A stretch of 64,000 bases of DNA, taken from Rhizomicrobium palustre (GTDB lineage Bacteria > Pseudomonadota > Alphaproteobacteria > Micropepsales > Micropepsaceae). The stretch spans positions 2,170,139 to 2,234,138 of the forward strand of contig NZ_JAASRM010000001.1 in the NCBI RefSeq assembly GCF_011761565.1. Reading direction: 5' to 3'. The notes beneath the pieces are model-generated. The model searched no databases and was not told where the DNA came from. It was given only the letters and a program-made list of their open reading frames with translations. Below are positions 1 to 64,000 of the stretch, one piece after another. Every line of letters starts with the position of its first letter. The stretch's first letter is position 1. Both the position numbers and the translations under genes were made by a program.

Positions 1-1
1 C

Positions 2-196
2 GACCCCACCTCTCCCATCGCCGGCATGCCGGTTCTGGAAGTGTGGAAGGCCAAGACCTCCATCGTGATGAAGCGCTCGATGGCGTCGGGCTATGCCGGC
101 GTCGACAATCCGCTCTTCTATAAAGAGAACAACCGCATGCTCTTTGGCGATGCCAAGAAGATGCTGGACGAAGTGCTGACCAGCCTGAAGGCTTGA
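2..196 (+). CDS. pntB: NAD(P) transhydrogenase subunit beta, C-terminal fragment
   Basis: This is the 3' end of a gene that begins before the window; 64 residues remain before the TGA at 194-196. The fragment carries the typical PntB end: an [13 protein letters not shown] stretch, then [16 protein letters not shown] and an LFGDAKKM segment. In the family this is the NADP-binding domain III, where the Lys-Arg-Ser-Met and Gly-Tyr-Ala-Gly-Val residues contact NADP(H). With PntA the complete protein would be the membrane transhydrogenase that couples proton entry to hydride transfer from NADH to NADP. A strong terminator follows 24 bases later, so pntB closes its operon. The assignment rests on motif recognition. 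Confidence 0.93.
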
Positions 197-220
197 TCCG
201 CGCACGATATTCTGACTGCG

Positions 221-254
221 AAACCCCGGCGGGAAACTGCCGGGGTTTTTCTTT
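221..254 (+). terminator. Rho-independent terminator after pntB
   Basis: A 7-bp CCCCGGC/GCCGGGG stem with an 8-base loop is followed by TTTTT. Nearly the same hairpin, with the same flanks, recurs at 1105-1135 after ydcF. Confidence 0.85.
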
Positions 255-286
255 GGGGCTGCGCGCTTGCGCGGTATAGTTACCCG

Positions 287-1078
287 ATGAGAAAATTTGG
301 TCCGTTTGTGGGTGTGGCGCCCGAGGATGTCGACGCGATCAATGCCATCGCGGCTTTTCTGGCGCTCGAGGATGATCCTGCCGAAGCGGCTGAGGTTGTT
401 GTTCTGGCTGGCAACGCCATGCTGTGGACCTTGGAAGGCGCTGTAGAAAAGGCTTTGGCACTCGGTGCTCCGCTCCTTTTATCCGGTGGGGAGGGGCATT
501 CGACGCGCCTGCTGCAAGCGGCCATTGCAGCGCATCCGCTCTATGGTCATCTGCAATCGTCAGGTCACAGCGAAGCAAGGCTGTTGCACGATCTCGCAGT
601 CGAGTTTCTAGGCATGCCTGCGGATCAGATTCTGGTGGAGGCGCGGTCTACCAATTGCTCCGAGAACGCCAATTTCAGCAAAGCGCTTCTGGATGATCGC
701 GGCATTCATCCATCGCAATTGTTGCTGATCCAGGATCCTCTCATGCAGCGGCGTACCGACGCCTGCTTTCGCCGCGCCTTTGAGGGCGGCGGCCGCACGT
801 CCATCATCAATTGGCCCGTTTGGCGACCGCAGGTGATGGACGCGGGCCAGGATGTCATTTTTCGCAATCCGCCCAATTCGAATATGTGGTCGCCGCAGCG
901 CTTCCTGGAGTTGTTGCTGGGAGAAATCCCACGCCTGCGAGACGATGACAGCGGCTATGGCCCGCGGGGCAAAGGGTTCATTCCCCACATCGATATTCCA
1001 AGTACGGTCGAAGAGGCCTTCGACCATCTGACGTGCTGCGGGCGTTTCGTGGCTGCCACAAACCGGCTTATCCGATAG
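287..1078 (+). CDS. ydcF: YdcF family protein (DUF218)
   Basis: This 263-residue protein matches E. coli YdcF along its full length (about 266 residues). An early LAGNAM segment is followed by LLLSGGEGHST (about residues 64-75), a STNCSENA motif near residue 122, IQDPLMQRRT (about 148-157) and a C-terminal RLRDD-GYGPRGKGF stretch. The DUF218 fold is Rossmann-like. E. coli YdcF has been reported to bind S-adenosylmethionine, but its physiological role is not settled. No Shine-Dalgarno sequence is visible. A TATAGT at 275-280 lies so close to the ATG that the mRNA may be leaderless. The gene stands alone between two near-identical terminators. Confidence 0.9.
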   Translation: MRKFGPFVGVAPEDVDAINAIAAFLALEDDPAEAAEVVVLAGNAMLWTLEGAVEKALALGAPLLLSGGEGHSTRLLQAAIAAHPLYGHLQSSGHSEARLLHDLAVEFLGMPADQILVEARSTNCSENANFSKALLDDRGIHPSQLLLIQDPLMQRRTDACFRRAFEGGGRTSIINWPVWRPQVMDAGQDVIFRNPPNSNMWSPQRFLELLLGEIPRLRDDDSGYGPRGKGFIPHIDIPSTVEEAFDHLTCCGRFVAATNRLIR

Positions 1079-1104
1079 GGTCGCACACGCAACTGTGACG
1101 AACG

Positions 1105-1135
1105 AACCCCGGCGGGCAACTGCCGGGGTTTTTCT
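1105..1135 (+). terminator. Rho-independent terminator after ydcF
   Basis: A CCCCGGC/GCCGGGG stem and a TTTTT run. Stem, loop and tail are almost identical to the terminator at 221-254. Confidence 0.85.
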
Positions 1136-1200
1136 TTGTGGTTTTTCTGTTCTCGCGAAAGGGGTATTCTCAGACAAAATAACCACAGCGGGAGGAACTC

Positions 1201-2880
1201 ATGCAGGACGAGAATTCAAAAGGATTAAGCCGCCGCCACGCCATGCTGCTGTCAGCGATGGCAAGCGCGGGTATCGCCATGCCGGTTGCGGCCCAGGCAG
1301 GCGACAGCATCAAGACCGCAGCCCATTCCGCGCCGGGTGGCTGCTCCACACCGCGTAGCGCTATCGCCAAGACACAATACGGCAAGGTGCGCGGGTTTGT
1401 TGAAGGCGGTGTCTTCACCTTCAAAGGCATTCCTTATGGCGCGACCACGGCGGGCGAAAATCGCTGGCTGCCCGCGAAGGCGCCGAAGAAATGGGAAGGC
1501 GAATATCCTGCCCTGGTCTATGGCGATAATTGTCCGCAGAACCTGCACGATTTCACTTCGATCGAGCAGTCGTTCTTGCAGGATTGGGATGATGGGCCGA
1601 TGAGCGAAGACATGCTCAAGCTCAACATCTGGACGCCTAGTCTGTCGGGCAGCCGCGCGGTGATGGTCTATTTCCATGGCGGCGGATTTTCCTTCGGCTC
1701 CTCTTATGAACTCCCCAGTCATGAAGGCGCACAGATGGCCCGTCACCATGATGTGGTGCAGGTCTCGGTCAATCACCGCCTCAATGCGCTGGGCTTCTTC
1801 GATGTCTCCGAGATTGGCGGCGCGGCCTATGAAGGCTCGGTCAATGTCGGCATGACCGATCTCGTCTTCGCGCTGAAATGGGTGCAGGAGAACATCGCCA
1901 ATTTCGGCGGCGATCCCAATAAAGTGATGATCTACGGCCAGTCGGGTGGCGGCTCGAAGGTGACGACGCTGCTCGGCATGAATTCGGCGGCGGGGCTGTT
2001 TCATCGCGCTTCGGTACAATCGGGCGGCGGCGGTCTGATCCCGACGGGTGATATGTCCAAGGAATTTGCCCGTCAGGTGGTGAAGGAGCTTGGCATCGGG
2101 CCGAAAGACATAGGGGCGCTGCAAAAGATCGAATGGGCCAAGCTCTTCGCGGCGGGCAATGCCGTGGCGGCGAAGATGAACCCGCCTTGGAAAGGCTTTT
2201 TCGCGCCAGGGCCGATGCCGACCACGCCGCGGGTTGGCTGGTCTCCGACGCTGGATGGCAACATCATCACCCTGCGTTCCTTCCAGGATGCAGCGCCCAC
2301 CGTCTCGAAGAATGTGCCGATGTTGATCGGCTCGGTCAGCGAAGAGGCGGGTGTCTATCACAACAATCCGACGGAGGCCGAATGGCGCGAGAGTCTTGCC
2401 AAAGGCTATGGGCCGGAGAAAGCCGATGCGCTGGTGGCGGCGATGAAGAAGGCCCATCCCGAAAAACAGATCCGCACGCTTTCTTATGGTGTGGCTGGGC
2501 TCGCGATCCGCAACAACATCACGCGTATGGCGAAGCTGAAATATGATCTCGGGGCTGCGCCGGTCTATCAATATTGGTTCAGCTGGCAATCGCCGATGCT
2601 GGATGGCGTTTTGGGGGCATGGCACACCGCCGAGCTCGCCTTCTGCTTCGACAATACCAAGCGCTGCGAACAGGCGACGGGCGATACGGCGGAAGCACGC
2701 GCCATCGCCAAGAAGATGGCGACCGCCTGGGCCAATTTCGCCCGCACGGGAAATCCCAGCCAGCCGGGCCTTGCCTGGACGCCGAGCGATCCCATCCGCA
2801 ACCAGGCTATGGTCTTCGACAAGACCTGCGGCATGGTCGATGACCCGGAAGGGGCGGTGCGGAAAATTTTGTTGGGGTGA
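1201..2880 (+). CDS. Exported type B carboxylesterase
   Basis: This 559-residue alpha/beta-hydrolase belongs to the carboxylesterase/cholinesterase family. The N-terminus (SRRHAML, then an Ala-rich hydrophobic stretch ending near AAQAG) looks like a Tat signal, implying a periplasmic or secreted enzyme. The family landmarks are in order: FKGIPYG near residue 80, the oxyanion loop VYFHGGGFSFGS near 155, the nucleophile elbow GQSGG with Ser248 (the usual form is GESAGG), an acidic residue at Glu381 or Glu382, and the catalytic His475 in GAWHTAE. The substrate is unknown; family members hydrolyse carboxylic esters. A GGAGG ribosome site lies 5-6 bases before the ATG. The gene is monocistronic. 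Confidence 0.9.
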   Translation: MQDENSKGLSRRHAMLLSAMASAGIAMPVAAQAGDSIKTAAHSAPGGCSTPRSAIAKTQYGKVRGFVEGGVFTFKGIPYGATTAGENRWLPAKAPKKWEGEYPALVYGDNCPQNLHDFTSIEQSFLQDWDDGPMSEDMLKLNIWTPSLSGSRAVMVYFHGGGFSFGSSYELPSHEGAQMARHHDVVQVSVNHRLNALGFFDVSEIGGAAYEGSVNVGMTDLVFALKWVQENIANFGGDPNKVMIYGQSGGGSKVTTLLGMNSAAGLFHRASVQSGGGGLIPTGDMSKEFARQVVKELGIGPKDIGALQKIEWAKLFAAGNAVAAKMNPPWKGFFAPGPMPTTPRVGWSPTLDGNIITLRSFQDAAPTVSKNVPMLIGSVSEEAGVYHNNPTEAEWRESLAKGYGPEKADALVAAMKKAHPEKQIRTLSYGVAGLAIRNNITRMAKLKYDLGAAPVYQYWFSWQSPMLDGVLGAWHTAELAFCFDNTKRCEQATGDTAEARAIAKKMATAWANFARTGNPSQPGLAWTPSDPIRNQAMVFDKTCGMVDDPEGAVRKILLG

Positions 2881-2887
2881 TTTGAAG

Positions 2888-2920
2888 GCTGTCATCCCGA
2901 ACCTTCGGGATGACAGCTTT
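2888..2920. terminator. Bidirectional hairpin between convergent genes
   Basis: A perfect 14-bp inverted repeat (GCTGTCATCCCGAA/TTCGGGATGACAGC) with a 2-base centre, then TTT. It lies between the stop codons of the esterase and pdxI and can serve both strands. Hairpins of this GTCATCCCGAA type also occur as dispersed intergenic repeats in bacteria. Confidence 0.7.
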
Positions 2921-2936
2921 ATCGCTTGTGCAGCTT

Positions 2937-3815
2937 CTACTGCTGCTTGCCTTCGGCGACGGCATCCAGCCGCGTGATCACGTCCGGCGGCAGTTTCAAC
3001 GCAGCCGCGGCGAGATTTTCGTCCAAATGCCCCAGCGAAGAGGTCCCTGGGATCAGCAAGAGGTTCGGCGCGTGCTGTAACAGCCAGGCCAGCGCCACCT
3101 GCATCGGTGTTGCTCCGATCTCGGCGGCGATCTTATTCAGCGCGTCTGATTGCAGCGGTGAGAATCCGCCCAGCGGGAAAAACGGCACATAGGCGATGTT
3201 CTCTGCGCCAAGCTTGCCGATCAGCGCTTCATCCGCGCGATGGACGAGGTTGTACTGGTTTTGCACACACACGACCGGGGCAATGCGGCGCGCTTCGTCC
3301 ACCTGCGCAGCGGTGGCATTGCTGAGCCCAAGATGGCGGATCAGCCCTTGGTGCTGCAAATCGGCAAGCACACTGAAGGGTTCCGCGATGGAGCCTTCGC
3401 TCGGGGCGTGAATGTCGCCCATGATCCGGAAATTCACGACCTCCAGCACGTCGAGCCCGAGATTGCGAAGATTGTCATGCACGCCCGCAATCAGATCCTC
3501 GCGTCCCGCCGCGGGGAACCAGGCGCCATCTGCGCCGCGCTTTGCCCCCAGCTTTGTCACGATCACAAGGTCATTCGTATACGGATGAAGTGCCTCCTTG
3601 ATGATCTGATTGGTCACATGCGGACCGTAAAAGTCGCTGGTGTCGATGTGGTTGACACCACGTTCCACGGCTTTGCGCAGCACGGCCACTGCTCCGGCGC
3701 GGTCCTTGGGCGGCCCAAACACACCCGGCCCGGCCAGTTGCATGGTGCCGTAGCCCATGCGGTTCACGGTTCTGTCTCCCAAACGGAACGTTCCGGCGCT
3801 CGAAATATCGCTCAT
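2937..3815 (-). CDS. pdxI: Aldo/keto reductase, PdxI-type pyridoxal reductase
   Basis: This 292-residue aldo/keto reductase closely resembles E. coli YdbC/PdxI, which interconverts pyridoxine and pyridoxal with NADP(H). Shared blocks include MGYGTMQLAGPGVFGPP near residue 20, HIDTSDFYGPHVTNQII, YVPFFPLGGF and LLLIPGTSS. Asp58, Tyr63 and Lys88 occupy the AKR catalytic positions. The usual catalytic His is replaced within VVNFRIM (Asn128-Arg130), as I recall for the YdbC lineage. The protein is cytosolic and probably acts in vitamin B6 salvage. It is transcribed away from a LysR gene, with a palindrome between them, so local control is likely. Confidence 0.85.
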   Translation of the reverse strand: MSDISSAGTFRLGDRTVNRMGYGTMQLAGPGVFGPPKDRAGAVAVLRKAVERGVNHIDTSDFYGPHVTNQIIKEALHPYTNDLVIVTKLGAKRGADGAWFPAAGREDLIAGVHDNLRNLGLDVLEVVNFRIMGDIHAPSEGSIAEPFSVLADLQHQGLIRHLGLSNATAAQVDEARRIAPVVCVQNQYNLVHRADEALIGKLGAENIAYVPFFPLGGFSPLQSDALNKIAAEIGATPMQVALAWLLQHAPNLLLIPGTSSLGHLDENLAAAALKLPPDVITRLDAVAEGKQQ

Positions 3816-3890
3816 ATCGGGTTCTCCAAGGATGCCTCAGGCATATGGGGGCTTTGCCACTGAACGATAAGTCGGCATAATCCGGATGTG

Positions 3891-3910
3891 TTGTACGAAA
3901 TTTCGAACAA
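3891..3910. promoter_or_regulatory. Palindromic operator between pdxI and the LysR gene
   Basis: A 20-base near-perfect palindrome, TTGTaCGAAA/TTTCGaACAA, with 9 of 10 base pairs symmetric. It ends on the preferred ATG of the LysR gene and lies 75 bases upstream of pdxI. LysR proteins usually bind interrupted dyads in such divergent regions. That this LysR binds here is an inference from position. Confidence 0.6.
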
Positions 3911-4800
3911 TGGATTGGAACGATCTGGCGGCCTTTGTCTCGGTGGTCCGGGCGGGCGGGTTTCGTGATGCGGCGCGGCTGGGTGGGGTTTCTGCCTCTG
4001 GCCTCAGCGAAGCGGTGCGCCGCCTGGAATCCCGCTTAGGCGTTCGCCTGATCAACCGTACCACCCGCAGCATATCGCCCACCGAGGCTGGGCAAAGGCT
4101 GCTCGAAAGGCTAGGCCCGGCGCTGCGCGAAATCGAAGGGGCGCTCGATGTCGTCAACGCCTTCCGCGACCGCCCGGCGGGAACGCTGAAACTCAACGTG
4201 CCGGCCAGCGCTTCGCGACTGGTGCTGCCCTCTATCGTGCCGGCTTTTCTGAATGCTTATCCCGACATCACTTTGGAGGTGATCGTCGAAGACGGCTTTG
4301 TCGATATTCTCGCCGAGGGCTGCGATGCGGGCATCCGTTATGACGAGCGTCTCGAGAAGGACATGATCGCCATTCCCATCGGTCCGCGACGCCAGCGTAT
4401 GGCAACTGCGGCGGCGCCGTCTTATCTCGCCGGACACGCCTTGCCGGAGCATCCGCGCGATTTGCTTTCGCATATTTGTTTGCGGGGCCAGTTCGCCAGC
4501 GGCGTGATCCCGCCTTGGGAATTCGAGAAGAAGGGCGAGGTGGTGCTGGTCGAACCCAAAGGCCCCTTGATCGTGCGGCTGGGGGCAGCCGCCGATCTTG
4601 CCGTGGACGCTGCGATAGCTGGGCTTGGGGTCATTCATCTTTTTGAGGAATGGCTGCGCCCATATCTGGAAAGCGGGGCTTTGGTGCCGGTCTTGAAGCC
4701 TTGGTGGCAGGAGTTTTCGGGGCCTTATCTCTATTATCCCGGCCGCAAGCATTTGCCTGCCCCATTACGGGCCTTTGTCGATTTCATCAAGCGCGTTTGA
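3910..4800 (+). CDS. LysR family transcriptional regulator
   Basis: A 296-residue LysR regulator. The N-terminal winged helix-turn-helix (MDWNDLAAFVSVVRAGGFRDAAR... to about residue 60) is followed by a substrate-binding domain of the CrgA/YafC-like type (RPAGTLKLNVP near residue 90). I prefer the ATG at 3910 to the one at 3886, because family members begin with the MDW-DL helix directly and the extra eight residues would run through the palindrome. The gene diverges from pdxI, so autoregulation and control of pdxI are the simplest guess. The effector is unknown. Confidence 0.88.
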   Translation: MDWNDLAAFVSVVRAGGFRDAARLGGVSASGLSEAVRRLESRLGVRLINRTTRSISPTEAGQRLLERLGPALREIEGALDVVNAFRDRPAGTLKLNVPASASRLVLPSIVPAFLNAYPDITLEVIVEDGFVDILAEGCDAGIRYDERLEKDMIAIPIGPRRQRMATAAAPSYLAGHALPEHPRDLLSHICLRGQFASGVIPPWEFEKKGEVVLVEPKGPLIVRLGAAADLAVDAAIAGLGVIHLFEEWLRPYLESGALVPVLKPWWQEFSGPYLYYPGRKHLPAPLRAFVDFIKRV

Positions 4801-4864
4801 GCGTCTTACCGCTCGCAATCGCGCCTCGGATTGGCGATGATCTTCCGCGCATCGTGAGGGCAAA

Positions 4865-5458
4865 ATGGGAAAATCACGTCTGGAAGCCTTTAGTGATGGC
4901 GTGCTCGCCATCATCCTCACCATCATGGTGCTGGAATTGCCCGAACCGCATGGCGACACGTTGGAGGCGCTACAGGCGCTCACACCAAAGCTGCTGAATT
5001 ATCTTCTCAGCTTTCTCTATATCGGCATCTATTGGAACAACCATCACCATCTCCTGCATACCGTACGCAAGGTGACGGGCGGAATTCTCTGGGCCAATCT
5101 GCATCTGCTTTTTTGGCTATCGCTGCTGCCCTTCACCACGGCCTGGATGGGCGAGCATCACAACTCCTCGATCCCAACCGCGCTTTATGGCGCGATGATG
5201 CTGGCCTCGGCCATCGCTTATACGATTTTGGAATGGCGCATCATCCGCAATGAGGGCAAGGGTTCGCTTCTGGCACGCGCGGTCGGGACCAATATCAAGG
5301 GGTATGGTTCCATTGCGCTGTACGTCGCCGGTATCGCGGTGGCCTTCGCCGCACCGTGGCTCGCGCAATGCTTCTATGCGCTGGTGGCTCTTGTTTGGTT
5401 CATCCCAGATCGCCGCATCGAACGCGTCTTTGCCAATGAGCCGGACGCGGAAAGCTGA
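4865..5458 (+). CDS. TMEM175-family potassium channel-like protein (DUF1211)
   Basis: This 197-residue membrane protein has about six hydrophobic helices. The N-terminal RLEAFSDGVLAIILTIMVLEL matches the RxxxFSDG signature of bacterial TMEM175-type K+ channels, in which TM1 lines the pore. Further family marks are YIGIYWNNHHHLLH near residue 55 and LFWLSLLPFTTAW near 85. The length fits the single-repeat bacterial form, which assembles as a tetramer. A GAGGG lies just before the ATG. It follows the LysR gene by 64 bases and may share its transcript; a functional link is not evident. Confidence 0.85.
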   Translation: MGKSRLEAFSDGVLAIILTIMVLELPEPHGDTLEALQALTPKLLNYLLSFLYIGIYWNNHHHLLHTVRKVTGGILWANLHLLFWLSLLPFTTAWMGEHHNSSIPTALYGAMMLASAIAYTILEWRIIRNEGKGSLLARAVGTNIKGYGSIALYVAGIAVAFAAPWLAQCFYALVALVWFIPDRRIERVFANEPDAES

Positions 5459-5676
5459 AGTTTGATCATTACCTTCAAGGGCTTGCAGTGCTTGCCGCAG
5501 ATGCGGCGTATATTTTGTCTCAAAAATTTTATATTTTTCCCCGCCTTGCGGCCTTTCACCTGGCCCCGCTAAGCTCTGACCATCGCAATCAGCAAAGCGA
5601 TGGGCCCTCTTCCGCGCCACTACCTTGCGAGGAACTGGGTGACCATCCGCCATGATGGCCCGGAGATGCGATCGTC

Positions 5677-6249
5677 GTGTGTACCATCCGCAAGGCCCGC
5701 TTGCCTGAAGACAAGCCGGTGATCCTTGACTTCATCGTCGCGCTACAGCGCTTTGAATCCAATCTTGAACCCAACCACCTTATCGATCACGCCATGGCCG
5801 AGGAATACTTCGCGTATCTCCTCGAGAGCACTGAACGCGGTGCGATTTTCATGGCCGACGAAACTGCTCCTGATGGCAGCGTAAAGACCATCGGCTGGGC
5901 GGTCGTCCACGAACAAGTCAGCGAAGCTTTCATCCGCGCCGACGAACGTTGCTATGCCTATCTTGCTGAGCTCTACATCAGTGAAGAGGGGCGGGGTAGC
6001 GGCTCCGGGCAGAAACTCATCCGCGCCTGCGAAAACTGGGCGATGGAAAATGGCTACGCCACGATGCGCATCGATCTACTCACCCGCAATGAAGGGGCAT
6101 TCCGCGCTTATCAGAAGGCGGGATACATTCCCTATTGCCAGGAGGTGAAGAAGCGCCTTCTGCCTATGCGGGATGAAACCGATGAGGAACTCTCCATGGT
6201 TCCCTTGAAGCCCGTACGGGCCAAACGCCTGCCGCTTTCGGCCGCGTGA
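5677..6249 (+). CDS. GNAT family N-acetyltransferase (paralogue 1)
   Basis: A 190-residue GNAT protein with a GTG start. The N-terminus reads TIRKARLPEDKPVILDF. The acetyl-CoA loop is near residue 105 (LYISEEGRGSGSGQKLI, the R/QxxGxG/A type), and an AFRAYQKAGYIPY end-motif follows near 140. The substrate cannot be told. The gene at 8209-8679 is a paralogue with the same RLPEDKP opening and KAGYIPY motif. The preceding 218-base gap is AT-rich around 5510-5540 and could hold its promoter. The C-terminal tail of about 35 residues after the GNAT fold is Arg/Pro-rich and unexplained. Confidence 0.8.
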   Translation: MCTIRKARLPEDKPVILDFIVALQRFESNLEPNHLIDHAMAEEYFAYLLESTERGAIFMADETAPDGSVKTIGWAVVHEQVSEAFIRADERCYAYLAELYISEEGRGSGSGQKLIRACENWAMENGYATMRIDLLTRNEGAFRAYQKAGYIPYCQEVKKRLLPMRDETDEELSMVPLKPVRAKRLPLSAA

Positions 6250-6284
6250 TGTTGCGCGCAGCATAAAGAACTGAGAGCAACCGG

Positions 6285-6617
6285 ATGAAGCTGAAACTCG
6301 CGCGGGTGATTTTGTTCACGGCGCAGATGGAAAAGATGACCGAGTTCTATCGCGATGTGATGGGGCTCAAGCAGGTCACAGACGAAAAGGGCTGGCGCGA
6401 GTTCGATGCAGGTGGTCTCACCATCGCGCTGCACTCCGGGCCATCCTCGCCGGGTAAGAAAGGACCGAAGCTGGTTTTCCACGTCAAGGATGTCGAAGCG
6501 CTCCGCACCACCCTGGTCGGGCGCGGCGTCAAACTCGGAAAGGTGAAACTGGGTGACTTTCATCTTTGCGACGGGCGCGACCCAGACGGCAATCCCTTTC
6601 AGTTGTCCAACCGCTGA
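6285..6617 (+). CDS. VOC family (glyoxalase/dioxygenase-fold) protein
   Basis: A 110-residue single-unit VOC protein. It begins KLKLARVILFTAQMEKMTEFYRDVMGL, the classic first beta-alpha element, followed by FDAGGLTIALH and, in the second half, LVFHVKDVEAL and CDGRDPDGNPFQLSN. His and Glu/Gln positions typical of metal binding are partly present (His near residue 50; Gln in FQLSN). The reaction is unknown; the fold includes glyoxalases, ring-cleaving dioxygenases and antibiotic-binding proteins. It lies 35 bases after the GNAT gene, so the two are probably co-transcribed. A terminator follows. Confidence 0.82.
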   Translation: MKLKLARVILFTAQMEKMTEFYRDVMGLKQVTDEKGWREFDAGGLTIALHSGPSSPGKKGPKLVFHVKDVEALRTTLVGRGVKLGKVKLGDFHLCDGRDPDGNPFQLSNR

Positions 6618-6640
6618 GGCCCTGCCTATACACATCAATG

Positions 6641-6673
6641 CCCCGCTGCCGGGATGCTGGCGGCGGGGTTTTT
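6641..6673 (+). terminator. Rho-independent terminator
   Basis: A 10-bp stem CCCCGCTGCC/GGCGGCGGGG (one G-T pair) with an 8-base loop, followed by TTTTT. It closes the GNAT-VOC transcript. Confidence 0.8.
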
Positions 6674-6715
6674 CGTGGTCTGCGCGCGCTTGTGCTAGGG
6701 TGATGAAACCGGAGA

Positions 6716-7072
6716 ATGGCCTTGGACCACTATCATATCTTTTTCGATCTGAAGCCGGGGGCGAATGACCTCGATGTGGCGCGTGGGGTGGCCCGCTATA
6801 TGGGCCATCTCAAAGAGCGCGGGCTGATCGAAGGCTGGCGACTCACGCGCCGCAAGCTAGGTCTGGGGCCTAAGGAAATGGGCGAATTTCACTGTGTGGT
6901 CGAAACGCGCGATCTCGCTCAGCTCGATGCCGCCTTCCAGCATGTCTCTTCGCGTGCCGAGCCGGTCGAATCCTTGCACTTCGCGGTCAATCGCTTTGCC
7001 GCCAATCTCACCTTTGCGCTTTATCGCGATTTCCCCGATGCGGGGCGCCAGGAAGGCGAAGAGAAATTCTGA
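6716..7072 (+). CDS. DUF6614-like conserved hypothetical protein
   Basis: A 118-residue cytosolic protein with a ferredoxin-like, YciI/DUF-type sequence: HYHIFFDLKPGANDLDVA, ARYMGHLKERGLIEGWRLTRRKLGLGP, GEFHCVVE and ESLHFAVNRF. I recognise it as one of the conserved alphaproteobacterial proteins usually named DUF6614; the family name comes from memory. No function is known. The last ~65 bases of the gene (7006-7070) are repeated, diverged, at 8141-8206, as described separately. The ATG follows GGAG at short spacing. Confidence 0.75.
   Translation: MALDHYHIFFDLKPGANDLDVARGVARYMGHLKERGLIEGWRLTRRKLGLGPKEMGEFHCVVETRDLAQLDAAFQHVSSRAEPVESLHFAVNRFAANLTFALYRDFPDAGRQEGEEKF
7006..7070 (+). repeat. Source copy of a diverged ~65-bp duplication
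   Basis: Encodes LTFALYRDFPDAGRQEGEEKF at the end of the DUF6614-like gene. About 85% of positions match 8141-8206. Confidence 0.75.
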
Positions 7073-7173
7073 TCTGCTCGCGCATGGTAAACGGGATTGC
7101 TATGTGACAATTTGTAGGGCGTGCGTGCGATTTTCCGGGGAGTATCGTTTGCCGGGGTTGGGGATCATCGGTC

Positions 7174-8145
7174 ATGGCGCTTATTCGGCCTTTCATGTGT
7201 GCCGCGGTGCTGGCGCTTATTGCGTTCGCAGCACAAGCCCAAGCGGAAAACCGGCTGGTTTCGAGCGTGTATTTTCCGGTGCAGATCAGCACCCCTGAAT
7301 TGGCCGAGGGCCCTGTTGCACCCGATGGTGTGATCTATCATCAGGAGGTGCGTTCGCTGAAGGCGGTGCAGCTCACCGAGCCGCATGCAGTGCGTTTTTT
7401 GCGCCAGGGTGAGAGCAAAGAGGTGGAATTCACGCTGCCCGCGGGCACCCTCTTTGTGGTGGCACGCGACAAGACCGGCGAGATGTATTGCACCGCAGTC
7501 GCCAGCGATACCAACATTTTGGCTGCTGTGCTTTTGCAGTCCTTTGTGGCTGCCTTCCACGATGCGGGCGTTTGTCTGCGCGATAGCGATTTCGACGGGA
7601 CCTTCGATTCTGAGGTCGTCTTCGACCAAGCGCCCAACCGCACACGCACACCCTATGAGATTCTCGGGGTGGAGAACGGCACTTGGAAGCCTATCCACCT
7701 GAAAGCTGAGCCTCTGGAGCAGGCAAAGATTCCCGCGGCCGAACTGCGCCTCACCTATGATTATCGCAGTGGCGGCCTCTTCAATAAGCCTTTCGGGCTT
7801 TTGCATTTTGCCCTGTGCTGGCCGAAAGCGCTGGTCACGGACGAAGGCGGATCTAGCGACGGAAAAACCTGCGCGAATTTCAACTTTGATCCCTACGGAG
7901 CCGGTTTGCGGGTCAGCCTCGGCGAGGGCGTGCATTCGAGCTTCACCTCCTATCCGTTCAGCCTGGATGTCGTTTCCGACAAGACCAAGCGTCTGGTGGT
8001 GACGATGAAGGATATGCTGCCCGAGGGCTATGGCGTCTTGCGCATGGCAGGGCGGGTCACGCGTTCGGACCGGTCGCAGCTGCAATATACGGTGGTGAGG
8101 ATCACCCCAACCAAGAGGCCGCCGGGCGAGGCGCCCCCGATCTGA
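7174..8145 (+). CDS. Secreted protein of unknown function
   Basis: A 323-residue protein with a clear Sec signal peptide: MALIRPF, a hydrophobic core, and likely cleavage after AQAQA near residue 24. I do not recognise a domain. The mature part is beta-rich and holds a few cysteines (near residues 110, 129, 211 and 227) that could form disulfides in the periplasm. A SDFDGTFDSEVVFD segment around 133-147 resembles a Ca-binding Asp loop, but this is only a resemblance. It lies between the DUF6614-like gene and the duplicated fragment of that gene, so it may have arrived as an insertion. Confidence 0.75.
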   Translation: MALIRPFMCAAVLALIAFAAQAQAENRLVSSVYFPVQISTPELAEGPVAPDGVIYHQEVRSLKAVQLTEPHAVRFLRQGESKEVEFTLPAGTLFVVARDKTGEMYCTAVASDTNILAAVLLQSFVAAFHDAGVCLRDSDFDGTFDSEVVFDQAPNRTRTPYEILGVENGTWKPIHLKAEPLEQAKIPAAELRLTYDYRSGGLFNKPFGLLHFALCWPKALVTDEGGSSDGKTCANFNFDPYGAGLRVSLGEGVHSSFTSYPFSLDVVSDKTKRLVVTMKDMLPEGYGVLRMAGRVTRSDRSQLQYTVVRITPTKRPPGEAPPI

Positions 8146-8206
8146 CCTTTGCGCTTTGCCGCGATTTCCCCGATATGGGGGCGTGAAGAAGGCGAGGAGA
8201 ATTCAG
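8141..8206 (+). pseudogene. Relic of the 3' end of the DUF6614-like gene
   Basis: In frame it reads LTFALCRDFPDMGA and then stop, matching the C-terminus of the gene at 6716-7072 (LTFALYRDFPDAG...). The DNA is about 85% identical, with one inserted G and one missing A. The purine-rich end of the relic now supplies the ribosome-binding site (GGCGAGGAGAA) of the downstream GNAT gene. Confidence 0.7.
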
Positions 8207-8208
8207 AC

Positions 8209-8679
8209 ATGGTGACCGTGCGCCCCGTGCGTCTGCCGGAGGACAAGCCCGCGCTGTTGGAATTCGTCTGGGGTCTGCAGCGCTATGAGGCCGAATTCGA
8301 ATATGACCGCCGTCTCGATCCCGCCTATGGCGAGGACCAGTTCGCCGATCTGATGAAACTCGACGAAAAGGGCGTGATGTTCCTGGCCGAGGCGGGCGGC
8401 AAGCCGGTCGGTTGGGTGATCGTGATCGAATCAGAGGCCCCGCCCTATGTCATTCCCGAGGAGCGGCTCTCGGCGCAGATTTGCGAGCTTTATGTGGACG
8501 AGGGCGCGCGGGGGCTGGGCGCCGGACGGGCCTTGATTGAGGCTTGCGAGGCCTGGGCGCGGAGCAAGGGCCACAGCGTTATCCGGATCGGCCATCTCGC
8601 CCAGAATACCCGCGCCGCGGCGGTTTATGAGAAAGCGGGCTATATTCCCTATACGGTCAACCGCAGGAAGAAACTCTAG
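8209..8679 (+). CDS. GNAT family N-acetyltransferase (paralogue 2)
   Basis: A 156-residue GNAT protein. It opens VTVRPVRLPEDKPALLEF; the acetyl-CoA signature ARGLGAGRALI is near residue 103 and VYEKAGYIPY near the C-terminus. I chose the ATG at 8209, after AGGAGAA, over an upstream TTG at 8149 whose first 20 codons merely translate the duplicated relic. It is a paralogue of the acetyltransferase at 5677-6249. The substrate is unknown. Confidence 0.82.
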   Translation: MVTVRPVRLPEDKPALLEFVWGLQRYEAEFEYDRRLDPAYGEDQFADLMKLDEKGVMFLAEAGGKPVGWVIVIESEAPPYVIPEERLSAQICELYVDEGARGLGAGRALIEACEAWARSKGHSVIRIGHLAQNTRAAAVYEKAGYIPYTVNRRKKL

Positions 8680-8843
8680 CCGCGGCCCCGGAAAGCTTAA
8701 ACTTGAGAAATCTTTGGCCGGTTAACCGCTTAAGGCGGCCCTCTGTCCCTTCAAGAAGGCTGGTAGAGCGCCCCGTTTGGCGATATGAACCATAGCCTCA
8801 AGCCCCTGCCGCAGGGGTGGGTCTCAAACAAGGTGTTTTTCCG

Positions 8844-9482
8844 GTGTCCGACGCTACGCCCCCCGCCAAATCCGCCTCCCTCATCGATACGCTCAAATCC
8901 GATAAGCGGGTCTGGGTTGGTGGCGGTGTTGTGGCCGTGGCTGCGGTGGCTGCCGGGCTCTATTTCGGCGGGGTGTTTGGCCCCTCCAGCCATGACATCT
9001 GCTACGCCACGCTGAAGCAGGCCAAGGATTACGGCGTCATCTCGCCGAGCGCGGAGCTCTCCGGATCGGCCAAGTCGACCGATGTGAAGAACCGCAAATC
9101 CTGCGGCGCCACGGCGGGTGGCGACACCTACACCCTTCTGGCGGACGTCAAGAAAGAGGATAGCGAGCATAAGAAGTGCCGCGATCTCAAGAAACAGAAT
9201 TCCTGCGTGGCGCTTTATAGCGTCGCCCGTGCCGATGGCATGACCACCTATCAGGTCCGTGAAATCCCTCCGGGTGAAACCGACGAAGCGCTTGCCGCCA
9301 CCGAAGGTCAGCAGCAGCAGCAGCAGGCGGGTGCGCCTTCGGTGAGCGGTGCTCCGGCTACGGGTCAGGCCGCGCAGCAGCCTGGCGAAGGAACCATGGA
9401 CACCGAAACCGCGGTCGATAATTCCGGCAGCATGCATGGTCCGCAGCAGGGCGCTCAGCAACAGCCAGCCCCGCAGCAGTAA
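8844..9482 (+). CDS. Membrane-anchored protein with a Gln-rich tail
   Basis: About 212 residues from the preferred GTG at 8844; an in-frame GTG at 8817 would add nine. After a short polar N-terminus there is one transmembrane helix (VWVGGGVVAVAAVAAGLYFGGVF, about residues 22-45). A ~110-residue soluble domain with paired cysteines follows (near residues 54, 87, 112 and 121). The C-terminus is a low-complexity tail of about 75 residues rich in Gln, Ala and Gly, with runs of Gln. It is probably an inner-membrane protein facing the periplasm. I do not recognise the domain. Confidence 0.72.
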   Translation: MSDATPPAKSASLIDTLKSDKRVWVGGGVVAVAAVAAGLYFGGVFGPSSHDICYATLKQAKDYGVISPSAELSGSAKSTDVKNRKSCGATAGGDTYTLLADVKKEDSEHKKCRDLKKQNSCVALYSVARADGMTTYQVREIPPGETDEALAATEGQQQQQQAGAPSVSGAPATGQAAQQPGEGTMDTETAVDNSGSMHGPQQGAQQQPAPQQ

Positions 9483-9491
9483 TATTCCCTT

Positions 9492-9520
9492 TTCACCCTC
9501 CCTTTAAGGGAGGGTGAAAT
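9492..9520. terminator. Bidirectional terminator hairpin
   Basis: A perfect 14-bp inverted repeat (TTTCACCCTCCCTT/AAGGGAGGGTGAAA) between the Gln-rich gene and the convergent EVE gene, with T tracts on both strands. Its CACCCTCCC arms resemble the repeat family at 29.3-32.1 kb. Confidence 0.75.
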
Positions 9521-9937
9521 CTAAGCTACCCCCGCCATCTTGCAGATGATGGCCCATTCCTTGTCGGTCACAGGCTGCACCGAGAGGCGGGAGTTTTTCA
9601 CCAGCACCATCTCGGCCAGCTCCGGCATCTCTTTGATCTCGGCAAGGCCCACCGGCGTTTTCACGTCGGCGACGGCCTTCACATCGACCAGGCCGAACTT
9701 GCCTTTCTCGTCGGTGGGGTCGGGGCGGTAAAGTCCAATCACTTCCACGATGCCGACGATCCGCTTCTCATCCACCGAGTGGTAGAAGAAGCCGCGATCG
9801 CCCTTCTTCATCGCTTTCATATTGTTGGCGGCTTGGTAATTGCGCACGCCGCTCCAAGGCTCGCCCTTGGCGCCTTTCTTCTTCTGATCCTCCCAGGACC
9901 AGGTGGAAGGCTCGGTCTTGAACAGCCAATAGGCCAT
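9521..9937 (-). CDS. EVE domain-containing protein
   Basis: A 138-residue EVE-domain protein of the THYN1-like, PUA-related superfamily, covering almost the whole length. Landmarks are YWLFKTEPSTWSWEDQ at the start, WSGVRNYQA near residue 30, GDRGFFYHS near 47, IVGIVEV near 61 and the closing PVTDKEWAIICKMAG. EVE domains bind modified bases in DNA or RNA; the ligand here is unknown. The ATG at 9937 overlaps the stop of the upstream YciI gene by one base (TGATG), so translation is coupled. It is the last gene of the gpsA operon. Confidence 0.9.
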   Translation of the reverse strand: MAYWLFKTEPSTWSWEDQKKKGAKGEPWSGVRNYQAANNMKAMKKGDRGFFYHSVDEKRIVGIVEVIGLYRPDPTDEKGKFGLVDVKAVADVKTPVGLAEIKEMPELAEMVLVKNSRLSVQPVTDKEWAIICKMAGVA

Positions 9938-10236
9938 CACACCCCTCCGAAATCTGCACCGACCGCATTGAGCGCCGGCTTCCAGGGGCGGATGTCGCTC
10001 GATTCAAACAGCCCGGCTTTCACATAAGGATCTTCCATATGCCAAGCCTCGGCGGTTTCGAGATCGGGCGCCTCGATCACCATCATGCTGCCGGCCATCT
10101 CGCCTTTTGCGTTGAGAAACGGCCCGCCCAGCTTGATGCGCCCGGTATCGCGGGCGAAAGCGAAATGCGCCTCGCGGGTGGCAAGGCGCAGATCGAGGCT
10201 GTCTTTCTTGTCGATCGCGGTGACAACGAAAAGCAT
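9937..10236 (-). CDS. YciI-like protein
   Basis: A 99-residue YciI-family protein (dimeric alpha/beta barrel fold). It has MLFVVTAIDKKDSLDLRLATREAHFAFA, IKLGGPFLNAKGEMAGSMMVIEA and DPYVKAGLFESSDIRPWKPAL. In this family the His/Asp pair (here His in REAHFAF and Asp in EDPY) is thought to form an active site, but no general reaction is known. I chose the start at 10236 (after AGAGGG) over an upstream in-frame start at 10263. A second YciI gene lies 13 bases upstream. Confidence 0.87.
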   Translation of the reverse strand: MLFVVTAIDKKDSLDLRLATREAHFAFARDTGRIKLGGPFLNAKGEMAGSMMVIEAPDLETAEAWHMEDPYVKAGLFESSDIRPWKPALNAVGADFGGV

Positions 10237-10249
10237 GAGCCCTCTATTT

Positions 10250-10543
10250 CTAGACCGTTTCAAACGTGTTGATGGTCAGCTTCCAGGGATGCAGTTCCTG
10301 GCGTTCGAAGAGACCGGCCTGATTATAGGGATCGTTCTTCACATAGGCGGCGGCTTCTTCGTAGTCAGCGGCTTCAATGATGGAGAAGCTGCCGATCATG
10401 GAGTCATCGGGGCCGGTGAAGGGGCCGCCGAATTTCACCTTGCCGTTCGACTTGGTGTACTCGACATGTTTGGGCCGCGTCGCTGCGCGAACTTCCGCGC
10501 CGCCCAGCTTCTTGTCGAAGGCGATAAACATAAACAAAGCCAT
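10250..10543 (-). CDS. YciI-like protein (second copy)
   Basis: A 97-residue YciI-family protein: MALFMFIAFDKKLGGAEVRAATRPKHVEY, VKFGGPFTGPDDSMIGSFSIIEA, DPYNQAGLFERQELHPWKLTI. It is a clear paralogue of the next gene, with the same GGPF, SxxIIEA and DPYxxAGLFE blocks. Its role is unknown. A Shine-Dalgarno GGAGCG precedes the ATG. The tandem YciI pair between gpsA and an EVE protein is a recurrent alphaproteobacterial arrangement. Confidence 0.87.
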   Translation of the reverse strand: MALFMFIAFDKKLGGAEVRAATRPKHVEYTKSNGKVKFGGPFTGPDDSMIGSFSIIEAADYEEAAAYVKNDPYNQAGLFERQELHPWKLTINTFETV

Positions 10544-10561
10544 TTTACGCTCCTGAGAAAA

Positions 10562-10580
10562 TCCCGCCTGAAAGCGCGGG
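10562..10580 (-). terminator. Weak hairpin between gpsA and the first YciI gene
   Basis: Reading the minus strand, CCCGC-8-GCGGG is followed by ATTTTC. It could terminate partially or stabilise mRNA ends, reducing expression of the downstream YciI-EVE genes. Confidence 0.4.
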
Positions 10581-10587
10581 AGGAAAA

Positions 10588-11601
10588 CTATTCGCTCTTC
10601 AGCGGCCGTGTCATCAGCCGCACAATGGCGCCATCGAGCGGCAAGGCGCCGGAAAGCACATTCGCGACGGTTTCGGCGATGGGCAGTTCGATCTTTTCGG
10701 CTGCGGCGCGGGTGACGAGGGCAGGCGCGGTCTCAACCCCTTCCGCCAGCGGTTTTCCGGGTTCGCGTAAGCTCGCGATGGACCGCCCGCGCCCGACCTC
10801 CTGGCCGAAATGGAAATTGCGCGAGGTCGGGCTGGTGGCGGTGAGGACTAAATCTCCAAGCCCAGACAGCCCCATCAAGGTTTCAGAGCGTGCACCCAGC
10901 GCGATGCCAAGGCGGGTCAGCTCGGCAAAGCTGCGGGCCAAGAGGGCGGCCCGGGCGCTTTCGCCAAGTCCCATGCCATCCACGATGCCGGTGGCGATGG
11001 CATAGACGTTCTTCGCCGCTCCACCCAGCGCCACGCCGACCAGATCATCGCTGGCATAGGGGCGGAAGGTGGCATGCGAAAGGCTCGCTTGGAGACGCTC
11101 GGCGATATCCATCCGCGCAGCGGTGGTGACGGCGGTGGGTAGTCCCACGGCGGAATCGCGTGCGAAAGAAGGGCCGGAAAGAATCGCGGGTTCAAAGCCG
11201 GGCGCGGCTTCGGCGATCACTTCGGTGACGATCTTGCCAGTGCCGCGCTCAATGCCCTTGGCGCAGACCACCAGTGGCGTTCCCTTCGCGGCAACGGCGG
11301 CGACCGCGGAAAGGGCGCTGCGCAAATGCTGCGCCGGGGGCACCATCAGAAGCGCGCCCGCGCCCGAAACCGCTTCGGCCAGATCGCCGGTTGCGGTGAT
11401 GTTCTCGGGCAGGGCGATGCCGGGCAGGAATATTCCGTTCTCGCCGGTCTTGCGGATCGCCTCCACCACCTCGGGCTCGCGCGCCCAGAGTGAGACCTTG
11501 CGGCCTGCGCGCGCAGCGGTCAGTGCCAGCGAGGTTCCCCACGCGCCGGCCCCGATCACGCCTATCTTTTCGTAAGCTGCGGCTTTGGAAGGTGCGGACA
11601 T
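10588..11601 (-). CDS. gpsA: Glycerol-3-phosphate dehydrogenase [NAD(P)+]
   Basis: A 337-residue cytosolic enzyme that reduces dihydroxyacetone phosphate to sn-glycerol 3-phosphate for phospholipid synthesis. It has the N-terminal dinucleotide fold GVIGAGAWGTSLA (about residues 13-26), the CAKGIE segment with a catalytic Lys near 114, LSGPSFA near 145, GGAAKNVYAIATGIVDGMGLG near 193 containing the second catalytic Lys, and GLGDLVLTATSPTSRN near 252. The length is normal for the family. It is the first gene of the gpsA-YciI-YciI-EVE unit. Confidence 0.97.
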   Translation of the reverse strand: MSAPSKAAAYEKIGVIGAGAWGTSLALTAARAGRKVSLWAREPEVVEAIRKTGENGIFLPGIALPENITATGDLAEAVSGAGALLMVPPAQHLRSALSAVAAVAAKGTPLVVCAKGIERGTGKIVTEVIAEAAPGFEPAILSGPSFARDSAVGLPTAVTTAARMDIAERLQASLSHATFRPYASDDLVGVALGGAAKNVYAIATGIVDGMGLGESARAALLARSFAELTRLGIALGARSETLMGLSGLGDLVLTATSPTSRNFHFGQEVGRGRSIASLREPGKPLAEGVETAPALVTRAAAEKIELPIAETVANVLSGALPLDGAIVRLMTRPLKSE

Positions 11602-11713
11602 GTCAAAACCTTAAGGGACGAGTCGGTCGGTGAGCTACTCTATCGCCCCAAGGTGCTGGGGCTCCACGGGAAACTGCCCTTCCTTCCGCCGCAATGGAGC
11701 GCTAAGAGGGGAT

Positions 11714-12361
11714 ATGCGCCGTATCGCCAAAATCCTGGTTTTAGCTACAGCTCTGGTTGCAGGCATGGGGGCCGGACAAGCCCCGCCGCCGCGCCATATC
11801 GAATTCTCCGCCGAAGACCGCGCCACCCTCGATAAGATCAGCGACTACCTGAACGGGACACGCAGCTTGCAGGGCGATTTCGTCCAGATCGCCCCCAATG
11901 GCGGTATGGATCAGGGCAAGTTCTATCTCGTAAAGCCCGGCAAGATTCGCTTCGAATACCGCCCGCCAAGCCCGCTTCTGGTCGTCTCCGATGGCCGGAC
12001 TGTGGGGGTCTTCAACAGTAAGCTGAAGACGGTGGATCGCTACCCGCTTTCGTCGACACCGCTCGATCTGCTCTTGGGCGACAAGATCGATCTGCGCAAG
12101 AACGACGCCATCCTTGCGGTGCAGCATCGCGATGGAAATATCATAGTGGAAGCGCGCACCGCCACCAAGCGCACTAAGGCAAATATCGCCATCACCTTCT
12201 CGGAAAGCCCGCTGGCACTGCGCCAATGGACCATCATTGACGATCAGGGCCTGCCCACCACGGTGGCGGTGCGTAATCTGCAAGACGGCGGTTCGATTAG
12301 CGATCAGCTTTTTGTGCTGCGCGACGCCAAACCGGCTGTGGGCATCAAATCCAGGGATTAA
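11714..12361 (+). CDS. LolA-type outer-membrane lipoprotein carrier family protein
   Basis: A 215-residue periplasmic protein with a signal peptide (MRRIAKILVLATALVAGMGAGQA). The mature part has the LolA/YbbC half-barrel landmarks: LNGTRSLQGDFVQIAPNG, GKFYLVKPGKIRFEYRPPSPLLVVSDGRTV and DLLLGDKIDLR. LolA carries lipoproteins from the inner to the outer membrane. Whether this is the sole LolA or a paralogue cannot be decided here, so I give no symbol. The ATG at 11714 after AAGAGGGG is preferred to a start at 11630, which would add 28 non-signal residues. Only 12 bases separate it from the next gene. Confidence 0.82.
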   Translation: MRRIAKILVLATALVAGMGAGQAPPPRHIEFSAEDRATLDKISDYLNGTRSLQGDFVQIAPNGGMDQGKFYLVKPGKIRFEYRPPSPLLVVSDGRTVGVFNSKLKTVDRYPLSSTPLDLLLGDKIDLRKNDAILAVQHRDGNIIVEARTATKRTKANIAITFSESPLALRQWTIIDDQGLPTTVAVRNLQDGGSISDQLFVLRDAKPAVGIKSRD

Positions 12362-12373
12362 GGAGTGAGCGCC

Positions 12374-13105
12374 ATGGCGCGTCCCGTTGTCGGCCTGATC
12401 TGCGACCGCCGCAGGATCGATGACGAGGATGTCCATCTGGTGCTGGAGCAATATATCACTACGGTGCGCGATGGCGCGGGCGCCTTGCCGCTGCTCATTC
12501 CGGTGCTTGATACCCCGCTTGATGCAGATGACATATTCGCCAGCGTGGATGGGCTTTTGTTCACCGGCTCGCCCTCCAATGTCGAACCACTGCATTACGG
12601 TGGCCCGCCTGCGCGTGAGCCCAAAAACGAAGATAAGTATCGCGACCGCCTCACCCTGAATCTGATCCGTGCGGCCATCGAGGCCATGGTGCCAAGCTTT
12701 TGCATTTGCCGGGGCTTGCAGGAATTGAACGTCGCGCTCGGTGGCACACTGTATCAGCAGGTTCAGGAAGTCCCTGGCCGCATGGATCATCGTGAGGACC
12801 CGAAGATGCCGGAAGAGGTGCAATGGGGGCCGTCCCATGACGTCACCGTCACCAAGGGCGGGATGCTTGATGGGCTTCTCGAAACAAAAACCTTCGCCGT
12901 CAATTCGCTGCACGGCCAAGGCATTGATCGCTTGGCACCGCCGTTGCGGGAAGAAGCACATGCGCCGGATGGTCAGATCGAGGCTGTCAGCCTGAAGAAC
13001 CCGCAGGGTTTTCTCCTCGCGGTGCAATGGCATCCAGAATGGCGCTGGGCAGAGGATGCTGTTTCGCGCAAGCTGTGGCAGCATTTTGCGGAGACTTTGC
13101 GCTGA
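12374..13105 (+). CDS. Class I glutamine amidotransferase-like hydrolase (PuuD-like, peptidase C26)
   Basis: A 243-residue cytosolic protein of the gamma-glutamyl-GABA hydrolase type. It has PVVGLICDRR at the start, DGLLFTGSPSNVEP near residue 62 (the oxyanion region), the nucleophile motif FCICRGLQELNV with Cys112, HGQGIDRLAP near 180, and AVQWHPEW with His220 and Glu222 completing the triad. PuuD proteins release GABA from gamma-glutamyl-GABA in putrescine breakdown; no other Puu genes are visible, so the substrate is open. The ATG at 12374 sits 8 bases after AAGGAG; the GTG at 12365 overlaps that site and is rejected. Confidence 0.85.
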   Translation: MARPVVGLICDRRRIDDEDVHLVLEQYITTVRDGAGALPLLIPVLDTPLDADDIFASVDGLLFTGSPSNVEPLHYGGPPAREPKNEDKYRDRLTLNLIRAAIEAMVPSFCICRGLQELNVALGGTLYQQVQEVPGRMDHREDPKMPEEVQWGPSHDVTVTKGGMLDGLLETKTFAVNSLHGQGIDRLAPPLREEAHAPDGQIEAVSLKNPQGFLLAVQWHPEWRWAEDAVSRKLWQHFAETLR

Positions 13106-13758
13106 TGAACGTCCCCATTCTTTCGCTCGCGATTGGACAGCCGAAGCCGCTCGGGGTTTGGCGCGGGGAAGAGGTTCTGTCGGGTTTCGATAAACAGCCC
13201 GTCACCGAAGAACACGTTTTTGTTACTGCAACGGGCATTCGCGGCGATGGCCAAGCCGATCTCGAAAATCATGGCGGTGCCGATAAAGCGGTCTATGCCT
13301 ACCCCGCTCTGAACTGGCCGTGGTGGGAAAACGAGAAACGACTCGCCTGCCGGCCCGGATTATTCGGCGAAAATCTCACCCTCGGCGAAGTTGATGAGAC
13401 AAATGTATATCTCGGAGACCGGTTTTCCTGGGGCGATGTGATCCTGGAAGTGAGTCAGCCGCGCGCGCCCTGCTTCAAGCTCGCGATGTATACCGGCCGC
13501 CCCGAAATCCCTGCCGCGATGACTCTTTCAGGCCGCTGCGGCTGGTATTTCCGTGTCGTTCAGGAAGGTGAAGCACCGTCACGCGGCGCGCTTACGCGCC
13601 TCGTTTGCACCGAGAGTGTGACGGTGCGGGATGCGTTCTCCTACGTATTCACCCCGAAGCCCGACGTGGTAATGTTGGAGCGAATTAAGCATGCGCCAGG
13701 CATCTCTGACGCATGGCTGTATCAAGTGAGCAAGCGAATCGCCGCTGCAAACGGCTGA
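13105..13758 (+). CDS. MOSC domain protein, YiiM-like
   Basis: A 217-residue MOSC-domain protein. It has IGIRGDGQADLENHGGADKAVYAYP (about residues 44-67), PGLFGENLTLGEVDETNVYLGDRFSWGDVILEVSQPRAPC with the conserved Cys123, and a C-terminal three-helix 3-alpha-like region, as in E. coli YiiM. YiiM binds molybdenum cofactor and reduces N-hydroxylated compounds such as 6-hydroxylaminopurine; extension to this protein is by similarity. The ATG overlaps the preceding TGA by one base, so the two genes are translationally coupled. Confidence 0.87.
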   Translation: MNVPILSLAIGQPKPLGVWRGEEVLSGFDKQPVTEEHVFVTATGIRGDGQADLENHGGADKAVYAYPALNWPWWENEKRLACRPGLFGENLTLGEVDETNVYLGDRFSWGDVILEVSQPRAPCFKLAMYTGRPEIPAAMTLSGRCGWYFRVVQEGEAPSRGALTRLVCTESVTVRDAFSYVFTPKPDVVMLERIKHAPGISDAWLYQVSKRIAAANG

Positions 13759-13829
13759 TTTCCGCAGCGTGACGGAATTGCCACTGTCCATTTAAAATTT
13801 GTTATCTACGTGCGCCACAAAGAAAAAAC

Positions 13830-13858
13830 TTGAAAACTGTGGCCCATTTGCATAAGTT
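13830..13858 (+). promoter_or_regulatory. Sigma70-type promoter of the candidate sRNA
   Basis: -35 TTGAAA (13830-13835), a 17-base spacer, and -10 TAAGTT (13853-13858). The predicted start near 13865 coincides with the first base of the first long hairpin. Confidence 0.5.
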
Positions 13859-13864
13859 ATCTCT

Positions 13865-14014
13865 TGTGAAGAGATGGCGCCCGGCAACGCACTGCCCCCC
13901 CGCTCGCAAGCCGGGTCCCTCTTCACAGCAGTGTCGGTCATCCCCTCCCGGCACTCGCGCGTAACGGCGCAAACGACGCCCGGTTGGCCCCCCCGACCGG
14001 GCGTCTGTCGTTTT
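13865..14014 (+). ncRNA. Candidate small RNA with three C-rich hairpin loops
   Basis: The intergenic space between the MOSC and phosphatase genes folds into three consecutive hairpins. Hairpin 1: TGTGAAGAG/CTCTTCACA with an inner CCCGGC/GCCGGG stem (13865-13927) and a loop holding seven C. Hairpin 2: AGTGTCGG/CCGGCACT (13930-13955) with CCCCTCCC at the loop. Hairpin 3: GACGCCCGGT/ACCGGGCGTC (13975-14005), again with seven C in the loop, then TGTCGTTTT as a possible terminator. A promoter-like pair lies just upstream. C-rich loops are the pairing sites of several bacterial sRNAs that mask G-rich ribosome-binding sites. No known RNA family was recognised. Alternative: hairpin 3 is only the terminator of the convergent phosphatase gene. 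Confidence 0.5.
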
Positions 14015-14021
14015 GGGGTTC

Positions 14022-14633
14022 CTACAATTGAAACGGGCTGCGCACGGGCTTTTCGAAGATGCCTTTATGGCTGTCTGATAATCCGTGGGCGGATAACCAG
14101 GCGGCGAGCGCTTCGGCGCGATAGTGCTCCTTAATCCAGGCCGATAGCGGCGCGCCTTTTGCGTCTTCCGCGGCAAAGGCAAGAAACGGCTTCAGCCAAT
14201 GCTGATGTTTCTTCGGCTTGTGGCCGTAAAGGCGGGCATCGAATTGCGCCACGGCTTTATCCAATGCCTGCCAGCCTTCGTCGTGAATGAGAAACAGGGC
14301 TGCGCCGAGCGCGGTGCGGTCATGCCCGCCGGAACATTTGAGAAGGAAGGGCCGCGGCGCGGTTTCAAAACATTCGACCAGCCGGGCCAGCATGGTGGGC
14401 AAGGGCAGGTGGCGGGAGGACATCTGCGCATCCAAATGCGTAGCCCCGATGCGCGCGCAAACAGCGCGCTCATAGCGCCACCAGGAAAGATCGGCGTTTT
14501 CCCCGCGCAGGTTGATGATGGCCTTGAGACCGTGACGGGTCATCAGGCTTTCAAGCCCGCCGAAAAAGGCCTGCGACGAACGCGCTGCCTGGCCTTCCTT
14601 GATCCAATGAAAGTTGTACAACCAGTCGAGCAA
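14022..14633 (-). CDS. Dual-specificity/tyrosine phosphatase-like protein
   Basis: A 203-residue cysteine-phosphatase-fold protein. The P-loop is KCSGGHDRTALG, with Cys100 and Arg106 in CX5R spacing. A preceding INLRGEN segment near residue 40 is typical of the DSP/PTP-like family of bacteria. An upstream Asp near residue 68 (HLDAQ) could be the general acid. The protein is probably a cytosolic phosphatase of unknown substrate. The annotated start is a TTG at 14633 without a good ribosome site, only 24 bases from the divergent gene, so the true start is uncertain. Confidence 0.75.
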   Translation of the reverse strand: MLDWLYNFHWIKEGQAARSSQAFFGGLESLMTRHGLKAIINLRGENADLSWWRYERAVCARIGATHLDAQMSSRHLPLPTMLARLVECFETAPRPFLLKCSGGHDRTALGAALFLIHDEGWQALDKAVAQFDARLYGHKPKKHQHWLKPFLAFAAEDAKGAPLSAWIKEHYRAEALAAWLSAHGLSDSHKGIFEKPVRSPFQL

Positions 14634-14657
14634 GACGCGCCTATTGAGAGGATCGCC

Positions 14658-15194
14658 ATGAAACTTAGCAGAAAAGCCCTGACGGTGAGCTGGGCCTGGC
14701 TGAGCGCCTTGGCGGTGGTGATGGGTATCGTTCTCTACCTATTGGATGGCGTGCTCAAGGCCAAGACCGGCTTCGGGACAGCCTCGATGCAGTTCGTCGG
14801 CTCGGGCTATGATCTGCGGCTGATGATGGACCATTGGATCCGTCCGCCCGATATGGCGCTGGTGGGCTTTCTCTTCGGGCTCGATTTCCTTTTCATGCCA
14901 CTTTATGGCGCCGCGCTCTTCTGCGGGGCGCTGGTGGCGCTGGACCGTTTCGCCCCGGCAAAGGGCAATCTGCGCCGTCTGATGATTCGCCTCTCGCTCG
15001 CCCCCATCGCGGCGGCGTTGTGCGACGCAATCGAAAACAGCCTCAGCGTTTATATGCTGACCCACACCCCCACCAATGCGCTCGCCTCTTTCGCGATGGA
15101 AGCCACCGCGGGCAAATGGCTCGGCATCGCCATCGGCCTTGCGCTGACCGTCGCGGCGTTGATCGGCAAGTTTGTCGTCAAACCGACGGAATAA
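14658..15194 (+). CDS. Four-helix inner-membrane protein of unknown function
   Basis: A 178-residue hydrophobic protein with four predicted transmembrane helices (about residues 8-30, 63-92, 107-125 and 145-170). It has Arg/Asp residues between helices (LRLMMDHWIRPPDMA). I do not recognise a family. The ATG at 14658 follows GAGAGGA at good spacing; longer in-frame starts upstream would run through the divergent phosphatase gene and are rejected. Only 24 bases separate it from the divergent gene, so its promoter must lie within that gene's 5' region. Confidence 0.75.
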   Translation: MKLSRKALTVSWAWLSALAVVMGIVLYLLDGVLKAKTGFGTASMQFVGSGYDLRLMMDHWIRPPDMALVGFLFGLDFLFMPLYGAALFCGALVALDRFAPAKGNLRRLMIRLSLAPIAAALCDAIENSLSVYMLTHTPTNALASFAMEATAGKWLGIAIGLALTVAALIGKFVVKPTE

Positions 15195-15380
15195 ATAAAT
15201 CGCCTCTCCCGCAAGGGACGGACAACGCTGTCATCAATTGTGACAGCGCTGGCCTTCCGGAAACGCAAGGCTCATTCCCCTTTTGAACGGCTCCAAATTG
15301 TTGCGCCGCGAAATTCGGCTGCTATTGTGGACAACACGTCGCGCGTCTTTCGCGCATCGCGCCATTCCCAAGGGCTCCTC

Positions 15381-16553
15381 ATGAACATCCACGAGTATCA
15401 AGCCAAAGAAATCCTGCGCAATTTCGGGGCGCCCGTTCCCTTGGGGAAAGCCGCTTTCTCCGCTGAGGAAGCGGTCGCCAAAGCCAAGGAACTGCCCGGC
15501 CCGGTCTGGGTGGTGAAGGCTCAGATTCATGCGGGCGGTCGCGGCAAGGGCGGCGGCGTCAAAGTCGTCAAATCCATTGCTGATGTTGAGACCGAAGCGC
15601 GCCGCATGCTTGGCATGACGCTCGTCACCCATCAGACCGGCCCCCAGGGTCGCGAAGTGAAGCGCCTTTATATTGAAGACGGTTCGGCCATCGACCGCGA
15701 GCTTTATCTCTCCGCCCTGGTAGACCGCGCCACCTCGCGCATTTCCTTCATCGTCTCGACCGAAGGCGGCATGGACATCGAAGAGGTGGCCCATAACACG
15801 CCCGAGAAGATCGCGACCTTCACGGTCGATCCGGCGGCGGGCTATGCCTCGTATTTGGGTGTTGAGATCGCTGCGGCCCTGAAGCTGAAGGGCGGCGACC
15901 AGATCAAGCAATGCGTGGCGCTGGTGAAGAGCATCTATGACGCCTTCGTCGCCAAGGATATGAGCCTGCTCGAAATCAACCCGCTCGTGGTGACCAAGGA
16001 TGGCAAGCTCGTCTGTCTCGATGCGAAAGTGAATTTCGACGACAACGCGCTCTATCGCCATGCCGATGTGCGCGAGCTGCGCGATCTCGGCGAGGAAGAA
16101 GCGACCGAAATCGAAGCCTCGCGTTACGATCTTTCCTACATCAAGCTCGATGGCTCCATCGGCTGCATGGTCAATGGCGCGGGCCTTGCCATGGCGACCA
16201 TGGACATCATCAAGCTCTTTGGTGGTGAGCCGGCCAACTTCCTCGATGTCGGCGGCGGCGCCACCAAGGAAAAGGTCACCGCGGCCTTCAAGATCATTCT
16301 CTCCGATCCCAATGTGAAAGGCATTCTGGTCAATATTTTCGGCGGCATCATGAAATGCGACATCATCGCGGAAGGCATCGTCGCCGCCGCGCGTGAAGTG
16401 CAGCTCTCCGTGCCGCTGGTGGTGCGCTTGGAAGGCACCAATGTCGATCTTGGCAAGAAGATCCTGGCCGAATCCGGCCTGCCCATCGTGTCGGGCGACA
16501 ACCTCGCCGATGGCGCCGAAAAGATCGTGAAGGCCGTGAAGGAAGCTCAATAA
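15381..16553 (+). CDS. sucC: Succinyl-CoA synthetase subunit beta
   Basis: A 390-residue ADP-forming beta subunit. An N-terminal ATP-grasp domain begins [20 protein letters not shown], with [18 protein letters not shown] near residue 45. The C-terminal CoA-ligase domain has [31 protein letters not shown] near 265 and [17 protein letters not shown] near 320. With SucD it makes ATP from succinyl-CoA in the TCA cycle. The ATG at 15381 gives the normal family start; the longer frame from 15240 is not coding. It overlaps sucD by one base. Confidence 0.97.
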
Positions 16554-17431
16554 TGTCCATTCTCGTCGATAAGAACACCAAGGTCATTTGCCAGGGCTTC
16601 ACCGGCAATCAGGGCACTTTCCATTCCGAACAGGCCATTGCTTATGGCACCAAGATGGTCGGCGGCACCACACCCGGCAAAGGCGGCACCACCCATTTGG
16701 GGCTTCCCGTTTTCGATACGGTGAAGGAAGCGCGCGAAGCCACGGGCGCCGATGCCAGCGTGATCTACGTGCCGCCGCCGTTTGCGGCGGATGCGATCCT
16801 GGAAGCCATCGACGCGGAGATCCCGCTCATCGTCTGCATCACCGAAGGCATTCCGGTGCTCGACATGGTGAAGGTGAAGCGCGTGCTGACGGGCTCCAAA
16901 TCCCGCCTCATTGGGCCGAACTGCCCGGGCGTGATCACACCGGATGAATGCAAGATCGGCATCATGCCGGGCCACATTCATCGCCGCGGTTCGGTCGGTA
17001 TCGTTTCGCGCTCCGGCACGCTCACTTATGAAGCGGTGGCCCAGACCACGGCGGCGGGGCTTGGGCAGTCCACCTGCGTCGGCATCGGCGGCGATCCGGT
17101 GAAAGGCACCGAGCATATCGATGTGCTCGAAATGCTGCTCGCCGACCCCGAAACCGAAAGCATCATCATGATCGGTGAAATCGGTGGTTCCGCGGAAGAA
17201 GACGCGGCCGATTTCATCAAGCACAACAAGGTGAAAAAGCCGATGGTCGGCTTCATCGCCGGTGTCACCGCCCCTCCGGGCCGCCGCATGGGTCATGCCG
17301 GCGCGATCATTTCGGGCGGCAAGGGCGGTGCGGAGTCCAAGATCGAGGCGATGAAGTCCGCGGGCATCCGCGTGTCGCCCAATCCGGCCGCTCTCGGCAC
17401 CACCATGCTGGAAGTGCTTAAGGGGCTCTGA
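16553..17431 (+). CDS. sucD: Succinyl-CoA synthetase subunit alpha
   Basis: A 292-residue alpha subunit. It has the CoA-binding Rossmann domain ([29 protein letters not shown]...), a [10 protein letters not shown] segment near residue 121, and the phosphorylated His248 in [13 protein letters not shown]. Its start codon shares a base with the sucC stop (TAATG), giving coupled translation and 1:1 subunits. A palindromic repeat follows in place of a canonical terminator. Confidence 0.97.
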
Positions 17432-17458
17432 TTTGGCAATGCGCCCCATATCTTCTTT

Positions 17459-17547
17459 CGTCATGGCCGGGCTCGACCCGGCCATCCATCGTGAAGTCTG
17501 GATTGGCGCGCGCACGCTGTTGCTACGCGCCAAGGGCGGCCATGACG
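17459..17547. repeat. Palindromic intergenic repeat, CGTCATGGCC family (copy 1)
   Basis: Outer arms CGTCATGGCC/GGCCATGACG enclose an inner ATGGCCGGG/CCCGGCCAT hairpin. It lies between the convergent sucD and acyltransferase genes. Related copies are at 23045-23116 and 50949-51021; all lie at gene ends. Confidence 0.75.
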
Positions 17548-17554
17548 GAAAAAG

Positions 17555-18730
17555 TTAGTGAGCAGTCTTTGGACTTTCGGGCTTTTCAACCAGTTTGCGG
17601 ATGAGCTTTTGCATCGGCTTTTCGAAATATGTGTAGGAAAGCCATGCAAGGCTCAACAGCACCGCATAAAAGGCGAGCATCACCCAGCCTTGCATAAAGA
17701 ACGAAGGTTGCAGCCCCACAGTCACAGCGACGAGCGCACAAGCCGTCTGCAGCGGGAAATGCAGCATATAAACCCCATAGCTGATGTCGCCGAGATGGGT
17801 GGCTTTCCGATAGAAGGTCGGGAAGAGGCCCAGCACGACCTCGCTCAGCGCCAGCGCCACCACACTGATCGGGATCACGGTCAGGATGTAGGCGATATGG
17901 AAATAGCGGTCGGTGAATTCGTTGTCGTAGGCGTCATCGGGCAGGCGGTCGGTGACATAGATAATCAGATTGTGCAGCGGGCCCCATTCGATCTCCACCA
18001 CCACCAGCGCCCACAAGGCGAGCGTGAACAGGCAGATCGCCGCCGAAATGGTTTTGGCCGCTTTCATCAGGCGGATTTTCTCGACCGCATAATAGGCCGC
18101 TCCGCCCAGGAAAAAGCCCATCAGGCCGCGGGCAATGAACCAGTTCCAACTGAACAGAAACACCCCGCAGAGTGCCACCAGAACCGCTACGCGCCAGCCA
18201 TTGAAACCCGCGCGACACAGCAAGAAGAACAGCACATAAAGCCCCGCCTCGATGGAAACCGTCCAGGACGGGCCGTTGAAGGTTTGCTCGATGGTCGGCG
18301 GCAGCCATTGATGCAGCATCAAGGCGTGAGCAGCGAAGCGGTCCCAGCCTTCCGCCGGGAAGATGAAATCAACACCGGTCTTGGCGTGGAAGAGCGCCTG
18401 CAAGACCGTGATGGTCACCAGCATCAAGGCATGCAGCGGCCAGAGGCGCGAGAAGCGCAGCAGCGCGAAATGGCCGGGCTTGACCTTGCCCTCGCGGATG
18501 GCCTGGCCGTAAAGCCAGAAGAAGACAAAGCCGGAAAGCGCGAAGAACAGATCCACCGCCGCCCAGGCTTCCAGATAGAGCGGCTCCAGCACGCGATAAA
18601 GCGGCTGCCAATCGCGGCTCCACACCGTCTGCCAATGGCCGGAAAGCGCGAAAAAGTGCTGCCAATGCCAAATCACGATGGTCAGCGCTGCCAAGCCCCG
18701 GATCGCATCCAGGGAATAAAGCCGCTTCAT
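17555..18730 (-). CDS. Acyltransferase family 3 membrane protein (OafA/YrhL type)
   Basis: A 391-residue polytopic protein with about ten transmembrane helices. It opens YSLDAIRGLAALTIVIWHWQH, containing the catalytic His of acyltransferase-3 proteins and the RG motif. WTVSIEAGLYVLFFLL near residue 155 matches the conserved E-x-x-FY region. Such enzymes O-acylate surface glycans, lipids or exported sugars; the acceptor is unknown. It lies in reverse orientation between sucD and sucA and breaks what is usually one TCA operon. Confidence 0.88.
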   Translation of the reverse strand: MKRLYSLDAIRGLAALTIVIWHWQHFFALSGHWQTVWSRDWQPLYRVLEPLYLEAWAAVDLFFALSGFVFFWLYGQAIREGKVKPGHFALLRFSRLWPLHALMLVTITVLQALFHAKTGVDFIFPAEGWDRFAAHALMLHQWLPPTIEQTFNGPSWTVSIEAGLYVLFFLLCRAGFNGWRVAVLVALCGVFLFSWNWFIARGLMGFFLGGAAYYAVEKIRLMKAAKTISAAICLFTLALWALVVVEIEWGPLHNLIIYVTDRLPDDAYDNEFTDRYFHIAYILTVIPISVVALALSEVVLGLFPTFYRKATHLGDISYGVYMLHFPLQTACALVAVTVGLQPSFFMQGWVMLAFYAVLLSLAWLSYTYFEKPMQKLIRKLVEKPESPKTAH

Positions 18731-18873
18731 TTGAAAATTCCTCGCAATCCAGGCGATTTACGGCCTGTTACCGTTGGCAACTATACACTGACGGGAAAGC
18801 ATGGTCTTCGGCTTCGGATTGGGGTAAACCCACCAATTCGAATGGTTCTAAACTCTTCGGCGTACTCCCCCAC

Positions 18874-21785
18874 ATGACCAGCCAAAGCTCCCCAGAACGG
18901 ATTTCCCGGGCGTCCAACGCCATCTTCGAGGAAACCGCCTTCCTATTCGGCGGCAATGCCGAATTTGTCGAATCCCTTTACGCCCAATATCTGGACGACC
19001 CAAACTCGGTCGATCCCTCCTGGGCGCGGTATTTCGCCGGGCTGGAGGGGCCAACCGGTCCGTCTTCTCCCTCTTGGGCACAGCGCGCGCAAGATTCCGG
19101 CGCGGTGGCGGCAAGCCCTGGCGGCAAGGCCTCGGCTGAGGATGTGCGCCTCGCTGCCCAGCAGTCGGTGCGGATGATCCAGTTGGTGCGCGCCTATCGC
19201 GTCCTCGGTCATTTCGCGGCGGATCTCGATCCGCTCAAGCTTTCCGAAAAGGCGCCGGTTCCGCAGCTCGATCCCAAATTCCACGGCTTCAAAGAGTCAG
19301 ATCTCGATACGCCGGTTTTCATGGACGGCGTCTTGGGCCTGCAATCGGCAACGCCGCGTGAAGTCGCTTCGCGGCTCCAGCGCATCTATTGCGGCCGCAT
19401 CGGCTATGAGTTCACCCATATCCATGATGCCGAACAGAAGGATTGGCTGCAGCGTCGCATCGAAGGCCCCGAGATGGAGGTGCATTTCACCCCCGCGGGC
19501 AAGCGCGCCATCTTGAACAAGCTGATCGAGGCGGAAGGCTTCGAGAAGTTCTGCGCCCTGCGCTTCCTCGGCACCAAGCGTTTCGGTCTGGACGGCGGCG
19601 AGGCGATGATGCCTGCGCTGGAACAGATCATTAAGCGCGGCGGCCAGCTCGGCGTGAAGGACATCGTCATCGGCATGGCCCATCGCGGCCGCCTCAATGT
19701 GCTCGCCAATCTTCTCGCCAAGCCCTATCGCCAGATCTTCCACGAATTCCGTGGCGGCTCGGCCAATCCTATCGGGCTCGAAGTTTCGGGCGACGTGAAG
19801 TACCACCTCGGCGCCTCCTCGGATCGCGATTTCGACGGCAATCTGGTCCATCTGTCGCTGACCCCGAACCCGTCGCATTTGGAAGCCGCGGACCCGGTGG
19901 TACTCGGCAAGGCGCGCGCCAAGCAGACCCGCAACAACGACACCCAGGTCCGTTCCAGCGTGCTGCCCATGCTGCTGCATGGCGATGCGGCCTTCGCGGG
20001 CCAGGGCATTGTCGCTGAATGCTTCGCCATGTCGGGCATCAAGGGCTATCGCACCGGTGGCACCATTCATTTCGTTATCAACAACCAGATCGGTTTCACC
20101 ACCTCGCCGCAATTCTCGCGCTCGTCGAGCTATTGCACCGATATAGCCTTGATGGTGCAGGCCCCGATCTTCCACGTGAATGGCGATGATCCCGAAGCGG
20201 TAGTGCATGTCGCGCGCATCGCCACCGAGTTCCGCCAGCTCTTCCACAAGGACGTCGTGATCGACATGTACTGCTATCGCAGGTTCGGTCACAACGAGAC
20301 GGACGAGCCGTCCTTCACCCAGCCGCTGATGTATCGCGCCATCAAGGATCATCCCTCGACGCTGGAACTCTACGCCCAGAAGCTGGTCTCGGAATCGACC
20401 ATGGCCCAAGGTGAAGTCCAGCATATGGTGGATGACTTCAACAAACGCCTGGATGATGAGTTCGAAGCCTCCAAATCCCATGTGCCTGACCGAGCCGACT
20501 GGCTGTCGAGCTATTGGCTGGGTTTCGAGCAGGCGCCAAAATCCTATAAGCGCGGCGAGACCGGGGTCGATAAATACGCCCTGCTCGATGTCGGCAAAAC
20601 GCTCTCCACGATCCCCGAAGGCTTTAACGCCCATAAGACCATCGTGCGCCAGATGCAGAACAAAGCGCGCATGTTCGAGACGGGCGAGGGCATTGATTGG
20701 GCGACCGCCGAAGCGCTCGCTTTCGGCACGCTGGTGCGCGAAGGCACGCCGGTGCGCCTCTCGGGCCAGGATTGCGGCCGTGGCACCTTCTCTCAGCGCC
20801 ATTCGGTGCTGGTCGATCAGGATACGGAAAACCGTTATATCCCGCTCGCCAATATCTCCAAGGATCAGGCCGAGTTCGAGGTGATCGACTCGCTGCTTTC
20901 GGAAAATGCCGTGCTCGGTTTCGAATATGGCTATTCCACCGCCGAGCCGCGCGCGCTGGTGCTCTGGGAAGCCCAATTCGGCGACTTCGCCAATGGCGCC
21001 CAAGTGCTGATCGATCAGTTCATCGCTTCCGGTGAAATGAAATGGCTGCGCATGTCGGGCCTCGTGATGCTTCTGCCGCATGGCTATGAAGGCCAGGGGC
21101 CGGAACATTCCTCCGCTCGTCTGGAGCGCTATCTGCAACTCTCCGCGCAGGATAATTGGCAGGTCTGCAATCCGACCACGCCCGCCAACTATTTCCATGT
21201 GCTGCGCCGCCAGATCGTACGTCCTTTCAGGAAGCCCTTGATCCTGATGACGCCGAAATCCTTGCTGCGCCACAAGCGCTGCGTCTCGTTCCTCTCCGAT
21301 CTCGAAACCGGCACCAGCTTCCACCGTGTCTTCCGCGATCAGGCCGAATGCGTGCCCGGCGCCACCACGGTGCAGCTCGCGCCCGACGATCAGATCAAGC
21401 GGGTGATCCTGTGCTCCGGCAAGGTCTATTTCGACCTCATGGAAGCGCGCGAGAAATATAACGAGCCGCATGTCCAGATGCTGCGGTTGGAACAGCTCTA
21501 TCCTTTCCCGGAAGGTCCCTTGGGCCAGGAGCTGGAGCGCTTCCCGAACGCCGAAATCGTGTGGGTGCAGGAAGAACCGCGCAATCAGGGCGCCTGGTTC
21601 TTCGTGCGTCACCGAATCGAGTATCTTATGGAAAAGCTGGGGCGGCGCGTGCGTCCGCGGTACATCGGGCGGCCTGAATACGCCTCCACGGCGGCCGGTC
21701 TGATGAGTCAACATACAGCCGAACTGCAGTACATTATGGAAGAAGCCATGCGGTTCGATCTCAAAATCCGTATCGAGGACGAGCA

Positions 21786-21789
<4 letters not shown>
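18874..21789 (+). CDS. sucA: 2-oxoglutarate dehydrogenase E1 component
   Basis: A 971-residue thiamine-diphosphate enzyme that decarboxylates 2-oxoglutarate in the TCA cycle. It has the N-terminal [28 protein letters not shown] segment that docks E1 to the complex, [14 protein letters not shown] near residue 268, [13 protein letters not shown] near 370, [12 protein letters not shown] near 433 (ThDP/Mg binding), [21 protein letters not shown] near 735 and a C-terminal [15 protein letters not shown]. The length is normal. The last four bases overlap sucB (ATGA). Confidence 0.97.
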
Positions 21790-23039
<1,250 letters not shown>

Positions 23040-23044
23040 TCCCT

Positions 23045-23116
23045 CTCGTCATGGCCGGGTTCGCTTGTCTTGGCGTAGCCGCAGGCGAAGCCAGAACCCG
23101 GCCATCTTGGGACGAG
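23045..23116. repeat. Palindromic intergenic repeat, CGTCATGGCC family (copy 2)
   Basis: CTCGTCATGGCCGGGTTCGCTT is matched by GAAGCCAGAACCCGGCCAT...GACGAG. It lies just downstream of sucB and upstream of the true terminator. Confidence 0.7.
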
Positions 23117-23123
23117 AAAGCAC

Positions 23124-23153
23124 ATGGCCGCCGAAAGGCGGCCATTTTGTTTT
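23124..23153 (+). terminator. Terminator of sucAB
   Basis: A 9-bp stem ATGGCCGCC/GGCGGCCAT capped by a GAAA tetraloop, then TTTGTTTT. It ends 5 bases before the stop codon of the convergent DUF3307 gene. Confidence 0.85.
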
Positions 23154-23157
23154 GGAG

Positions 23158-23877
23158 CTATGGCGCCCAATGCGCTAGCGCCACTTGCGTCAACGCGGCC
23201 ACCAACAGCCCCCAGCCGAAGCTCAGGAAGGTGCCGATGATGATGTATTCGGTGAGCTTACGCTGCGCCGATTCCTTCACATCGCCAAAGCGCAGGATGG
23301 ATTTGGCGGTGATGAGAAAGCCCACCCCTGCGGGCTGATTGATCAGCATCAGAAGCATTACCAGGGCACGTTCCAGACAGCCGATATAGGTGCCGCCATG
23401 GGAAAGGCCCTGAATCTCCTGGCCGATTTCAGTAACGAACGGCGCCGTGATCTTCTTGATGAGGATGGCGCCGGTATGAAGGCTTAAAATGGTTCCGGCG
23501 ATCAGGCATAAAAGGGCTTGATAGTGCGAAAGCCAATCTTGGCGCGCCCAGAAGCCATTGGCGAAAGCATCAGGATAAAGAAAGCCAAGCCCCAAGATCA
23601 CCGCCAGGTGCACGAATTGGTCGATCAGGAAACTCGCCAGCGTATCCTTTAAGACATGCACTTTCAGCGCATCCATGACGAGATGCGTACCCGCCAAAAT
23701 CGCCAGAAGCGGCCAGGGCGCTGCACCCAGAACAAGAATGGCCGCCGCGATAACAATGGCGATGTGCAGAAGAAGATAGAGCGGGTTTTTCTTTCGCCGT
23801 AACAGCCATTCACCCTGCGCCGGAAAATCCGCAATCAGATGCGCCGCGACCAGCGCCAGAAGCGTGTCCGCCATCAT
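23158..23877 (-). CDS. DUF3307 membrane protein
   Basis: A 239-residue polytopic membrane protein (about six helices). Its helices carry conserved-looking polar residues: His13-x3-Asp17-x3-Gln21, His37, His64-x3-Asp68 and Asp85-Gln86-x2-His89. Such repeated His/Asp pairs inside helices suggest a metal site or an intramembrane hydrolase rather than a simple transporter, but DUF3307 has no established activity. The ATG at 23877 overlaps the satD stop (ATGA) and lies just after GGAAGG, so translation is coupled to SatD. The longer ORF start at 23916 is rejected. Confidence 0.83.
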   Translation of the reverse strand: MMADTLLALVAAHLIADFPAQGEWLLRRKKNPLYLLLHIAIVIAAAILVLGAAPWPLLAILAGTHLVMDALKVHVLKDTLASFLIDQFVHLAVILGLGFLYPDAFANGFWARQDWLSHYQALLCLIAGTILSLHTGAILIKKITAPFVTEIGQEIQGLSHGGTYIGCLERALVMLLMLINQPAGVGFLITAKSILRFGDVKESAQRKLTEYIIIGTFLSFGWGLLVAALTQVALAHWAP

Positions 23878-24578
23878 GCGTATCCTTCCTGCCGAGGCGC
23901 TGCAATGTGCTGCCAATTCGTCCGGGCAAACAGTTCCAAGGCTTCTCGCAGTGCAGGCAGGTTGGCGCTTGAGAGAACATCCCCGACCGACTGAACGGTG
24001 ATCCCGAGATTATCGGAGATTTTCTCATAAGTCGGCATGGGGAGCAGCAGCCAAAGCCGCATTACCTCGGCTTGGCGGCGGGACCATTTGCGCGAGAGGC
24101 GGCTACAAAGGTGCAAGATGGCCGGAAACCAAAGTGCGAAGGTCTCGTCGCCGTTGTCGGACAGGGCACCCGTAAGCCGGTCGGCCCCGCTCATCTCCTC
24201 AAGCGCCCGTCCCGACAGAGTGAACGCTTCCCCGGTTGAGATGGCGGAGGTTTGCTCGATGCTCTCGATACTTCCGATGCCTATCGACGTTCTGGTTTCG
24301 GCATTGGCTTCTACAAGCAGGCTTGCCTGGATAAGCAGGGCCAAGCGCAGCGCATTGGATGGGTCGCCCAGCAGAACCTGCCAGGAATCGCCCTGAAAGA
24401 ATTCGGCGCCGCGCGTAATAGGGTCGTTACGCAGAACAAAGGCGCGAACAGTCTCGCGAACGGAGTCTTGGACGCTCTGCCGCACGCGCGCCATTGCAGC
24501 CGGCTTGAGTTTGGTCGAGCCAACTATATCGCCGGTAAGAACGGCGTGGACCTTGGGCGCGGCAGCTCTTTTGGGCAC
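23874..24578 (-). CDS. SatD-like protein: cyclase-fold domain plus C-terminal helix-turn-helix
   Basis: A 234-residue protein with a GTG start. The first ~130 residues follow the class III nucleotidyl cyclase pattern: VLTGDIVGST (Asp17), FFQGDSWQVLLGDPSNALRLALLIQ (Asp64), SIGIGSI near 99 and GEAFTLSGRALEEM near 116. Asp17 and Asp64 stand where cyclases bind metal. Residues ~166-205 (RRQAEVMRLWLLLPMPTYEKISDNLGITVQSVGDVL) look like a sigma-region-4/LuxR-type HTH. I recognise the SatD family from Gram-positive annotations, where its function is unknown. It forms a two-gene unit with DUF3307, under a promoter overlaid by palindromes. It may act as an autoregulator, a nucleotide sensor or a cyclase; this is undecided. 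Confidence 0.75.
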   Translation of the reverse strand: MPKRAAAPKVHAVLTGDIVGSTKLKPAAMARVRQSVQDSVRETVRAFVLRNDPITRGAEFFQGDSWQVLLGDPSNALRLALLIQASLLVEANAETRTSIGIGSIESIEQTSAISTGEAFTLSGRALEEMSGADRLTGALSDNGDETFALWFPAILHLCSRLSRKWSRRQAEVMRLWLLLPMPTYEKISDNLGITVQSVGDVLSSANLPALREALELFARTNWQHIAAPRQEGYA

Positions 24579-24580
24579 AT

Positions 24581-24629
24581 AATTTCAGGCAAAAACGCCT
24601 GAAATTTATATTTCAGGCGGAAATGCCTG
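24581..24629. promoter_or_regulatory. Tandem palindromic operators of the satD promoter
   Basis: Operator 1 (24581-24606): AATTTCAGGC/GCCTGAAATT, 10-bp perfect arms, 6-base spacer. Operator 2 (24614-24629): CAGGC/GCCTG, the same 6-base spacer, with the TTT of TTTCAGGC conserved on one side. The centres are 28 bp apart. Operator 2 fills the -35/-10 spacer; operator 1 covers the -10 end and the predicted start site. The layout is that of a repressor-controlled promoter. Confidence 0.75.
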
Positions 24630-24633
24630 TCAA
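24605..24633 (-). promoter_or_regulatory. Near-consensus sigma70 promoter of satD-DUF3307
   Basis: On the minus strand: TTGACA (24633-24628), 17-base spacer, TATAAA (24610-24605). The expected start is near 24598, about 20 bases before the GTG, with no clear ribosome-binding site between. Confidence 0.8.
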
Positions 24634-24648
24634 ATGGCATGCCTCAGC

Positions 24649-24676
24649 AAAAAGGCCCGGTTTCCCGGGCCTTTTT
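24649..24676. terminator. Bidirectional terminator
   Basis: A perfect 12-bp stem AAAAAGGCCCGG/CCGGGCCTTTTT with a TTTC loop. On the minus strand it ends the GH62 gene and insulates the satD promoter immediately downstream. Confidence 0.9.
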
Positions 24677-24698
24677 CGTATCCACAGGGCAAAGGCCT

Positions 24699-25751
24699 CT
24701 ATTTCTTCGCCGCGCACAAGCCGAGGTCGGGCTGTTTGGTGGCGGTCAGCAGCGACAGGCGATAGGGCAGTTTCAGGTAGTTCTTCTCGGGCGCATTGGG
24801 CTCCAGCGCCTGATAAAGGAATTGCAGCGGCTTGCAGAAATCGACTTCCGGCGTCTGGTCGGCGTTAGTGCGGATCAGCTCACCATGCGAGACGCCTTCC
24901 GAACTTGGCGCGCCGTCGAAGCGCACATTCAGCGCGCTGGCAAAGGCGTCGTCCAGCTTCGCCGCCAAGGGCTTCCATTCGCTATCAAGCTTATCCAGCG
25001 TCCAGGAGCGGAAATAGCGCCCTTTCGGCCCCATCGCTTCCACTGCGGCAAGGTATTTTTCCGTGCCTTTGATCTTATAGATCATCGCCGCTTCAAAAAG
25101 GTCCGCCTTGTTGGGCTCGGCGGCGGCGATCACCGTCTCCTTGTCATAGCCATTGGGAAAATCGGCGAGCGTCGTTTTGGAGCGGAAGATGTGGCCGTTA
25201 TCATCGGCGCCGAAAAGATAGCAATTCTTCTCGTCGCAGATGTTCCAGAAATCCAGCCAATAGCCTTTACCAATGGCGTCCTTCACCGTGTCGGGCATTT
25301 TGGAGAAGAAGGTTTTTGGCGCGCTCCACGACATCGGGTCATCGATATTGCTGGTGGTGGAATACATCGCACCATTGCCTTGATAGACGAGATACCAAAG
25401 CTTCTGCGGCGCGAAATAGAAAACCTGCGGCGCGCAATGATAGCCCGGGCCAATCTTGCTGGTGTTGAGATAGGTGATCGGCGCGTCGTTCGCCTTCGCC
25501 CAATCGGTGAAGCTCAAATAGGCCATCTCCCAGCCGCCTTTCTCCGAGGGCGTGGTGGCGAAGACATGGAATTTGCCGTTCGCGAAAACCACCGTGGGGT
25601 CCTTCAGCGCCAGCGAGGCATGGGCTGCGTCCGGCTTGGGCAGGATCAGCGGCGCGGTGGATTTCCATTGGAACTGGCCATCCTCCGCGGCGAAGGCGGG
25701 CAGGGCGGTAAGGGCGAGAAAGGCGCAACAGGCCAGGCGCGAACGGAGCAT
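24699..25751 (-). CDS. Glycoside hydrolase family 62 alpha-L-arabinofuranosidase
   Basis: A 350-residue secreted enzyme with a signal peptide (cleavage likely after AFAA, residue 22). It reads as a full GH62 domain: LKDPTVVFANGKFHVFATT with Asp51, MAYLSFTDW, GYHCAPQVFYFAPQKLWYLVYQG near 104, GYWLDFWNICD with Asp167, SKTTLADFPNG, KADLFEAAMIYKIKG with Glu220, RYFRSWTLDKLDSEW and SHGELIR. Asp51, Glu220 and Asp167 match the general base, general acid and pKa-modulating residues of the five-bladed propeller. The family removes arabinose side chains from arabinoxylan by inversion. It has no carbohydrate-binding module and no neighbouring hemicellulase genes. GH62 is known mainly from fungi and actinomycetes. 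Confidence 0.9.
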   Translation of the reverse strand: MLRSRLACCAFLALTALPAFAAEDGQFQWKSTAPLILPKPDAAHASLALKDPTVVFANGKFHVFATTPSEKGGWEMAYLSFTDWAKANDAPITYLNTSKIGPGYHCAPQVFYFAPQKLWYLVYQGNGAMYSTTSNIDDPMSWSAPKTFFSKMPDTVKDAIGKGYWLDFWNICDEKNCYLFGADDNGHIFRSKTTLADFPNGYDKETVIAAAEPNKADLFEAAMIYKIKGTEKYLAAVEAMGPKGRYFRSWTLDKLDSEWKPLAAKLDDAFASALNVRFDGAPSSEGVSHGELIRTNADQTPEVDFCKPLQFLYQALEPNAPEKNYLKLPYRLSLLTATKQPDLGLCAAKK

Positions 25752-25917
25752 GTTTGGTCTCGTGTTGAAGGGGCTACTGGCTAAGACACCGAACCCCGCC
25801 TAATCCCGCCATTTTAGACACAGCGGCGGCGGCAAAGGATGGCGTGAGACAATCGGTCCCTTCGCGCGCGCTGATCCCGGTTTACATTGGCTGTGCACGT
25901 TTTGCGCGAGGTGTGTC

Positions 25918-26589
25918 ATGGCGCGAGGGGCCGCTTCCATTCTCCGGTCGGCCTTGGGCTCGTCGGTCTATGCCGGGCTCGTCTTTGTGGGCGCGGGCAA
26001 TGTCTCTTGGACCCGTGGCTGGATATATGCCGGGCTTTTTGTCGGCACCGCGGTCCTCGGCAGCCTGATCGTGCGTGCGAAGAACCCCGCTTTGTTGGAA
26101 GCGCGCCGCAAAACCCTTCGCAAAGACACCAAAGCTTTCGACAAGCTCTTCTACGCGCTCTTTCTGCCGCTGGTGTCGGCGCTGCCGCTGGTCGCAGGTG
26201 CAGATGCCGGGCGCGGCCACAGCATGCTGTCCTTTGTGGCGGTATATCCGGGCGTCGTGCTGCTTCTTCTCGGCGCGGCGCTCACCACCGCGGCGCTTAT
26301 GGTCAACGCCCATGCCGAAGCCTCGGTGCGCATTGGGGAGGAGCAACGGGTCATTACCACTGGGCCTTACCGCTATCTGCGGCACCCTATGTATACCGGA
26401 ACCCTTCTGGGCTTCCCGGCGGCGGCGCTGATCACCGGCTCGGCTTGGGCGTTTGTTCCTGCAGGGCTGATGAGCCTGCTCTTTGTCTGGCGCACCGCGC
26501 GTGAGGACGCGGCCTTGCATCAGGAGCTTCAAGGCTACGCCGAATACGCCAGCGAAACGCCGTACCGGCTGGTCCCAGGGATTTGGTAG
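25918..26589 (+). CDS. Isoprenylcysteine carboxyl methyltransferase-like membrane methyltransferase
   Basis: A 223-residue membrane protein with about five helices. The C-terminal half holds the ICMT/PEMT signature: ITTGPYRYLRHPMYTGTLLGF (about residues 141-161, SAM pocket) and REDAALHQELQGYAEYASETPYRLVPGIW at the end (Glu and Tyr-x-x-Tyr). In bacteria such proteins methylate small or lipidic acceptors, mostly unknown. The gene is single, converging on fliX 14 bases away. Confidence 0.85.
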   Translation: MARGAASILRSALGSSVYAGLVFVGAGNVSWTRGWIYAGLFVGTAVLGSLIVRAKNPALLEARRKTLRKDTKAFDKLFYALFLPLVSALPLVAGADAGRGHSMLSFVAVYPGVVLLLLGAALTTAALMVNAHAEASVRIGEEQRVITTGPYRYLRHPMYTGTLLGFPAAALITGSAWAFVPAGLMSLLFVWRTAREDAALHQELQGYAEYASETPYRLVPGIW

Positions 26590-26603
26590 GTCTGGCGGCG
26601 CAA

Positions 26604-27044
26604 TTACGCGACGCGCGCGTCCAGCATCTCAAGCTTGGCAAGCTCGACATGGGCACGAAGCTCGATTTCGTCCAGCACGCTTTGCAGGCGCGGATCGGCG
26701 AACTGCTCATGGCGGCGCGAGACGACATTGGCGAGCTTATTCAGCGTGGCGCGCGGAATACCGCCCGCCAGCAAGCCGTCGCGCACTTCATCCAGCATAT
26801 CGAGGATCTGCTCGCCATGCTTCAGGCCGCGCGAACGGCCTTCCGTGGAATCTTCGACCTGTTGCAGCGCCAGGATGGAATCGAGCGCCGCGATAGGGCC
26901 AGGACCGGCCACCATGGAGGCATGCACTTCCTCCTGCGGCGCCGTGGAAGACAAGGAAAAGCTACCGCCCGCCTGCGAAGGCCCTTTGGAGGTCTTGCGG
27001 GTGGCGTTGGTGCGGTCGATCTTGCCGGAGCCGTTGATTTCCAT
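26604..27044 (-). CDS. fliX: Flagellar assembly protein FliX
   Basis: A 146-residue protein. A polar N-terminus with GSGKIDRTNATRK and SFSLSSTAPQEE is followed by the conserved FliX helical region: IAALDSILALQQVED (about residues 51-66), GLKHGEQILDMLDEVRDGLLAGGIPRATLNKLANVVSRRHEQFADPRLQSVLDEIELRAHVELAKLE. In Caulobacter FliX is a trans-acting assembly checkpoint that works with FlbD and is needed for basal-body assembly. No flagellar structural gene is nearby in the window. The start at 27044 (after GGGCGAG) is preferred to 27113, because the extra residues run through a promoter-like palindrome. Confidence 0.87.
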   Translation of the reverse strand: MEINGSGKIDRTNATRKTSKGPSQAGGSFSLSSTAPQEEVHASMVAGPGPIAALDSILALQQVEDSTEGRSRGLKHGEQILDMLDEVRDGLLAGGIPRATLNKLANVVSRRHEQFADPRLQSVLDEIELRAHVELAKLEMLDARVA

Positions 27045-27093
27045 GCGTCTCGCCCAGTTAGCCACAGGAGCATTGCAGCAAGTGGTTAAGACT

Positions 27094-27112
27094 TGGTTGC
27101 GATTCGCAACCA
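27094..27112. promoter_or_regulatory. Palindrome upstream of fliX
   Basis: TGGTTGCGA-T-TCGCAACCA, a perfect 9-bp inverted repeat, 50 bases before the fliX start. A TTAA-GACTTGG-TTGC just beside it (27086-27100) is a degenerate CtrA-like spacing. Confidence 0.4.
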
Positions 27113-27140
27113 TAGCCTAAAGCCCTTAGATGCAGTTGTC

Positions 27141-27623
27141 CTAGGCCCGGTGATAGGGGTGGCCGGCTAGGATGGTGAGGGCGCGATAGACCTGCTCGGA
27201 AAGCATCGCGCGCACCATCAGATGCGGCCAGGTTTGTGGCCCGAAAGCGAGGCTGCGCCCCGCCCGGATGCCGTTGAGGGTGCCAAGTCCATCCGGCCCG
27301 CCGATGATGAAGCAGAGATCCTTGGTGCCCGCATCGCGCAAGGCTCCCAGCATCTCGGCGAAATCCTCAGAGGTCATGCCCTTGCCCTTGGCATCGAGCA
27401 GGATGACATGGGCGCCCTGCGGCACGCGTCCGCAGAGCTTTTCCGCCTCTTCGGCCATGCGCTTTTGCACCTCGCGGTGCTTGGAGACCGAGACTTCTTC
27501 CACCGTCACGGCGGGAAAGCCCATATTTCGACCCATCATCGCCGCGCGATGGATGAAGTCCTCGGTCAGCGTGCCTTCCGCCGTTCCGCGTGAAAACCCA
27601 ACAGCCAGAATGGTCAGTCGCAT
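27141..27623 (-). CDS. rlmH: 23S rRNA (pseudouridine1915-N3)-methyltransferase RlmH
   Basis: A 160-residue SPOUT-class methyltransferase that modifies pseudouridine 1915 in helix 69 of 23S rRNA. It has VILLDAKGKGMTSEDFAEML near residue 73, the knot FIIGGPDGLG near 105 and the C-terminal LAFGPQTWPHLMVRAMLSEQVYRALTILAGHPYHRA with the terminal Tyr-His. It lies 12 bases after rsfS in the nadD-rsfS-rlmH order conserved in many bacteria. Confidence 0.96.
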   Translation of the reverse strand: MRLTILAVGFSRGTAEGTLTEDFIHRAAMMGRNMGFPAVTVEEVSVSKHREVQKRMAEEAEKLCGRVPQGAHVILLDAKGKGMTSEDFAEMLGALRDAGTKDLCFIIGGPDGLGTLNGIRAGRSLAFGPQTWPHLMVRAMLSEQVYRALTILAGHPYHRA

Positions 27624-27635
27624 AGCCTTGTCGCC

Positions 27636-28592
27636 TTAGCTGGCGGCCCGGCCGCGCTTGGGCTCTTCCACGCTCCACATGCCTTCGAGGTCGTAATAGT
27701 CACGCACTTCCGGGCGGAAGATATGGACGATCACGTCACCGGCATCGACCAGCACCCAATCGCCTTGCTGTGCGCCCGAAAGCGGGCGGGTGCCGTAACC
27801 AGCTTCCTTCAGACGGCGCGCGAGATGCTCGGCAATCGCGGCGACATGGCGCGAAGAGCGGCCCGAGGCCACCACGATCGCGTCACAGAGCGAGGAACGG
27901 CCATCCAGCGGGATCACGGAAATCTCTTCGGCCTTATCGTCTTCCAGCGAGGTGACGATGCGGTTGATGAGAGGGTCATCATAGGTTGGCGCGGGCAGAG
28001 CGGCTTCCACGACCGGTTCGGGCTCTGTGGCTTCAACAACCGGCTCGGGTGCAACGGCTACTGGCTCATCCGCATCCACTACCGGCGCGGGCGCCTGTTC
28101 GATCTCAGGCGCGGCCACCTCGATCGCCGGGGCTGGAGTATTCTCGGCTGCCTTCTTTTTTGCGACGGGCTTTTTCGCGACGGGTTTCTTCGGAGCAGGC
28201 GCCTTAGCGACGGGTTTCTTCGCAGCGGGCGCCTTCACGGCGGACTTCTTTGGAGCTGCCGTCTTAGCGACCGGCTTCTTCGCAGCAGGTGCCTTCGCGA
28301 TGGGCTTCTTTGGAGCTGTCGCCTTTGCGACGGGCTTCTTCGGAGCAGGCGTCCTGGCGGCTGACTTCTTCGGAGCTGTCGCCTTTGCGACGGACTTCTT
28401 GGCAGCAGGTGCCTTCGCGACGGGCTTCTTCGGAGCAGGCGTCTTGGCGACGGACTTCTTCGGAGCTGCCACCTTCGCGACAGGCTTCTTCACGCCAGCC
28501 TTTTTCGCCGTGGGCTTCTTGACGATCTTTTTCGGGGCCACTTTCTTGGCGGGCGCCTTTTCCGCGACCGCTTTCTTGGTGGTCTTCTTCAC
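27636..28592 (-). CDS. rsfS: Ribosomal silencing factor RsfS with a Lys/Ala/Pro repeat tail
   Basis: 318 residues from a GTG at 28592. The last ~110 residues are a normal RsfS domain (LINRIVTSLEDDKAEEISVIPL... to VIVHIFRPEVRDYYDLEGMW), which binds L14 of the large subunit and blocks subunit joining in starvation. RsfS proteins are usually 105-150 residues. Here a ~145-residue histone-H1-like region precedes it, with about eleven decapeptides of the KKPVAKAPAP type, then a Pro/Glu/Val acidic linker (about 150-205). The frame stays open and Lys/Ala-rich for 31 codons above the GTG, so a non-standard start (CTG 28685 or ATC 28688, after CGGAGA) is possible. Confidence 0.93.
   Translation of the reverse strand: MKKTTKKAVAEKAPAKKVAPKKIVKKPTAKKAGVKKPVAKVAAPKKSVAKTPAPKKPVAKAPAAKKSVAKATAPKKSAARTPAPKKPVAKATAPKKPIAKAPAAKKPVAKTAAPKKSAVKAPAAKKPVAKAPAPKKPVAKKPVAKKKAAENTPAPAIEVAAPEIEQAPAPVVDADEPVAVAPEPVVEATEPEPVVEAALPAPTYDDPLINRIVTSLEDDKAEEISVIPLDGRSSLCDAIVVASGRSSRHVAAIAEHLARRLKEAGYGTRPLSGAQQGDWVLVDAGDVIVHIFRPEVRDYYDLEGMWSVEEPKRGRAAS
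28160..28490 (-). repeat. 30-bp tandem repeats within rsfS
   Basis: About eleven imperfect 30-bp units encoding KK[PS][VAI]xK[ATV][PA]A[PA]. The DNA units have drifted but keep the decapeptide period. Confidence 0.8.
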
Positions 28593-28715
28593 TGCCTTTT
28601 TTGCCTCGGGCTTCTTCGCTTTGGGCTTTTGGGCTGCCGATTTTTTCGCGGCGGGCTTTTTGGCAGTTGCCTTCTTGGTAACCAGGATCGTTCTCCGTGA
28701 GGATAGATGTGACTG

Positions 28716-29294
28716 CTAATCTACCACGCCAGCCTTAGCCTCGCTACTGCGGGCTCGGATGGCGGTGGCGCTGAGTTCATTTCGCCGCCCATCCAGGACG
28801 GTGAAGCGATAGCCCATGGCCTGGATGGCCTTGGCCTTGAGCGCGGCCAGAACATAGCCGGGGCGTTGCACCACGATAGCGGGCAGGTGGTCGAGAATAT
28901 CCTGCCAATGCTGCCAGCGGTGGAACTGTTCCAGATTGTCGCTGCCCATCAGCCAGAAGAAATCTACATCCGGGAAGCGCGATTTTAGGACCCGCACCGT
29001 GTCATTGGTGTAGCGGCTTTCGATGGTCTGCTCGAGGTCGCTGATGATGAGGCGGCGGTCACCCTTGGCAATGGCGCGCGCGCTCGCAAGCCGGGCCTGA
29101 AGCGGCGCCATGCCCTTGGTGGGCTTCAAAGGGTTCTGCGGCGAGACCAGGAACCAGACGTAATCGAGTTTCATCCGCTTGATCGCGGTTTCCGCGACAT
29201 AGCGATGCCCCGCATGCGCCGGATTGAACGACCCGCCCAGCAAACCAATGCGCAATCCCTTGGCGATGGGGCCAGGGGGACGAAGGAAAGTCAT
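28716..29294 (-). CDS. nadD: Nicotinate-nucleotide adenylyltransferase
   Basis: A 192-residue nucleotidyltransferase that makes nicotinate adenine dinucleotide from NaMN and ATP in NAD synthesis. It has GLLGGSFNPAHAGHRYVAE near residue 17 (the GxxHxGH-type ATP motif), VWFLVSPQNPLK near 46, WLMGSDNLEQFHRWQHW near 114 and the C-terminal LSATAIRAR, standing for ISSTxIR. The stop codon is in the same reading frame as the open rsfS leader, 123 bases upstream of the rsfS GTG. Confidence 0.95.
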   Translation of the reverse strand: MTFLRPPGPIAKGLRIGLLGGSFNPAHAGHRYVAETAIKRMKLDYVWFLVSPQNPLKPTKGMAPLQARLASARAIAKGDRRLIISDLEQTIESRYTNDTVRVLKSRFPDVDFFWLMGSDNLEQFHRWQHWQDILDHLPAIVVQRPGYVLAALKAKAIQAMGYRFTVLDGRRNELSATAIRARSSEAKAGVVD

Positions 29295-29302
29295 GGCAAT
29301 TC

Positions 29303-29450
29303 CCCATCACCCCCCCCTTGCGGGGGCGAGTGGCGCCAGCGTGCGAGCGGAGAGCGAAGCGATCCGGGTGGGGGGAAGCGCTCGGTGAGAACTCCCCACC
29401 CGAAATTTGCGGAAGCAAATTTCGACCTCCCCACAAGGGGGAGGTAAAAT
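29303..29450. repeat. Two palindromic repeat units between proA and nadD
   Basis: Unit one (29303-29385) carries CCCCCCCTTGCGGGGGCGAGTGG. Unit two (29390-29450) carries CGAAATTTGC-GGAA-GCAAATTTCG between CTCCCCAC and CCTCCCCACAAGGGGGAGGT. The same CGAAATTTGC hairpin recurs at 31880-31903 inside another repeat. Confidence 0.7.
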
Positions 29451-29459
29451 TGAAGAGCT

Positions 29460-30725
29460 TTACCCACGAATCTGCCCCGTGCCGCGCAGCATGTATTTGA
29501 ACGTCGTGAGCTGTTCGACGCCGACGGGGCCGCGGGCGTGCATTTTGCCGGTGCCGATACCGATCTCCGCTCCCATGCCGAACTCGCCGCCATCGGCAAA
29601 TTGGGTGGAGGCATTCCAGATCACGATGGCGGAATCGATCCCGTTGAGGAAGCGCGCCGCGACGTTGGCGTCTTCCGTGATGATTGCATCGGTGTGATGC
29701 GAACCGTAATGCTCGATATGGGCAATGGCGGCTTCCACCCCATCCACGACTTTCACGGAGATAATCGCATCAAGATATTCTGTGCGCCAATCTTCTTCCG
29801 TAGCGGGCTTAGCGGCGGGATAGAGCGCGCGAATGGAATCATCGCCACGAATCTCGCAAGCCTTGGCGGTAAGATCGTTCAGCACGGCGAGTGTCAGTTC
29901 CGGCGCGACGCCGCGGTCAATCAGAAGGGTCTCGGTCGAGCCGCAGACGCCGGTACGCCGCATCTTCGCATTCACCACAATGGCGCGGGCTTTTTCCGCA
30001 TCCGCGCTGGGGTGAATATAGGTGTGGCAAATGCCTTCCAGATGCGCCAGCACCGGCACACGCGCTTCATCTTGCACCCGTGCCACAAGGGATTTGCCGC
30101 CGCGCGGGATGATAAGATCCACGGCGCCTGAAAGCCCTTTGAGCAACAGCCCCACGGCAGCACGGTCGGTGGTCGGCACCAGCTGCACAATCTCTTTCGG
30201 CAACCCCGCCGCAGCGAGCCCGTCTTGGATCGCCGCCAAAATGCTGTGCGAGGATTTCACCGATTCAGACCCGCCGCGCAGGATCACCGCATTGCCGCTC
30301 TTCAGGCAGAGCGCGGCGGCATCCGCCGTCACATTCGGGCGGCTCTCATAAATGATCCCGATCACGCCGATAGGGGTGGCGACGCGCGCAATGTCGAGGC
30401 CATTGGGGCGGCTCCAGCGCGCCAACTCGCGCCCGACCGGATCGGGCAGGGCGGCGATCTCTTCGATGCCCTTCGCCATGGCTTCCACGCGCTTTTCATC
30501 CAGCATCAGCCGGTCGAGCATGGAGCCGGAAAGCCCGTTATCCTTCGCCCGCGCCATATCTTCGCCATTGGCGGCGAGGATCGCAGCTTTGCTCGCACGG
30601 ATCGCGGCGGCGGCGGCCAGAAGCGCTTTTTTCTTGGTCTCGGTGGAAGCTTCGCGGATCGCGCGCGCGGCCGATTTCGCGGCCTCCCCCAACGCGTTCA
30701 TCTCGGTGACCAGGGTGTCAGCCAT
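29460..30725 (-). CDS. proA: Glutamate-5-semialdehyde dehydrogenase (gamma-glutamyl phosphate reductase)
   Basis: A 421-residue enzyme for the second step of proline synthesis, NADPH reduction of gamma-glutamyl phosphate. It has [37 protein letters not shown] (about residues 117-154), [11 protein letters not shown] near 205, the active Cys in [15 protein letters not shown] near 260 and [33 protein letters not shown]-type sequence near 380. The 5' end overlaps proB by 8 bases. A terminator-like repeat region follows. Confidence 0.97.
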
Positions 30726-31845
30726 GTTCCACCATCAGGATCAGGTCGTCACGATGGATCATCTCATCGCGGCCGCTATAGCCCAGAATGTCTTCAATCT
30801 CCGCGCTTTTCTTGCCCGCGATGCGTTCGGCATCGCCCGCACCATAGGCCGTCAGGCCCCGTGCGATTTCTTCGCCCTTCTGGTCTTTCACGATCACTGC
30901 GTCGCCGCGCTCAAAACGGCCATCAATTTGGCGGATGCCGATGGGAAGCAGGCTCGAGCCCTTCTTCAACGCCCGAACCGCACCATCATCCACGATCAAG
31001 ACGCCTTGGGGGTGCAGCACGCCGCCGATCCAGCGCTTGCGCGCCGCCGCCGGGCTTTCGGAAGCAAAGAAACGCGTGCTGCGCGCGCCGTTACGAATAG
31101 CAGCAATGGGATGAGAGGGTTTGCCCTTGGCGATCACGACATCTGAGCCCGCCGCAATCGCGATTTTCGCTGCGATGATTTTGGAGGTCATGCCGCCGCG
31201 CCCGAAGCCGGAAATCGATCCGCCCGCCATCGCCTCGATCTCAGGCGTGATATGGGGCACTTCGGAGATATGCTCCGCGTTCGGATCAAGTCCCGGATTG
31301 GCGGTATAAAGCCCATCCACGTCCGACAGCAGCACCAGGCAATCGGCTTCCATCATGGAGGCGACGCGGGCGGCAAGCTGGTCGTTATCGCCGAACTGAA
31401 TTTCGCTAGTCGCCACCGTGTCGTTCTCGTTGATCACGGGCACCGCGCCCAATTCGAGCAAGGTTTTCAGCGTCGCGCGGGCATTCAAATAGCGCCTGCG
31501 ATCCTCGGTATCATCGAGGATGAGCAGCACCTGCGCCGCGATGATATCTTCGGTGCGCAACACATCCGCCCAGGCGCCCGCAAGGCGTACTTGTCCCGCC
31601 GCTGCTGCCGCCTGGCTTTCTTCGAGCCGCAACGGTCCGGGCTTCAGCTTCAAGGCCCGCCGCCCCAGCGCGATGGCGCCGGAGGAAACCAGCACCACGC
31701 CTTTGCCTTCGCGCTTCAAGGCGGCGATGTCTGCCGCCAGCGAGTTCAGCCATTCGCGCCGCAGAGTCCCCGTCTCGCCATCGACCAACAGCGAAGAACC
31801 AACCTTGATGACGATGAGGCGGGCGGAGGACAGGATATCGGTCAT
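30718..31845 (-). CDS. proB: Glutamate 5-kinase
   Basis: 375 residues, with an amino-acid kinase domain ([66 protein letters not shown]) and a C-terminal PUA domain (about residues 285-360), the full-length form. It phosphorylates glutamate, the first and usually proline-inhibited step of proline synthesis. It is the start of a proBA unit; the 240-base gap above it is filled by an inverted repeat pair, so its promoter must lie within or between them. Confidence 0.97.
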
Positions 31846-31856
31846 AGCACGAGCTC

Positions 31857-32066
31857 TTACCCTCCCCTTGAGGGAGGGTCGAAATTTGCGGAAGCAAATT
31901 TCGGAGAGGGGTATGTCGTGACGAGGAAGTCTGTCTGATTTCTCAGAATAAGGCTGCGCATGTTCAGGCGCTTTGCGTCGTTATCGGCGACACGACATAC
32001 CCCTCCCCGATCCGCCGTCGCGCGCTGCGCTCGGGCGTATCGACCCTCCCTCAAGGGGAGGGTGAA
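31857..32066. repeat. Composite inverted-repeat element between obgE and proB
   Basis: The left end (31858-31920) and right end (31990-32066) are inverted copies. Both carry ACCCTCCCCTTGAGGGAGGGT then CGA at the outside and GGAGGGGTATGTCGTG at the inside (AGAGGGG on the left). The insert between these blocks differs: an AATTTGC-GGAA-GCAAATT hairpin on the left, a GC-rich CGCGCGCTGCGCTCGGGCG stretch on the right. About 70 bases of unique DNA lie between the ends. No reading frame is contained. Confidence 0.75.
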
Positions 32067-32086
32067 GGAATGTGCCGCATCAGCAC

Positions 32087-33181
<1,095 letters not shown>

Positions 33182-33793
33182 TTATGACGCAATCGCCGTG
33201 GGGACGAAACCGCTGATCTCATCGGGGTGAGGGGCCTGACGAGGGGCCGTAAACAGCGCCTTTTTTCGCTCGAAATGGGCCGCCGTCAACCGCGTGCGGT
33301 TGCAAAGCACGGCTTCAGCGCGGGCGCGGGAGAATTGTTTCTCCACATGGCTCGCCTGAAAGCCGAGTTTTCCGAGCACCCGGCCGGAGGCGAGGTTGTC
33401 GTGATACCAGCCCGCCCAGACCTCATCCGCCTTCAAAACATCAAAGGCGAAATGCAGGAGCCGGGCCGCAGCTTCGGTCGCAAAGCCCTGTTTCCAATAG
33501 GGTTTGGCGATCCAATAGCCGAGCTGAAAGCGCCCATCTTTGAGGTTAAGGCCGCAACAGCCGATGGTTTCGCCACCCTCTTTCTTGCGGATGGCGAAGA
33601 CGTAGGCCTCTCCCCGGGCGCGAGCTTCGGTCACCATGGAAAGGAATGCCTTGGCGTCGCTCTCGTCATAGGGGTGGGGCGCGGTGGCCAAGTTCTTGGC
33701 GACGGTGAAGTCGCCAAGTCCCAGCGCAAACGCAGCCAGATCGCTCTCCTCAGGTGCGCTCAACAGGAGGCGCTGTGTGTCCAATCTGGTCAT
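33182..33793 (-). CDS. GNAT family acetyltransferase, RimJ/RimL type (tandem copy 2)
   Basis: A 203-residue RimJ/RimL-like acetyltransferase. It opens TRLDTQRLLLSAPEESD; the GYWIAKPYWKQGFATEAAARLLHFAF acetyl-CoA region is near residue 92 and SGRVLGKLGF near 133. It is a tandem paralogue of the gene one base upstream, sharing RLLL, ARGEAYxFAI, YWKQGFATEA and SGRVLGKLGF. Substrates may be protein N-termini or small amines. It is placed between rpmA and obgE, as often seen in Alphaproteobacteria. Confidence 0.87.
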   Translation of the reverse strand: MTRLDTQRLLLSAPEESDLAAFALGLGDFTVAKNLATAPHPYDESDAKAFLSMVTEARARGEAYVFAIRKKEGGETIGCCGLNLKDGRFQLGYWIAKPYWKQGFATEAAARLLHFAFDVLKADEVWAGWYHDNLASGRVLGKLGFQASHVEKQFSRARAEAVLCNRTRLTAAHFERKKALFTAPRQAPHPDEISGFVPTAIAS

Positions 33794-33794
33794 T

Positions 33795-34418
33795 TTACGC
33801 CCCCTGACAGCAGGTTAGAGCGGCATCCCATCGAAGTCCGCTCCGTTGCGGGACCCAGTGGGATTGTTGAGGAGACACTCGGCGCGGCTTTCGACCGAAA
33901 TTCTCCCGGTACAGCTCCATCCTGTGGCTCAGGGCCTTCAGGCCCCTGGCCGGGGTGGTCGACGCCTCAGCGCGGAGAGGCGTAAAGCCGAGCTTGCCCA
34001 AGACGCGTCCCGAAGCAGGGGCATCATCGAACCAGCGCGCGGCAATGCGCTCGGCCTTCAAGGTCTTGAAGGCGAATCCGGCAAGCTTCTTGGCGGCTTC
34101 ACTGGCAAAGCCCTGGCCCCAGAAGGGGCGGGCGATCCAGAAGGAAATCTCATATGCACCCTCATGGAGGGTCAACGAGCAGAAACCTAGAAGACGCCCG
34201 GATTCCTTTCGGACAATGGCAAAGCTATACGCCTCGCCCCTGGCTTGGTCCTCAATAGCCTTCTTTACGAGGTGCTCGGCATCGCGCGTCGTAATCGGGA
34301 AGGGGGAGGAGTCCATGTTCTTGGCGATCTCGTAATCGCCAAGCCAGCGCGCGATGGCCGGGGCATCCCCAAAAACAGGGGGCCTTAACAATAACCGCTC
34401 GGTCTCTAATCTAGGCAT
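33795..34418 (-). CDS. GNAT family acetyltransferase, RimJ/RimL type (tandem copy 1)
   Basis: A 207-residue RimJ/RimL-like acetyltransferase: PRLETERLLLRPPVFGDA, ISFWIARPFWGQGFASEAAKKLAGFAF near residue 89 and SGRVLGKLGFTPL near 134. It ends with an unusual ~30-residue Arg/Gln/Trp/Cys-rich tail that does not look like acetyltransferase sequence and may reflect an old loss of the original stop. The next gene starts one base after its stop. Confidence 0.85.
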   Translation of the reverse strand: MPRLETERLLLRPPVFGDAPAIARWLGDYEIAKNMDSSPFPITTRDAEHLVKKAIEDQARGEAYSFAIVRKESGRLLGFCSLTLHEGAYEISFWIARPFWGQGFASEAAKKLAGFAFKTLKAERIAARWFDDAPASGRVLGKLGFTPLRAEASTTPARGLKALSHRMELYRENFGRKPRRVSPQQSHWVPQRSGLRWDAALTCCQGA

Positions 34419-34451
34419 TTTGGTTCCCTTTCAGGCGTTGATGGCAAGGGA

Positions 34452-34483
34452 ACAAAAAAGGGAGATGGCGGACCATCTCCCTT
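34452..34483 (-). terminator. Terminator of rplU-rpmA
   Basis: A perfect 11-bp stem AAGGGAGATGG/CCATCTCCCTT with a 4-base loop. On the minus strand it is followed by TTTTTT. Confidence 0.9.
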
Positions 34484-34528
34484 GCCTTGTGGGCCGCCAT
34501 CTTAGTGGCAGCCTATGTCTTCAGCTGC

Positions 34529-34810
34529 CTATTCCGCTGCCTGCTTCGTAGCCGTAATCGCCGGAAGGACCGAAACGAAGGTGCGGCGCTTGAAGCCCTT
34601 ATGGAAGGATACGTGACCATCGGTAAGCGCAAAGAGGGTGTGGTCTTTGCCCATGCCGACGTTCTTACCCGGGTGGAATTGGGTGCCGCGCTGACGGATG
34701 ATCACATTGCCGGCGTCGATCGCCTGGCCGCCGAAAATCTTCACGCCGAGGCGCTGGCCGGCAGAGTCGCGACCGTTGCGGGAGGAACCGCCTGCTTTCT
34801 TATGTGCCAT
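34529..34810 (-). CDS. rpmA: 50S ribosomal protein L27
   Basis: 93 residues, beginning [31 protein letters not shown], the universal L27 N-terminus that reaches the peptidyl-transferase centre. The family length is about 85-90. It lies 11 bases after rplU and is co-transcribed with it. Confidence 0.98.
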
Positions 34811-34821
34811 AGTCCGCTCCC

Positions 34822-35130
34822 TTAGGCCGAGATTGCCGTGATCTTGATCTGGGTGAAGCTTTGGCGATGGCCGCGCTTCCGATGCGTGTTCTTGCGGCGC
34901 TTCTTCTTGAAGGCCACGACCTTTTCACCCTTGCCCTGGGCAAGGATTTCGGCGGTCACGGACGCGCCTTCAACCAGCGGGGCGCCGGTCTTGGGGGACT
35001 CGCCGCCAAGCACCAGGACTTCACCGATTTTCAGTTCGGCGCCGACGTCGCCGGCGACCTTTTCGATGTTCAGGACGTCGTCCTGAGCCACCTTGTATTG
35101 TTTGCCGCCCGTGCGGATTACCGCGAACAT
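34822..35130 (-). CDS. rplU: 50S ribosomal protein L21
   Basis: 102 residues: [28 protein letters not shown], then [27 protein letters not shown], the L21 rRNA-binding end. The ATG at 35130 is the conserved start. A well-formed sigma70 promoter lies 62-89 bases upstream (35192-35219). Confidence 0.98.
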
Positions 35131-35191
35131 GAGCCAAGTCCCTGAATAGAATGGTTTTACCGAGGAACGCGGGCTCCTCAGCGAGCGGCGC

Positions 35192-35219
35192 AATATACTG
35201 GTCAAAGTTTCGGGGTCAA
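35192..35219 (-). promoter_or_regulatory. Sigma70 promoter of rplU-rpmA
   Basis: Minus strand: TTGACC (35219-35214), 16-base spacer, TATATT (35197-35192). The predicted leader is about 55 bases, with a GAGGA/TCCTC hairpin near 35165-35182. Confidence 0.7.
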
Positions 35220-35347
35220 GCGATTGGTTCGACTTTCAACAGATTCACCCCGGAATCTTCCGCCGCAGTCGCTTTTAGGCAGATTTTCCGCCTTCGCGTC
35301 CATTTGTAAACCGGCGCGGTGGAGGAGATTCAACTTATAAGGTAGGT

Positions 35348-36208
35348 GTGGCAGCGAAAACGGGGGCTTTCATGGGTAAGTGGATCGTCGCGGCGCTGGT
35401 TTTCCTGGTTTTCGTGGCCCCAGTCCCGATTCTCTTACTCGTGCCGCAGGCAGACCTTTCGGGTTTGGCCACGGGCCTTTTCGCGCCCAAGGAAGAGTCC
35501 GGGTTTGCGCGTGCCGCCTTTGAAAACCTGCGCCAGCGCAAATTTGCCCCTGTCGCGGCGGCTTTCGATCCTGCGGTAACGGCGGCGAAAGTGCCCGGCG
35601 CGCTGGAACGGGTGGCCCAGCTCTTCCCGCAAGAAGAGCCCAAGCGGCTCAATCTTGTCAGTTCGACCTGGGAGGCGCGTTCGAATGACGGGATCAAGAC
35701 CTATGTCTTCCTCTATGAATATACCTTCCGCGAAAAGTCCTTGCTGGCGCAGATCAAGCTCTATCGCAAAGACGGAAAGCTGTCGGTCTACGGGCTCTAT
35801 GTGCAGCCTGAGGCCGTTCCGCTGTCACAGCGCAATGCCCTGACCCTCGCGGGCAAAAGCCCAGCGCATTTCATTTTCACGGGCGTGGCGCTTGCGCTGT
35901 ACCTCTTCTGGCTCATCAGCGTGTATGCCTGCCTCTTCACCCCTATCGCCAAGCGCAAATGGCTGTGGGTGATCTTTGTCCTTATCTCTTTTGGTTCGAT
36001 CAGCATGAACTGGACGACGGGCGCGCTGAGCTGGACGGTGTTCAGCATGGGCGTTTCCGCGATGCGGTTTTTCACCAGCGGCTTTATGCCTTGGATGGTG
36101 CAGATTTCGCTGCCCCTGGGTGCGATCCTGTTTTGGCTGAAAAGAAGTGATCTGGTCGCGCGCCACGAGCCCGATATGCGCCACGACGCTGTTGCGCCCG
36201 CGCCATAG
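35348..36208 (+). CDS. Membrane protein of unknown function
   Basis: 286 residues from the GTG at 35348 (after AAGGTAGG); an in-frame ATG at 35372 is the alternative. There is an N-terminal membrane helix (about residues 10-33), a ~140-residue periplasmic domain with alternating beta/helix character (AAFENLRQRKFAPVAAAFDPAV..., then VFLYEYTFREKSLLAQIKLYRKDGKLSVYGLYVQPE), and four further helices (about 170-265). The soluble part resembles DUF3887-like NTF2 folds in its AAFENL-KFAPVAAAFD opening, which is only an impression. No family is assigned. Confidence 0.72.
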   Translation: MAAKTGAFMGKWIVAALVFLVFVAPVPILLLVPQADLSGLATGLFAPKEESGFARAAFENLRQRKFAPVAAAFDPAVTAAKVPGALERVAQLFPQEEPKRLNLVSSTWEARSNDGIKTYVFLYEYTFREKSLLAQIKLYRKDGKLSVYGLYVQPEAVPLSQRNALTLAGKSPAHFIFTGVALALYLFWLISVYACLFTPIAKRKWLWVIFVLISFGSISMNWTTGALSWTVFSMGVSAMRFFTSGFMPWMVQISLPLGAILFWLKRSDLVARHEPDMRHDAVAPAP

Positions 36209-36293
36209 GGCGGAGAAATCACCGTTCCAGCCCTTCGCCGATGGCTTCTTCGTCAGGCTGCGCGTTTACCCCTGGACGTAGAGGGGCTGTGCC

Positions 36294-37274
36294 ATGACAT
36301 TTCGCAAATCCATCGTGCTCGCATACATTACACTGGCTTGGGTTCCCGCAGCGGCGGAGGAGCCCTCCGGCGCGCTCTCGATCATCTGGGAAAACGACAT
36401 TTTCTATAACTCGGACCGCGATTACACCAACGGCGCCGAAATCACCTATGTCACGCCGCCCAGCGGCAATAACGCGACCATTGTCGCTCTGGCGCGGGCG
36501 CTGCCTTTCTTTGCCGATAAGGGCGATGTGCGTACCAGCTATTCCTTGGGGCAAGATATCTTCACCCCCGAACACACCACCCTCGCCGTGCCGCTTGCAA
36601 CAGAGCGGCCTTATGCCGGCTACACCTATATCAGCCTCGGGCTGATGCAGGCCAATCAGGACCGGCTTGATCAATTGGAATTGCAGCTCGGTGTGGTGGG
36701 GCCGATGGCGCTCGCCAAGGAAACCCAATTCTGGGTCCATTCCATCATCGATGACGACAAGCCCAAGGGCTGGCATTATCAGCTCCATAACGAGCCTGCC
36801 GTGACACTCACATATGAGCGCAGCCTGAAGATCATTCCGCCCCAAAGCATCTTGGGTGTGGTGCTCGATATAGAACCGCATCTTGGCGGCGCGGTGGGCA
36901 CGGTCTATGATTACGCCAATGCGGGCGCGATGGTGCGGCTCGGCTTCAATCTGCCCGATGATTTCGGTCCCTTGCGCATGCAGCCCTCTTTGCCAGGGTC
37001 ATCCTACTTCGAACCGCAGGCGGGCTTCTCGGCTTACGCCTTCGCGGGCGTGGATGGGCGCATCATGGCGCGCAACATCTTCCTAGATGGCAATACCTGG
37101 CGCGACAGCCCTTCGGTCGACAAGGATCTCTTCGTCGGCGATCTCACCCTTGGCGCGGCGGTGACGTTCTCGTCGCTACGCATCGCCTTCACCCATGTCT
37201 TCCGCACCCGCGAATACAAAACCCAAAAGTCGTCGGATCAGTTCGGTGCGGTGAGTTTGAGCGTGCGGATTTAA
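36294..37274 (+). CDS. LpxR-type lipid A deacylase family outer-membrane protein (DUF2219)
   Basis: A 326-residue exported protein with a signal peptide to about residue 21. It has the LpxR marks SIIWENDIFYNSDRDYTNGAEITY (Asn34-Asp35 and Thr45), ERPYAGYTYISLGL near 104, FWVHSIIDDDKPKGWHYQLHNEPAV (His149) and a C-terminal beta-strand series ending in an aromatic-free VSLSVRI. Salmonella LpxR removes the 3'-acyloxyacyl chain of lipid A in the outer membrane; its Asn-Asp, Thr and His active-site residues seem to be kept here. A role in envelope remodelling is likely but untested. Confidence 0.85.
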   Translation: MTFRKSIVLAYITLAWVPAAAEEPSGALSIIWENDIFYNSDRDYTNGAEITYVTPPSGNNATIVALARALPFFADKGDVRTSYSLGQDIFTPEHTTLAVPLATERPYAGYTYISLGLMQANQDRLDQLELQLGVVGPMALAKETQFWVHSIIDDDKPKGWHYQLHNEPAVTLTYERSLKIIPPQSILGVVLDIEPHLGGAVGTVYDYANAGAMVRLGFNLPDDFGPLRMQPSLPGSSYFEPQAGFSAYAFAGVDGRIMARNIFLDGNTWRDSPSVDKDLFVGDLTLGAAVTFSSLRIAFTHVFRTREYKTQKSSDQFGAVSLSVRI

Positions 37275-37277
37275 AGG

Positions 37278-37297
37278 CGGGGGGCTTTAACCCCCCG
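37278..37297. terminator. GC hairpin between convergent genes
   Basis: CGGGGGG-CTTTAA-CCCCCCG. The loop contains the TAA stop of the minus-strand hydrolase. There is no clear T tract, so termination is uncertain. Confidence 0.4.
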
Positions 37298-38858
37298 TTG
37301 CCGATATGGACGCCGCACCAGTGTCTTCGGCCTTCAGGTGGATGCGATAGGTCCCAGCCTTCTTGGCATGGATATGCAGGGTGTCGCCATCCGAGGTGAG
37401 CGCCAGCTCCTTATCCGTGATGGTATCCGTGCCGCCGATGATGGCTCCGAGATTTATCTCGCCGTCGCTGGAGGCAAGATTGAACTCATTGTCGCCTTCC
37501 TTCAACGCGACATCGGCTTGCCACAGACCTTTGCCAACCGGCTTCAACTCGTCCTTGCTCGCCCAATCATTCATCGAGCCGCGCACAAAAAGCGGCTTGG
37601 AGGCAAGGGCCTGCATCAAGGGGCGGCTTTTGAAATTCGCCCAGCCATAATACTTAGAGGTTGCGCGCAAGATATCCGACGCCATGGTCAGCCCGCGTTC
37701 GCCATTGCTCATGATCACAATCCCGTCGCCGGATTTAGGATCAATCAGCATCCAGCAGAGAAAACCCCAATTGCCGCCCATATGACCAAAGAGCTTGTCC
37801 TTGGTTTCGCCGAAGAAGGCGAAGCCGAGGCCCCAATCGCCGGGTCCATTGACCAGCATCTCCTTGACCGTTTCGGGCTTGAGACGATGACCTTGTTCTC
37901 CCGCCGCCGCAGCGCGGACATCGATCAGGAAGCGCGCCATATCGCTCGGCGTTGTCCAAAGCCCTGCCGCGGCGAATTCGGGATAGGTGTTATATTTATC
38001 GACGAAGGGGCGGCCCAGATGGTGACCCGCCGCGATATTGACCTTCTCCGCCGCGCCTGGTGGCTGGGCATAGCTCGAATGCGTCATGCCGAGCGGCTTT
38101 AAAAGATCTTCTTCGGCCAGCACGGCATAGGGTTTATGCGTCGTATCTTCCAAAGCCGCTTGCACGATCATGTAGCCGCCGCCGGAGTAATTGAAGGCTT
38201 CGCCGGGCTTGGCCTCAAGGCGCACGGCGGGCGTGTTGGCGGGCGAGGTGCCATCCAGGATTTGCAGCAGCGTCGGAACAGGCGTACCCGGCTGATAGCC
38301 CGTGAACCCGGGTGTGCCGAGACCAGCGGTGTGGCGCAAGATTTGGCGCAGCGTGACAAAGCCTGGTGCGAAACGCGCATCTTCAGGCAGATGCCAGCGT
38401 GTCAGGGCGCGATTGATATTCTCATCCAGCTTGATGTGGCCTTGTTCGACCTGCCGCATCGCCAAAACAGCGGCGATGGTTTTGCTCATCGAGGCAGCTT
38501 GGAAGCGCGTCTCGGGCGTTACCGGCGCACAGCTTGAAATATCGCGATAGCCCCAGCCTTTGGACCAAGCGAGCTTGCCGCCGCGGATCACCGCCACGCT
38601 CACGCCCGCGAGCTTCATCTGCTGCAAGCGTTCGTCGATGCTTTGGGCTTTGGTTGCGCTACCGGTCAGTGCGGGCATGATATGGCTTGCGATAGCGCGG
38701 CTATCTGCATTGGCGCCGCCGCCTGCATTGTCGGAAAGCGGCGCACATTCGGTGCGCGGCGCAAGTGCCGGAAGCCCCGGCGGTAAAGAGTCATCGGCAA
38801 GGCTGGGGCCTGCGATGCTCAGCAAGGCGAACGCAAATATACTGATCCGTGTACGCAA
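37287..38858 (-). CDS. Beta-lactamase-fold serine hydrolase fused to a C-terminal E-set domain
   Basis: 523 residues with a TTG start preceded by GGGAGG. A signal peptide (to about residue 21) leads into a class C beta-lactamase/esterase-like domain. It has the SxxK motif Ser123-Met-Ser-Lys126, Tyr224 in NYSGGGY, and GHMGGNWG in place of the KTG box. After about residue 415 comes an Ig-like region (LFVRGSMNDWASKDELKPVGKGLWQADVALKEGDNEFNLAS), the pattern of CBM48/PUD-like domains that bind alpha-glucans or serve as E-sets. The protein is periplasmic; it may be an esterase or peptidase rather than a true beta-lactamase. Confidence 0.85.
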   Translation of the reverse strand: MRTRISIFAFALLSIAGPSLADDSLPPGLPALAPRTECAPLSDNAGGGANADSRAIASHIMPALTGSATKAQSIDERLQQMKLAGVSVAVIRGGKLAWSKGWGYRDISSCAPVTPETRFQAASMSKTIAAVLAMRQVEQGHIKLDENINRALTRWHLPEDARFAPGFVTLRQILRHTAGLGTPGFTGYQPGTPVPTLLQILDGTSPANTPAVRLEAKPGEAFNYSGGGYMIVQAALEDTTHKPYAVLAEEDLLKPLGMTHSSYAQPPGAAEKVNIAAGHHLGRPFVDKYNTYPEFAAAGLWTTPSDMARFLIDVRAAAAGEQGHRLKPETVKEMLVNGPGDWGLGFAFFGETKDKLFGHMGGNWGFLCWMLIDPKSGDGIVIMSNGERGLTMASDILRATSKYYGWANFKSRPLMQALASKPLFVRGSMNDWASKDELKPVGKGLWQADVALKEGDNEFNLASSDGEINLGAIIGGTDTITDKELALTSDGDTLHIHAKKAGTYRIHLKAEDTGAASISATGG

Positions 38859-39355
38859 TATGACCTCCCCAAATGCTGCTTATCTGCCGGGTTGGCCCGG
38901 CAATGTGTTTTGCAGATGAGGCCGTCTGATTATGTCGCAACCAAGGCTATGGCTGACGCAGTTGGTATCTTATTGAAAAAATTCCATGTGCCCTCAACCA
39001 CCGTGGTGCGGCATGCCTCGCCCCGAACGCGCTGGTTTGTGCCGTTCGTCTCACGCGGCCCGTTCAGCCCGGTTAAGTCGGCGGCACGTACCGTGTCGCA
39101 GGGCGGGCGCTAAGTCATTGTGACTTGAAACCCGGGCAGCGGCTTCCCACCTTTAAGGGTGCTCTTTGACCGCGTTGGAAAATGCATATCGCTTGCGCTG
39201 ACGCGCGCGAGGCGCTCTGGCGGCGCCCTTCTTTCAGCCCGTTTCTGAATTCGGCTCAGCGGGTTAGCGGAAAAATCGGGGATTTGAATTCGTGTTTTTG
39301 AGAGAGGGGGTACTCCCCCCTCCCATTTCCCTCAGCACAATTATATTGCTAAAAC
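38859..39355. other. 497-base region with no confident gene
   Basis: The first 60 bases are the leader of the serine hydrolase gene on the minus strand, with a GCCGGG/CCCGGC hairpin. A plus-strand frame at 38916-39113 (65 codons, ATG) has no recognisable product and only mixed codon bias. 39010-39250 is rich in short stems (CGAAC...GTTCG, CCCGGGCAGCGGCTTCCC, CACCTTTAAGGGTG) and could hold a structured RNA; I cannot match it to a known family. Confidence 0.4.
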
Positions 39356-40291
39356 TTACCTGTCTCCGACGCCGCCGCTCAGCGACAGGCCGTTCAGCTC
39401 GATTTCGCGGGCGCTTGCCGCGCGGGTTTGGGTTTTGCTTGGCACGCAGACTTTGGTGCGGAAGCTGAAGAAGAGATCGCCCGAGCCCCAGCGCCTGAGA
39501 TTGCTGCGTTCGGTGCAATCCTTCACCGCCACTTTCGGGGTGCATTTCAGCATGCCGTCCTTGAAGTGGCTTAAGGCTTCATTGGCGCCGCATTCCAAAA
39601 CCTGGCCGCTCGCATAGGTGCCGGCTAAGCCCTGGTCGGTCTGCAGGACATCGCCCAGCGTGACTTTCAGATGGGCGCCGGGAATGCAGCGCAAGACTTC
39701 GCCTTCCAGCCCGCTATCGACCCAGGTCTCGCCCACCATATGGGAGGCGGGAAATTCGCGTCCATCAAAGCCGACGCAGACCGCATGCACCGATTTGACC
39801 AGGGTGGCTTCCTGCATCTCGCACTGGCTGCTCGCCTGGGGCACTGCATTGATCACGCCGATCTCGCCGCCACCGCGATTGACGGTGACGTATTCGCTGT
39901 AGCCGCCGCCGCCATAGATCACGATGTTATTGCTGACCGAGGCGCTGGCGCTCGCCGCTGCGCTGGCATAGGCGGCTGCCCAAGCCGCGGCGTCCGCGCC
40001 GCCGCCCTTGTTGATGACGATGGATTTGTTGATCTCGATATTCTTATTGATGGTGATGTTCTTGGAGGCGTCGATGGTTTTGTTGATCGTTACCGGCTTA
40101 TAGATATTGACGTCCTTGTTGATCGTGACCGGCTTATTGATCGTGATCGGCTTGTTGATGGTGATGCCGCCGCCGATGGGATTGCCGCCATGCGCAGGCG
40201 GCGGGGTATCGCAGGCCTCAGCCGCCGGAATAAGCGTCAAGGCAGAGGAAACCACCAGCGCGGTTGCCAACTTTAAAGCCTTCGGCGACAT
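39356..40291 (-). CDS. Secreted protein with nine xIxINK hexapeptide repeats
   Basis: A 311-residue protein with a signal peptide (to about Ala25). Residues 42-95 are nine consecutive six-residue units of the form x-[IV]-x-[IAY]-[NS]-K (GITINK, PITINK, PVTINK, DVNIYK and so on), a period that would suit a parallel beta-solenoid. An Ala/Ser run (about 99-120) and a Gly-rich segment follow. The C-terminal ~170 residues hold several cysteines (CEMQEATLVKSVHAVCVGFDGREFPASHMVGETWVDSG...) with two or three similar Cys-containing modules. I do not recognise the family; it is probably an extracellular or outer-surface structural protein. Confidence 0.78.
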   Translation of the reverse strand: MSPKALKLATALVVSSALTLIPAAEACDTPPPAHGGNPIGGGITINKPITINKPVTINKDVNIYKPVTINKTIDASKNITINKNIEINKSIVINKGGGADAAAWAAAYASAAASASASVSNNIVIYGGGGYSEYVTVNRGGGEIGVINAVPQASSQCEMQEATLVKSVHAVCVGFDGREFPASHMVGETWVDSGLEGEVLRCIPGAHLKVTLGDVLQTDQGLAGTYASGQVLECGANEALSHFKDGMLKCTPKVAVKDCTERSNLRRWGSGDLFFSFRTKVCVPSKTQTRAASAREIELNGLSLSGGVGDR

Positions 40292-40451
40292 GCTATAGCT
40301 CCATTCCCTCCACGCGCCTTTGCGTGGAATATCGCCGCTACCGCTTCACGAATTATGCCAACGCAACTGCCAGCCTTGCCTTGCGAAAGCCGTCTTTGAT
40401 GGGTCAAATCGGGACAGTATCTGCGCGCGCAGGGCGGGCAGGGGGAGCTTC

Positions 40452-41147
40452 ATGATCCCGATATCGGACGATAATCCCACGCGGATCACGCCCCTGGTCA
40501 CTTGGGCGCTGATTTTGGCCTGCGTCGGGGTCTATCTCTGGCAGCTGCAGCTGCAAGGCGATGCTTTCGGGGATTCGCTGGTTCAGTACGGCTTCATCCC
40601 GTCCCATTTGATGTCGCCCCAATTCGAGGCGAGCCCTTCGGCCATGGCGACCATCTTCACCGCCATGTTCCTGCATGGGGGCTTTCTGCATCTGGCCGGC
40701 AACATGCTCTACCTCTGGATCTTCGGGAATAATATCGAAGAGGCGATGGGGCATGTGCGCTTCCTGCTCTTCTACCTTTTGGCGGGATTGGCGGCGGCGC
40801 TGACCATGGCCTTTATGGATCCCTTGTCGATCCGTCCCATGGTGGGGGCGTCGGGGGCTATTTCGGGGGTTTTAGGCGCCTATATGCTGCTTTACCCGCG
40901 CGCCAAGGTAACGGTGCTCGTCCCGCTTCTGATCATCCTTTACCCCTTCCGGGTGAATGCGATGTGGGTGGTGGGTGTGTGGTTCGCCATGCAGCTTCTG
41001 GCGCTGACCGGGCCCGATACCTCAGGCATCGCCTGGTGGGCGCATTTGGGCGGGTTCGGGGCCGGTATCGCGCTCACCCCCTTCCTGAAATCCTCCGGCG
41101 TGCCGTTTTTTGGGCCCCGCACGCCCCGCGGCCCCTGGAGCCGGTAA
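40452..41147 (+). CDS. Rhomboid family intramembrane serine protease
   Basis: 231 residues with six helices. It has HGGFLHLAGNMLYLWIFGNNIEE (about residues 75-97), the nucleophile Ser134 in GASGAISG and the partner His198 in AHLGGFGAG, with the GxxxG-like packing of TM6. It cleaves membrane-protein helices in the bilayer; the substrate is unknown. I chose the ATG at 40452 (after GGGGGA), because the longer frame from 40320 lacks membrane character. Confidence 0.93.
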   Translation: MIPISDDNPTRITPLVTWALILACVGVYLWQLQLQGDAFGDSLVQYGFIPSHLMSPQFEASPSAMATIFTAMFLHGGFLHLAGNMLYLWIFGNNIEEAMGHVRFLLFYLLAGLAAALTMAFMDPLSIRPMVGASGAISGVLGAYMLLYPRAKVTVLVPLLIILYPFRVNAMWVVGVWFAMQLLALTGPDTSGIAWWAHLGGFGAGIALTPFLKSSGVPFFGPRTPRGPWSR

Positions 41148-41246
41148 GCATCTTACAAACTGGCACGGCTTTCGCTCTGTGCCCCTTCAAGCGGCGAGGT
41201 GGTGTTCCGAACTGGGAACAGCCCGTCTGCAAGAAGGCAGCGTCAG

Positions 41247-41936
41247 ATGAAGCACAAGAACAGCCATTTGCTGGTGGGATATTGGTCCAGGCTCCGCGCC
41301 GGGCAGGACGTGCCCGATCAGGCCGATATCGATCCACGCGCGATCAAGCGCCTGCTGCCCTATGTTTTCATCCTGGAAGCTACCAATCCCCTGCGTCCGG
41401 TTTATCGTCTGGCGGGCACCGCGCTCTGCGAGCGTTTCGGTTTCGAGTTGAAAGGCACCGGCTTTCTCGGCCAGTGGGAGGCGCAATCCTCGCTCGCCCT
41501 GAGCTCGCTTCTGCAGCAGGCGCTCACCTTGAAGCAGCCGGTTTGCCTCTCCTCCATCGCCGCGACCGCTGATTGCGGCATGGTCGAACTCGAAACGGTG
41601 CTCCTGCCTGTAAAATTCAGTGACACCACGCCGACCCGCTTTGTCGGCATGGTCAATATCCTCTCCGATATCACGCAGCTTTTCGGCCGCCCCATCGCTT
41701 ATCAGCGCCTCGCTGCTTCCGAGGTGATCCGCGAGGATGGCGCCGAAGCTCCCCGCCAGGGCCTGCCGCCGATGGTGCCACCGCAGGTCATGCCGCCTTC
41801 GCTGCGCAGCCATCCCAAGGCCCCGCATTTGCGTCTGGTGGTCAGCCAAGACCGCCCCGCCGTGATGAACTTCGATGCCGGTTCGGCGATAGGCCGGCTG
41901 TTTCAGGTGTTTGGCCCAGAACGGGCGGGCGCCTGA
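41247..41936 (+). CDS. PAS domain protein (PAS_5-like)
   Basis: A 229-residue cytosolic protein. Residues ~5-160 fit the alphaproteobacterial PAS_5 family: LLVGYWSRLRAGQDVPDQADIDPRAIKRLLPYVFILE, PVYRLAGTALCERFGFELKGTGFL, ELETVLLPVKF and TRFVGMVNILSD. The C-terminal ~70 residues are Pro-rich and probably disordered. There is no output domain, so it is likely a ligand or redox sensor that signals by protein contact. The ATG at 41247 after AAGAAGG is preferred to the GTG at 41199. A strong terminator follows. Confidence 0.82.
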   Translation: MKHKNSHLLVGYWSRLRAGQDVPDQADIDPRAIKRLLPYVFILEATNPLRPVYRLAGTALCERFGFELKGTGFLGQWEAQSSLALSSLLQQALTLKQPVCLSSIAATADCGMVELETVLLPVKFSDTTPTRFVGMVNILSDITQLFGRPIAYQRLAASEVIREDGAEAPRQGLPPMVPPQVMPPSLRSHPKAPHLRLVVSQDRPAVMNFDAGSAIGRLFQVFGPERAGA

Positions 41937-41991
41937 TCCCATCGCCAAGACTTGGTATGCCCCATGGTATGGGGACGCATAAGAGCAACTA

Positions 41992-42023
41992 AGGCCGGGG
42001 TTGACCCCGGCCTCTTTCTTTTG
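41992..42023 (+). terminator. Rho-independent terminator
   Basis: AGGCCGGGG-TTGA-CCCCGGCCT (9-bp perfect stem) then CTTTCTTTT. It ends the PAS gene. Confidence 0.85.
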
Positions 42024-42028
42024 AAGCT

Positions 42029-42373
42029 CTATTTTTCCCCGCCATCGGTGACACCTGGCGGCTTTTGCACCGTGGAATCAGGGCGTTTATCGACCGGATC
42101 ATTGCGCAGGATGTTCTCGTCGAAGCGCAGCGTGCTGTCCTGCTGCTTCAGATAGGGAATTTCATAACGCTCGATGGTGTGGCGATAGGCTTCGAACTTT
42201 GCCAGATCGTCCGGGTTGCGCTTATCGCAGCGCTGCCAGGCGATGTGTGCGATTTCGGTACACCAGATATCGAAATCCACCGACTTCACGGGGTAGCGCA
42301 TGGTCTGCGCCGAAGCGCTCGAAAGACCGAGCAAGAGGCCAATGGCCGCGGTGGCGAGGACGATCTTTCTCAT
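42029..42373 (-). CDS. Conserved small exported protein
   Basis: 114 residues with a signal peptide (MRKIVLATAAIGLLLGLSSASA). The mature part, VKSVDFDIWCTEIAHIAWQRCDKRNPDDLAKFEAYRHTIERYEIPYLKQQ, has two cysteines (likely a disulfide) and a RYEIPYLK motif that I have seen in alphaproteobacterial hypothetical proteins. It is periplasmic, of unknown role. Confidence 0.78.
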   Translation of the reverse strand: MRKIVLATAAIGLLLGLSSASAQTMRYPVKSVDFDIWCTEIAHIAWQRCDKRNPDDLAKFEAYRHTIERYEIPYLKQQDSTLRFDENILRNDPVDKRPDSTVQKPPGVTDGGEK

Positions 42374-42476
42374 GTGGTTAAGCTTACGCCCGCGCGCCTT
42401 CCAGCGGAAGGTGCTGCGGGTGACATCGCCCGAATTTCGAGGCTCTGAATTGTAAAATCCTATGACAGAGAGAAGC

Positions 42477-42504
42477 GCCTTGGTCAGTAACGACCAACCA
42501 AGGC
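42477..42504 (-). terminator. Hairpin downstream of the lipoprotein gene
   Basis: GCCTTGGT/ACCAAGGC with an inner GGTC/GACC. The following T tract on the minus strand is weak. Confidence 0.4.
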
Positions 42505-42513
42505 TGTGGCCTC

Positions 42514-43131
42514 TTACGGCCGCTCGCTGTCGTCCATGGTCTCGTCGGTCGGACGTCTGCCAGCTTTCTTGCGCGCTTCAGCTTCCTTGGCGCGCTGGGC
42601 CACCACAGGGGCGACTTCGGCTTCCAGGCGGGGCAGGGTGACCTCGAAGGATTTGCGGCAGGCGTCCGCCGCCCCGCGCAAGCTCGCGACGGTGGCGTTC
42701 AGATGCCAGCAATCCCAATCGGCCTGGGCGCGGGCGGCATCGCGGGGGAAAACCTCGCGGCCCACCACCATGGCACGGACCAGCCGGTCGCGCATTTCAT
42801 GGGTCTTGATGTCGAGCGAGGGCTCCGGATCGACGACTTCGTCGCGGGTCAGCTTCATCGCCTTGTCGGCATAGGCATTGGCCAGGTTGGCCGTCGAATC
42901 GTCGGTTTTGGCCAGGGAAAGGGAGGCTTCCTGGTCAAAGGTGCCGTATTGGGCCTGCCCGACCTGGCCAAAAGACCGGGCGAGGAAGGCGTAATTCTTG
43001 TAGAGCGCGTTCTGATAGGGATCGGTCGGCGGCGTGGCCGACTCAAGGTCGTCGAGCGGGCTGAAATTGACACAACCGGCCAAAGCCGCCGCCAGCACCA
43101 GCAGTGGCCTTGCATCAATTCTCTTCGCCAT
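42514..43131 (-). CDS. Conserved lipoprotein
   Basis: 205 residues from the ATG at 43131. The signal ends with a lipobox (LVLAAALAGC, Cys20), so the protein is lipidated. The body is helical: DPYQNALYKNYAFLARSFGQVGQAQYGTFDQEASLSLAK resembles the N-terminal region of some alphaproteobacterial OmpA-family lipoproteins, but no OmpA domain follows. Instead there is a coiled-coil-like, charged C-terminus (LEAEVAPVVAQRAKEAEARKKAG). It probably sits at the outer membrane. The longer start at 43212 is rejected because it would bury the lipobox. Confidence 0.78.
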   Translation of the reverse strand: MAKRIDARPLLVLAAALAGCVNFSPLDDLESATPPTDPYQNALYKNYAFLARSFGQVGQAQYGTFDQEASLSLAKTDDSTANLANAYADKAMKLTRDEVVDPEPSLDIKTHEMRDRLVRAMVVGREVFPRDAARAQADWDCWHLNATVASLRGAADACRKSFEVTLPRLEAEVAPVVAQRAKEAEARKKAGRRPTDETMDDSERP

Positions 43132-43285
43132 AAAACGTCTCTCCGGGGAAAACAGCGGCATCCTATACCGTGTTGCGGGGCGGGGGTTAAGCTGTTGTTT
43201 ACGCCGCAGCATTCACCATATTGACGTGAAAGCAAGCTCCGGGCGCATTAGCGATCCGTTATGATATCACCTGCAAACTGGCAAG

Positions 43286-43957
43286 ATGGCAGGTCAGGGT
43301 GAGGAGGGGCGCGTGTCCGCCCAGGCACCGGTAGCAAATTCCGAGACGGATTCCGTTGTGGCCCGCGCCAAAGCGGACCGGCGGCGCTTTAGGCGCGTGC
43401 GGGTGGATTTGCCGGGAAAACTCTTCATTCCGGCGACTGCCCAGGAATATTCCTGCACCGTGGTTGACCTTTCCCCGGGCGGGGCCAGCATCGCCTGCGA
43501 CGTCGAGCTGATGGCCGACACCCAGATCGTGCTCTACGCCAATACCTTCGGCCGCTTCGAGGGGCTGGTGGTGCGCAAGGACGGGCCGCGTTTCGGGGTG
43601 CGGTTTCTCTCCACCGCCTTGAAGCGGGAGCGCACTGCCGAGCAGCTCACGCTCTATATGAACCGCTCGCTCCTGGCCGAGGCGGATTTGCGCCGTGACG
43701 ACCGCACCCCGACCAAGGGGCTGACCCGGTTCGTCCGTCATGACGGCCAGATTGTATCCTGCGAAGTGCTCGACCTTTCCATGAGCGGGATTTCGGTGAA
43801 GACCGACGCCCGCCCCGCCGTGGGCGAGTTCATTCTGATCGGTCAGCTTGCCGGTCGGGTGGCGCGCCATCATGAGAACGGCATCGGCATCGAATTCGTC
43901 GGCACCGCCAACAACAGCGCAGAACGGCTGCGCGACAAGATCGCGATCGCCCGTTAA
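43286..43957 (+). CDS. Tandem PilZ domain protein
   Basis: 223 residues with two PilZ-like units. The first (about 30-110) has the c-di-GMP motifs RRRFRR(V)R near residue 31 and DLSPGGAS near 62. The second (about 125-215) has DLSMSGIS near 160 but only a weak RxxxR (RRDDR near 131), so c-di-GMP binding there is doubtful. It is a cytosolic effector for cyclic-di-GMP, matching the GGDEF-EAL gene elsewhere in the window. Its stop codon overlaps that of the convergent gene (shared TTAA). Confidence 0.85.
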   Translation: MAGQGEEGRVSAQAPVANSETDSVVARAKADRRRFRRVRVDLPGKLFIPATAQEYSCTVVDLSPGGASIACDVELMADTQIVLYANTFGRFEGLVVRKDGPRFGVRFLSTALKRERTAEQLTLYMNRSLLAEADLRRDDRTPTKGLTRFVRHDGQIVSCEVLDLSMSGISVKTDARPAVGEFILIGQLAGRVARHHENGIGIEFVGTANNSAERLRDKIAIAR

Positions 43958-44310
43958 AGCGCGAGGCCCAACTCCGCTCGTTTCTTCTTGGAGAGCCCGG
44001 CCGCGATCAGGCCATGCGCGCGGGTGAGATAGGCCTTCAGCTCCTTAGCCCCCATGAGGTCCAGCTTGTCGAGCTGTATCCAGTGCGATTTGGCCAGATA
44101 GGGCGCAGGCGCGATGCCATCTTGCTGCGTCAGGATATGAAAGCTGTCATCGCTGACCTTGAAGGCGAGCGTTTGCGGGCGTTCTTCCATCGGCGAAAGC
44201 AGGGCAAACATTTTGCCGCCAACCTTGAACACATGCACGCCGCCCCATTGCACCACCGAACTCGTGGCCGGCAAGGAAAGGCAGAAGCGTTCGATCTCGG
44301 CATAACGCAT
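43954..44310 (-). CDS. MmcQ/YjbR family DNA-binding-like protein
   Basis: A 118-residue protein of the YjbR/CyaY-like fold: IERFCLSLPATSSVVQWGGVHVFKVGGKMFALLSP, LAFKVSDDSFHIL, APAPYLAKSHWIQLDKLDLMGAKELKAYLTRAHGLI. The family is small and cytosolic, with a DNA-binding-like surface but no defined function. The start at 44310 matches the family. It begins 4 bases after the stop of the YkvA-like gene. Confidence 0.85.
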   Translation of the reverse strand: MRYAEIERFCLSLPATSSVVQWGGVHVFKVGGKMFALLSPMEERPQTLAFKVSDDSFHILTQQDGIAPAPYLAKSHWIQLDKLDLMGAKELKAYLTRAHGLIAAGLSKKKRAELGLAL

Positions 44311-44314
44311 GGCG

Positions 44315-44656
44315 TCACTCCGCCAGGGGCGGCAGGCCGAGCGCGGCGCGTGCCTTCTGGCGGTGCTCGGAACGGATATGGCGTGCGACCAGTGCAATCA
44401 CGCCCGCCAGCACGGCGGCGTCGTCGGTATAGCCGAGCCCGGCGATGAAATCGGGAATGGCGTCGAAAGGGACTACGAAATAGGCGAGCGCCGCCAAGAG
44501 CATGCCGCGTACCCGCGAAGGCGTTTCGGGGTCGAAGGCACAGTAATAGGCTGCGGCCAGATCTTCAGCGAAGGGAATATGCCCGGCGACTTTGAGCAGC
44601 TTCTTCCAGAAGCCGGTTGTAACGGTTTTCTCGTTTGCGGAGAGCGCGTTTGCCAT
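44315..44656 (-). CDS. YkvA family protein (DUF1232)
   Basis: 113 residues. The DUF1232 core is LLAALAYFVVPFDAIPDFIAGLGYTDDAAVLAGVIALV (about residues 53-90), preceded by a charged helix. The YkvA domain is a short membrane-associated helical unit of unknown role. It is probably co-transcribed with the YjbR-type gene. Confidence 0.87.
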   Translation of the reverse strand: MANALSANEKTVTTGFWKKLLKVAGHIPFAEDLAAAYYCAFDPETPSRVRGMLLAALAYFVVPFDAIPDFIAGLGYTDDAAVLAGVIALVARHIRSEHRQKARAALGLPPLAE

Positions 44657-44693
44657 GGCCCATTCTCGGCAAGGCTGCGCGCCAGCGCAACTG

Positions 44694-44730
44694 ACAAAAA
44701 AGAAGGGGCGCCCGGATTTGAGCGCCCCTT
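44694..44730 (-). terminator. Terminator of the glutamate dehydrogenase gene
   Basis: AAGGGGCGC/GCGCCCCTT, 9-bp stem, then TCTTTTTT on the minus strand. Confidence 0.88.
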
Positions 44731-44749
44731 ACAGAAGATGTTTCTGGCT

Positions 44750-47700
44750 TTAGCGCGCGGCCAGCTCGTGAATCTGGCTTCCGGCCAAAGTCAGCCGTGC
44801 CACAGTCGCTTCGCCCGCCGAATCCAGCGCGGCGAGGAAGGATGTTGCCCGTGCCAAGGCCTCGCTATGGGTTTCAGCCCAGCGTGCCACGGCTTCCACG
44901 CCTGCCGCACGTCCTTTGCCTTCGGTCATGCCTTTGAGGGCTGCCGCGGCGAGGGCCCGTTGTCCGGCGAAGAGATCGTCGACAATGCGGCGGATGGCGA
45001 GGCGATCCCAATGTTCCCCACCGGTCAGGCGGCTCGCCTTGCCGCGCAGCTTGTCGAGGCCGACCGTCTTGCCGATGGCGAAATAAGCCCCCGCCACCAG
45101 ATCGAGATCGAGCCCTTGCGCATTCGCAAGCACGGCGATCTCCGGCAAGCCCGCGATGATCGAGAGCACGGCCGCATCCTCAGCCACATCATGCGGCGCG
45201 CCGCCTGCTTCAAGCTCGGCGATACGCGCTTGCGTGTCCTCGGCCTCATAGGGTGAAACCAAGGTCGAGAAGGTGCCCCGCAGGTTTTCCGCGGCCCCAC
45301 GATAAAGCGTCACCGCTTCGGCCAGATCGGCGCTCGGCGCAAGATTGGTGATGAACCACAGGCCCAAGCGGCGCAGAAGTTCGGTGATGGCGACATACAT
45401 GCTGGTCTGCAGCTTGGTGTCCATCTTGCGGTCGAGCGCGTCGATGCGCTGTTTCAACACCGTCAGACCAAAGGCACCATCGGCCACCGCAAAGGCGCGC
45501 ACCACGCGGGCGTCAGGTGTGCCGGACATTTCCTTCATGCGGGCGACGAACAAGGGACCTGCGAGATTGACGACGCGATTGGCGATCACATCTGTGATGA
45601 TTTCGCGTTTCAGGCGATGGCGGGAAAGCTCATCCTTAAAGCGTTCGGCCACTTCCGGGGGGAAGTACGCAGGCAAAGCGCGGGCGAAATAAGGATCGTC
45701 CGGCAGATCGGAGGCGATCAGCTCCGCTTTCAGGTCGAGCTTGGCATAGGCGAGCAGCACGGCGATTTCTGGCCGCGTCAGGCCTTTGCCAGCCTGGGCC
45801 CGCCGGCGCAGTTCGGCGTCATCGGGCAGGAACTCCACCGCGCGATCGAGCCGCCCGCGCTTTTCAAGGTCACGCATATAGCGGCCATAAGCATCGATAT
45901 CACGCGCGCCGCGGGCTTCGGCCACTGTGAGCGCCAGGGTCTGATCGTAATTATCCTTCAGCACCAGACGGGCAACTTCATCGGTCATTTCGGCGAGAAG
46001 CACATCGCGCTGCTCGGCGGTGATTTCTCCACGCCGCAGCGGCCCGCCCAGAAGGATTTTCAGATTGACCTCATGGTCGGAGGTGTCGACACCGGCTGAA
46101 TTGTCGATGGCATCGGTGTTGATGCGTCCGCCGCGATGCGCATATTCGATACGCCCAAGCTGGGTGAAGCCGAGATTAGCGCCTTCGCCCACGACCTTCA
46201 CCCGCAACTCTTGCCCGTTGATGCGGATAGCATCATTGGCGCGGTCGCCCGCTTCGCTATGGGTCTGGGTGGCAGCCTTGACGTAGGTGCCGATACCGCC
46301 GAGCCAGAGAAGATCGACCTCCGCTTTCAGAAGCGCCTTGATCACTTCGTTTGGCGTCGCCGTATCCTTCGAAAGTCCGGTGATGACTTTCATCTCGGGG
46401 GAAAGCGGCACTTCTTTCAGTGTGCGGGCGAATACGCCACCGCCTTGGCTGATGAGCGTCGTATCATAATCGGCCCAAGAGGACCGCGGTAGATCGAACA
46501 GGCGTTTGCGCTCCGCCCAGGCTTTGGCCGCATCGGGATTGGGATCGATGAAGATATGGCGGTGATCGAAAGCCGCCACCAGCCGCATGCATTTTGACAA
46601 AAGCGCGCCATTGCCGAAGACGTCGCCCGACATGTCGCCGACGCCAACCGCGGTGAAGGGCTCGCTCTGAACATCGCGGCCAAGCTCGCGGAAATGGCGT
46701 TTCACCGCTTCCCAGGCGCCGCGCGCGGTGATGCCCATCTTCTTATGGTCATAGCCATGGCTACCACCGGAAGCAAAGGCGTCGCCCAGCCAGAAGCCGC
46801 GTTCTTCGGCAATGCCATTGGCGATATCGGAAAAGGTTGCCGTGCCTTTGTCGGCAGCCACCACCAGATAAGGATCGTCTTCGTCGCGGCGCACTACCAA
46901 CTCAGGCGGGACCACGCTGCCATCGGGATTGAGATTGTCGGTCACATCCAACAGCGCATGGATGAAGGTCTTGTAGGCCGCGATGCCCGTCGACATGGTT
47001 TCTTCGCGATTGGGGTTGGGCGGCATTTGCTTGGGATAGAAGCCGCCCTTGGAGCCTACCGGCACGATGCAGGCGTTCTTCACCTGTTGGGCTTTTACTA
47101 GGCCTAGGACTTCGGTGCGGAAGTCTTCCTTGCGGTCGCTCCAGCGCAGGCCGCCGCGCGCCACCTTGCCGAAGCGCAGATGCACGCCTTCGACTTGCGG
47201 CGAATAGACAAAGATTTCCACCAGCGGGCGCGGCTGCGGCAGCTCATCGAGCTTGGATGAGGCGAGCTTGATGGAGAGGTAGGGTTTGGGCCGCCCGTCG
47301 GCTCCACGCTGATAGAAGTTCGTGCGCAGGACATTGGCGATGACATTGAAGAGGCGGCGCAGGATGCGATCGTCATCGAGGCTCTGCACATCATGCAGCG
47401 CGGCTTCGATCTTGTCGTGGAAGGCTTTCTCGATCTCGGCATCGGCATGTTCGGGCGAGAGGCGGGCATGGAAAAGCCCCACCAGCATCCGCGCGATATC
47501 GGGATTACGGCAGAGGGCGTGCTCCATGTAATCCTGGCTGAAGGGGATCGCCGCTTGGCGCAGGAATTTGGCCGCAGCGCGCAAGATGGTGATATCGCGC
47601 CAGGCAAGGCCTGCGGCGATGATCAGTCGGTTGAAACCATCGCTTTCGGCCTGGCCGGCCGCAACGGCATGGAAGGCGGCTTCCAGAAGCGGCTTGATCG

Positions 47701-49519
47701 CGGGCACATCGGCGACGGCCTGATCGGCGCGCTCCATCACGAAGTCGAGCATGAAGGCCTCGCCCGCTTCGAAATAATGCGGATAGGCATCTTCTGCGAT
47801 GACATTGAGGCCGAAATTCTCGAAGACCGGCAAAGAGACGCTTAAGGGGAGTGCTGGTCCGAGACCGAAGAGCTTGATGCGCAGCCTTTGTTTGCTTTCG
47901 TCCTTCTTCTGGCTGACGCGCGCCTCGATGGCGGGCTTGCGGCCGGACTTCGCGAGGTTTTCAAGGGTTGCGATATCCTCGGCCCCTTCTTCGGGGCCGA
48001 AGGCATCGCGGTAGCGCAAGGAAATGCCGGAGATTGTCCCGGCGAAACGCTGATGGCCCTCGATGTCGCCATAGCGCGCGCGCAACTCCTCCAGATAACC
48101 GTCTTCCCAGGTGCGCACCGCAAGGCTCATCTTTTCCTCGATGGCGGCGATGTCGAGATTTTGCGGTACGCCATTATCGAGGCTGATGGCATAGACAATG
48201 CGGGCGAGCACCGATCCCGAAAGGCTCGGCTCGGAGGCCATCGGCTCGCCGCCCAGTGCGCGCGCCAGGATCGCCTGCAGCTTCTCATGCACCATACCGT
48301 CATAGCGCTCGCGGGGAACGAACACGATTGCCGCCGCAAACCGCTCGAAGCGGTCGAAGCGCAAGAACAGCTTCAGCTTGGGCCGCTCGTTGAGGCGCAG
48401 CATGCCGCGCGCGGTGGTGTAAAGCTCGTCCTGCGAAATCTGGAACAGCTCGTCGCGCGGGAAACTATCGATGATATGGGCGAGCGATTTGCCGTCATGG
48501 CTGCCGGGCGGAAATCCGGCCCTCGTCATCACGCTTTCGGTCTTGAAGCGCAGCAGCGGGATATCACGCGGGGTGAGGTTATAGGCGCCGGCCGTGAAGA
48601 GGCCGACGAAACGGCGCTCACCGATGAAGCGACCCTCGCTATCGAAGCGCTTGACCCCGATGTAATCCATCGCGACACGGCGGTGGACCAGACTCTTCAT
48701 ATTGGATTTGGTGATGATGAGCGGCGAGGGTTCGAGCAGGAACTGCTTCAGCGAGGCCGAGATGGTGAAGTCATCTGCGGTATAGCGCACCACGCGCGCG
48801 GAGCGGTCGGACAAGACGCCCAGGCCGGAGCCGTCAATCGGGGCCAGTGCGGCATGGCCGTTTTCGTCATAGCGATAATCGCGGCAGCCCAGGAAGGTGA
48901 AATGGTTGTCGGCCAGCCATTCCAGGAAGGCGATGGCTTCGCTCACCTCTTGGGCGGGGGCACGCGAGGGCGCCGATTTCAACTCGTCCAGCGCATCGGC
49001 AAGGCGATCCTGCATCGGATGCCAATCGCGCACCGCAAGGCGCACTTGCGTGAAAATCTGCTCTGCGCTGGCGATCAACGCGTCTCGGTATTCCACGCCG
49101 ACGATAAGGTCGAGCACGATGATGATGATCGAGGTCGGCTTGCCCGCGATGGTCATGATCGGATGAAAGACCGCGCGGACCGAATGGCCTTGGCTCGCCA
49201 CCCCCGCCATCAGGGAGTCGAAGAGGAACGGCGCGTCATCATTGATGGCGACCAGGACCGTCTCTTTGGTCTTATAGACGGGGTCTTTCTCGGCCGGATC
49301 GATCAGCGCGACGAGGCTTTCTTTTTCGCGCGGTTCCGTTTTGGCGAGGACCTGTTTGGCCAGCGCGACGAGTTCTTCGGGCTGAAAACGTTCTAGATCT
49401 TCACTCGCCGCATTCCGCGTCAGGGCCTCAAGGAAGCGCTTGAGAGCGTCATTGTCGCCGGCATGTTCGAGGCAGCGAGAGAGAAAGGCTTGGTTCGTTG
49501 GGGAAGCGGCACGCGCCAT
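44750..49519 (-). CDS. gdhZ: NAD-specific glutamate dehydrogenase, large (GDH-180) type
   Basis: 1,589 residues, the length of the L-GDH180 class. The long N-terminal region holds ACT-like regulatory units (VLVAINDDAPFLFDSLMAGVASQGHSVRAVFHPIM near residue 90). The catalytic part has KVARGGLRWSDRKEDFRTEVLGLVKAQQVKNACIVPVGSKGGFYPK near 790, TATFSDIANGIAEERGFWLGDAFASGGSHGYDHKKMGITARGAWE near 890 and VGVGDMSGDVFGNGAL near 955. It oxidises glutamate to 2-oxoglutarate and ammonia with NAD, feeding the sucAB step. The Caulobacter orthologue GdhZ also helps time cell division; this is inferred, not shown here. The gene is monocistronic with its own terminator. Confidence 0.96.
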   Translation of the reverse strand: MARAASPTNQAFLSRCLEHAGDNDALKRFLEALTRNAASEDLERFQPEELVALAKQVLAKTEPREKESLVALIDPAEKDPVYKTKETVLVAINDDAPFLFDSLMAGVASQGHSVRAVFHPIMTIAGKPTSIIIIVLDLIVGVEYRDALIASAEQIFTQVRLAVRDWHPMQDRLADALDELKSAPSRAPAQEVSEAIAFLEWLADNHFTFLGCRDYRYDENGHAALAPIDGSGLGVLSDRSARVVRYTADDFTISASLKQFLLEPSPLIITKSNMKSLVHRRVAMDYIGVKRFDSEGRFIGERRFVGLFTAGAYNLTPRDIPLLRFKTESVMTRAGFPPGSHDGKSLAHIIDSFPRDELFQISQDELYTTARGMLRLNERPKLKLFLRFDRFERFAAAIVFVPRERYDGMVHEKLQAILARALGGEPMASEPSLSGSVLARIVYAISLDNGVPQNLDIAAIEEKMSLAVRTWEDGYLEELRARYGDIEGHQRFAGTISGISLRYRDAFGPEEGAEDIATLENLAKSGRKPAIEARVSQKKDESKQRLRIKLFGLGPALPLSVSLPVFENFGLNVIAEDAYPHYFEAGEAFMLDFVMERADQAVADVPAIKPLLEAAFHAVAAGQAESDGFNRLIIAAGLAWRDITILRAAAKFLRQAAIPFSQDYMEHALCRNPDIARMLVGLFHARLSPEHADAEIEKAFHDKIEAALHDVQSLDDDRILRRLFNVIANVLRTNFYQRGADGRPKPYLSIKLASSKLDELPQPRPLVEIFVYSPQVEGVHLRFGKVARGGLRWSDRKEDFRTEVLGLVKAQQVKNACIVPVGSKGGFYPKQMPPNPNREETMSTGIAAYKTFIHALLDVTDNLNPDGSVVPPELVVRRDEDDPYLVVAADKGTATFSDIANGIAEERGFWLGDAFASGGSHGYDHKKMGITARGAWEAVKRHFRELGRDVQSEPFTAVGVGDMSGDVFGNGALLSKCMRLVAAFDHRHIFIDPNPDAAKAWAERKRLFDLPRSSWADYDTTLISQGGGVFARTLKEVPLSPEMKVITGLSKDTATPNEVIKALLKAEVDLLWLGGIGTYVKAATQTHSEAGDRANDAIRINGQELRVKVVGEGANLGFTQLGRIEYAHRGGRINTDAIDNSAGVDTSDHEVNLKILLGGPLRRGEITAEQRDVLLAEMTDEVARLVLKDNYDQTLALTVAEARGARDIDAYGRYMRDLEKRGRLDRAVEFLPDDAELRRRAQAGKGLTRPEIAVLLAYAKLDLKAELIASDLPDDPYFARALPAYFPPEVAERFKDELSRHRLKREIITDVIANRVVNLAGPLFVARMKEMSGTPDARVVRAFAVADGAFGLTVLKQRIDALDRKMDTKLQTSMYVAITELLRRLGLWFITNLAPSADLAEAVTLYRGAAENLRGTFSTLVSPYEAEDTQARIAELEAGGAPHDVAEDAAVLSIIAGLPEIAVLANAQGLDLDLVAGAYFAIGKTVGLDKLRGKASRLTGGEHWDRLAIRRIVDDLFAGQRALAAAALKGMTEGKGRAAGVEAVARWAETHSEALARATSFLAALDSAGEATVARLTLAGSQIHELAAR

Positions 49520-49585
49520 GGCAACCTGTTCGAAGCATTTGCTTCGCCCAGTCTAAGCCGTGAAGATAAATGAATACAGAAGCGC

Positions 49586-50260
49586 TTACGGGAGCGAGAG
49601 CATGGCAGGCTTGCTTTGCGTGCCTGTCAGACGTTCATACAAAGCGGCTGCCCCAGCGATGGTCGCACCCAATACGAGAGTTGAGAGGCTCAGCCAAATC
49701 CCGCCTGCATAAGGCTTCAAAAGACAGGCTGCTGCCGAAAGCAAGGTGGTCGGCGCAAGAAACAGCATCAGAGCCGCGCGGTCCCGCAACAAATACGCGA
49801 TAGCAAGCGCCGGAACCGCCGTGAAGGTCAACGCCGCCACTGCAGGCGTTCCAACGGGCAAGGCCAAAAATGCGCCAGAGCCCCAGGCGAAGCCGGCGAA
49901 AAGAAGGATCGCGCTGAGATCTTTGGCAAAAGTTTTGAGGCTTTCGCGTTCGAAGGGCTGGCGCATGGCGTGGCGATAGGCGGCCAGGATGGCGATCGAT
50001 ACCGCGCACACAAATCCGCACCACAGAAGTTGCGGCGCCGCGCTGACCTCTACCGAGAGGCCGATGGTCAACACGCAGAGGATCGGCAGGGTCATGCCTG
50101 CATACATGCTGCGCCCGAGAATATTGGCGAGACGTGCCGTCTCTTCCGCCTCGGCATGCAGTGTTTTCAGCTTGGCGATGGCATGGCCGCGCAGTTCCGG
50201 CTTGGCGGTCTTCTTCTGCTGTTCCGCTGAGGTGGGGAACAGTTTTAAGATTGCGACCAT
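49586..50260 (-). CDS. Multi-pass membrane protein of unknown function
   Basis: 224 residues. A cytosolic ~50-residue helical N-terminus (AIAKLKTLHAEAEETARLANILGRSMYAG) is followed by about six transmembrane helices and a short tail. It resembles the membrane module of sensor kinases without any kinase domain. The ATG at 50260 lies 5 bases after GGAGG, which overlaps the upstream GTG, so the longer ORF is rejected. A TTAA-N7-TTAA box lies 51-65 bases upstream, suggesting cell-cycle (CtrA) control. Confidence 0.7.
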   Translation of the reverse strand: MVAILKLFPTSAEQQKKTAKPELRGHAIAKLKTLHAEAEETARLANILGRSMYAGMTLPILCVLTIGLSVEVSAAPQLLWCGFVCAVSIAILAAYRHAMRQPFERESLKTFAKDLSAILLFAGFAWGSGAFLALPVGTPAVAALTFTAVPALAIAYLLRDRAALMLFLAPTTLLSAAACLLKPYAGGIWLSLSTLVLGATIAGAAALYERLTGTQSKPAMLSLP

Positions 50261-50310
50261 CTGGCCCTCCACCGCGGGGAATGTCCTGGCGCTAGCCTCG
50301 ATTGAGACGA

Positions 50311-50325
50311 TTAAAATTCGCTTAA
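50311..50325. promoter_or_regulatory. CtrA-type box
   Basis: TTAA-AATTCGC-TTAA, an exact match to the TTAA-N7-TTAA consensus of the alphaproteobacterial cell-cycle regulator CtrA. Its right half is shared with the palindrome that follows. Confidence 0.5.
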
Positions 50326-50339
50326 TAGGGCCCTATTAA
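50322..50339. promoter_or_regulatory. Perfect 18-bp palindrome
   Basis: TTAATAGGG/CCCTATTAA between the divergent membrane-protein and cupin genes. Possible operator. Confidence 0.5.
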
Positions 50340-50514
50340 CTGATTCGGCCCGTCAAGATGACAGTTTCTTTGCAGGGTTGTTCCCGCTTCAGCCGATCTA
50401 TGGCGCCGCGGTGTCCCGGAAGCTGGCGTTGATGCGGAAAAAAGGTATACGGCGAGAGCCTTTAACCGCCGGTCCCTAAGAGGTGAGGCGGGGCGATACG
50501 TAGGAGTACTGACA

Positions 50515-50937
50515 ATGACCGAAGCTGACCGTCTCATCGCCGAGCTTGGGCTTCAGCCGCATCCCGAAGGCGGCCACTACCGTCAAATCTTCAAAGATGA
50601 GCCGGGGCCGGACGGGCGCGCGCGCTCGACCGCGATCTATTACCTTTTGAAAGCTGGAGAGGTCTCGCGTCCGCACCGCATCGATGCTGTCGAGATCTGG
50701 CATTATTATCGCGGCGCCCCGCTCGAGCTGTCGATCAAGCCGGAAGGCGGCGAGCTGATCCATCACCGTCTCGGGGCCGATATCGAAGCTGGTGAGCGTC
50801 CGCAGATCGTTGTGCCGCCCCATGGCTGGCAGGCGGCCCGCTCGCTTGGCGATTATACCCTTGTGGGCTGCACGGTTGCGCCAGGCTTCCTCTTTGAAAC
50901 CTTCGAAATGGCCCCGCCGGAGTTTGAACTGAAATAG
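50515..50937 (+). CDS. Cupin-fold protein, DUF985 family
   Basis: A 140-residue protein: MTEADRLIAELGLQPHPEGGHYRQIFKDE, STAIYYLLKAGEVSRPHRIDAVEIWHYYRGAPLEL, VVPPHGWQAARSLGDYTLVGCTVAPGFLFETFEM. This is the full DUF985 cupin pattern, with His/Glu residues (HRID..EIWHYY) in the barrel where cupins bind metal or ligand. No reaction is known. Single gene. Confidence 0.9.
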   Translation: MTEADRLIAELGLQPHPEGGHYRQIFKDEPGPDGRARSTAIYYLLKAGEVSRPHRIDAVEIWHYYRGAPLELSIKPEGGELIHHRLGADIEAGERPQIVVPPHGWQAARSLGDYTLVGCTVAPGFLFETFEMAPPEFELK

Positions 50938-50948
50938 TTTTTTTAGTT

Positions 50949-51021
50949 CGTCATGGCCGGGCTCCGACCCGGCCATCTCGCAACGAGAGTCTGGATGGCC
51001 GGGTCAAGCCCGGCCATGACG
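50949..51021. repeat. Palindromic intergenic repeat, CGTCATGGCC family (copy 3)
   Basis: Outer arms CGTCATGGCCGGGCT/AGCCCGGCCATGACG are perfect (15 bp); two inner GGCCGGG hairpins lie inside. The right arm encodes the last five residues and stop of the halogenase gene. Confidence 0.8.
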
Positions 51022-52590
51022 GTTTGAGATCACCGTCACCCCTGTTGCCACATTGGCTTGCAGATTGGCGGCACAATGTGTGTCGATGAAGGCTTGGTGG
51101 CTTGGCATGGCTTCGGCGGCGCGTGCCACCACAGTCTTTATATCTGCGAGATTGGCGAGGATCTTCTCAGGGTCGAGACTATCGACCAGGGGATCATATT
51201 TACGCGGGCGCATGCCTTGGCCGATCATCACGAACAGCCAGCTCTGCACGGGGAAGAGTTCGGTATCCTCGCGCAGGATGCGGCCATGGCTGAGGAAGAG
51301 ATCGGCTTTCTCGGCAAGGCTGTCCGGGAAGGCTATGGAGCGACAATGCTCCCAGAACGGCCCTTCGCGCATCGTCTGGGTGTAGTGCAGCAGAAGAAAA
51401 TCGCGCACCCGCGAAAACTCGAAATCCAAAATCTTATTATAGCGATCGATATCGGCCTGTTCAAAATCGCGGTCGGGAAAGAATTTGAGCAGCATCGCGA
51501 TGCCGCGCTGGATGAGATGGATACTGGTGGATTCCAACGGCTCGAGGAAACCCGCCGACAGGCCTAGCGCGACGCAATTCTTCTCCCAGATTTTTTTGCG
51601 CTTGCCGGTGACAAAGCGTTGGGGCAGGGGCTCGGAAATCACTTTGCCATCGAGATTTTTGAACAGCTCGGCATGGGCATCGTCATCGCGCATAAAGCCG
51701 CTGCAATAGACGAGCCCATTGCCGATGCGATGCTGCAAGGGGATGCGCCACTGCCAACCTGCCTCGCGCGCTGTGGAAAGGGTGAACGGCGCAGGCGGTC
51801 CGGTGCGTTCGGTCGCCACCGCGAGCGCGCGATCACACGGCAGCCAGCAGCGCCAATCCTCATAGCCCGCCTTCAAGGTCTCTTCGATCAAAAGCCCGCG
51901 AAAGCCACTGCAATCCAGGAAGAGATCGCCTTCTATCTTCTCTCCGTTCTCTAACACCAACGCGTCAATGAAGCCGTCATCATGCTGTTTCACCTCGCGT
52001 ACCATGCCTTCGTGGCGCACGACCCCGCGCGCTTCGGCAAAGACGCGCAGATAGCGTGCGAACTCCGTGGCATCGAAATGTAGGGCATAGGTGATCTTGT
52101 TGAGCGGTGTGTTGGGGGCATGCACGGGGCGCATGAATTTGCCTTCGCGCGCCGCCACGGCCTGCATGGAATATTCCTCCAGCCGGTCCGCTTTTCCCTC
52201 CAGCATCATCTTCAGCCAATAGGAAGAGAACGCGATGGAGCCCATGCCGAAACCGGTCGGCCCGAAGGGATGAAAATAGAAGGAGCCCTTCTTGGTCCAA
52301 TCGCGAAAGCCGATGCCGAGTTTAAAGGTGGCTTTCAGGCGGGCGACGATTTCGTCCTCGTCGATCCCCAGGACGCGCAAAAAATCCATGATCGGCGGAA
52401 TGGTGGCTTCGCCCACCCCCACCGTGCCGATGCGTTCGGATTCGATCAGGGTGATGGCGACGCCCAAAGGGCCCAGGAATTTGGAAAGGCTGGCGGCCGC
52501 CATCCATCCGGCGGTACCGCCGCCCAGGATCACCACCCTCTGGATAGGCTTGCCTGACACCGAAATGGCCCCTGAGATCACAGCCGCCAT
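51004..52590 (-). CDS. Flavin-dependent tryptophan halogenase family protein
   Basis: A 528-residue FAD-dependent halogenase-like protein. It has the FAD loop VVILGGGTAGWMAA (about 19-32), Lys90 in TFKLGIGFRDW at the position of the catalytic lysine of PrnA, the halogenase signature GWQWRIP (279-284) that blocks monooxygenation, and GFLEPLEST with Glu353. It would use FADH2, halide and O2 and needs a flavin reductase in trans. The substrate cannot be predicted; many alphaproteobacterial relatives act on unknown, sometimes indole-like or peptide substrates. No TonB receptor, SapC or biosynthetic genes are adjacent. The last codons (RHGRA, stop) come from a palindromic repeat. Confidence 0.9.
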   Translation of the reverse strand: MAAVISGAISVSGKPIQRVVILGGGTAGWMAAASLSKFLGPLGVAITLIESERIGTVGVGEATIPPIMDFLRVLGIDEDEIVARLKATFKLGIGFRDWTKKGSFYFHPFGPTGFGMGSIAFSSYWLKMMLEGKADRLEEYSMQAVAAREGKFMRPVHAPNTPLNKITYALHFDATEFARYLRVFAEARGVVRHEGMVREVKQHDDGFIDALVLENGEKIEGDLFLDCSGFRGLLIEETLKAGYEDWRCWLPCDRALAVATERTGPPAPFTLSTAREAGWQWRIPLQHRIGNGLVYCSGFMRDDDAHAELFKNLDGKVISEPLPQRFVTGKRKKIWEKNCVALGLSAGFLEPLESTSIHLIQRGIAMLLKFFPDRDFEQADIDRYNKILDFEFSRVRDFLLLHYTQTMREGPFWEHCRSIAFPDSLAEKADLFLSHGRILREDTELFPVQSWLFVMIGQGMRPRKYDPLVDSLDPEKILANLADIKTVVARAAEAMPSHQAFIDTHCAANLQANVATGVTVISNRHGRA

Positions 52591-52827
52591 CTTAACGAAG
52601 ATGCGCGGTTCCGCGAGCGGGTTGTATTTTTATAATTGCAGTAATTCTAAATCGTGTTCTATAAAGGTCGAGTGGACGCGCGCTCGAGGGCCGCGACGCG
52701 ACAATCGGAAAAATTCGGGCGGGGAAACCCGCGAAACACGCATGCGGCTCCGTATGAAGGCGGCGCTGCGTGAGGAACCAATCGCGCTGGCCTCTACAGG
52801 CGAGGAAGGCGCGCCGGGGGGAAGAGT

Positions 52828-54108
52828 ATGCATTCGTCGGTTCACGCCACAGAAAATCTTCTGTTTTTGACGCTGTTGCAGTTGATCGTGATGGTCCTGG
52901 CAGCGCGGCTCGGCAACAATTTAGCGCGGCGCTTCGGCCAGCCCGGCGCGGTCGGTGAGATCGTCGCTGGGCTAATGCTGGGTCCCTCCTTATTCGGGCA
53001 TTTCATGCCGGAGGCCTCGCTCTTTTTATTCGGCGCCAAGGCGTCCACGCCCATCACCATCATCAGCCAGATCGGGCTGGTGCTGTTGATGTTTCAGATC
53101 GGTATGGATTTCGAATTCGGCCATCTCTCGCAGCGGCGCAATCGCCATGGCTCGCTCGGCATCACGGTGGCCTCGATCAGCGTGCCTTTCGCGCTTGGCT
53201 TTGCCTTGGGCCAATTGTCTGCGCCGGTTTTTGCGCCGCATGTGGATTCGATCGCCTACAGCCTTTTCTGCGGCGTCGGGCTCGCCATCACCGCGGTGCC
53301 AATCCTGGGGCGTATCCTGAAAGAATATGAGCTCACCCGCACCGAGATTGGCGTGGTGGCGATTTCTGCGGCGGCTCTGAACGATGTGGTGGGCTGGATT
53401 TTGTTGGCGGGGATTTCGGCCTATGCCGCCGCGAAGTTTTCCCTCGACGCCATGGCGCTGCAGATCGGCGGTATCCTGCTTCTGGCCGCTTTTGCCTGGT
53501 TCGGCCTGCGCCGCGCCATCCATTGGCTCTTGGCGAAATACCCCGTGCTTGGGGGCGAGGTGCCGCCCAATCTGATGACCCTTGTCATCGCCATCACCTT
53601 CTCCATGGCTATCTGCACCTATCAGCTCGGCATTTTTGCAATCTTTGGCGGCTTCTTGGCGGGGCTCTTGTTCCACCATGACCATGCTTTTGTGGAGGCT
53701 TGGCGCCGTCAGGTCGGCCGCTTCGTGCTGGTGTTCTTCCTGCCCGTCTTCTTCACCTATACGGGCCTGCGCACCAATATTCTGGGCCTTACCACCATGG
53801 CTGATTGGGGTTGGGCATTGGCCTTTCTCGGCGCGGCGGTCTTCGGCAAGATCCTGCCGGTCTTCGCGGCGGCTAAGCTGGCCAGATTCTCGACCGGCGA
53901 ATCGGCTGTCCTGGGCGCTCTGATGAACACCCGCGCCCTCATGGAACTCATTGTCCTGAATATCGGCTACGATCTGGGGCTTCTGCCACAGAATGTCTTC
54001 ACCATGCTCGTCATCATGGCGGTGGTGACCACCATCATGACCGGCCCGCTTCTGCGCCTGCTCCTGCCCCGCGCCGGCTATGCCGTGCCCCAGGGGGTGG
54101 AGGCATGA
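52828..54108 (+). CDS. Cation:proton antiporter, CPA2/Kef-type membrane domain
   Basis: 426 residues with about twelve to thirteen helices. Family marks are RFGQPGAVGEIVAGLMLGPSLFG near residue 34, SQIGLVLLMFQIGMDFE near 86, ITAVPILGRILKEYELTRTEIG near 155 and LNDVVGWILLAG near 180 (the ion-binding Asp). It exchanges Na+ or K+ for H+ across the inner membrane. It lacks the C-terminal RCK/TrkA-N regulatory domain of KefB/C. Confidence 0.9.
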   Translation: MHSSVHATENLLFLTLLQLIVMVLAARLGNNLARRFGQPGAVGEIVAGLMLGPSLFGHFMPEASLFLFGAKASTPITIISQIGLVLLMFQIGMDFEFGHLSQRRNRHGSLGITVASISVPFALGFALGQLSAPVFAPHVDSIAYSLFCGVGLAITAVPILGRILKEYELTRTEIGVVAISAAALNDVVGWILLAGISAYAAAKFSLDAMALQIGGILLLAAFAWFGLRRAIHWLLAKYPVLGGEVPPNLMTLVIAITFSMAICTYQLGIFAIFGGFLAGLLFHHDHAFVEAWRRQVGRFVLVFFLPVFFTYTGLRTNILGLTTMADWGWALAFLGAAVFGKILPVFAAAKLARFSTGESAVLGALMNTRALMELIVLNIGYDLGLLPQNVFTMLVIMAVVTTIMTGPLLRLLLPRAGYAVPQGVEA

Positions 54109-54154
54109 GGGATGCTTACGACTGCGGCCACGGCGCGCGTGCGCCGAGAGCCAA

Positions 54155-54172
54155 GGGGCGCGGAGGCGCCCC
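54155..54172. terminator. GC hairpin between convergent genes
   Basis: GGGGCGC-GGAG-GCGCCCC. There is no T tract, so Rho-independent action is doubtful. Confidence 0.35.
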
Positions 54173-54192
54173 GCCCGGCGACGGAGGGCTAA

Positions 54193-54933
54193 TCAATTCG
54201 ATGGTATGCCGAACATCTTGCCCAGGGCGAAGCTGATCGCCTTGGAGGAGGCGCGCCCGAAATAGCCGGTCCGGGGGTTGAAGGTGACGATCAGCACCTT
54301 ATCGGCGATGCGGATATAGGGCCGGTCAGCGATCGCGATCCGCACCGCCGTCACCCGCTGGCCAAAGACGTTGCGGGCCGCGGGGTTGGCGGTGAAGCGA
54401 TCAATGCCGCGGGCGGCATTTTCGAGGGTGTCATAGGCCAGCGCCCGCACGGCGCCCTCATTCAGGGTCGCCTGGTCGGCTTGGATGGAGATTTTCAGCC
54501 CGCGGGAGCTGGTCAAATGGGCGGCTTCATCGTCCGCGGCGCCCTGAATCTGCGCTACCGAGACGGCGGCCAGAACCGGAGCTGTCGAATCGCCCACCTT
54601 AGCGGTAGGCATCCCCTCGGGGTGGTCGTCAGTATAGGCGGTCATGCCGCCCCAGCCGGTGACCTGAATGGCGGTCCCCCCCGAATCAAATTGGAGTACC
54701 CGCACGCCCATGGAGCCGTAATTGGCGTAGAGCACGAAGATTTCCGGCTGCCCGACATAGCGCATCAAAAATGCGTTTTGGTAGCGATCCAGGGTAAATC
54801 GGGTATCCCCAGCCTGATAGGTTCCGGGGCTGATGTCGCTGAAGCGCAGGCCCGAATCGAACACACCTGCTTGAGCCTGCACCGCGGGTGCGCAGACCAG
54901 GAACGCGCCGAATAGGAGAGCGAACGCCCGCAT
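54193..54933 (-). CDS. Exported protein, possibly DUF4908 family
   Basis: 246 residues with a signal peptide (MRAFALLFGAFLVCAPAVQAQA). The body is beta-rich: SGLRFSDISPGTYQAGDTRFTLDRYQNAFLMRYVGQPEIFVLYANYGSMGVRVLQFDSG. A C-terminal helix pair ends in RTGYFGRASSKAISFALGKMFG. It resembles the Caulobacter-centred DUF4908 family as I remember it, without certainty. Its function is unknown; it is probably periplasmic. The start at 54933 removes 18 residues that would precede the signal peptide. Confidence 0.72.
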   Translation of the reverse strand: MRAFALLFGAFLVCAPAVQAQAGVFDSGLRFSDISPGTYQAGDTRFTLDRYQNAFLMRYVGQPEIFVLYANYGSMGVRVLQFDSGGTAIQVTGWGGMTAYTDDHPEGMPTAKVGDSTAPVLAAVSVAQIQGAADDEAAHLTSSRGLKISIQADQATLNEGAVRALAYDTLENAARGIDRFTANPAARNVFGQRVTAVRIAIADRPYIRIADKVLIVTFNPRTGYFGRASSKAISFALGKMFGIPSN

Positions 54934-55298
54934 CAGGTTCTTTGTCTCATCGGGGCCGCGCCCGCCCAACTCTTCCCAAACGCACAAAACTGTAACAAGC
55001 CAATTCGGGCGATTTTATGCCCGGTAGAGCCCCAAAGCACAGCCATAATCTTGGCCGGGCAGGCCATGTCAGCGCTGTCTTGCGCGACCAAATTGCCGCC
55101 GCATCGCCCGTCCGGCTTTAGGAACATCCCCTTCCGGCTTCGCTTGCGCCACCTGGGTAAATGATGCGTATACAGATGAAACTCTCCCGCAACTCTGCGG
55201 TCATTGTCCTTTGACCGTCACGCGCGCACTTGGAATCGCTTTAAATTTGCCCTAAACCAGCCATCGTTCCTTTCAAACCCTATTTAAAGGCGCCTTTC
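54934..55298. other. 365-base divergent intergenic region
   Basis: It separates the exported protein from acnA and contains no convincing ORF. TTGGAA-17-TAAACC (about 55230-55260) is a weak sigma70-like pair for acnA. AAAGGCGCCTTT, a perfect 12-bp palindrome at 55286-55297, covers the acnA ribosome site. Confidence 0.45.
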
Positions 55299-57998
<2,700 letters not shown>

Positions 57999-58023
57999 GC
58001 GATAAATACATCTACGTGTTCAG

Positions 58024-58054
58024 AGCCCCGCGGGAGAAGTCTCGCGGGGTTTTT
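58024..58054 (+). terminator. Terminator of acnA
   Basis: CCCCGCG-10-CGCGGGG with further GA pairing, then TTTTTC. Confidence 0.88.
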
Positions 58055-58216
58055 CTATGCGATGCCATTTTTTCGCTTACTGACTTGATGAACATTTTGT
58101 TGGATGAAAACTCCGACATTTTGCCGCTTATGACCGTCCTAGGTAGTTTTCCGCTGCGGCTCTCCTTCACCCGTAAGTGACTGGTCCGCTCCGGCCTCAG
58201 GCTTTATGGTCGGGGC

Positions 58217-59041
58217 ATGAAATCCCTGTTGGCCGCTCTGTCATTTGTTGCTCTGGCCGCCGCCGCCGCTGTCGCGGGGCCGGTGCGCCCGGTCGTGGTC
58301 GAGGTTTACACCGCCCAGGGCTGCAACACCTGCCAGGCGTCCAACGCGATGGCGGCCAAGCTGGCGCAGAAGCCTGGGGTTTTGGTCCTTTCCTTGCCCG
58401 TGACCTATTGGGACATGTTCGGCTGGAAGGACACGCTGGCGAATGAGGACAATACCCGCCGCCAGAAAGCCTATGCTGCGGCTTTGCGCCGGGGCGGCGT
58501 CTACACGCCCCAGATGATCATCGACGGCGTGCGCGATGTGCCGGCTACCCGCGCCGATGCGGTGGGCTATGCCCTTGAGATGGCGCTGATGGCGCGAGAC
58601 GAGGGGGCGCCCGCTGAAGCAGGTCCTGCCATGGTCCGTCGCGAGGGGCCTCTGGTCGCCGTGGCGGCGACGCGGGTGCGCAACTCGGGCTCGAATACCT
58701 GGTCGGTGGGGGTCAATCTTTCCAAGATGCCTGAGGGCTTGCGTGTTGCCGTCGATCGCGCGCCGGAGCGGCGCAGGCTCGATGCCACGGTCTGGCTCTT
58801 CCGTGTGAAGACCAATGCCACGGTGCGGATCACGGGCGGCGAAAGCGCGGGCCAGACCGTCGCCTATAAGAACGTGGTGACGGGCATTCAGAATCTCGGC
58901 AATTGGCATGGCGATGCCCATGCCTTCGCGGTGCCGAGCCCGGCGGGCAAGGTCGCCCCTTATGATGCCGTGGCCGTCGTGGTGCAGCAGGGCGGCTTTG
59001 GCCGCGTGGTGGGCTCCTCATTGCAGCCGATTACTTACTGA
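58217..59041 (+). CDS. DUF1223 family thioredoxin-like exported protein
   Basis: 274 residues with a signal peptide (to about Ala20). VVVEVYTAQGCNTCQASNAMAAKLAQ holds a CxxC (Cys36, Cys39) at the thioredoxin active-site position. VLSLPVTYWDMFGWKDTLANEDNTRRQKAYAAALRRGGVYTPQMIIDG gives the cis-Pro side (VYTPQMI), typical of DUF1223. The C-terminal ~120 residues form a beta domain. It is likely a periplasmic redox protein. The preceding 160 bases hold no gene. Confidence 0.88.
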   Translation: MKSLLAALSFVALAAAAAVAGPVRPVVVEVYTAQGCNTCQASNAMAAKLAQKPGVLVLSLPVTYWDMFGWKDTLANEDNTRRQKAYAAALRRGGVYTPQMIIDGVRDVPATRADAVGYALEMALMARDEGAPAEAGPAMVRREGPLVAVAATRVRNSGSNTWSVGVNLSKMPEGLRVAVDRAPERRRLDATVWLFRVKTNATVRITGGESAGQTVAYKNVVTGIQNLGNWHGDAHAFAVPSPAGKVAPYDAVAVVVQQGGFGRVVGSSLQPITY

Positions 59042-59131
59042 GTTTTGGCCTACTGAGCTGCAGGCCTGATGCGCGCGGCTTAAGAGGCGCGCCTGCCTTC
59101 GTTTAGAAGCGGCCTTCGTCTAAAATCACGC

Positions 59132-59713
59132 ATGGCCGGATTCTCTGTCGCCCTTTTCCTTGGTGTTGCCGCTGCGTGGGTTGTGGCCGCGGGCGCGCGC
59201 CGGTTGGCGCGGTCTTACTTGCGGCTAGCGGCGGTGCTCTATGCGGCCCTGGCGGCATCCGAGGGTTTCGCGTTTTGGCCAGAGGCGGTGATGGCAATGG
59301 TGTTGTCGGCGGGGGCGGCCTCGCTCGCCATGGCCTCCTATGGCGGCTTTCGCCGCGCGCCGCGCATCTTTTCCGCTGCCATGGGACTCGCGGGCTCGGG
59401 GCTTGCCGGGCTCACCGCCTTCCTGGTGGGCCTGCCGGTGCTCGCAGCCGTGCCGCAGGTGACGAGCGCCGCGCTTATCGCGGTCTTCGCTTGGTGGCCC
59501 CTATGGCAGGGCCGCCGCTCGGGCGTCTATCTGATGCTTTGCGGCCTCGCGCTGATCGGGGCGGCGGCCTGCTCCCTGGCGCCCGGGCCGCTGGCCAAAA
59601 ACGGGCTTCTGCTTTTTGCGGCGGCCGCCGTCTTAGGCGCCGCGCTGGCCTCAAATCTTTTTGTCGAGGAAGAGGGGAAGCGGCGTACGGGGTTGCCGGT
59701 AGATCACCGCTGA
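59132..59713 (+). CDS. Hydrophobic membrane protein of unknown function
   Basis: 193 residues, Ala/Leu/Gly-rich, with about six transmembrane helices and a short charged tail (NLFVEEEGKRRTGLPVDHR). No recognised domain. Its 3' end overlaps, on the opposite strand, the last codons of the gene at 59651-59995. Very high GC makes false ORFs likely here, but this frame has the hydrophobic periodicity of a real membrane protein. Confidence 0.6.
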   Translation: MAGFSVALFLGVAAAWVVAAGARRLARSYLRLAAVLYAALAASEGFAFWPEAVMAMVLSAGAASLAMASYGGFRRAPRIFSAAMGLAGSGLAGLTAFLVGLPVLAAVPQVTSAALIAVFAWWPLWQGRRSGVYLMLCGLALIGAAACSLAPGPLAKNGLLLFAAAAVLGAALASNLFVEEEGKRRTGLPVDHR

Positions 59714-59995
59714 GTCGGGGGCGGTGTGCGGGCAATAAACCTGGCCCATCACCTGCGCCACAAATTGCGGGGTCAGGCGCGGACCGTCCCAAAACGGATC
59801 AGAATCTTGTGTGCCGGATTGGGACGATTTGCGCCGCTCGATGGGGGTGCAGATCCATGCCGGCGGCTCTCTGCGATCGTCGTGTTTACTATCGAAATCC
59901 GCCCTTGGCCTGACTTTTTCGACGGCATGCACGGAGATTTCTTCGCGTCTTTCCGCGAAACTCCGAACAAGTGGATATGGTCCAATGGCCGTCAT
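59651..59995 (-). CDS. Small alphaproteobacterial-type hypothetical protein
   Basis: 114 residues from the ATG at 59995. A polar, disordered N-terminal half (RPRADFDSKHDDRREPPAWI) leads to FWDGPRLTPQFVAQVMGQVY, a segment resembling the (D)TPRLxPxFxAQ(V/L)xGQV motif of short conserved alphaproteobacterial proteins. That motif and the otherwise empty space favour a real gene. It overlaps the convergent membrane gene by 63 bases. Function unknown. Confidence 0.55.
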   Translation of the reverse strand: MTAIGPYPLVRSFAERREEISVHAVEKVRPRADFDSKHDDRREPPAWICTPIERRKSSQSGTQDSDPFWDGPRLTPQFVAQVMGQVYCPHTAPDSAVIYRQPRTPLPLFLDKKI

Positions 59996-60117
59996 AACCA
60001 CTTGTTTAGGCAAAGCGTGGGCCGCCCCTTTGGGGAGCGGGCCAAGCCGGATCGGTTACGGGTTTTTTAAGGCGAGACCCTCATGATCGCTGCTCAAAGC
60101 CGCACAAAGCGGCGTGA

Positions 60118-61821
60118 GTGGTGGATGTGTTGGAACAGTCGCTTCAGAAGAAGCCTGGGGAGCCTCTTCATTCCCTGCGGACGGTCCAGGATACCGAACG
60201 GCTGAAATTGGCCGTCACGGGCGCTGGCACCCTGCTGTTTGATTGGACGGTGTCCGACGACAGCATCGTGTGGGATGGAGCCGTGGATCAGCTCCCGCCG
60301 CAGCTTGCGGGGAACGGCAGTTATGGCCGCCAGTTTCTGGCTGCGGTCGATGCCGATTCACGCCGCCGCTTTACCGAGCTTTTGAACAGCCGTTCGAAGG
60401 AACAGACGAGCTTCGAAGTCGAAGCGGAACTGCCCTCGGCGATGGGCACGGTGTGGTTCGTGCTGCTGGGCTCGCGCATCGCAGGCGCCGATGGCGCGAC
60501 CGAGCGCCTGGTGGGCGTCATGCGCGACATCACCGAGCGCAAGCACCAGTACAATCGCCTGAACTATCTGGCGACGCGCGACGAGCTGACCGGCCATCTC
60601 AACCGCAATTCCTTGCGCGCTGAACTTGCCGAAGCCATCGCCGCCGCCCAGACGCAGGAGCGCCATTGCGGCTTTCTCGTGGCTTCCATCGATCGTCTGG
60701 CGATGATCAACGATTCCTATGGCTTTGATGCTGCCGACGAGGTGATCGTGGCGGTGGGTGAGCGGCTTGCCCGCTCCTTGCGCGGCTCCGATGTGATCGG
60801 GCGCACCGCGGGCAATAAATTCGGCGTGGTCCTTAAGAACTGCACTGAAGCCGATATCGGCATTGTCGCCGACCGGCTGCGCGCGGTGGTGCGCAATGAT
60901 GTGGTGGAGACCCGCGCGGGGCGTGTCGCCGTGACCTCTTCTGTCGGCGCGGTGTGGCTGCCCGGCAGTGCCTCCTCAAGCCAGGAAGCGATGCTGCGTG
61001 CCGAGGAAGCCCTCGAACGCGCCCGCGGCCGCGGCCGTGATGGCTTCTGCATCTATCACCGCTCCGAATTGCGCGAAGGGGCGCGCCTGCGCCTTATGCA
61101 TGTGGCTGATGAGGTAGTGGCGGCGCTGAAGGATGATCGCTTGGTCTTCGCCTATCAGCCCATCATCGACGCCAACTCGCGCAAGATTGTCGAATATGAA
61201 TGCCTCTTACGGATGCAGCGTTTGGACGGCACGATAGCGCCTGCGGGGCATTTCATTCCCGCCGCAGAGCAGCTTGGGCTGGCGCGGCTGGTGGACCGCC
61301 GGGCGCTCGAAATGTGCATCGCCACGCTTCAGGAGCACCCCGAGGTGCATCTCAGCGTCAACGTCTCCGGCACGACGGCGCAGGATTCGGCCTTCCTTCT
61401 TTCCTTCGTCGATTATGTGAAGCAGCATTCCGAAGTCGCCCATCGCCTGGTGGTGGAACTCACCGAAACCGCGGCGCTGCATCATTTCGAGGAGAATGCG
61501 CAATTCGTTTCGCGTCTGCGCGAGATGGGCTGCCGTGTTGCCATCGATGATTTCGGTGCCGGCTATACCTCGTTCCGTAACCTGCAAATGCTCAGGGTCG
61601 ACAAGGTAAAGATCGACGGCTCTTATGTGGCGCAGCTCTCAAGCTCGCCGGAAAATCAGGTCTTCGTGCGCACGCTGGTGGACCTTGCCAAGAACTTCAA
61701 CCTCAAAACCACCGCCGAATGGGTGGGGTCAGAGGAAGAAGCGCAGCTCCTGCAAAGCTTCGGCGTGGATTGCTTCCAAGGCTTCTTCTTCGGCGAGCCG
61801 CTGCTCAAGCCGAAGTGGTGA
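60118..61821 (+). CDS. PAS-GGDEF-EAL cyclic-di-GMP protein with a degenerate GGDEF site
   Basis: 567 residues with a GTG start. A PAS domain (about 28-140; ends MRDITERKHQYNRLNYLATRDELTGHLNRN) is followed by a GGDEF-fold domain (about 150-310). There the signature is AGNKF in RTAGNKFGVVL, so diguanylate cyclase activity should be lost. The EAL domain (about 330-565) keeps YECLLR (ECL for EAL), NVSG, ELTE, IDDFGAGYTSF, KIDGSYV, TAEWV and QGFFFGEP, so the metal and catalytic residues seem present. It is probably a phosphodiesterase degrading c-di-GMP, with the GGDEF part as a GTP or protein-binding module. No transmembrane segment. Confidence 0.9.
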   Translation: MVDVLEQSLQKKPGEPLHSLRTVQDTERLKLAVTGAGTLLFDWTVSDDSIVWDGAVDQLPPQLAGNGSYGRQFLAAVDADSRRRFTELLNSRSKEQTSFEVEAELPSAMGTVWFVLLGSRIAGADGATERLVGVMRDITERKHQYNRLNYLATRDELTGHLNRNSLRAELAEAIAAAQTQERHCGFLVASIDRLAMINDSYGFDAADEVIVAVGERLARSLRGSDVIGRTAGNKFGVVLKNCTEADIGIVADRLRAVVRNDVVETRAGRVAVTSSVGAVWLPGSASSSQEAMLRAEEALERARGRGRDGFCIYHRSELREGARLRLMHVADEVVAALKDDRLVFAYQPIIDANSRKIVEYECLLRMQRLDGTIAPAGHFIPAAEQLGLARLVDRRALEMCIATLQEHPEVHLSVNVSGTTAQDSAFLLSFVDYVKQHSEVAHRLVVELTETAALHHFEENAQFVSRLREMGCRVAIDDFGAGYTSFRNLQMLRVDKVKIDGSYVAQLSSSPENQVFVRTLVDLAKNFNLKTTAEWVGSEEEAQLLQSFGVDCFQGFFFGEPLLKPKW

Positions 61822-61826
61822 GAAGC

Positions 61827-62411
61827 CTATTTGCGCTGACTTAATTCCAGCAATTGGCGGCGCATTTCCTCAATCTCGCTTTTGAGCTCGGAAAGATCGC
61901 TTGGCGCCGGTTGCGCCGGGGCGGGCGGGGCCGGTTCGTCCACCACGCGCGGGGTGAACATGGTCACGGCACGCTCGAAAGCGGCCATATTCTGCTTGGC
62001 CAGGGCTTCCATCGCATCCTTGCCGCCGCCGAAGACATGGGCGATACGGCGGCGCATTTCGTCTTCATTGCGTACGAAGCCGTCCATGGAGAGATCCAGG
62101 AAGCCCGGCACAAAGGCCTGCATGGGATCGCCATAAAAGCGGATGAGCTGGCGCAGGAAATTGATCGGCAGGAGGTTTTGCCCCTTGGCTTCTTCCTCGA
62201 AGATGATCTGGGTCAGGACCGAGCGGGTGATATCCTCGCCGGTGCGCGCATCCTGCACTTCGAACGAAACGCCCTGTTTGACCATCTGGGCGAGATGGTC
62301 GAGTGTCACATAACTTGAGCTTTCGGTATTGTAGAGCCGCCGGTTCGCGTATTTCTTGATGACGACCGGGGCTTCCGTCCGCTTCAGATCTTCCGCCACG
62401 CGTGTTCCCAC
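61827..62411 (-). CDS. phaR: Polyhydroxyalkanoate synthesis repressor PhaR
   Basis: 194 residues. The N-terminal PHB/PHA accumulation regulator DNA-binding domain (VVIKKYANRRLYNTESSSYVTLDHLAQMVKQGVSFEVQDARTGEDITRSVLTQIIFEEE, about residues 15-75) is followed by the PHB-binding region (LPINFLRQLIRFYGDPMQAFVPGFLDLSM) and a Pro-rich linker to a C-terminal coiled coil (LSELKSEIEEMRRQLLEL). It represses phasin and PHB genes until it binds nascent polymer. phaA/B are absent from the window. Its upstream region has TTGCGCAA and related TGC-rich boxes that may serve autoregulation. Confidence 0.95.
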   Translation of the reverse strand: MGTRVAEDLKRTEAPVVIKKYANRRLYNTESSSYVTLDHLAQMVKQGVSFEVQDARTGEDITRSVLTQIIFEEEAKGQNLLPINFLRQLIRFYGDPMQAFVPGFLDLSMDGFVRNEDEMRRRIAHVFGGGKDAMEALAKQNMAAFERAVTMFTPRVVDEPAPPAPAQPAPSDLSELKSEIEEMRRQLLELSQRK

Positions 62412-62761
62412 TTAACTCTGCCTCTTTCCGGGCATTTGGCTATGCCTAAGCCAAACCTTTCTTTGGCCCCCCTGTCCAGACCTTTTGCGCAAGTGCGAAA
62501 TGAGCTGCCGCGCAAATAGCCAGATAAGTGCCTGAGATTGCCTGAGATTTTCCCGGGCCGCAAGCCGCTTCGCAACCGCGGCAATTTTGGTACAGGATTT
62601 TGAGGTTTTCCGCCCTGTACCGGCCGGTCACATTTGCGTGGCCGGACATTTTCGCGGGAGAGGGGGCGGCAAGAGGGGAATCATCCGTATACGGCCCCGC
62701 CCGGCAGAATTTTCCTGGGGCGGAAAGCATTCAGAAACCAATCGGGGTCATTTTGAGGTGT
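62412..62761. other. 350-base divergent region between phaR and a small gene
   Basis: It holds TTGCGCAA (about 62484-62491) with nearby TGC-rich boxes, a tandem 10-bp direct repeat TGCCTGAGAT (62529-62548), and an inverted repeat GGTACAGG...CCTGTACC (62589-62621). These are likely regulatory sites; none is assigned. No gene is seen. Confidence 0.5.
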
Positions 62762-63001
62762 ATGCAGATCAATGCCGCGACCATGATTGCCACCCAGACC
62801 ACGACCCCGACCCCGCGTAGCGCCGAACCGGCAGCGGAATTCGCCCCGCTCCAGTTCAAGAAGACGGCTGTCCCGCCTGAGGTGAAGGCGCCGCCCGCAC
62901 CGGTGCGTCCGGCGACGCTGGAGGCCGGGTCTTTCCCGATACAGCAGAGCCCGGGAAACGGTTATGTCCGCCCGGGCTCTAATATCGATATCAAAGTCTA
63001 A
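62762..63001 (+). CDS. Small Pro/Ala-rich hypothetical protein
   Basis: 79 residues from the ATG at 62762, preceded by GAGG. The composition is Pro, Ala and Thr rich, with an end NGYVRPGSNIDIKV. It has no signal peptide or membrane helix and is probably disordered. The frame continues upstream to 62600 without a better start, through sequence that looks regulatory. No family was recognised. Confidence 0.55.
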   Translation: MQINAATMIATQTTTPTPRSAEPAAEFAPLQFKKTAVPPEVKAPPAPVRPATLEAGSFPIQQSPGNGYVRPGSNIDIKV

Positions 63002-63003
63002 GC

Positions 63004-63516
63004 TTAGCCGCGGCGCTTGCGCGTCGCCTTGGCGCGGGGTTTGACCGGTCCGCCATTGGCGGCGAATTCCTCGCCTGCCGAGGCGATGGCCGACAGCGCC
63101 TTGATAAACTTTGCACGCTCGCTCGGCGGCAGGGGTTCAAGCAAGGCTTTCTCCGCGCGATCGGCAGCAGAGCGCGCCACCCGCAAGGCCTTGCGGCCGT
63201 TGGTGGTGATCGCCACCGCATTGGCGCGGGCATCTTTCTCGGTACGCTCGCGAGACACGAGGCCCCGCTCCAGCATGCGCCGGACCATTTCGGCCAGCGT
63301 CGAGCGGTCAATGCCGGTCATTTCCACGAGCGCGGTTTGGCTCACGCCTTCGTTATTTTCCAGTGCAGCCAGCACCGTGAATTGCTGCTTGGTCAGTTCG
63401 CACGATCCGGCTTCACGCGCATAGAGATCGCCGAAATACTGCTGACACCGTTTGATCAAATGAGAGGGTGCTTCCGCAAGTTCAAAGCCCCCATTGCCTT
63501 TGCGCTGGCCCTTCAT
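63004..63516 (-). CDS. MarR family transcriptional regulator
   Basis: 170 residues. The winged helix is complete: ELTKQQFTVLAALENNEGVSQTALVEMTGIDRSTLAEMVRRMLERGLVSRERTEKDARANAVAITTNGRKAL (about residues 40-112), with the wing DARANAVAI. The dimerising helices flank it; the C-terminus is a basic PRAKATRKRRG tail. The ligand and targets are unknown. Its stop lies 2 bases from that of the convergent small gene. Confidence 0.92.
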   Translation of the reverse strand: MKGQRKGNGGFELAEAPSHLIKRCQQYFGDLYAREAGSCELTKQQFTVLAALENNEGVSQTALVEMTGIDRSTLAEMVRRMLERGLVSRERTEKDARANAVAITTNGRKALRVARSAADRAEKALLEPLPPSERAKFIKALSAIASAGEEFAANGGPVKPRAKATRKRRG

Positions 63517-63725
63517 CCGCCAATCCCCTCATCAATATGCTGCCGGCATACAATAAGCGTGTGCACGACCGAATGAATACGGTACTCGCCGGACAACTTC
63601 GTCGGCGCCAATCGCGTGTATACCCGACAATAACCAAGCCCCGCGTCTCGGACAATCTCTATAACGAGAGTGCCGATGTGGCAATGCGAAACCGCGTATC
63701 TTGTACGCTGTAAATTGGGGTGGTC

Positions 63726-64000
63726 CTATTCGGCGGGCGTATCCATCTGATGGCGGAGCAAAAATGGTGCTTGGCTGAAACAGAATAAGATAGTCAGCGC
63801 GATGGCACCGAAAGTATGAAAATTCACCCAGAAGCTTTCGGAAAAATTGCGCCATATCAATTCGTTGAGAACGGCCATGGCGAGAAAAAAGCCGCCGAAT
63901 CTCAGGCTTAAAACCGCCCAGGCCTTATCGGCCATCGCAAAAGCCGTTCCGAGAATAGTTTTAACGAACGGGCGTTTGAACCAAACGCCGCCGATCAAAA
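63726..64000 (-). CDS. yciB: Septation protein YciB/IspA family, C-terminal part
   Basis: Ninety-odd residues remain; the 5' end lies beyond the window, as the frame is open to base 64000. LIGGVWFKRPFVKTILGTAFAMADKAW, LSLRFGGFFLAMAVLNELIWRNFSESFWVNFHTFGAIALTILFCFSQAPFLLRHQM is the family's signature second half (NExxW and WVNFxxFG). It is a polytopic inner-membrane protein implicated in cell-envelope maintenance and septation. Roughly half of the usual ~190 residues is missing. Confidence 0.93.
   Translation of the reverse strand, partial: LIGGVWFKRPFVKTILGTAFAMADKAWAVLSLRFGGFFLAMAVLNELIWRNFSESFWVNFHTFGAIALTILFCFSQAPFLLRHQMDTPAE

Follow-up and report, generated by a model that had tools for sequence, protein, structure and literature searches.

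RusT (CCNA_R0199) of Caulobacter crescentus is a 118-nt Hfq-bound sRNA encoded between lolA and xth, and the accessible text of its report (PMC11005374) describes four stem-loops, the second of which carries the seed in its loop (nt 45-57, including C53), and Hfq bound at stem-loop 3. According to the same text, RusT is induced by iron starvation and by zinc, NtrX is found on its promoter as a proposed repressor, and the loop represses TonB-dependent receptors, as demonstrated by compensatory mutation with two reporters; the sRNA is described there only in Caulobacteraceae. Other sRNAs also use C-rich loops. As far as the consulted sections of the respective reports go, alphar14/NfeR1 (cuckoo RNA) combines hypervariable stems with ultraconserved C-rich loops (PMC10746234, PMC7143759, PMC3927594), GsrN pairs with G-rich targets through a loop of six tandem C (PMC5869019), and the CCCC loop of CcnA pairs with GGGG near start codons (PMC8959179).

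An RNA gene between MOSC and a phosphatase-like gene

The window, that is, the whole 64,000-nt stretch of Rhizomicrobium palustre DNA under analysis, presents the gene order gpsA (minus strand), lolA, peptidase C26, MOSC, the RNA and a phosphatase-like gene (minus strand). The initial annotation had proposed here an independent sRNA gene with a promoter-like pair, three hairpins, a T-tailed terminal hairpin and C-rich loops suited to G-rich ribosome-binding sites, and our analysis bears out this proposal: there is a genuine gene here for a small, probably regulatory RNA with deep conservation among alphaproteobacteria, whose features are collected in Table 1.

Table 1. Features of the RNA locus, in coordinates of the window
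Feature	Position	Strand	Evidence or remark
lolA, synteny anchor 1.5 kb upstream of the RNA	11630..12361	+	Pfam PF03548, E 2.9e-31
Candidate operator, degenerate inverted repeat GTGACGG..CTGTCCAT	13769..13791	+	Conserved spacing
-35 box TTGAAA (TTGMAA in relatives), preceded by an A-tract	13830..13835	+	
-10 element TGCATA	13849..13854	+	Conserved in relatives; TACATA in 1/29
sRNA gene, predicted transcript of ~150 nt	13861..14013	+	Extent taken from the model R1 match; 5' end placed according to the promoter
Hairpin 1, long stem in two parts with covarying pairs	13864..13928	+	Folds, covariation
Hairpin 1 apical loop GCACUGCCCCCCCGCUCGC, near-invariant, second putative seed	13889..13907	+	
Hairpin 2, corresponding to stem-loop 2 of RusT	13930..13955	+	Covariation, model R2 match
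Putative seed AUCCCCUCCCGG, common to lolA-xth gap RNAs	13940..13951	+	
Small 4-bp hairpin GCGC-GUAACG-GCGC, at the position of RusT stem-loop 3	13957..13970	+	Folds
Rho-independent terminator with T-rich tail	13975..14014	+	Hairpin 13975-14005 called terminator-like

Runs of seven C occupy the loops of hairpin 1 (13895-13901) and of the terminator (13988-13994), and the loop of hairpin 2 holds CCCCTCCC (13942-13949), so all three loops contain the C-rich sequence that had been reported. The stems are also as initially described, with the addition of the small hairpin that had not been listed separately, which gives four hairpins, preceded by a fixed promoter and ending with a terminator. The predicted fold has a minimum free energy of -81.6 kcal/mol (z = -5.1), a stability equalled by none of 200 shuffled sequences. 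A small open reading frame within the RNA stretch was rejected, as neither its frame nor its start is kept among 29 relatives, and no conserved ORF was found inside the RNA in this set.

The promoter-like pair is the one retained in relatives, where the TTG of the -35 box lies 19 bp before the -10 sequence [TA][GA]CATA in 29/29 promoters; an alternative pair from the promoter scan (13769/13798) was dropped. Further upstream, an A+T-rich element with CTGTC(C)A(T) stands 45-46 bp before the -35 TTG in 26 of the 29 promoters and, as CTGTC(C)AT, 34-35 bp before it (one helical turn less) in 2, with the remaining promoter unclear; these distances were corrected by hand where the script had picked the wrong TTG. 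Among the promoters of loci L001-L030, the element takes in some relatives the form of a clean inverted repeat, TGACA-N10-TGTCA. The upstream repeat looks like a regulator site and is listed as a candidate operator; for NtrX, which occupies the RusT promoter in Caulobacter, the passages searched give no binding motif.

Invariant loops on covarying stems

BLAST searches with the 185 bases of the element recovered it from 32/61 genomes, corresponding to the window's own and 31 of 36 from the same genus, and from 0/24 genomes belonging to other families of the class. Alignment A1 (n = 29) was obtained from thirty oriented loci after the removal of one cut by a contig end (L017). All 29 sequences share the same fold plan, in which the loops GCACTGCCCCCCCGCTCGC and ATCCCCTCC are near-invariant and the stems vary; the hairpin 1 loop contains seven C in 26 sequences and six in the other 3.

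The compensatory changes that the initial annotation had named as a check are found in 17/32 pairs, distributed over the inner stem of hairpin 1 (6/7), hairpin 2 (4/7) and the terminator (7/12); the outer stem 1, misaligned in A1, was left out of these pair counts. Overall, 96.2% of the cells pair, and the covariation score of 0.331, compared with 0.172 in shuffles, was reached by none of 500 shuffled alignments, with slid controls at or below 0.086. Covariation evidence is absent in A1 for the small hairpin because 3 of its 4 pairs are invariant. In several relatives the C-run in the terminator loop is altered or missing; therefore, conservation of the C-rich loops is confined to hairpins 1 and 2, and the idea of three seed loops is unsupported.

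These data also bear on the reading that no RNA gene exists here, and that chance hairpins accompany a strong terminator in the gap separating MOSC from the phosphatase-like gene, which is convergent with it. The terminator stem is indeed strong and also scores weakly on the minus strand, but a promoter at fixed spacing, invariant loops on covarying stems and an RNA that is conserved where the neighbouring genes differ make this reading hardly credible.

Covariance model R1 extends the distribution of the RNA to 92/96 genomes of the window's order, including 59/60 of those of good quality, and to 7/7 genera. In the class-wide sample, R1 reaches E <= 0.001 in 55/385 genomes, of which 50 lie beyond the order. 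Most of the 25 best loci from these more distant genomes follow the same plan, and a similar C7/C8 loop is found in distant families, with five distant loci (L134, L135 and L140-L142) lacking the C7 hairpin. Additionally, scanning named genomes for a pattern retrieved 55 stretches, including L067 from Rhizomicrobium electricum DSM 21034, whose contig carries the RNA, and many from Alphaproteobacteria MAGs, and R1 matched 52 of them, all except L034, L058 and L070. A further RNA-like element, L237 (G136:C16:68590-68732), carries C-runs of at least 6 in three hairpin loops and has neither lolA nor xth within 2.5 kb.

The lolA-xth locus and the link to RusT

In distant families, the RNA is found in the order ftsK, lolA, RNA, uncharacterised protein, xth. 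One or both of lolA and xth lie within 1.5 kb of the RNA at 23/25 of the best loci outside the order and within 2.5 kb at 16/27 of the weaker ones, which corresponds to 39/52 class-wide places outside the order, and none of these genes occurs in any of 80 control 5-kb segments taken from the window's genome. Three weak second matches inside the order (L246-L248) are without this synteny. The uncharacterised protein between the RNA and xth has ~215 amino acids (L136:1745-2398, L139:1733-2371) and no match in Pfam or NCBIfam.

The position between lolA and xth is that of RusT, and the RNAs of family f63 represent it in our comparisons. This family is probably Caulobacteraceae, because the HfaB holdfast model reaches its highest scores there and lolA and xth directly flank the RNA. 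As for the markers themselves, RF01867 (CC2171) was discarded as a Caulobacterales marker for not being diagnostic, and HfaB was used instead. CC2171 gives E <= 0.001 in 84/385 sampled genomes (e.g. G082, G088), 13 of them over the cut-off, and its matches include two genomes of the window's genus and not the window's own. Homologs of the HfaB holdfast anchor over the curated cut-off are encoded in the window's genome (G000:C1:2089350-2090105) and in its relatives.

At 17 of the 20 lolA-xth loci read in f63 there is a hairpin RNA with ATCCCC, the exceptions being L305, without the RNA, and L309 and L310, without the seed; a further xth locus (L254) is not beside lolA. In locus L299, which we would guess to be Caulobacter, the RNA measures 118 nt, with CCUAUCCCCUCCC at nt 45-57 and a C at position 53, when counted by hand from the likely start; this agrees with the description of RusT, with a length match that is not fully independent because this start was chosen from the promoter. 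Model R2, built only from the 17 f63 lolA-xth gap RNAs, finds 13930-14006 as its sole significant match in the window (E = 2.6e-5; next match, 0.28), and, with a limit of E <= 0.1, it recovers 64 of another 71 loci, the three chance stretches being among the seven misses. Within this match, AUCCCCUCCCGG sits where the described seed of RusT lies (nt 45-57, C53).

Compared with the published description, the window RNA shares with RusT four stem-loops of which the last is the terminator, a C-rich seed in the second loop, the lolA-xth locus in its relatives and, by complementarity, TonB-dependent receptors as the target class. Unlike RusT as described, it is ~150 nt long, the figure of 118 nt characterising the Caulobacter RNA and not the whole family; its long hairpin 1 carries an invariant C7 loop that is absent from Caulobacteraceae-type RusT; and it lies between MOSC and the phosphatase-like gene, 1.5 kb from lolA on the same strand, with xth not adjacent. 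We conclude from these sequence comparisons that the window RNA is a RusT-family sRNA, longer than RusT and with a second conserved C7 loop.

The absence of a known family, as first proposed, holds for Rfam but is in essence mistaken, given this relationship to a published sRNA. No Rfam 15 family exceeds its gathering score in the window, and the relatives also stay below threshold. The best sub-threshold match, P15, obtained 19.4 of 70 bits and was rejected, as were Rhizobiales-2, tfoR and anti-hemB, all of them far below threshold and by eye matching mainly the terminator and the C-rich loop. GsrN resembles the window RNA in its loop but, in the text available to us (PMC5869019), is driven from a sigma-EcfG promoter and is usually found beside the general stress locus, whereas the window RNA has the promoter TTGMAA-TGCATA and lolA, peptidase C26, MOSC and the phosphatase-like gene as neighbours. 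CcnA, also similar in its loop, is set apart by its locus, since the sections consulted (PMC8959179) place it at the replication origin with a CtrA box in its promoter. We found no further prior report of the window RNA in the open-licence PMC literature.

G-rich ribosome-binding sites at TonB-dependent receptor genes

Across the window's genome, long exact complements to the hairpin 1 loop are not in excess (59 compared with 48 in the reversed control), and GGGAGGGGATGA with at most one mismatch has 25 sites compared with 5 in the reversed control. Few of these 25 looked like real starts, and therefore the receptor genes were examined. The genome contains 65 matches to the Plug domain of TonB receptors (PF07715; L311-L375), whose start codons were picked by signal-peptide likeness, blind to the ribosome site.

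In the interval -22..-3, GAGGGG is present at 12/65 receptors, 1/135 secreted-protein controls and 1/312 of all controls, and AGGGG at 21/65, 8/135 and 13/312, respectively. The strength of the Shine-Dalgarno (SD) sequence is generally higher at receptors (GGAGG-like in 18/65 vs 12/135) and is a partial confounder; when only genes with any purine SD are compared, GAGGGG is found at 12/53 receptors vs 1/59 controls. L321, L350, L351 and L374 are among the receptor genes carrying such a site. Receptors give lower duplex energies with the hairpin 2 loop (median -13.7 vs -11.0, p 1e-3), a difference reached by 1/100 shuffled seeds. The hairpin 1 loop is weaker, with 8/60 shuffled seeds as good. 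The broad translational regulator first envisaged is narrowed, since it is mainly TonB-dependent receptor genes that carry the G-rich sites. In a second genome of the genus (G028), where 43 of 48 receptors were usable, GAGGGG was found at 10/43 vs 1/43 and AGGGG at 20/43 vs 3/43, with shuffled seeds as good in 10/60. In G403 (family f121) there are only 7 receptors, and four of them have no G-run before the start.

The explanation that we favour, with considerable confidence, is a trans-acting sRNA of ~150 nt, homologous to RusT, whose hairpin 2 loop would block receptor translation. The sRNA would be made from its dedicated promoter, under an operator-like upstream element, and would end at its own terminator. 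Its hairpin 2 loop, AUCCCCUCCC, may pair with ribosome-binding sites rich in G (GAGGGG/AGGGG), above all those of TonB-dependent receptor mRNAs, and so block their translation, probably with Hfq and probably under iron scarcity or envelope stress, and the invariant C7 loop of hairpin 1 may widen the target set. The window RNA would thus probably shut off outer-membrane nutrient receptors through pairing of a C-rich loop with G-rich starts.

An improbable alternative is a general anti-Shine-Dalgarno sRNA resembling alphar14/NfeR1, not descended from RusT and acting with both C-rich loops on many mRNAs. It would account for a hairpin 1 loop as conserved as that of hairpin 2 and for a design that, according to the parts of those reports consulted, is shared: variable stems, invariant C-rich loops, a conserved sigma70 promoter with an upstream motif and pairing at translation starts, which for the window RNA is a proposal. 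However, the loop motif CCUCCUCCC, described in each loop of alphar14/NfeR1, was looked for in the window sequence and is absent, its loops being CCCCCCC and AUCCCCUCCC, with another locus and a fourth small hairpin. Moreover, no Rfam family passes, locus and seed tie the window RNA to RusT, and the G-run sites cluster at TonB-receptor genes instead of being distributed across the whole gene set.

Slightly less probable still, the C-rich loops could bind a protein or titrate an RNA, the G-rich receptor starts being read by another sRNA, for example one of the alphaR8/SisA family. As far as the literature text at hand describes, alphaR8 sRNAs target TonB-receptor mRNAs in Caulobacter, where sponge RNAs also exist, and the hairpin 1 loop is without specific target enrichment in the shuffled-seed and complement counts given above. 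Against such a role stand the hairpin 2 shuffles and the repression by the RusT loop described in PMC11005374. With alphaR8 sRNAs targeting receptors as well, more than one RNA may make use of the G-runs.

Returning to the RusT-family reading, tracing RusT across many families would turn it into a class-wide sRNA family, one whose member in the window is detected by no Rfam 15 model, and would tie the post-transcriptional regulation of nutrient uptake at the outer membrane to an Alphaproteobacteria-wide locus. The family offers a testable seed, a second invariant loop and, as putative target class, the TonB-dependent receptors, of which a genome has dozens. We tentatively suggest, as a possibility on which we place rather limited confidence, that an ancient sRNA of the ftsK-lolA-xth locus, present across the alphaproteobacterial class, gave rise to RusT as a late, reduced form, and that its fuller form, kept by the window's order and by several further families, possesses two separate invariant C-rich seeds, CACUGCCCCCCCGCUCGC and AUCCCCUCCC. 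If so, one loop would control the receptors and the other a second set of targets.

Follow-up and report, generated by a model that had tools for sequence, protein, structure and literature searches.

A SatD-like gene and its membrane-protein partner under a palindrome array: a candidate autoregulated two-gene module from Rhizomicrobium palustre and other prokaryotes

What might a cyclase-fold protein with a DNA-binding tail do beside a membrane protein, when both are assigned to families (Pfam SatD, PF16264, and DUF3307, PF11750) that are uncharacterised? The question arises from a stretch of 64,000 nucleotides of the Rhizomicrobium palustre genome, here called the window, in which two genes lie on the minus strand between sucAB (18874-23039, plus strand) and a GH62 gene (24699-25751). 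The original prediction described a SatD-like protein with a class III cyclase pattern and a helix-turn-helix (HTH), joined by an ATGA overlap to a six-helix, His/Asp-rich DUF3307 membrane protein, and proposed a nucleotide-sensing or nucleotide-making regulator with a membrane effector or hydrolase. Both reading frames and their overlap are real and the observation as a whole was confirmed. The interpretation was supported in part: the fold, the Asp residues and the adjacency of the genes were borne out, whereas nucleotide-making and hydrolase activity were not. It had left out a conserved C-terminal module of the membrane protein (residues 162-219; the C-module) and a promoter/operator array (24582-24633), which is new here. 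Given the terminator hairpin of the GH62 gene upstream and a promoter of its own, the pair probably constitutes a separate transcription unit (Table 1).

Table 1. Features of the gene pair and its upstream region, in window coordinates
Feature	Position	Strand	Remarks
SatD-like gene	24578..23874	-	GTG start, 234 aa; class III nucleotidyl-cyclase palm and C-terminal HTH
Palm domain	24162..24551	-	residues ~10-139; invariant metal-type Asp17 and Asp64 (GDIxxS ... RGDxWQ)
HTH	23961..24092	-	residues ~163-206; recognition helix residues 195-204
ATGA stop/start overlap	23874..23877	-	couples the SatD-like and membrane protein genes
DUF3307 membrane protein gene	23877..23158	-	ATG start, 239 aa
N-terminal DUF3307 domain	23542..23877	-	residues ~1-112; optional in the wider family
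Key residues of the DUF3307 domain			H13, D17, Q21, K29, H38, H65, D69, K72, D86, Q87, H90
C-terminal three-helix module (C-module)	23203..23406	-	residues ~158-225; obligatory SatD partner
Palindrome O1	24610..24633	.	ATTTCAGGC-GGAAAT-GCCTGTCAA; spans -35 and spacer, touches -10
Palindrome O2	24582..24605	.	ATTTCAGGC-AAAAAC-GCCTGAAAT; from -10 to a few bp before the GTG
Sigma70-like promoter	24633..24605	-	TTGACA-17-TATAAA; 11/12 consensus matches, within the array
Intrinsic-terminator hairpin	24649..24676	-	AAAAAGGCCCGG/CCGGGCCTTTTT; 3' of the upstream GH62 gene

The AF2 model of the SatD-like protein, built from 88 aligned sequences, reached a pLDDT of 93.8 and a pTM of 0.91. Comparison with the PDB by Foldseek returned a class III nucleotidyl cyclase as every top match. 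These included Ma1120 (4wp9, E = 2e-5), the Pycsar cUMP synthase (7r65, E = 2.4e-4) and Rv1900c, and the Cas10-type Cmr2 (4doz) was also among the structural matches. A sequence profile of the family likewise matched Ma1120 (E = 4.5e-6), with Asp17 and Asp64 aligned with the two Asp motifs of the cyclase. In the model, three helices (167-178, 184-191 and 195-204) form the HTH that had been predicted to follow the cyclase domain. The original prediction had named two outcomes as counting against it, a structure lacking the palm and both Asp residues not conserved in homologues. The palm was modelled, and Asp17 and Asp64, together with Gln67, are invariant in 101 of 101 homologues; Ser21 is kept in 100 and Arg62 is mostly conserved.

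We then asked how far the resemblance to the class III cyclases extends. With Ma1120, Rv1900c and Pycsar PycC the SatD-like protein shares the palm fold, the DIxxS and GDx(W/F) Asp motifs and the R-x-x-(I/V)-(G/A)-x-G strand. It differs from them by its added C-terminal DNA-binding HTH, by Gln67 and Arg62, which are features of the SatD-like family, and by the Asn/Arg pair, which is not conserved. With columns assigned by motif and not by structure superposition, the position of the transition-state Asn (column 120) holds V, T, I or R, and that of the transition-state Arg (column 124) holds Arg in only 41 of the 101 homologues. Thus, among the hallmarks of class III cyclases, the palm fold and the two metal-binding Asp residues are present and Asn-x3-Arg is not. 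Since the Asn and Arg positions are not conserved, the SatD-like protein, with its cyclase fold and metal site, probably does something other than canonical cyclase chemistry, and the suggested nucleotide-making activity was not established.

The name SatD has to be read with similar care. Single-sequence scans against Pfam, NCBIfam and PADLOC gave nothing for the window protein, Pfam SatD did not match it at E<1, and a Pfam SatD search of the window's own genome found no match. In the same alignment, 38 of 94 relatives do match Pfam SatD (best 1.7e-12). The assignment was therefore upheld for relatives and not for the window protein itself, and the label "SatD-like" holds by profile only. In the open-access sources searched, literature naming a SatD protein consisted of annotation or expression data only.

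The AF2 model of the membrane protein (pLDDT 95.8) is all-helical, with nine to ten helical segments in place of the six predicted. Its His/Asp-rich character stood: H13-x3-D17, H38, H65-x3-D69 and D86-Q87-x2-H90 are 96-100% conserved. Pfam DUF3307 matches the protein at 47.9 bits against a cut-off of 23, and the match is confined to the N-terminal half (residues 19-109 of the 252-aa TTG-start form), so the DUF3307 assignment holds for that half. No Pfam model matches the C-module, in which G162, I165, G166, E169, R170, K192, R196, E210, G215 and S219 are invariant in 101 of 101 sequences and Y211 is kept in 99. The loop charges suggest that the conserved residues of the DUF3307 domain face the cytoplasm; for the C-module they leave the topology ambiguous. 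A search of the PDB with the model returned no fold match, so the proposed identity as a metal hydrolase is unsupported, and no recognisable nucleotide-binding domain was found in the protein. One mobile group (L096-L100, L133 and L134) carries a longer membrane protein of about 310-356 aa with an extra central insert.

These features bear on an alternative modelled on Pycsar and Panoptes, in which the palm would synthesise a nucleotide, cyclic or linear, as the signal that turns the membrane protein on or keeps it off, the HTH serving only to autoregulate the operon. In its favour are the class III palm and its two invariant metal Asp residues, the Pycsar and Cas10-type structures among the matches and the position of the pair next to a Pycsar operon on one plasmid. 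The two-gene layout of synthase and membrane effector also recalls Panoptes (PMC12657218). Against it stand the variable Asn and Arg positions, the fact that the membrane protein shows no recognisable domain for binding nucleotides, and the PADLOC results: the 2023 defence models matched neither window protein, and among relatives they gave scattered weak matches of 1-3 members each, none of them consistent. For the effector families of these systems (2TM-beta or the Pycsar TM effector) there was likewise no PADLOC effector match and no PDB fold match. Compared with Pycsar, the pair shares the class III cyclase fold and the presence of a membrane protein, but the catalytic residues are not conserved, an HTH is present and the membrane protein is unrelated. 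Panoptes (OptSE, mCpol plus 2TM-beta), in the available text of two reports (PMC12657218, PMC12657230), shares the compact operon with a palm-fold protein followed by a membrane protein. Its palm, however, is Cas10-type and of a different family, its OptE has a soluble nucleotide-binding beta-barrel that the membrane protein here lacks, and that text describes neither an HTH nor an operator array. We regard a Pycsar- or Panoptes-like system as doubtful.

To assess whether the two genes belong together, we examined their association across genomes. The SatD-like gene lies directly upstream of the membrane gene, on the same strand, in 80 of 80 loci from many phyla, a set that comes from a membrane-protein scan with one genome per species and is biased to pairs by its seeding with paired proteins. 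Among 298 Pseudomonadota genomes, SatD-like genes occur in 15, each time with a C-module alongside. DUF3307-profile matches occur in 28 of the 298; ten of these match in the N-terminal domain only and none of the ten has SatD, whereas 15 of the 18 with a C-module do. In 198 Bacteroidota genomes, 44 of 46 full-length DUF3307 matches have an adjacent SatD, as counted by hand. Rare adjacency elsewhere had been named as grounds for rejecting the prediction; the two genes are in fact seldom apart. Furthermore, the two proteins diverge together (r = 0.83, reached in 0 of 1000 permutations).

The Bacteroidota also contain 14 divergent SatDs without a DUF3307-profile match, of which we inspected seven. 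Six are followed by a protein of 106-112 aa that is a C-module alone; the seventh (L152) has lost both Asp residues and has neither a membrane partner nor a palindrome array. C-module-only partners also accompany SatD-like copies in Agrobacterium, Sphingomonas and further Pseudomonadota. Together with the N-terminal DUF3307 proteins in SatD-less genomes, these partners point to SatD-like protein plus C-module as the core pair, with DUF3307 an optional fusion and not the obligatory partner. The Pfam models for SatD and DUF3307 do not cover the C-module, which by this reasoning is the real partner of SatD. Stand-alone N-terminal DUF3307 proteins were seen at loci L123-L132 in genomes without SatD. 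The Ralstonia jumbo phage RsoM2USA encodes a 134-aa DUF3307 protein, ORF187 (PMC8504454), short enough for the N-terminal domain alone; this annotation was the only mention of DUF3307 in the open-access literature searched.

At the suf locus of three Rhodobacteraceae genomes (L117, L118 and L119), SatD has been lost and the membrane gene kept. All 11 N-terminal residues are intact in these proteins, and Arg196, Glu210 and Tyr211 of the C-module are gone. Their loss in the absence of SatD suggests that the C-module is under selection only alongside SatD, or is harmful without it.

Upstream of the operon, loci carry two to six palindromes whose centres are 28-29 bp apart; in the window, the centre of O2 is 28 bp from that of O1. 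The window array was equalled in 0 of 500 shuffles and in 4 of 492 control windows. Its promoter, scored by script, lies inside the array, covered by O1 and abutting O2, and 0 of 50 shuffles gave one as good; a scanner demanding T as the last base of the -10 element had missed TATAAA. Across loci, the array beats 15 of 15 shuffles in 71 of 102 (6.4 expected). The 133 spacings are 28 bp (62), 29 bp (56), 30 bp (9) or other (6), so that 118 are 28 or 29 bp, and when any period of 15-50 bp was allowed, 51 of 58 strong repeats still fell at 28-29 bp. Outside the discovery set the array was found in 7 of 8 and 6 of 7 loci (13 of 15), including a haloarchaeal plasmid; it is missing from Fusobacterium L143 and from L152, the degenerate SatD without a partner. 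In about 30% of loci the scanned stretch contained no significant array, and uncertainty about the start codon may account for some of these. Sigma70-like promoters were not significant at the loci in most other Proteobacteria, and Bacteroidota-type promoters were found in 7 of 32 loci (0.7 expected). Palindromes placed over a promoter would be a textbook layout for repression.

Which protein reads the array? The operator half-sites vary by lineage and track the recognition helix of SatD (partial Mantel r = 0.21 after removal of similarity in the palm and the rest of the C-terminus; 0 of 2000 permutations). In distant pairs, some of the strongest covariation with the half-sites is at columns 195, 196 and 200 of the recognition helix. 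Similarity between operators goes with similarity of the palm as well (partial r = 0.38), so part of the covariation is due to shared ancestry. Based on these patterns, the SatD-like protein likely represses its own operon through the array. The alternative is that another factor reads the array, or that it acts as RNA hairpins, with the SatD HTH directed at something else. The link between SatD and array does rest on covariation, and a terminator-like hairpin followed by TTTTT lies between O1 and O2 (24596-24619, minus strand), where it could block read-through into the operon. The array is nevertheless kept in groups as far apart as Bacteroidota and a haloarchaeon, and its half-sites, which differ between lineages, follow the recognition helix; in the window's genome the only perfect operator copy is at this operon. 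Moreover, a transcript from the window promoter would not carry O1, because that promoter lies inside the array. Another reader, or action as RNA hairpins, is highly improbable. With one perfect site genome-wide, a regulon beyond the operon is unsupported. A copy with one mismatch is present elsewhere (G000:C1:2779876-2779897, L145) and may be a second target or a chance hairpin.

A putatively autorepressing upstream gene invites comparison with type II toxin-antitoxin systems. In common with them, the locus has a putative DNA-binding upstream gene and palindromes over its own promoter, seen here as HTH, array and predicted promoter (with autorepression inferred), as well as overlapping genes and carriage on small plasmids and prophages. 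It departs from them in that the regulator has an enzyme-like palm and the partner is a polytopic membrane protein. The altered C-modules of SatD-less copies are compatible with a second gene that is toxic alone and neutralised by the first.

The distribution of the pair is patchy. None of the 18 relatives sampled in its genus has the window copy, which clusters with copies found on a Sphingomonas plasmid and in Calditrichota and Acidobacteriota, suggesting that it was acquired by transfer. In E. coli and Klebsiella, a mobilizable plasmid of 3,770 bp has the pair as its main cargo; complete E. coli genomes contained no pEC34A-like copy. Lambdoid prophages in IMG/VR also carry the pair, close to tail-fibre genes, the CII/O region or an integrase, and a search of a phage collection gave no match. 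Nearby genes on plasmids include Pycsar, TIR and two genes for an AAA-ATPase and a helicase that resemble Gabija by annotation only, and on a Sphingomonas insulae plasmid the SatD-like pair sits side by side with a Pycsar operon. Most other neighbours are ordinary or housekeeping genes, and few of 140 match PADLOC models (a raw count with no background rate). No conserved third gene was found among the 140. DUF4365 genes flank the pair on two unrelated plasmids, one from E. kobei (L133) and the Agrobacterium pAt (L140). A fixed position at the suf locus, common to 33 Rhodobacteraceae loci, speaks against a role in defence that is mobile only. The stress or defence layout originally proposed is accordingly no more than suggested, with mobile elements and defence neighbours at several loci in its favour and ordinary neighbours at most loci against it; a defence role is plausible.

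The same data can be set against a reading without any conflict role, in which a nucleotide-responsive repressor tunes a membrane transporter or a lipid/phosphate enzyme in a housekeeping operon for stress or envelope homeostasis. The fixed suf position, the mostly ordinary neighbours and the occurrence of the N-terminal DUF3307 domain alone without SatD would fit such an operon. Its presence in only 15 of 298 Pseudomonadota, its absence from the sampled relatives in the genus, its carriage by a 3.8-kb plasmid and prophages and the cross-phylum placement of the window copy would not, and we consider a housekeeping operon unlikely.

The reading we prefer, to which we give roughly even odds (about 0.5), is a self-contained autoregulated module in which a nucleotide-sensing regulator controls a membrane effector. 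The SatD-like protein, probably a dimer by analogy with class III cyclases, would bind the palindrome array through its HTH and repress the operon; of the steps proposed, this is the most strongly inferred. Judging from the fold and the invariant Asp residues, the palm would take up a Mg-nucleotide as ligand, and whether that ligand is bound or lost would determine the state of the protein for binding DNA and its partner. The SatD-like protein may also govern the membrane protein through the C-module (Arg196/Glu210/Tyr211), with the DUF3307 domain as a fused accessory that can stand alone and is possibly a membrane metal/phosphate enzyme. More speculatively, a nucleotide signal disturbed by phage infection or stress would lift both repression and restraint, and the membrane protein would act. 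The overall logic would be that of a DNA-binding antitoxin or guard paired with a membrane effector. Only tentatively do we extend this to a class of undescribed nucleotide-gated guard modules of bacteria and archaea, carried on small plasmids and prophages, in which a class III cyclase-fold autorepressor-controller, acting on a 29-bp palindromic array, and a membrane effector of novel fold serve anti-phage or exclusion functions.

The SatD-like/C-module pair forms a two-gene module not described before, which is spread across the bacteria and also occurs in an archaeon. It brings SatD and DUF3307, two widespread families of unknown function, together in a single system that has a common cis-element, a defined core partner in the C-module and testable residues. 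If the proposed mechanism is true, the pair would link gene expression and membrane action to nucleotide state in a new way, perhaps as part of phage defence.

Follow-up and report, generated by a model that had tools for sequence, protein, structure and literature searches.

Tandem palindromes at the promoter of a satD-DUF3307 operon as candidate autoregulatory operators

Introduction

In the tetA-tetR region of transposon Tn10, a single promoter carries two tet operators spaced by about 30 bp, and the repressor is encoded alongside. The locus described here, from Rhizomicrobium palustre, resembles that arrangement in having two palindromes on one promoter next to the gene of a candidate regulator, SatD. 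It differs in three respects: the sensor domain of SatD is unrelated, the geometry of the palindromes is kept across phyla as their letters change, and arrays of up to five palindromes occur.

SatD is named after the Streptococcus mutans sat operon, and the family is represented by the profile PF16264. The R. palustre protein is like that family in domain order, motifs, gene partner and operator geometry, but falls below detection by the profile. A second likeness is to the class III nucleotidyl cyclases (PF00211), with which the N-terminal domain of SatD aligns across two metal-binding aspartate motifs; unlike these enzymes, SatD is small, is fused to a helix-turn-helix (HTH) domain and has no clearly recognisable later catalytic motif. 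A literature search returned no paper assigning a function to SatD or to its partner, DUF3307.

Results

A near-consensus promoter overlapped by two palindromes

We analysed a stretch of 64,000 nucleotides of the R. palustre genome (hereafter the window), in which satD and the DUF3307 gene form a two-gene operon on the minus strand (Table 1). Positions 24633-24605 of that strand read TTGACA-GGCATTTCCGCCTGAAA-TATAAA. The preliminary description of this DNA had called this the best promoter of the window, and it is indeed the sole sigma-70-like promoter matching at least 11 of 12 consensus positions on either strand of the 64 kb (spacing 16-18 bp), with a few others at 10 of 12. A standard promoter scan overlooks it because the scan demands T as the sixth base of the -10 element. 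Transcription is predicted to start at about 24600, and the 66 bp of the promoter region contain 39% G+C, against 60.5% for the window. The satD transcription unit looks independent, because a terminator-like hairpin parts its promoter from the upstream gene.

Table 1. Features of the satD-DUF3307 locus (positions in the window)
Feature	Position	Strand	Remarks
DUF3307 membrane-protein gene	23158-23877	-	PF11750, E 1.5e-12; its start and the satD stop overlap in ATGA
satD-like gene	23874-24578	-	234 aa, starts with GTG; class III cyclase-like domain (invariant D17, D64) at the N-terminus, HTH at the C-terminus
Candidate operator O1	24581-24606	-	26-bp perfect palindrome containing the 20-bp unit 24584-24603; overlies the end of the -10 and the predicted start
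Candidate operator O2	24612-24631	-	20 bp, GACAGGC-ATTTCC-GCCTGAA; left half has GACA in common with the -35
satD promoter	24605-24633	-	-35 TTGACA 24633-24628, 17-bp spacer, -10 TATAAA 24610-24605; 11/12 consensus match
Terminator-like hairpin	24649-24676		12-bp stem; separates the satD promoter from the GH62 gene (24699-25751)

Two palindromes overlap this promoter, which is that of the candidate regulator's own gene, the trait of a tandem-operator autorepressor. The first, AATTTCAGGC-N6-GCCTGAAATT, is perfect over 10+10 bp and extends over the final two bases of the -10. The core of the second, CAGGC-N6-GCCTG (24614-24629), occupies the spacer and the final two bases of the -35. As had been described, the two share the same core and their core centres are 28 bp apart; together they stop 2 bp short of the GTG start codon of satD at 24578 (an overlapping ATG lies out of frame).

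Because both palindromes were also listed by a terminator scan and a short hairpin forms when the predicted 5' end is folded, we considered that they might act as RNA, in a leader attenuator or a terminator. We rejected this reading as highly improbable. O2 lies in the spacer, ahead of the predicted start site, and so would act as DNA; the stability of the leader does not exceed that of shuffled sequences (z -0.53). Moreover, RNA hairpins would need neither a fixed centre spacing nor identical arms within a locus.

The window contains only two perfect CAGGC-N6-GCCTG cores, both at the satD promoter. The whole 4.26-Mb genome has nine, against one for the reversed-pattern control; the satD-promoter cores are the only tandem and the only non-coding ones, and each of the other seven stands alone within a long ORF. 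This bears on whether the palindromes could bind an unrelated regulator, encoded elsewhere, that controls satD-DUF3307 while the HTH of SatD binds something else. Such a regulator would be expected to have more targets. In Henriciella genomes, likewise, every pair within one mismatch of the 16-letter pattern lay, among the matches listed, at the satD locus, which also argues against it.

The window has other inverted repeats. The 24-bp palindrome CGAAATTTGCGGAAGCAAATTTCG occurs twice, at 29401-29424 and, about 2.5 kb away, at 31880-31903, and a hairpin of the type ATGGCCGGG...CCCGGCCAT recurs in three similar versions at 17463, 50953 and 50995.

SatD resembles a degenerate cyclase fused to an HTH domain

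The window SatD matched none of the Pfam families at E up to 10, hence not PF16264, and an NCBIfam search gave no match. PF16264 was matched by one of five close relatives (E 0.001). Nevertheless, in an alignment of 56 loci that comprises window-type and PF16264-type proteins, the motifs GDIV-S and GD-x-x-Q and the C-terminal W-x-x-x-Q HTH motif are present. Residues D17, D64 and W165 of SatD are invariant. The N-terminal part carries invariant TGD and GD-x-W-Q motifs; the C-terminal part has a conserved W-T-x-x-Q region, an HTH and weak PDB matches to HTH proteins.

The N-terminal domain aligned with a class III cyclase profile in hhalign (P 5e-5, probability 64-67%), with both metal-aspartate motifs in register, whereas the C-terminal part, used as a control, did not match (P 0.6). 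The class III cyclase Ma1120 was among the best PDB matches of SatD, at a non-significant E of 0.28; the PF00211 profile matched neither the window SatD nor its relatives, and a weak profile match in the class search, at locus L023, is itself a cyclase-like protein. We hold with moderate confidence that the N-terminal domain is a degenerate relative, by homology, of the class III nucleotidyl cyclases.

The partner protein, DUF3307, had no PDB relative by sequence, and its match in PHROGs (phrog_2470) is annotated only as 'membrane protein'. Across homologues, residues H12, D16, H37, H64, D68, K71, D85 and H89 are invariant, and the motifs IG-x-x-E-R and AKS-x-L-R-F recur; the invariant residues are reminiscent of a membrane metal site, and may form one. 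A DUF3307-like ORF adjoins satD in most loci. The order is reversed, with that ORF ahead of satD, in seven loci, L088 included.

The promoter-palindrome layout is conserved in close homologues

The satD gene was found in 5 of 96 genomes of the host's family. A single-sequence protein search of genome contigs gave no SatD relatives; searching named genomes with an alignment yielded 13 loci. At L024, the nearest homologue (58% identical), both cores, the 28-bp spacing, the -35 and the -10 are as in the window, whereas the N6 letters, flanking sequence and upstream gene are all different. There, satD lies directly behind fliX; in the window, the GH62-like gene and a PEMT/ICMT-like methyltransferase gene (25918-26589) intervene. 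L024 also encodes a lysine/alanine/proline-rich stretch similar to the long repetitive N-terminal one of the ORF at 27636-28592 (minus strand) of the window, whose C-terminal end is RsfS-like.

The promoters of the window and of seven homologous loci (from Alphaproteobacteria MAGs, Asticcacaulis, Henriciella and one gammaproteobacterial MAG) align without gaps, with a -35 of T(T/A)GACA, a 17-bp spacer and a -10 beginning TA(T/C)A. In all eight, two 20-bp palindromes start at an interval of 28 bp with the -10 between them, and the first palindrome contains the GACA of the -35. The consensus of the palindromes is GACAG-N10-CTGTC, and the letters drift: in the window and its nearest relative most half-sites have changed to TTCAGGC-N6-GCCTGA, and the half-site on the -35 is still GACA. 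The -35 may thus hold the overlapping half-site back.

It had been suggested to search upstream of satD homologues for CAGGC-N6-GCCTG. The layout behind that suggestion stood, with two cores 28 bp apart at the nearest homologue and the same promoter-palindrome arrangement, in drifted letters, at six more distant ones. The exact string proved not to be a family motif; alone it would find one homologue only.

A 28-29 bp pitch is shared across the SatD family

We then extended the comparison to the SatD family by adding PF16264 loci from Pseudomonadota, Bacillota and plasmids, two of them haloarchaeal; the sampled lineages were Proteobacteria, Bacillota, Gemmatimonadota and haloarchaeal plasmids. 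Pairs were scored on arm identity with odd centres allowed, a score that replaced one based on six outer pairs and even centres, which was too blunt for single loci. With redundancy removed at 80% protein identity and odd centres added, the best tandem pair had a spacing of 28 or 29 bp in 39 of 54 loci, against 34 of 319 control slices taken from elsewhere in the same loci (Fisher 1e-20, a p-value that is only a guide because loci of one lineage are not fully independent). The other 15 loci had no 28/29-bp pair by this score. Among pairs scoring at least 18.5, 31 of 32 were at 28 or 29 bp. Before these two steps, with the spacing left free between 18 and 45 bp, the best pair fell at 28 or 29 bp in 38 of 56 loci (shuffles, 7.3%). 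Since the rule came from visual inspection of the first loci, the Bacillota set, fetched afterwards, is the fairest test: 15 of 30 loci were at 28/29 bp where some 2-3 were expected. The tandem layout was also found at the SatD-type genes of the two archaeal loci. Viral contigs and phages, when searched, contained no SatD homologue.

The arms of the palindromes are alike inside one locus and unlike between species (TGACCC..GGGTCA in L058, AATCACA-N8-TGTGATT in L060, TTCGCC..GGCGAA in L064 and L065, and others), as expected for a local binder. That the geometry stays with satD in different phyla and on plasmids, although the letters do not, fits a co-inherited binder and speaks further against a regulator encoded elsewhere. 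The similarity of SatD proteins was correlated with that of their operators (r about 0.22-0.26, permutation p 0.0005). Co-variation of the HTH with the operator beyond that of the N-terminal domain was not significant (partial r 0.07, p 0.12); since the HTH does not rise above the N-terminal domain, co-variation does not single it out as the reader of the site. This negative result favours the elsewhere-encoded regulator and leaves SatD a putative binder, yet against the distribution of the sites we regard that explanation as quite unlikely.

In some genomes a pair or array lies before DUF3307 instead of satD, or before both genes. A pair was found between satD and DUF3307 in L026, L028 and L030, and three copies in L029 (28-bp pitch) and L021 (29-bp pitch). 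The longest array seen comprises five similar palindromes in L031 (2182-2312; pitch 28, 28, 28 and 27), again between the two genes. In L088, where the DUF3307-like ORF comes first, a 28-bp pair lies upstream of that ORF; the six other loci of this order had no pair before it. The haloarchaeal plasmids L064 and L065 (1350-1474) have two 29-bp pairs upstream of satD-DUF3307, and neighbouring units start 47 bp apart.

The pairs between the genes and the doubled haloarchaeal pairs are what might be expected if SatD were an activator, or an activator-repressor, recruiting polymerase from O2. At the satD promoter of the window, however, O1 and O2 overlap the core elements as well as the start site, and the promoter itself already comes close to the consensus. 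We consider activation distinctly improbable here.

Discussion

All together, these results suggest that the site is probably the autoregulatory control region of the two-gene satD-DUF3307 operon, held off by SatD on both palindromes. SatD would most likely be a local autoregulator acting as a repressor, with DUF3307 as its target. A repressor-like layout with SatD as its natural candidate had been proposed at the outset, and both are strongly supported by the conservation of the geometry at SatD-family loci; binding by SatD and repression are what we infer, the choice of repression over activation resting on the overlap of the operators with the core promoter.

From the combination of an HTH with a cyclase-like domain, we propose that a cyclase-derived sensor has been fused to an HTH, two dimers of which would repress their own operon. 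SatD would thus be a one-component regulator, dimeric, binding each 20-bp palindrome through its C-terminal HTH. Two dimers at a distance of 28 bp (28-29 bp family-wide) may touch each other and bind cooperatively. Once bound, they would cover the -35, the spacer, the -10 and the start site, keeping a near-consensus promoter off. The N-terminal domain, in which the two metal-binding aspartates are retained, would be the sensor of a ligand (that this is a nucleotide is a guess); sensing would free the promoter, and SatD and the DUF3307 membrane protein would rise together.

An overlapping two-gene operon with putative autoregulatory operators, patchy in the host's family and found on bacterial and archaeal plasmids, also recalls toxin-antitoxin or defence modules, in which case SatD would both repress and neutralise a harmful DUF3307 membrane protein. 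We think this unlikely: PADLOC gave no match, phages yielded no SatD homologue, the gene order is reversible, and DUF3307 is rather large, with many invariant H, D and K residues more like those of an enzyme or transporter. Such a role would in any case be compatible with autoregulation by SatD rather than exclusive of it.

More broadly, and tentatively, SatD-DUF3307 could be a signalling module that is widespread in bacteria and archaea and moves horizontally. In it, a cyclase-derived nucleotide sensor with an HTH would sit on pairs or arrays of 28-29 bp pitch and, on a change in its nucleotide ligand, release a membrane enzyme or transporter, operator letters and protein being re-tuned in each lineage. 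In the autoregulatory reading, SatD and DUF3307, two families without known function, gain a concrete candidate role as a local switch and its target, and the 28-29 bp pitch common to bacteria and haloarchaea may serve as a signature for finding such operons.
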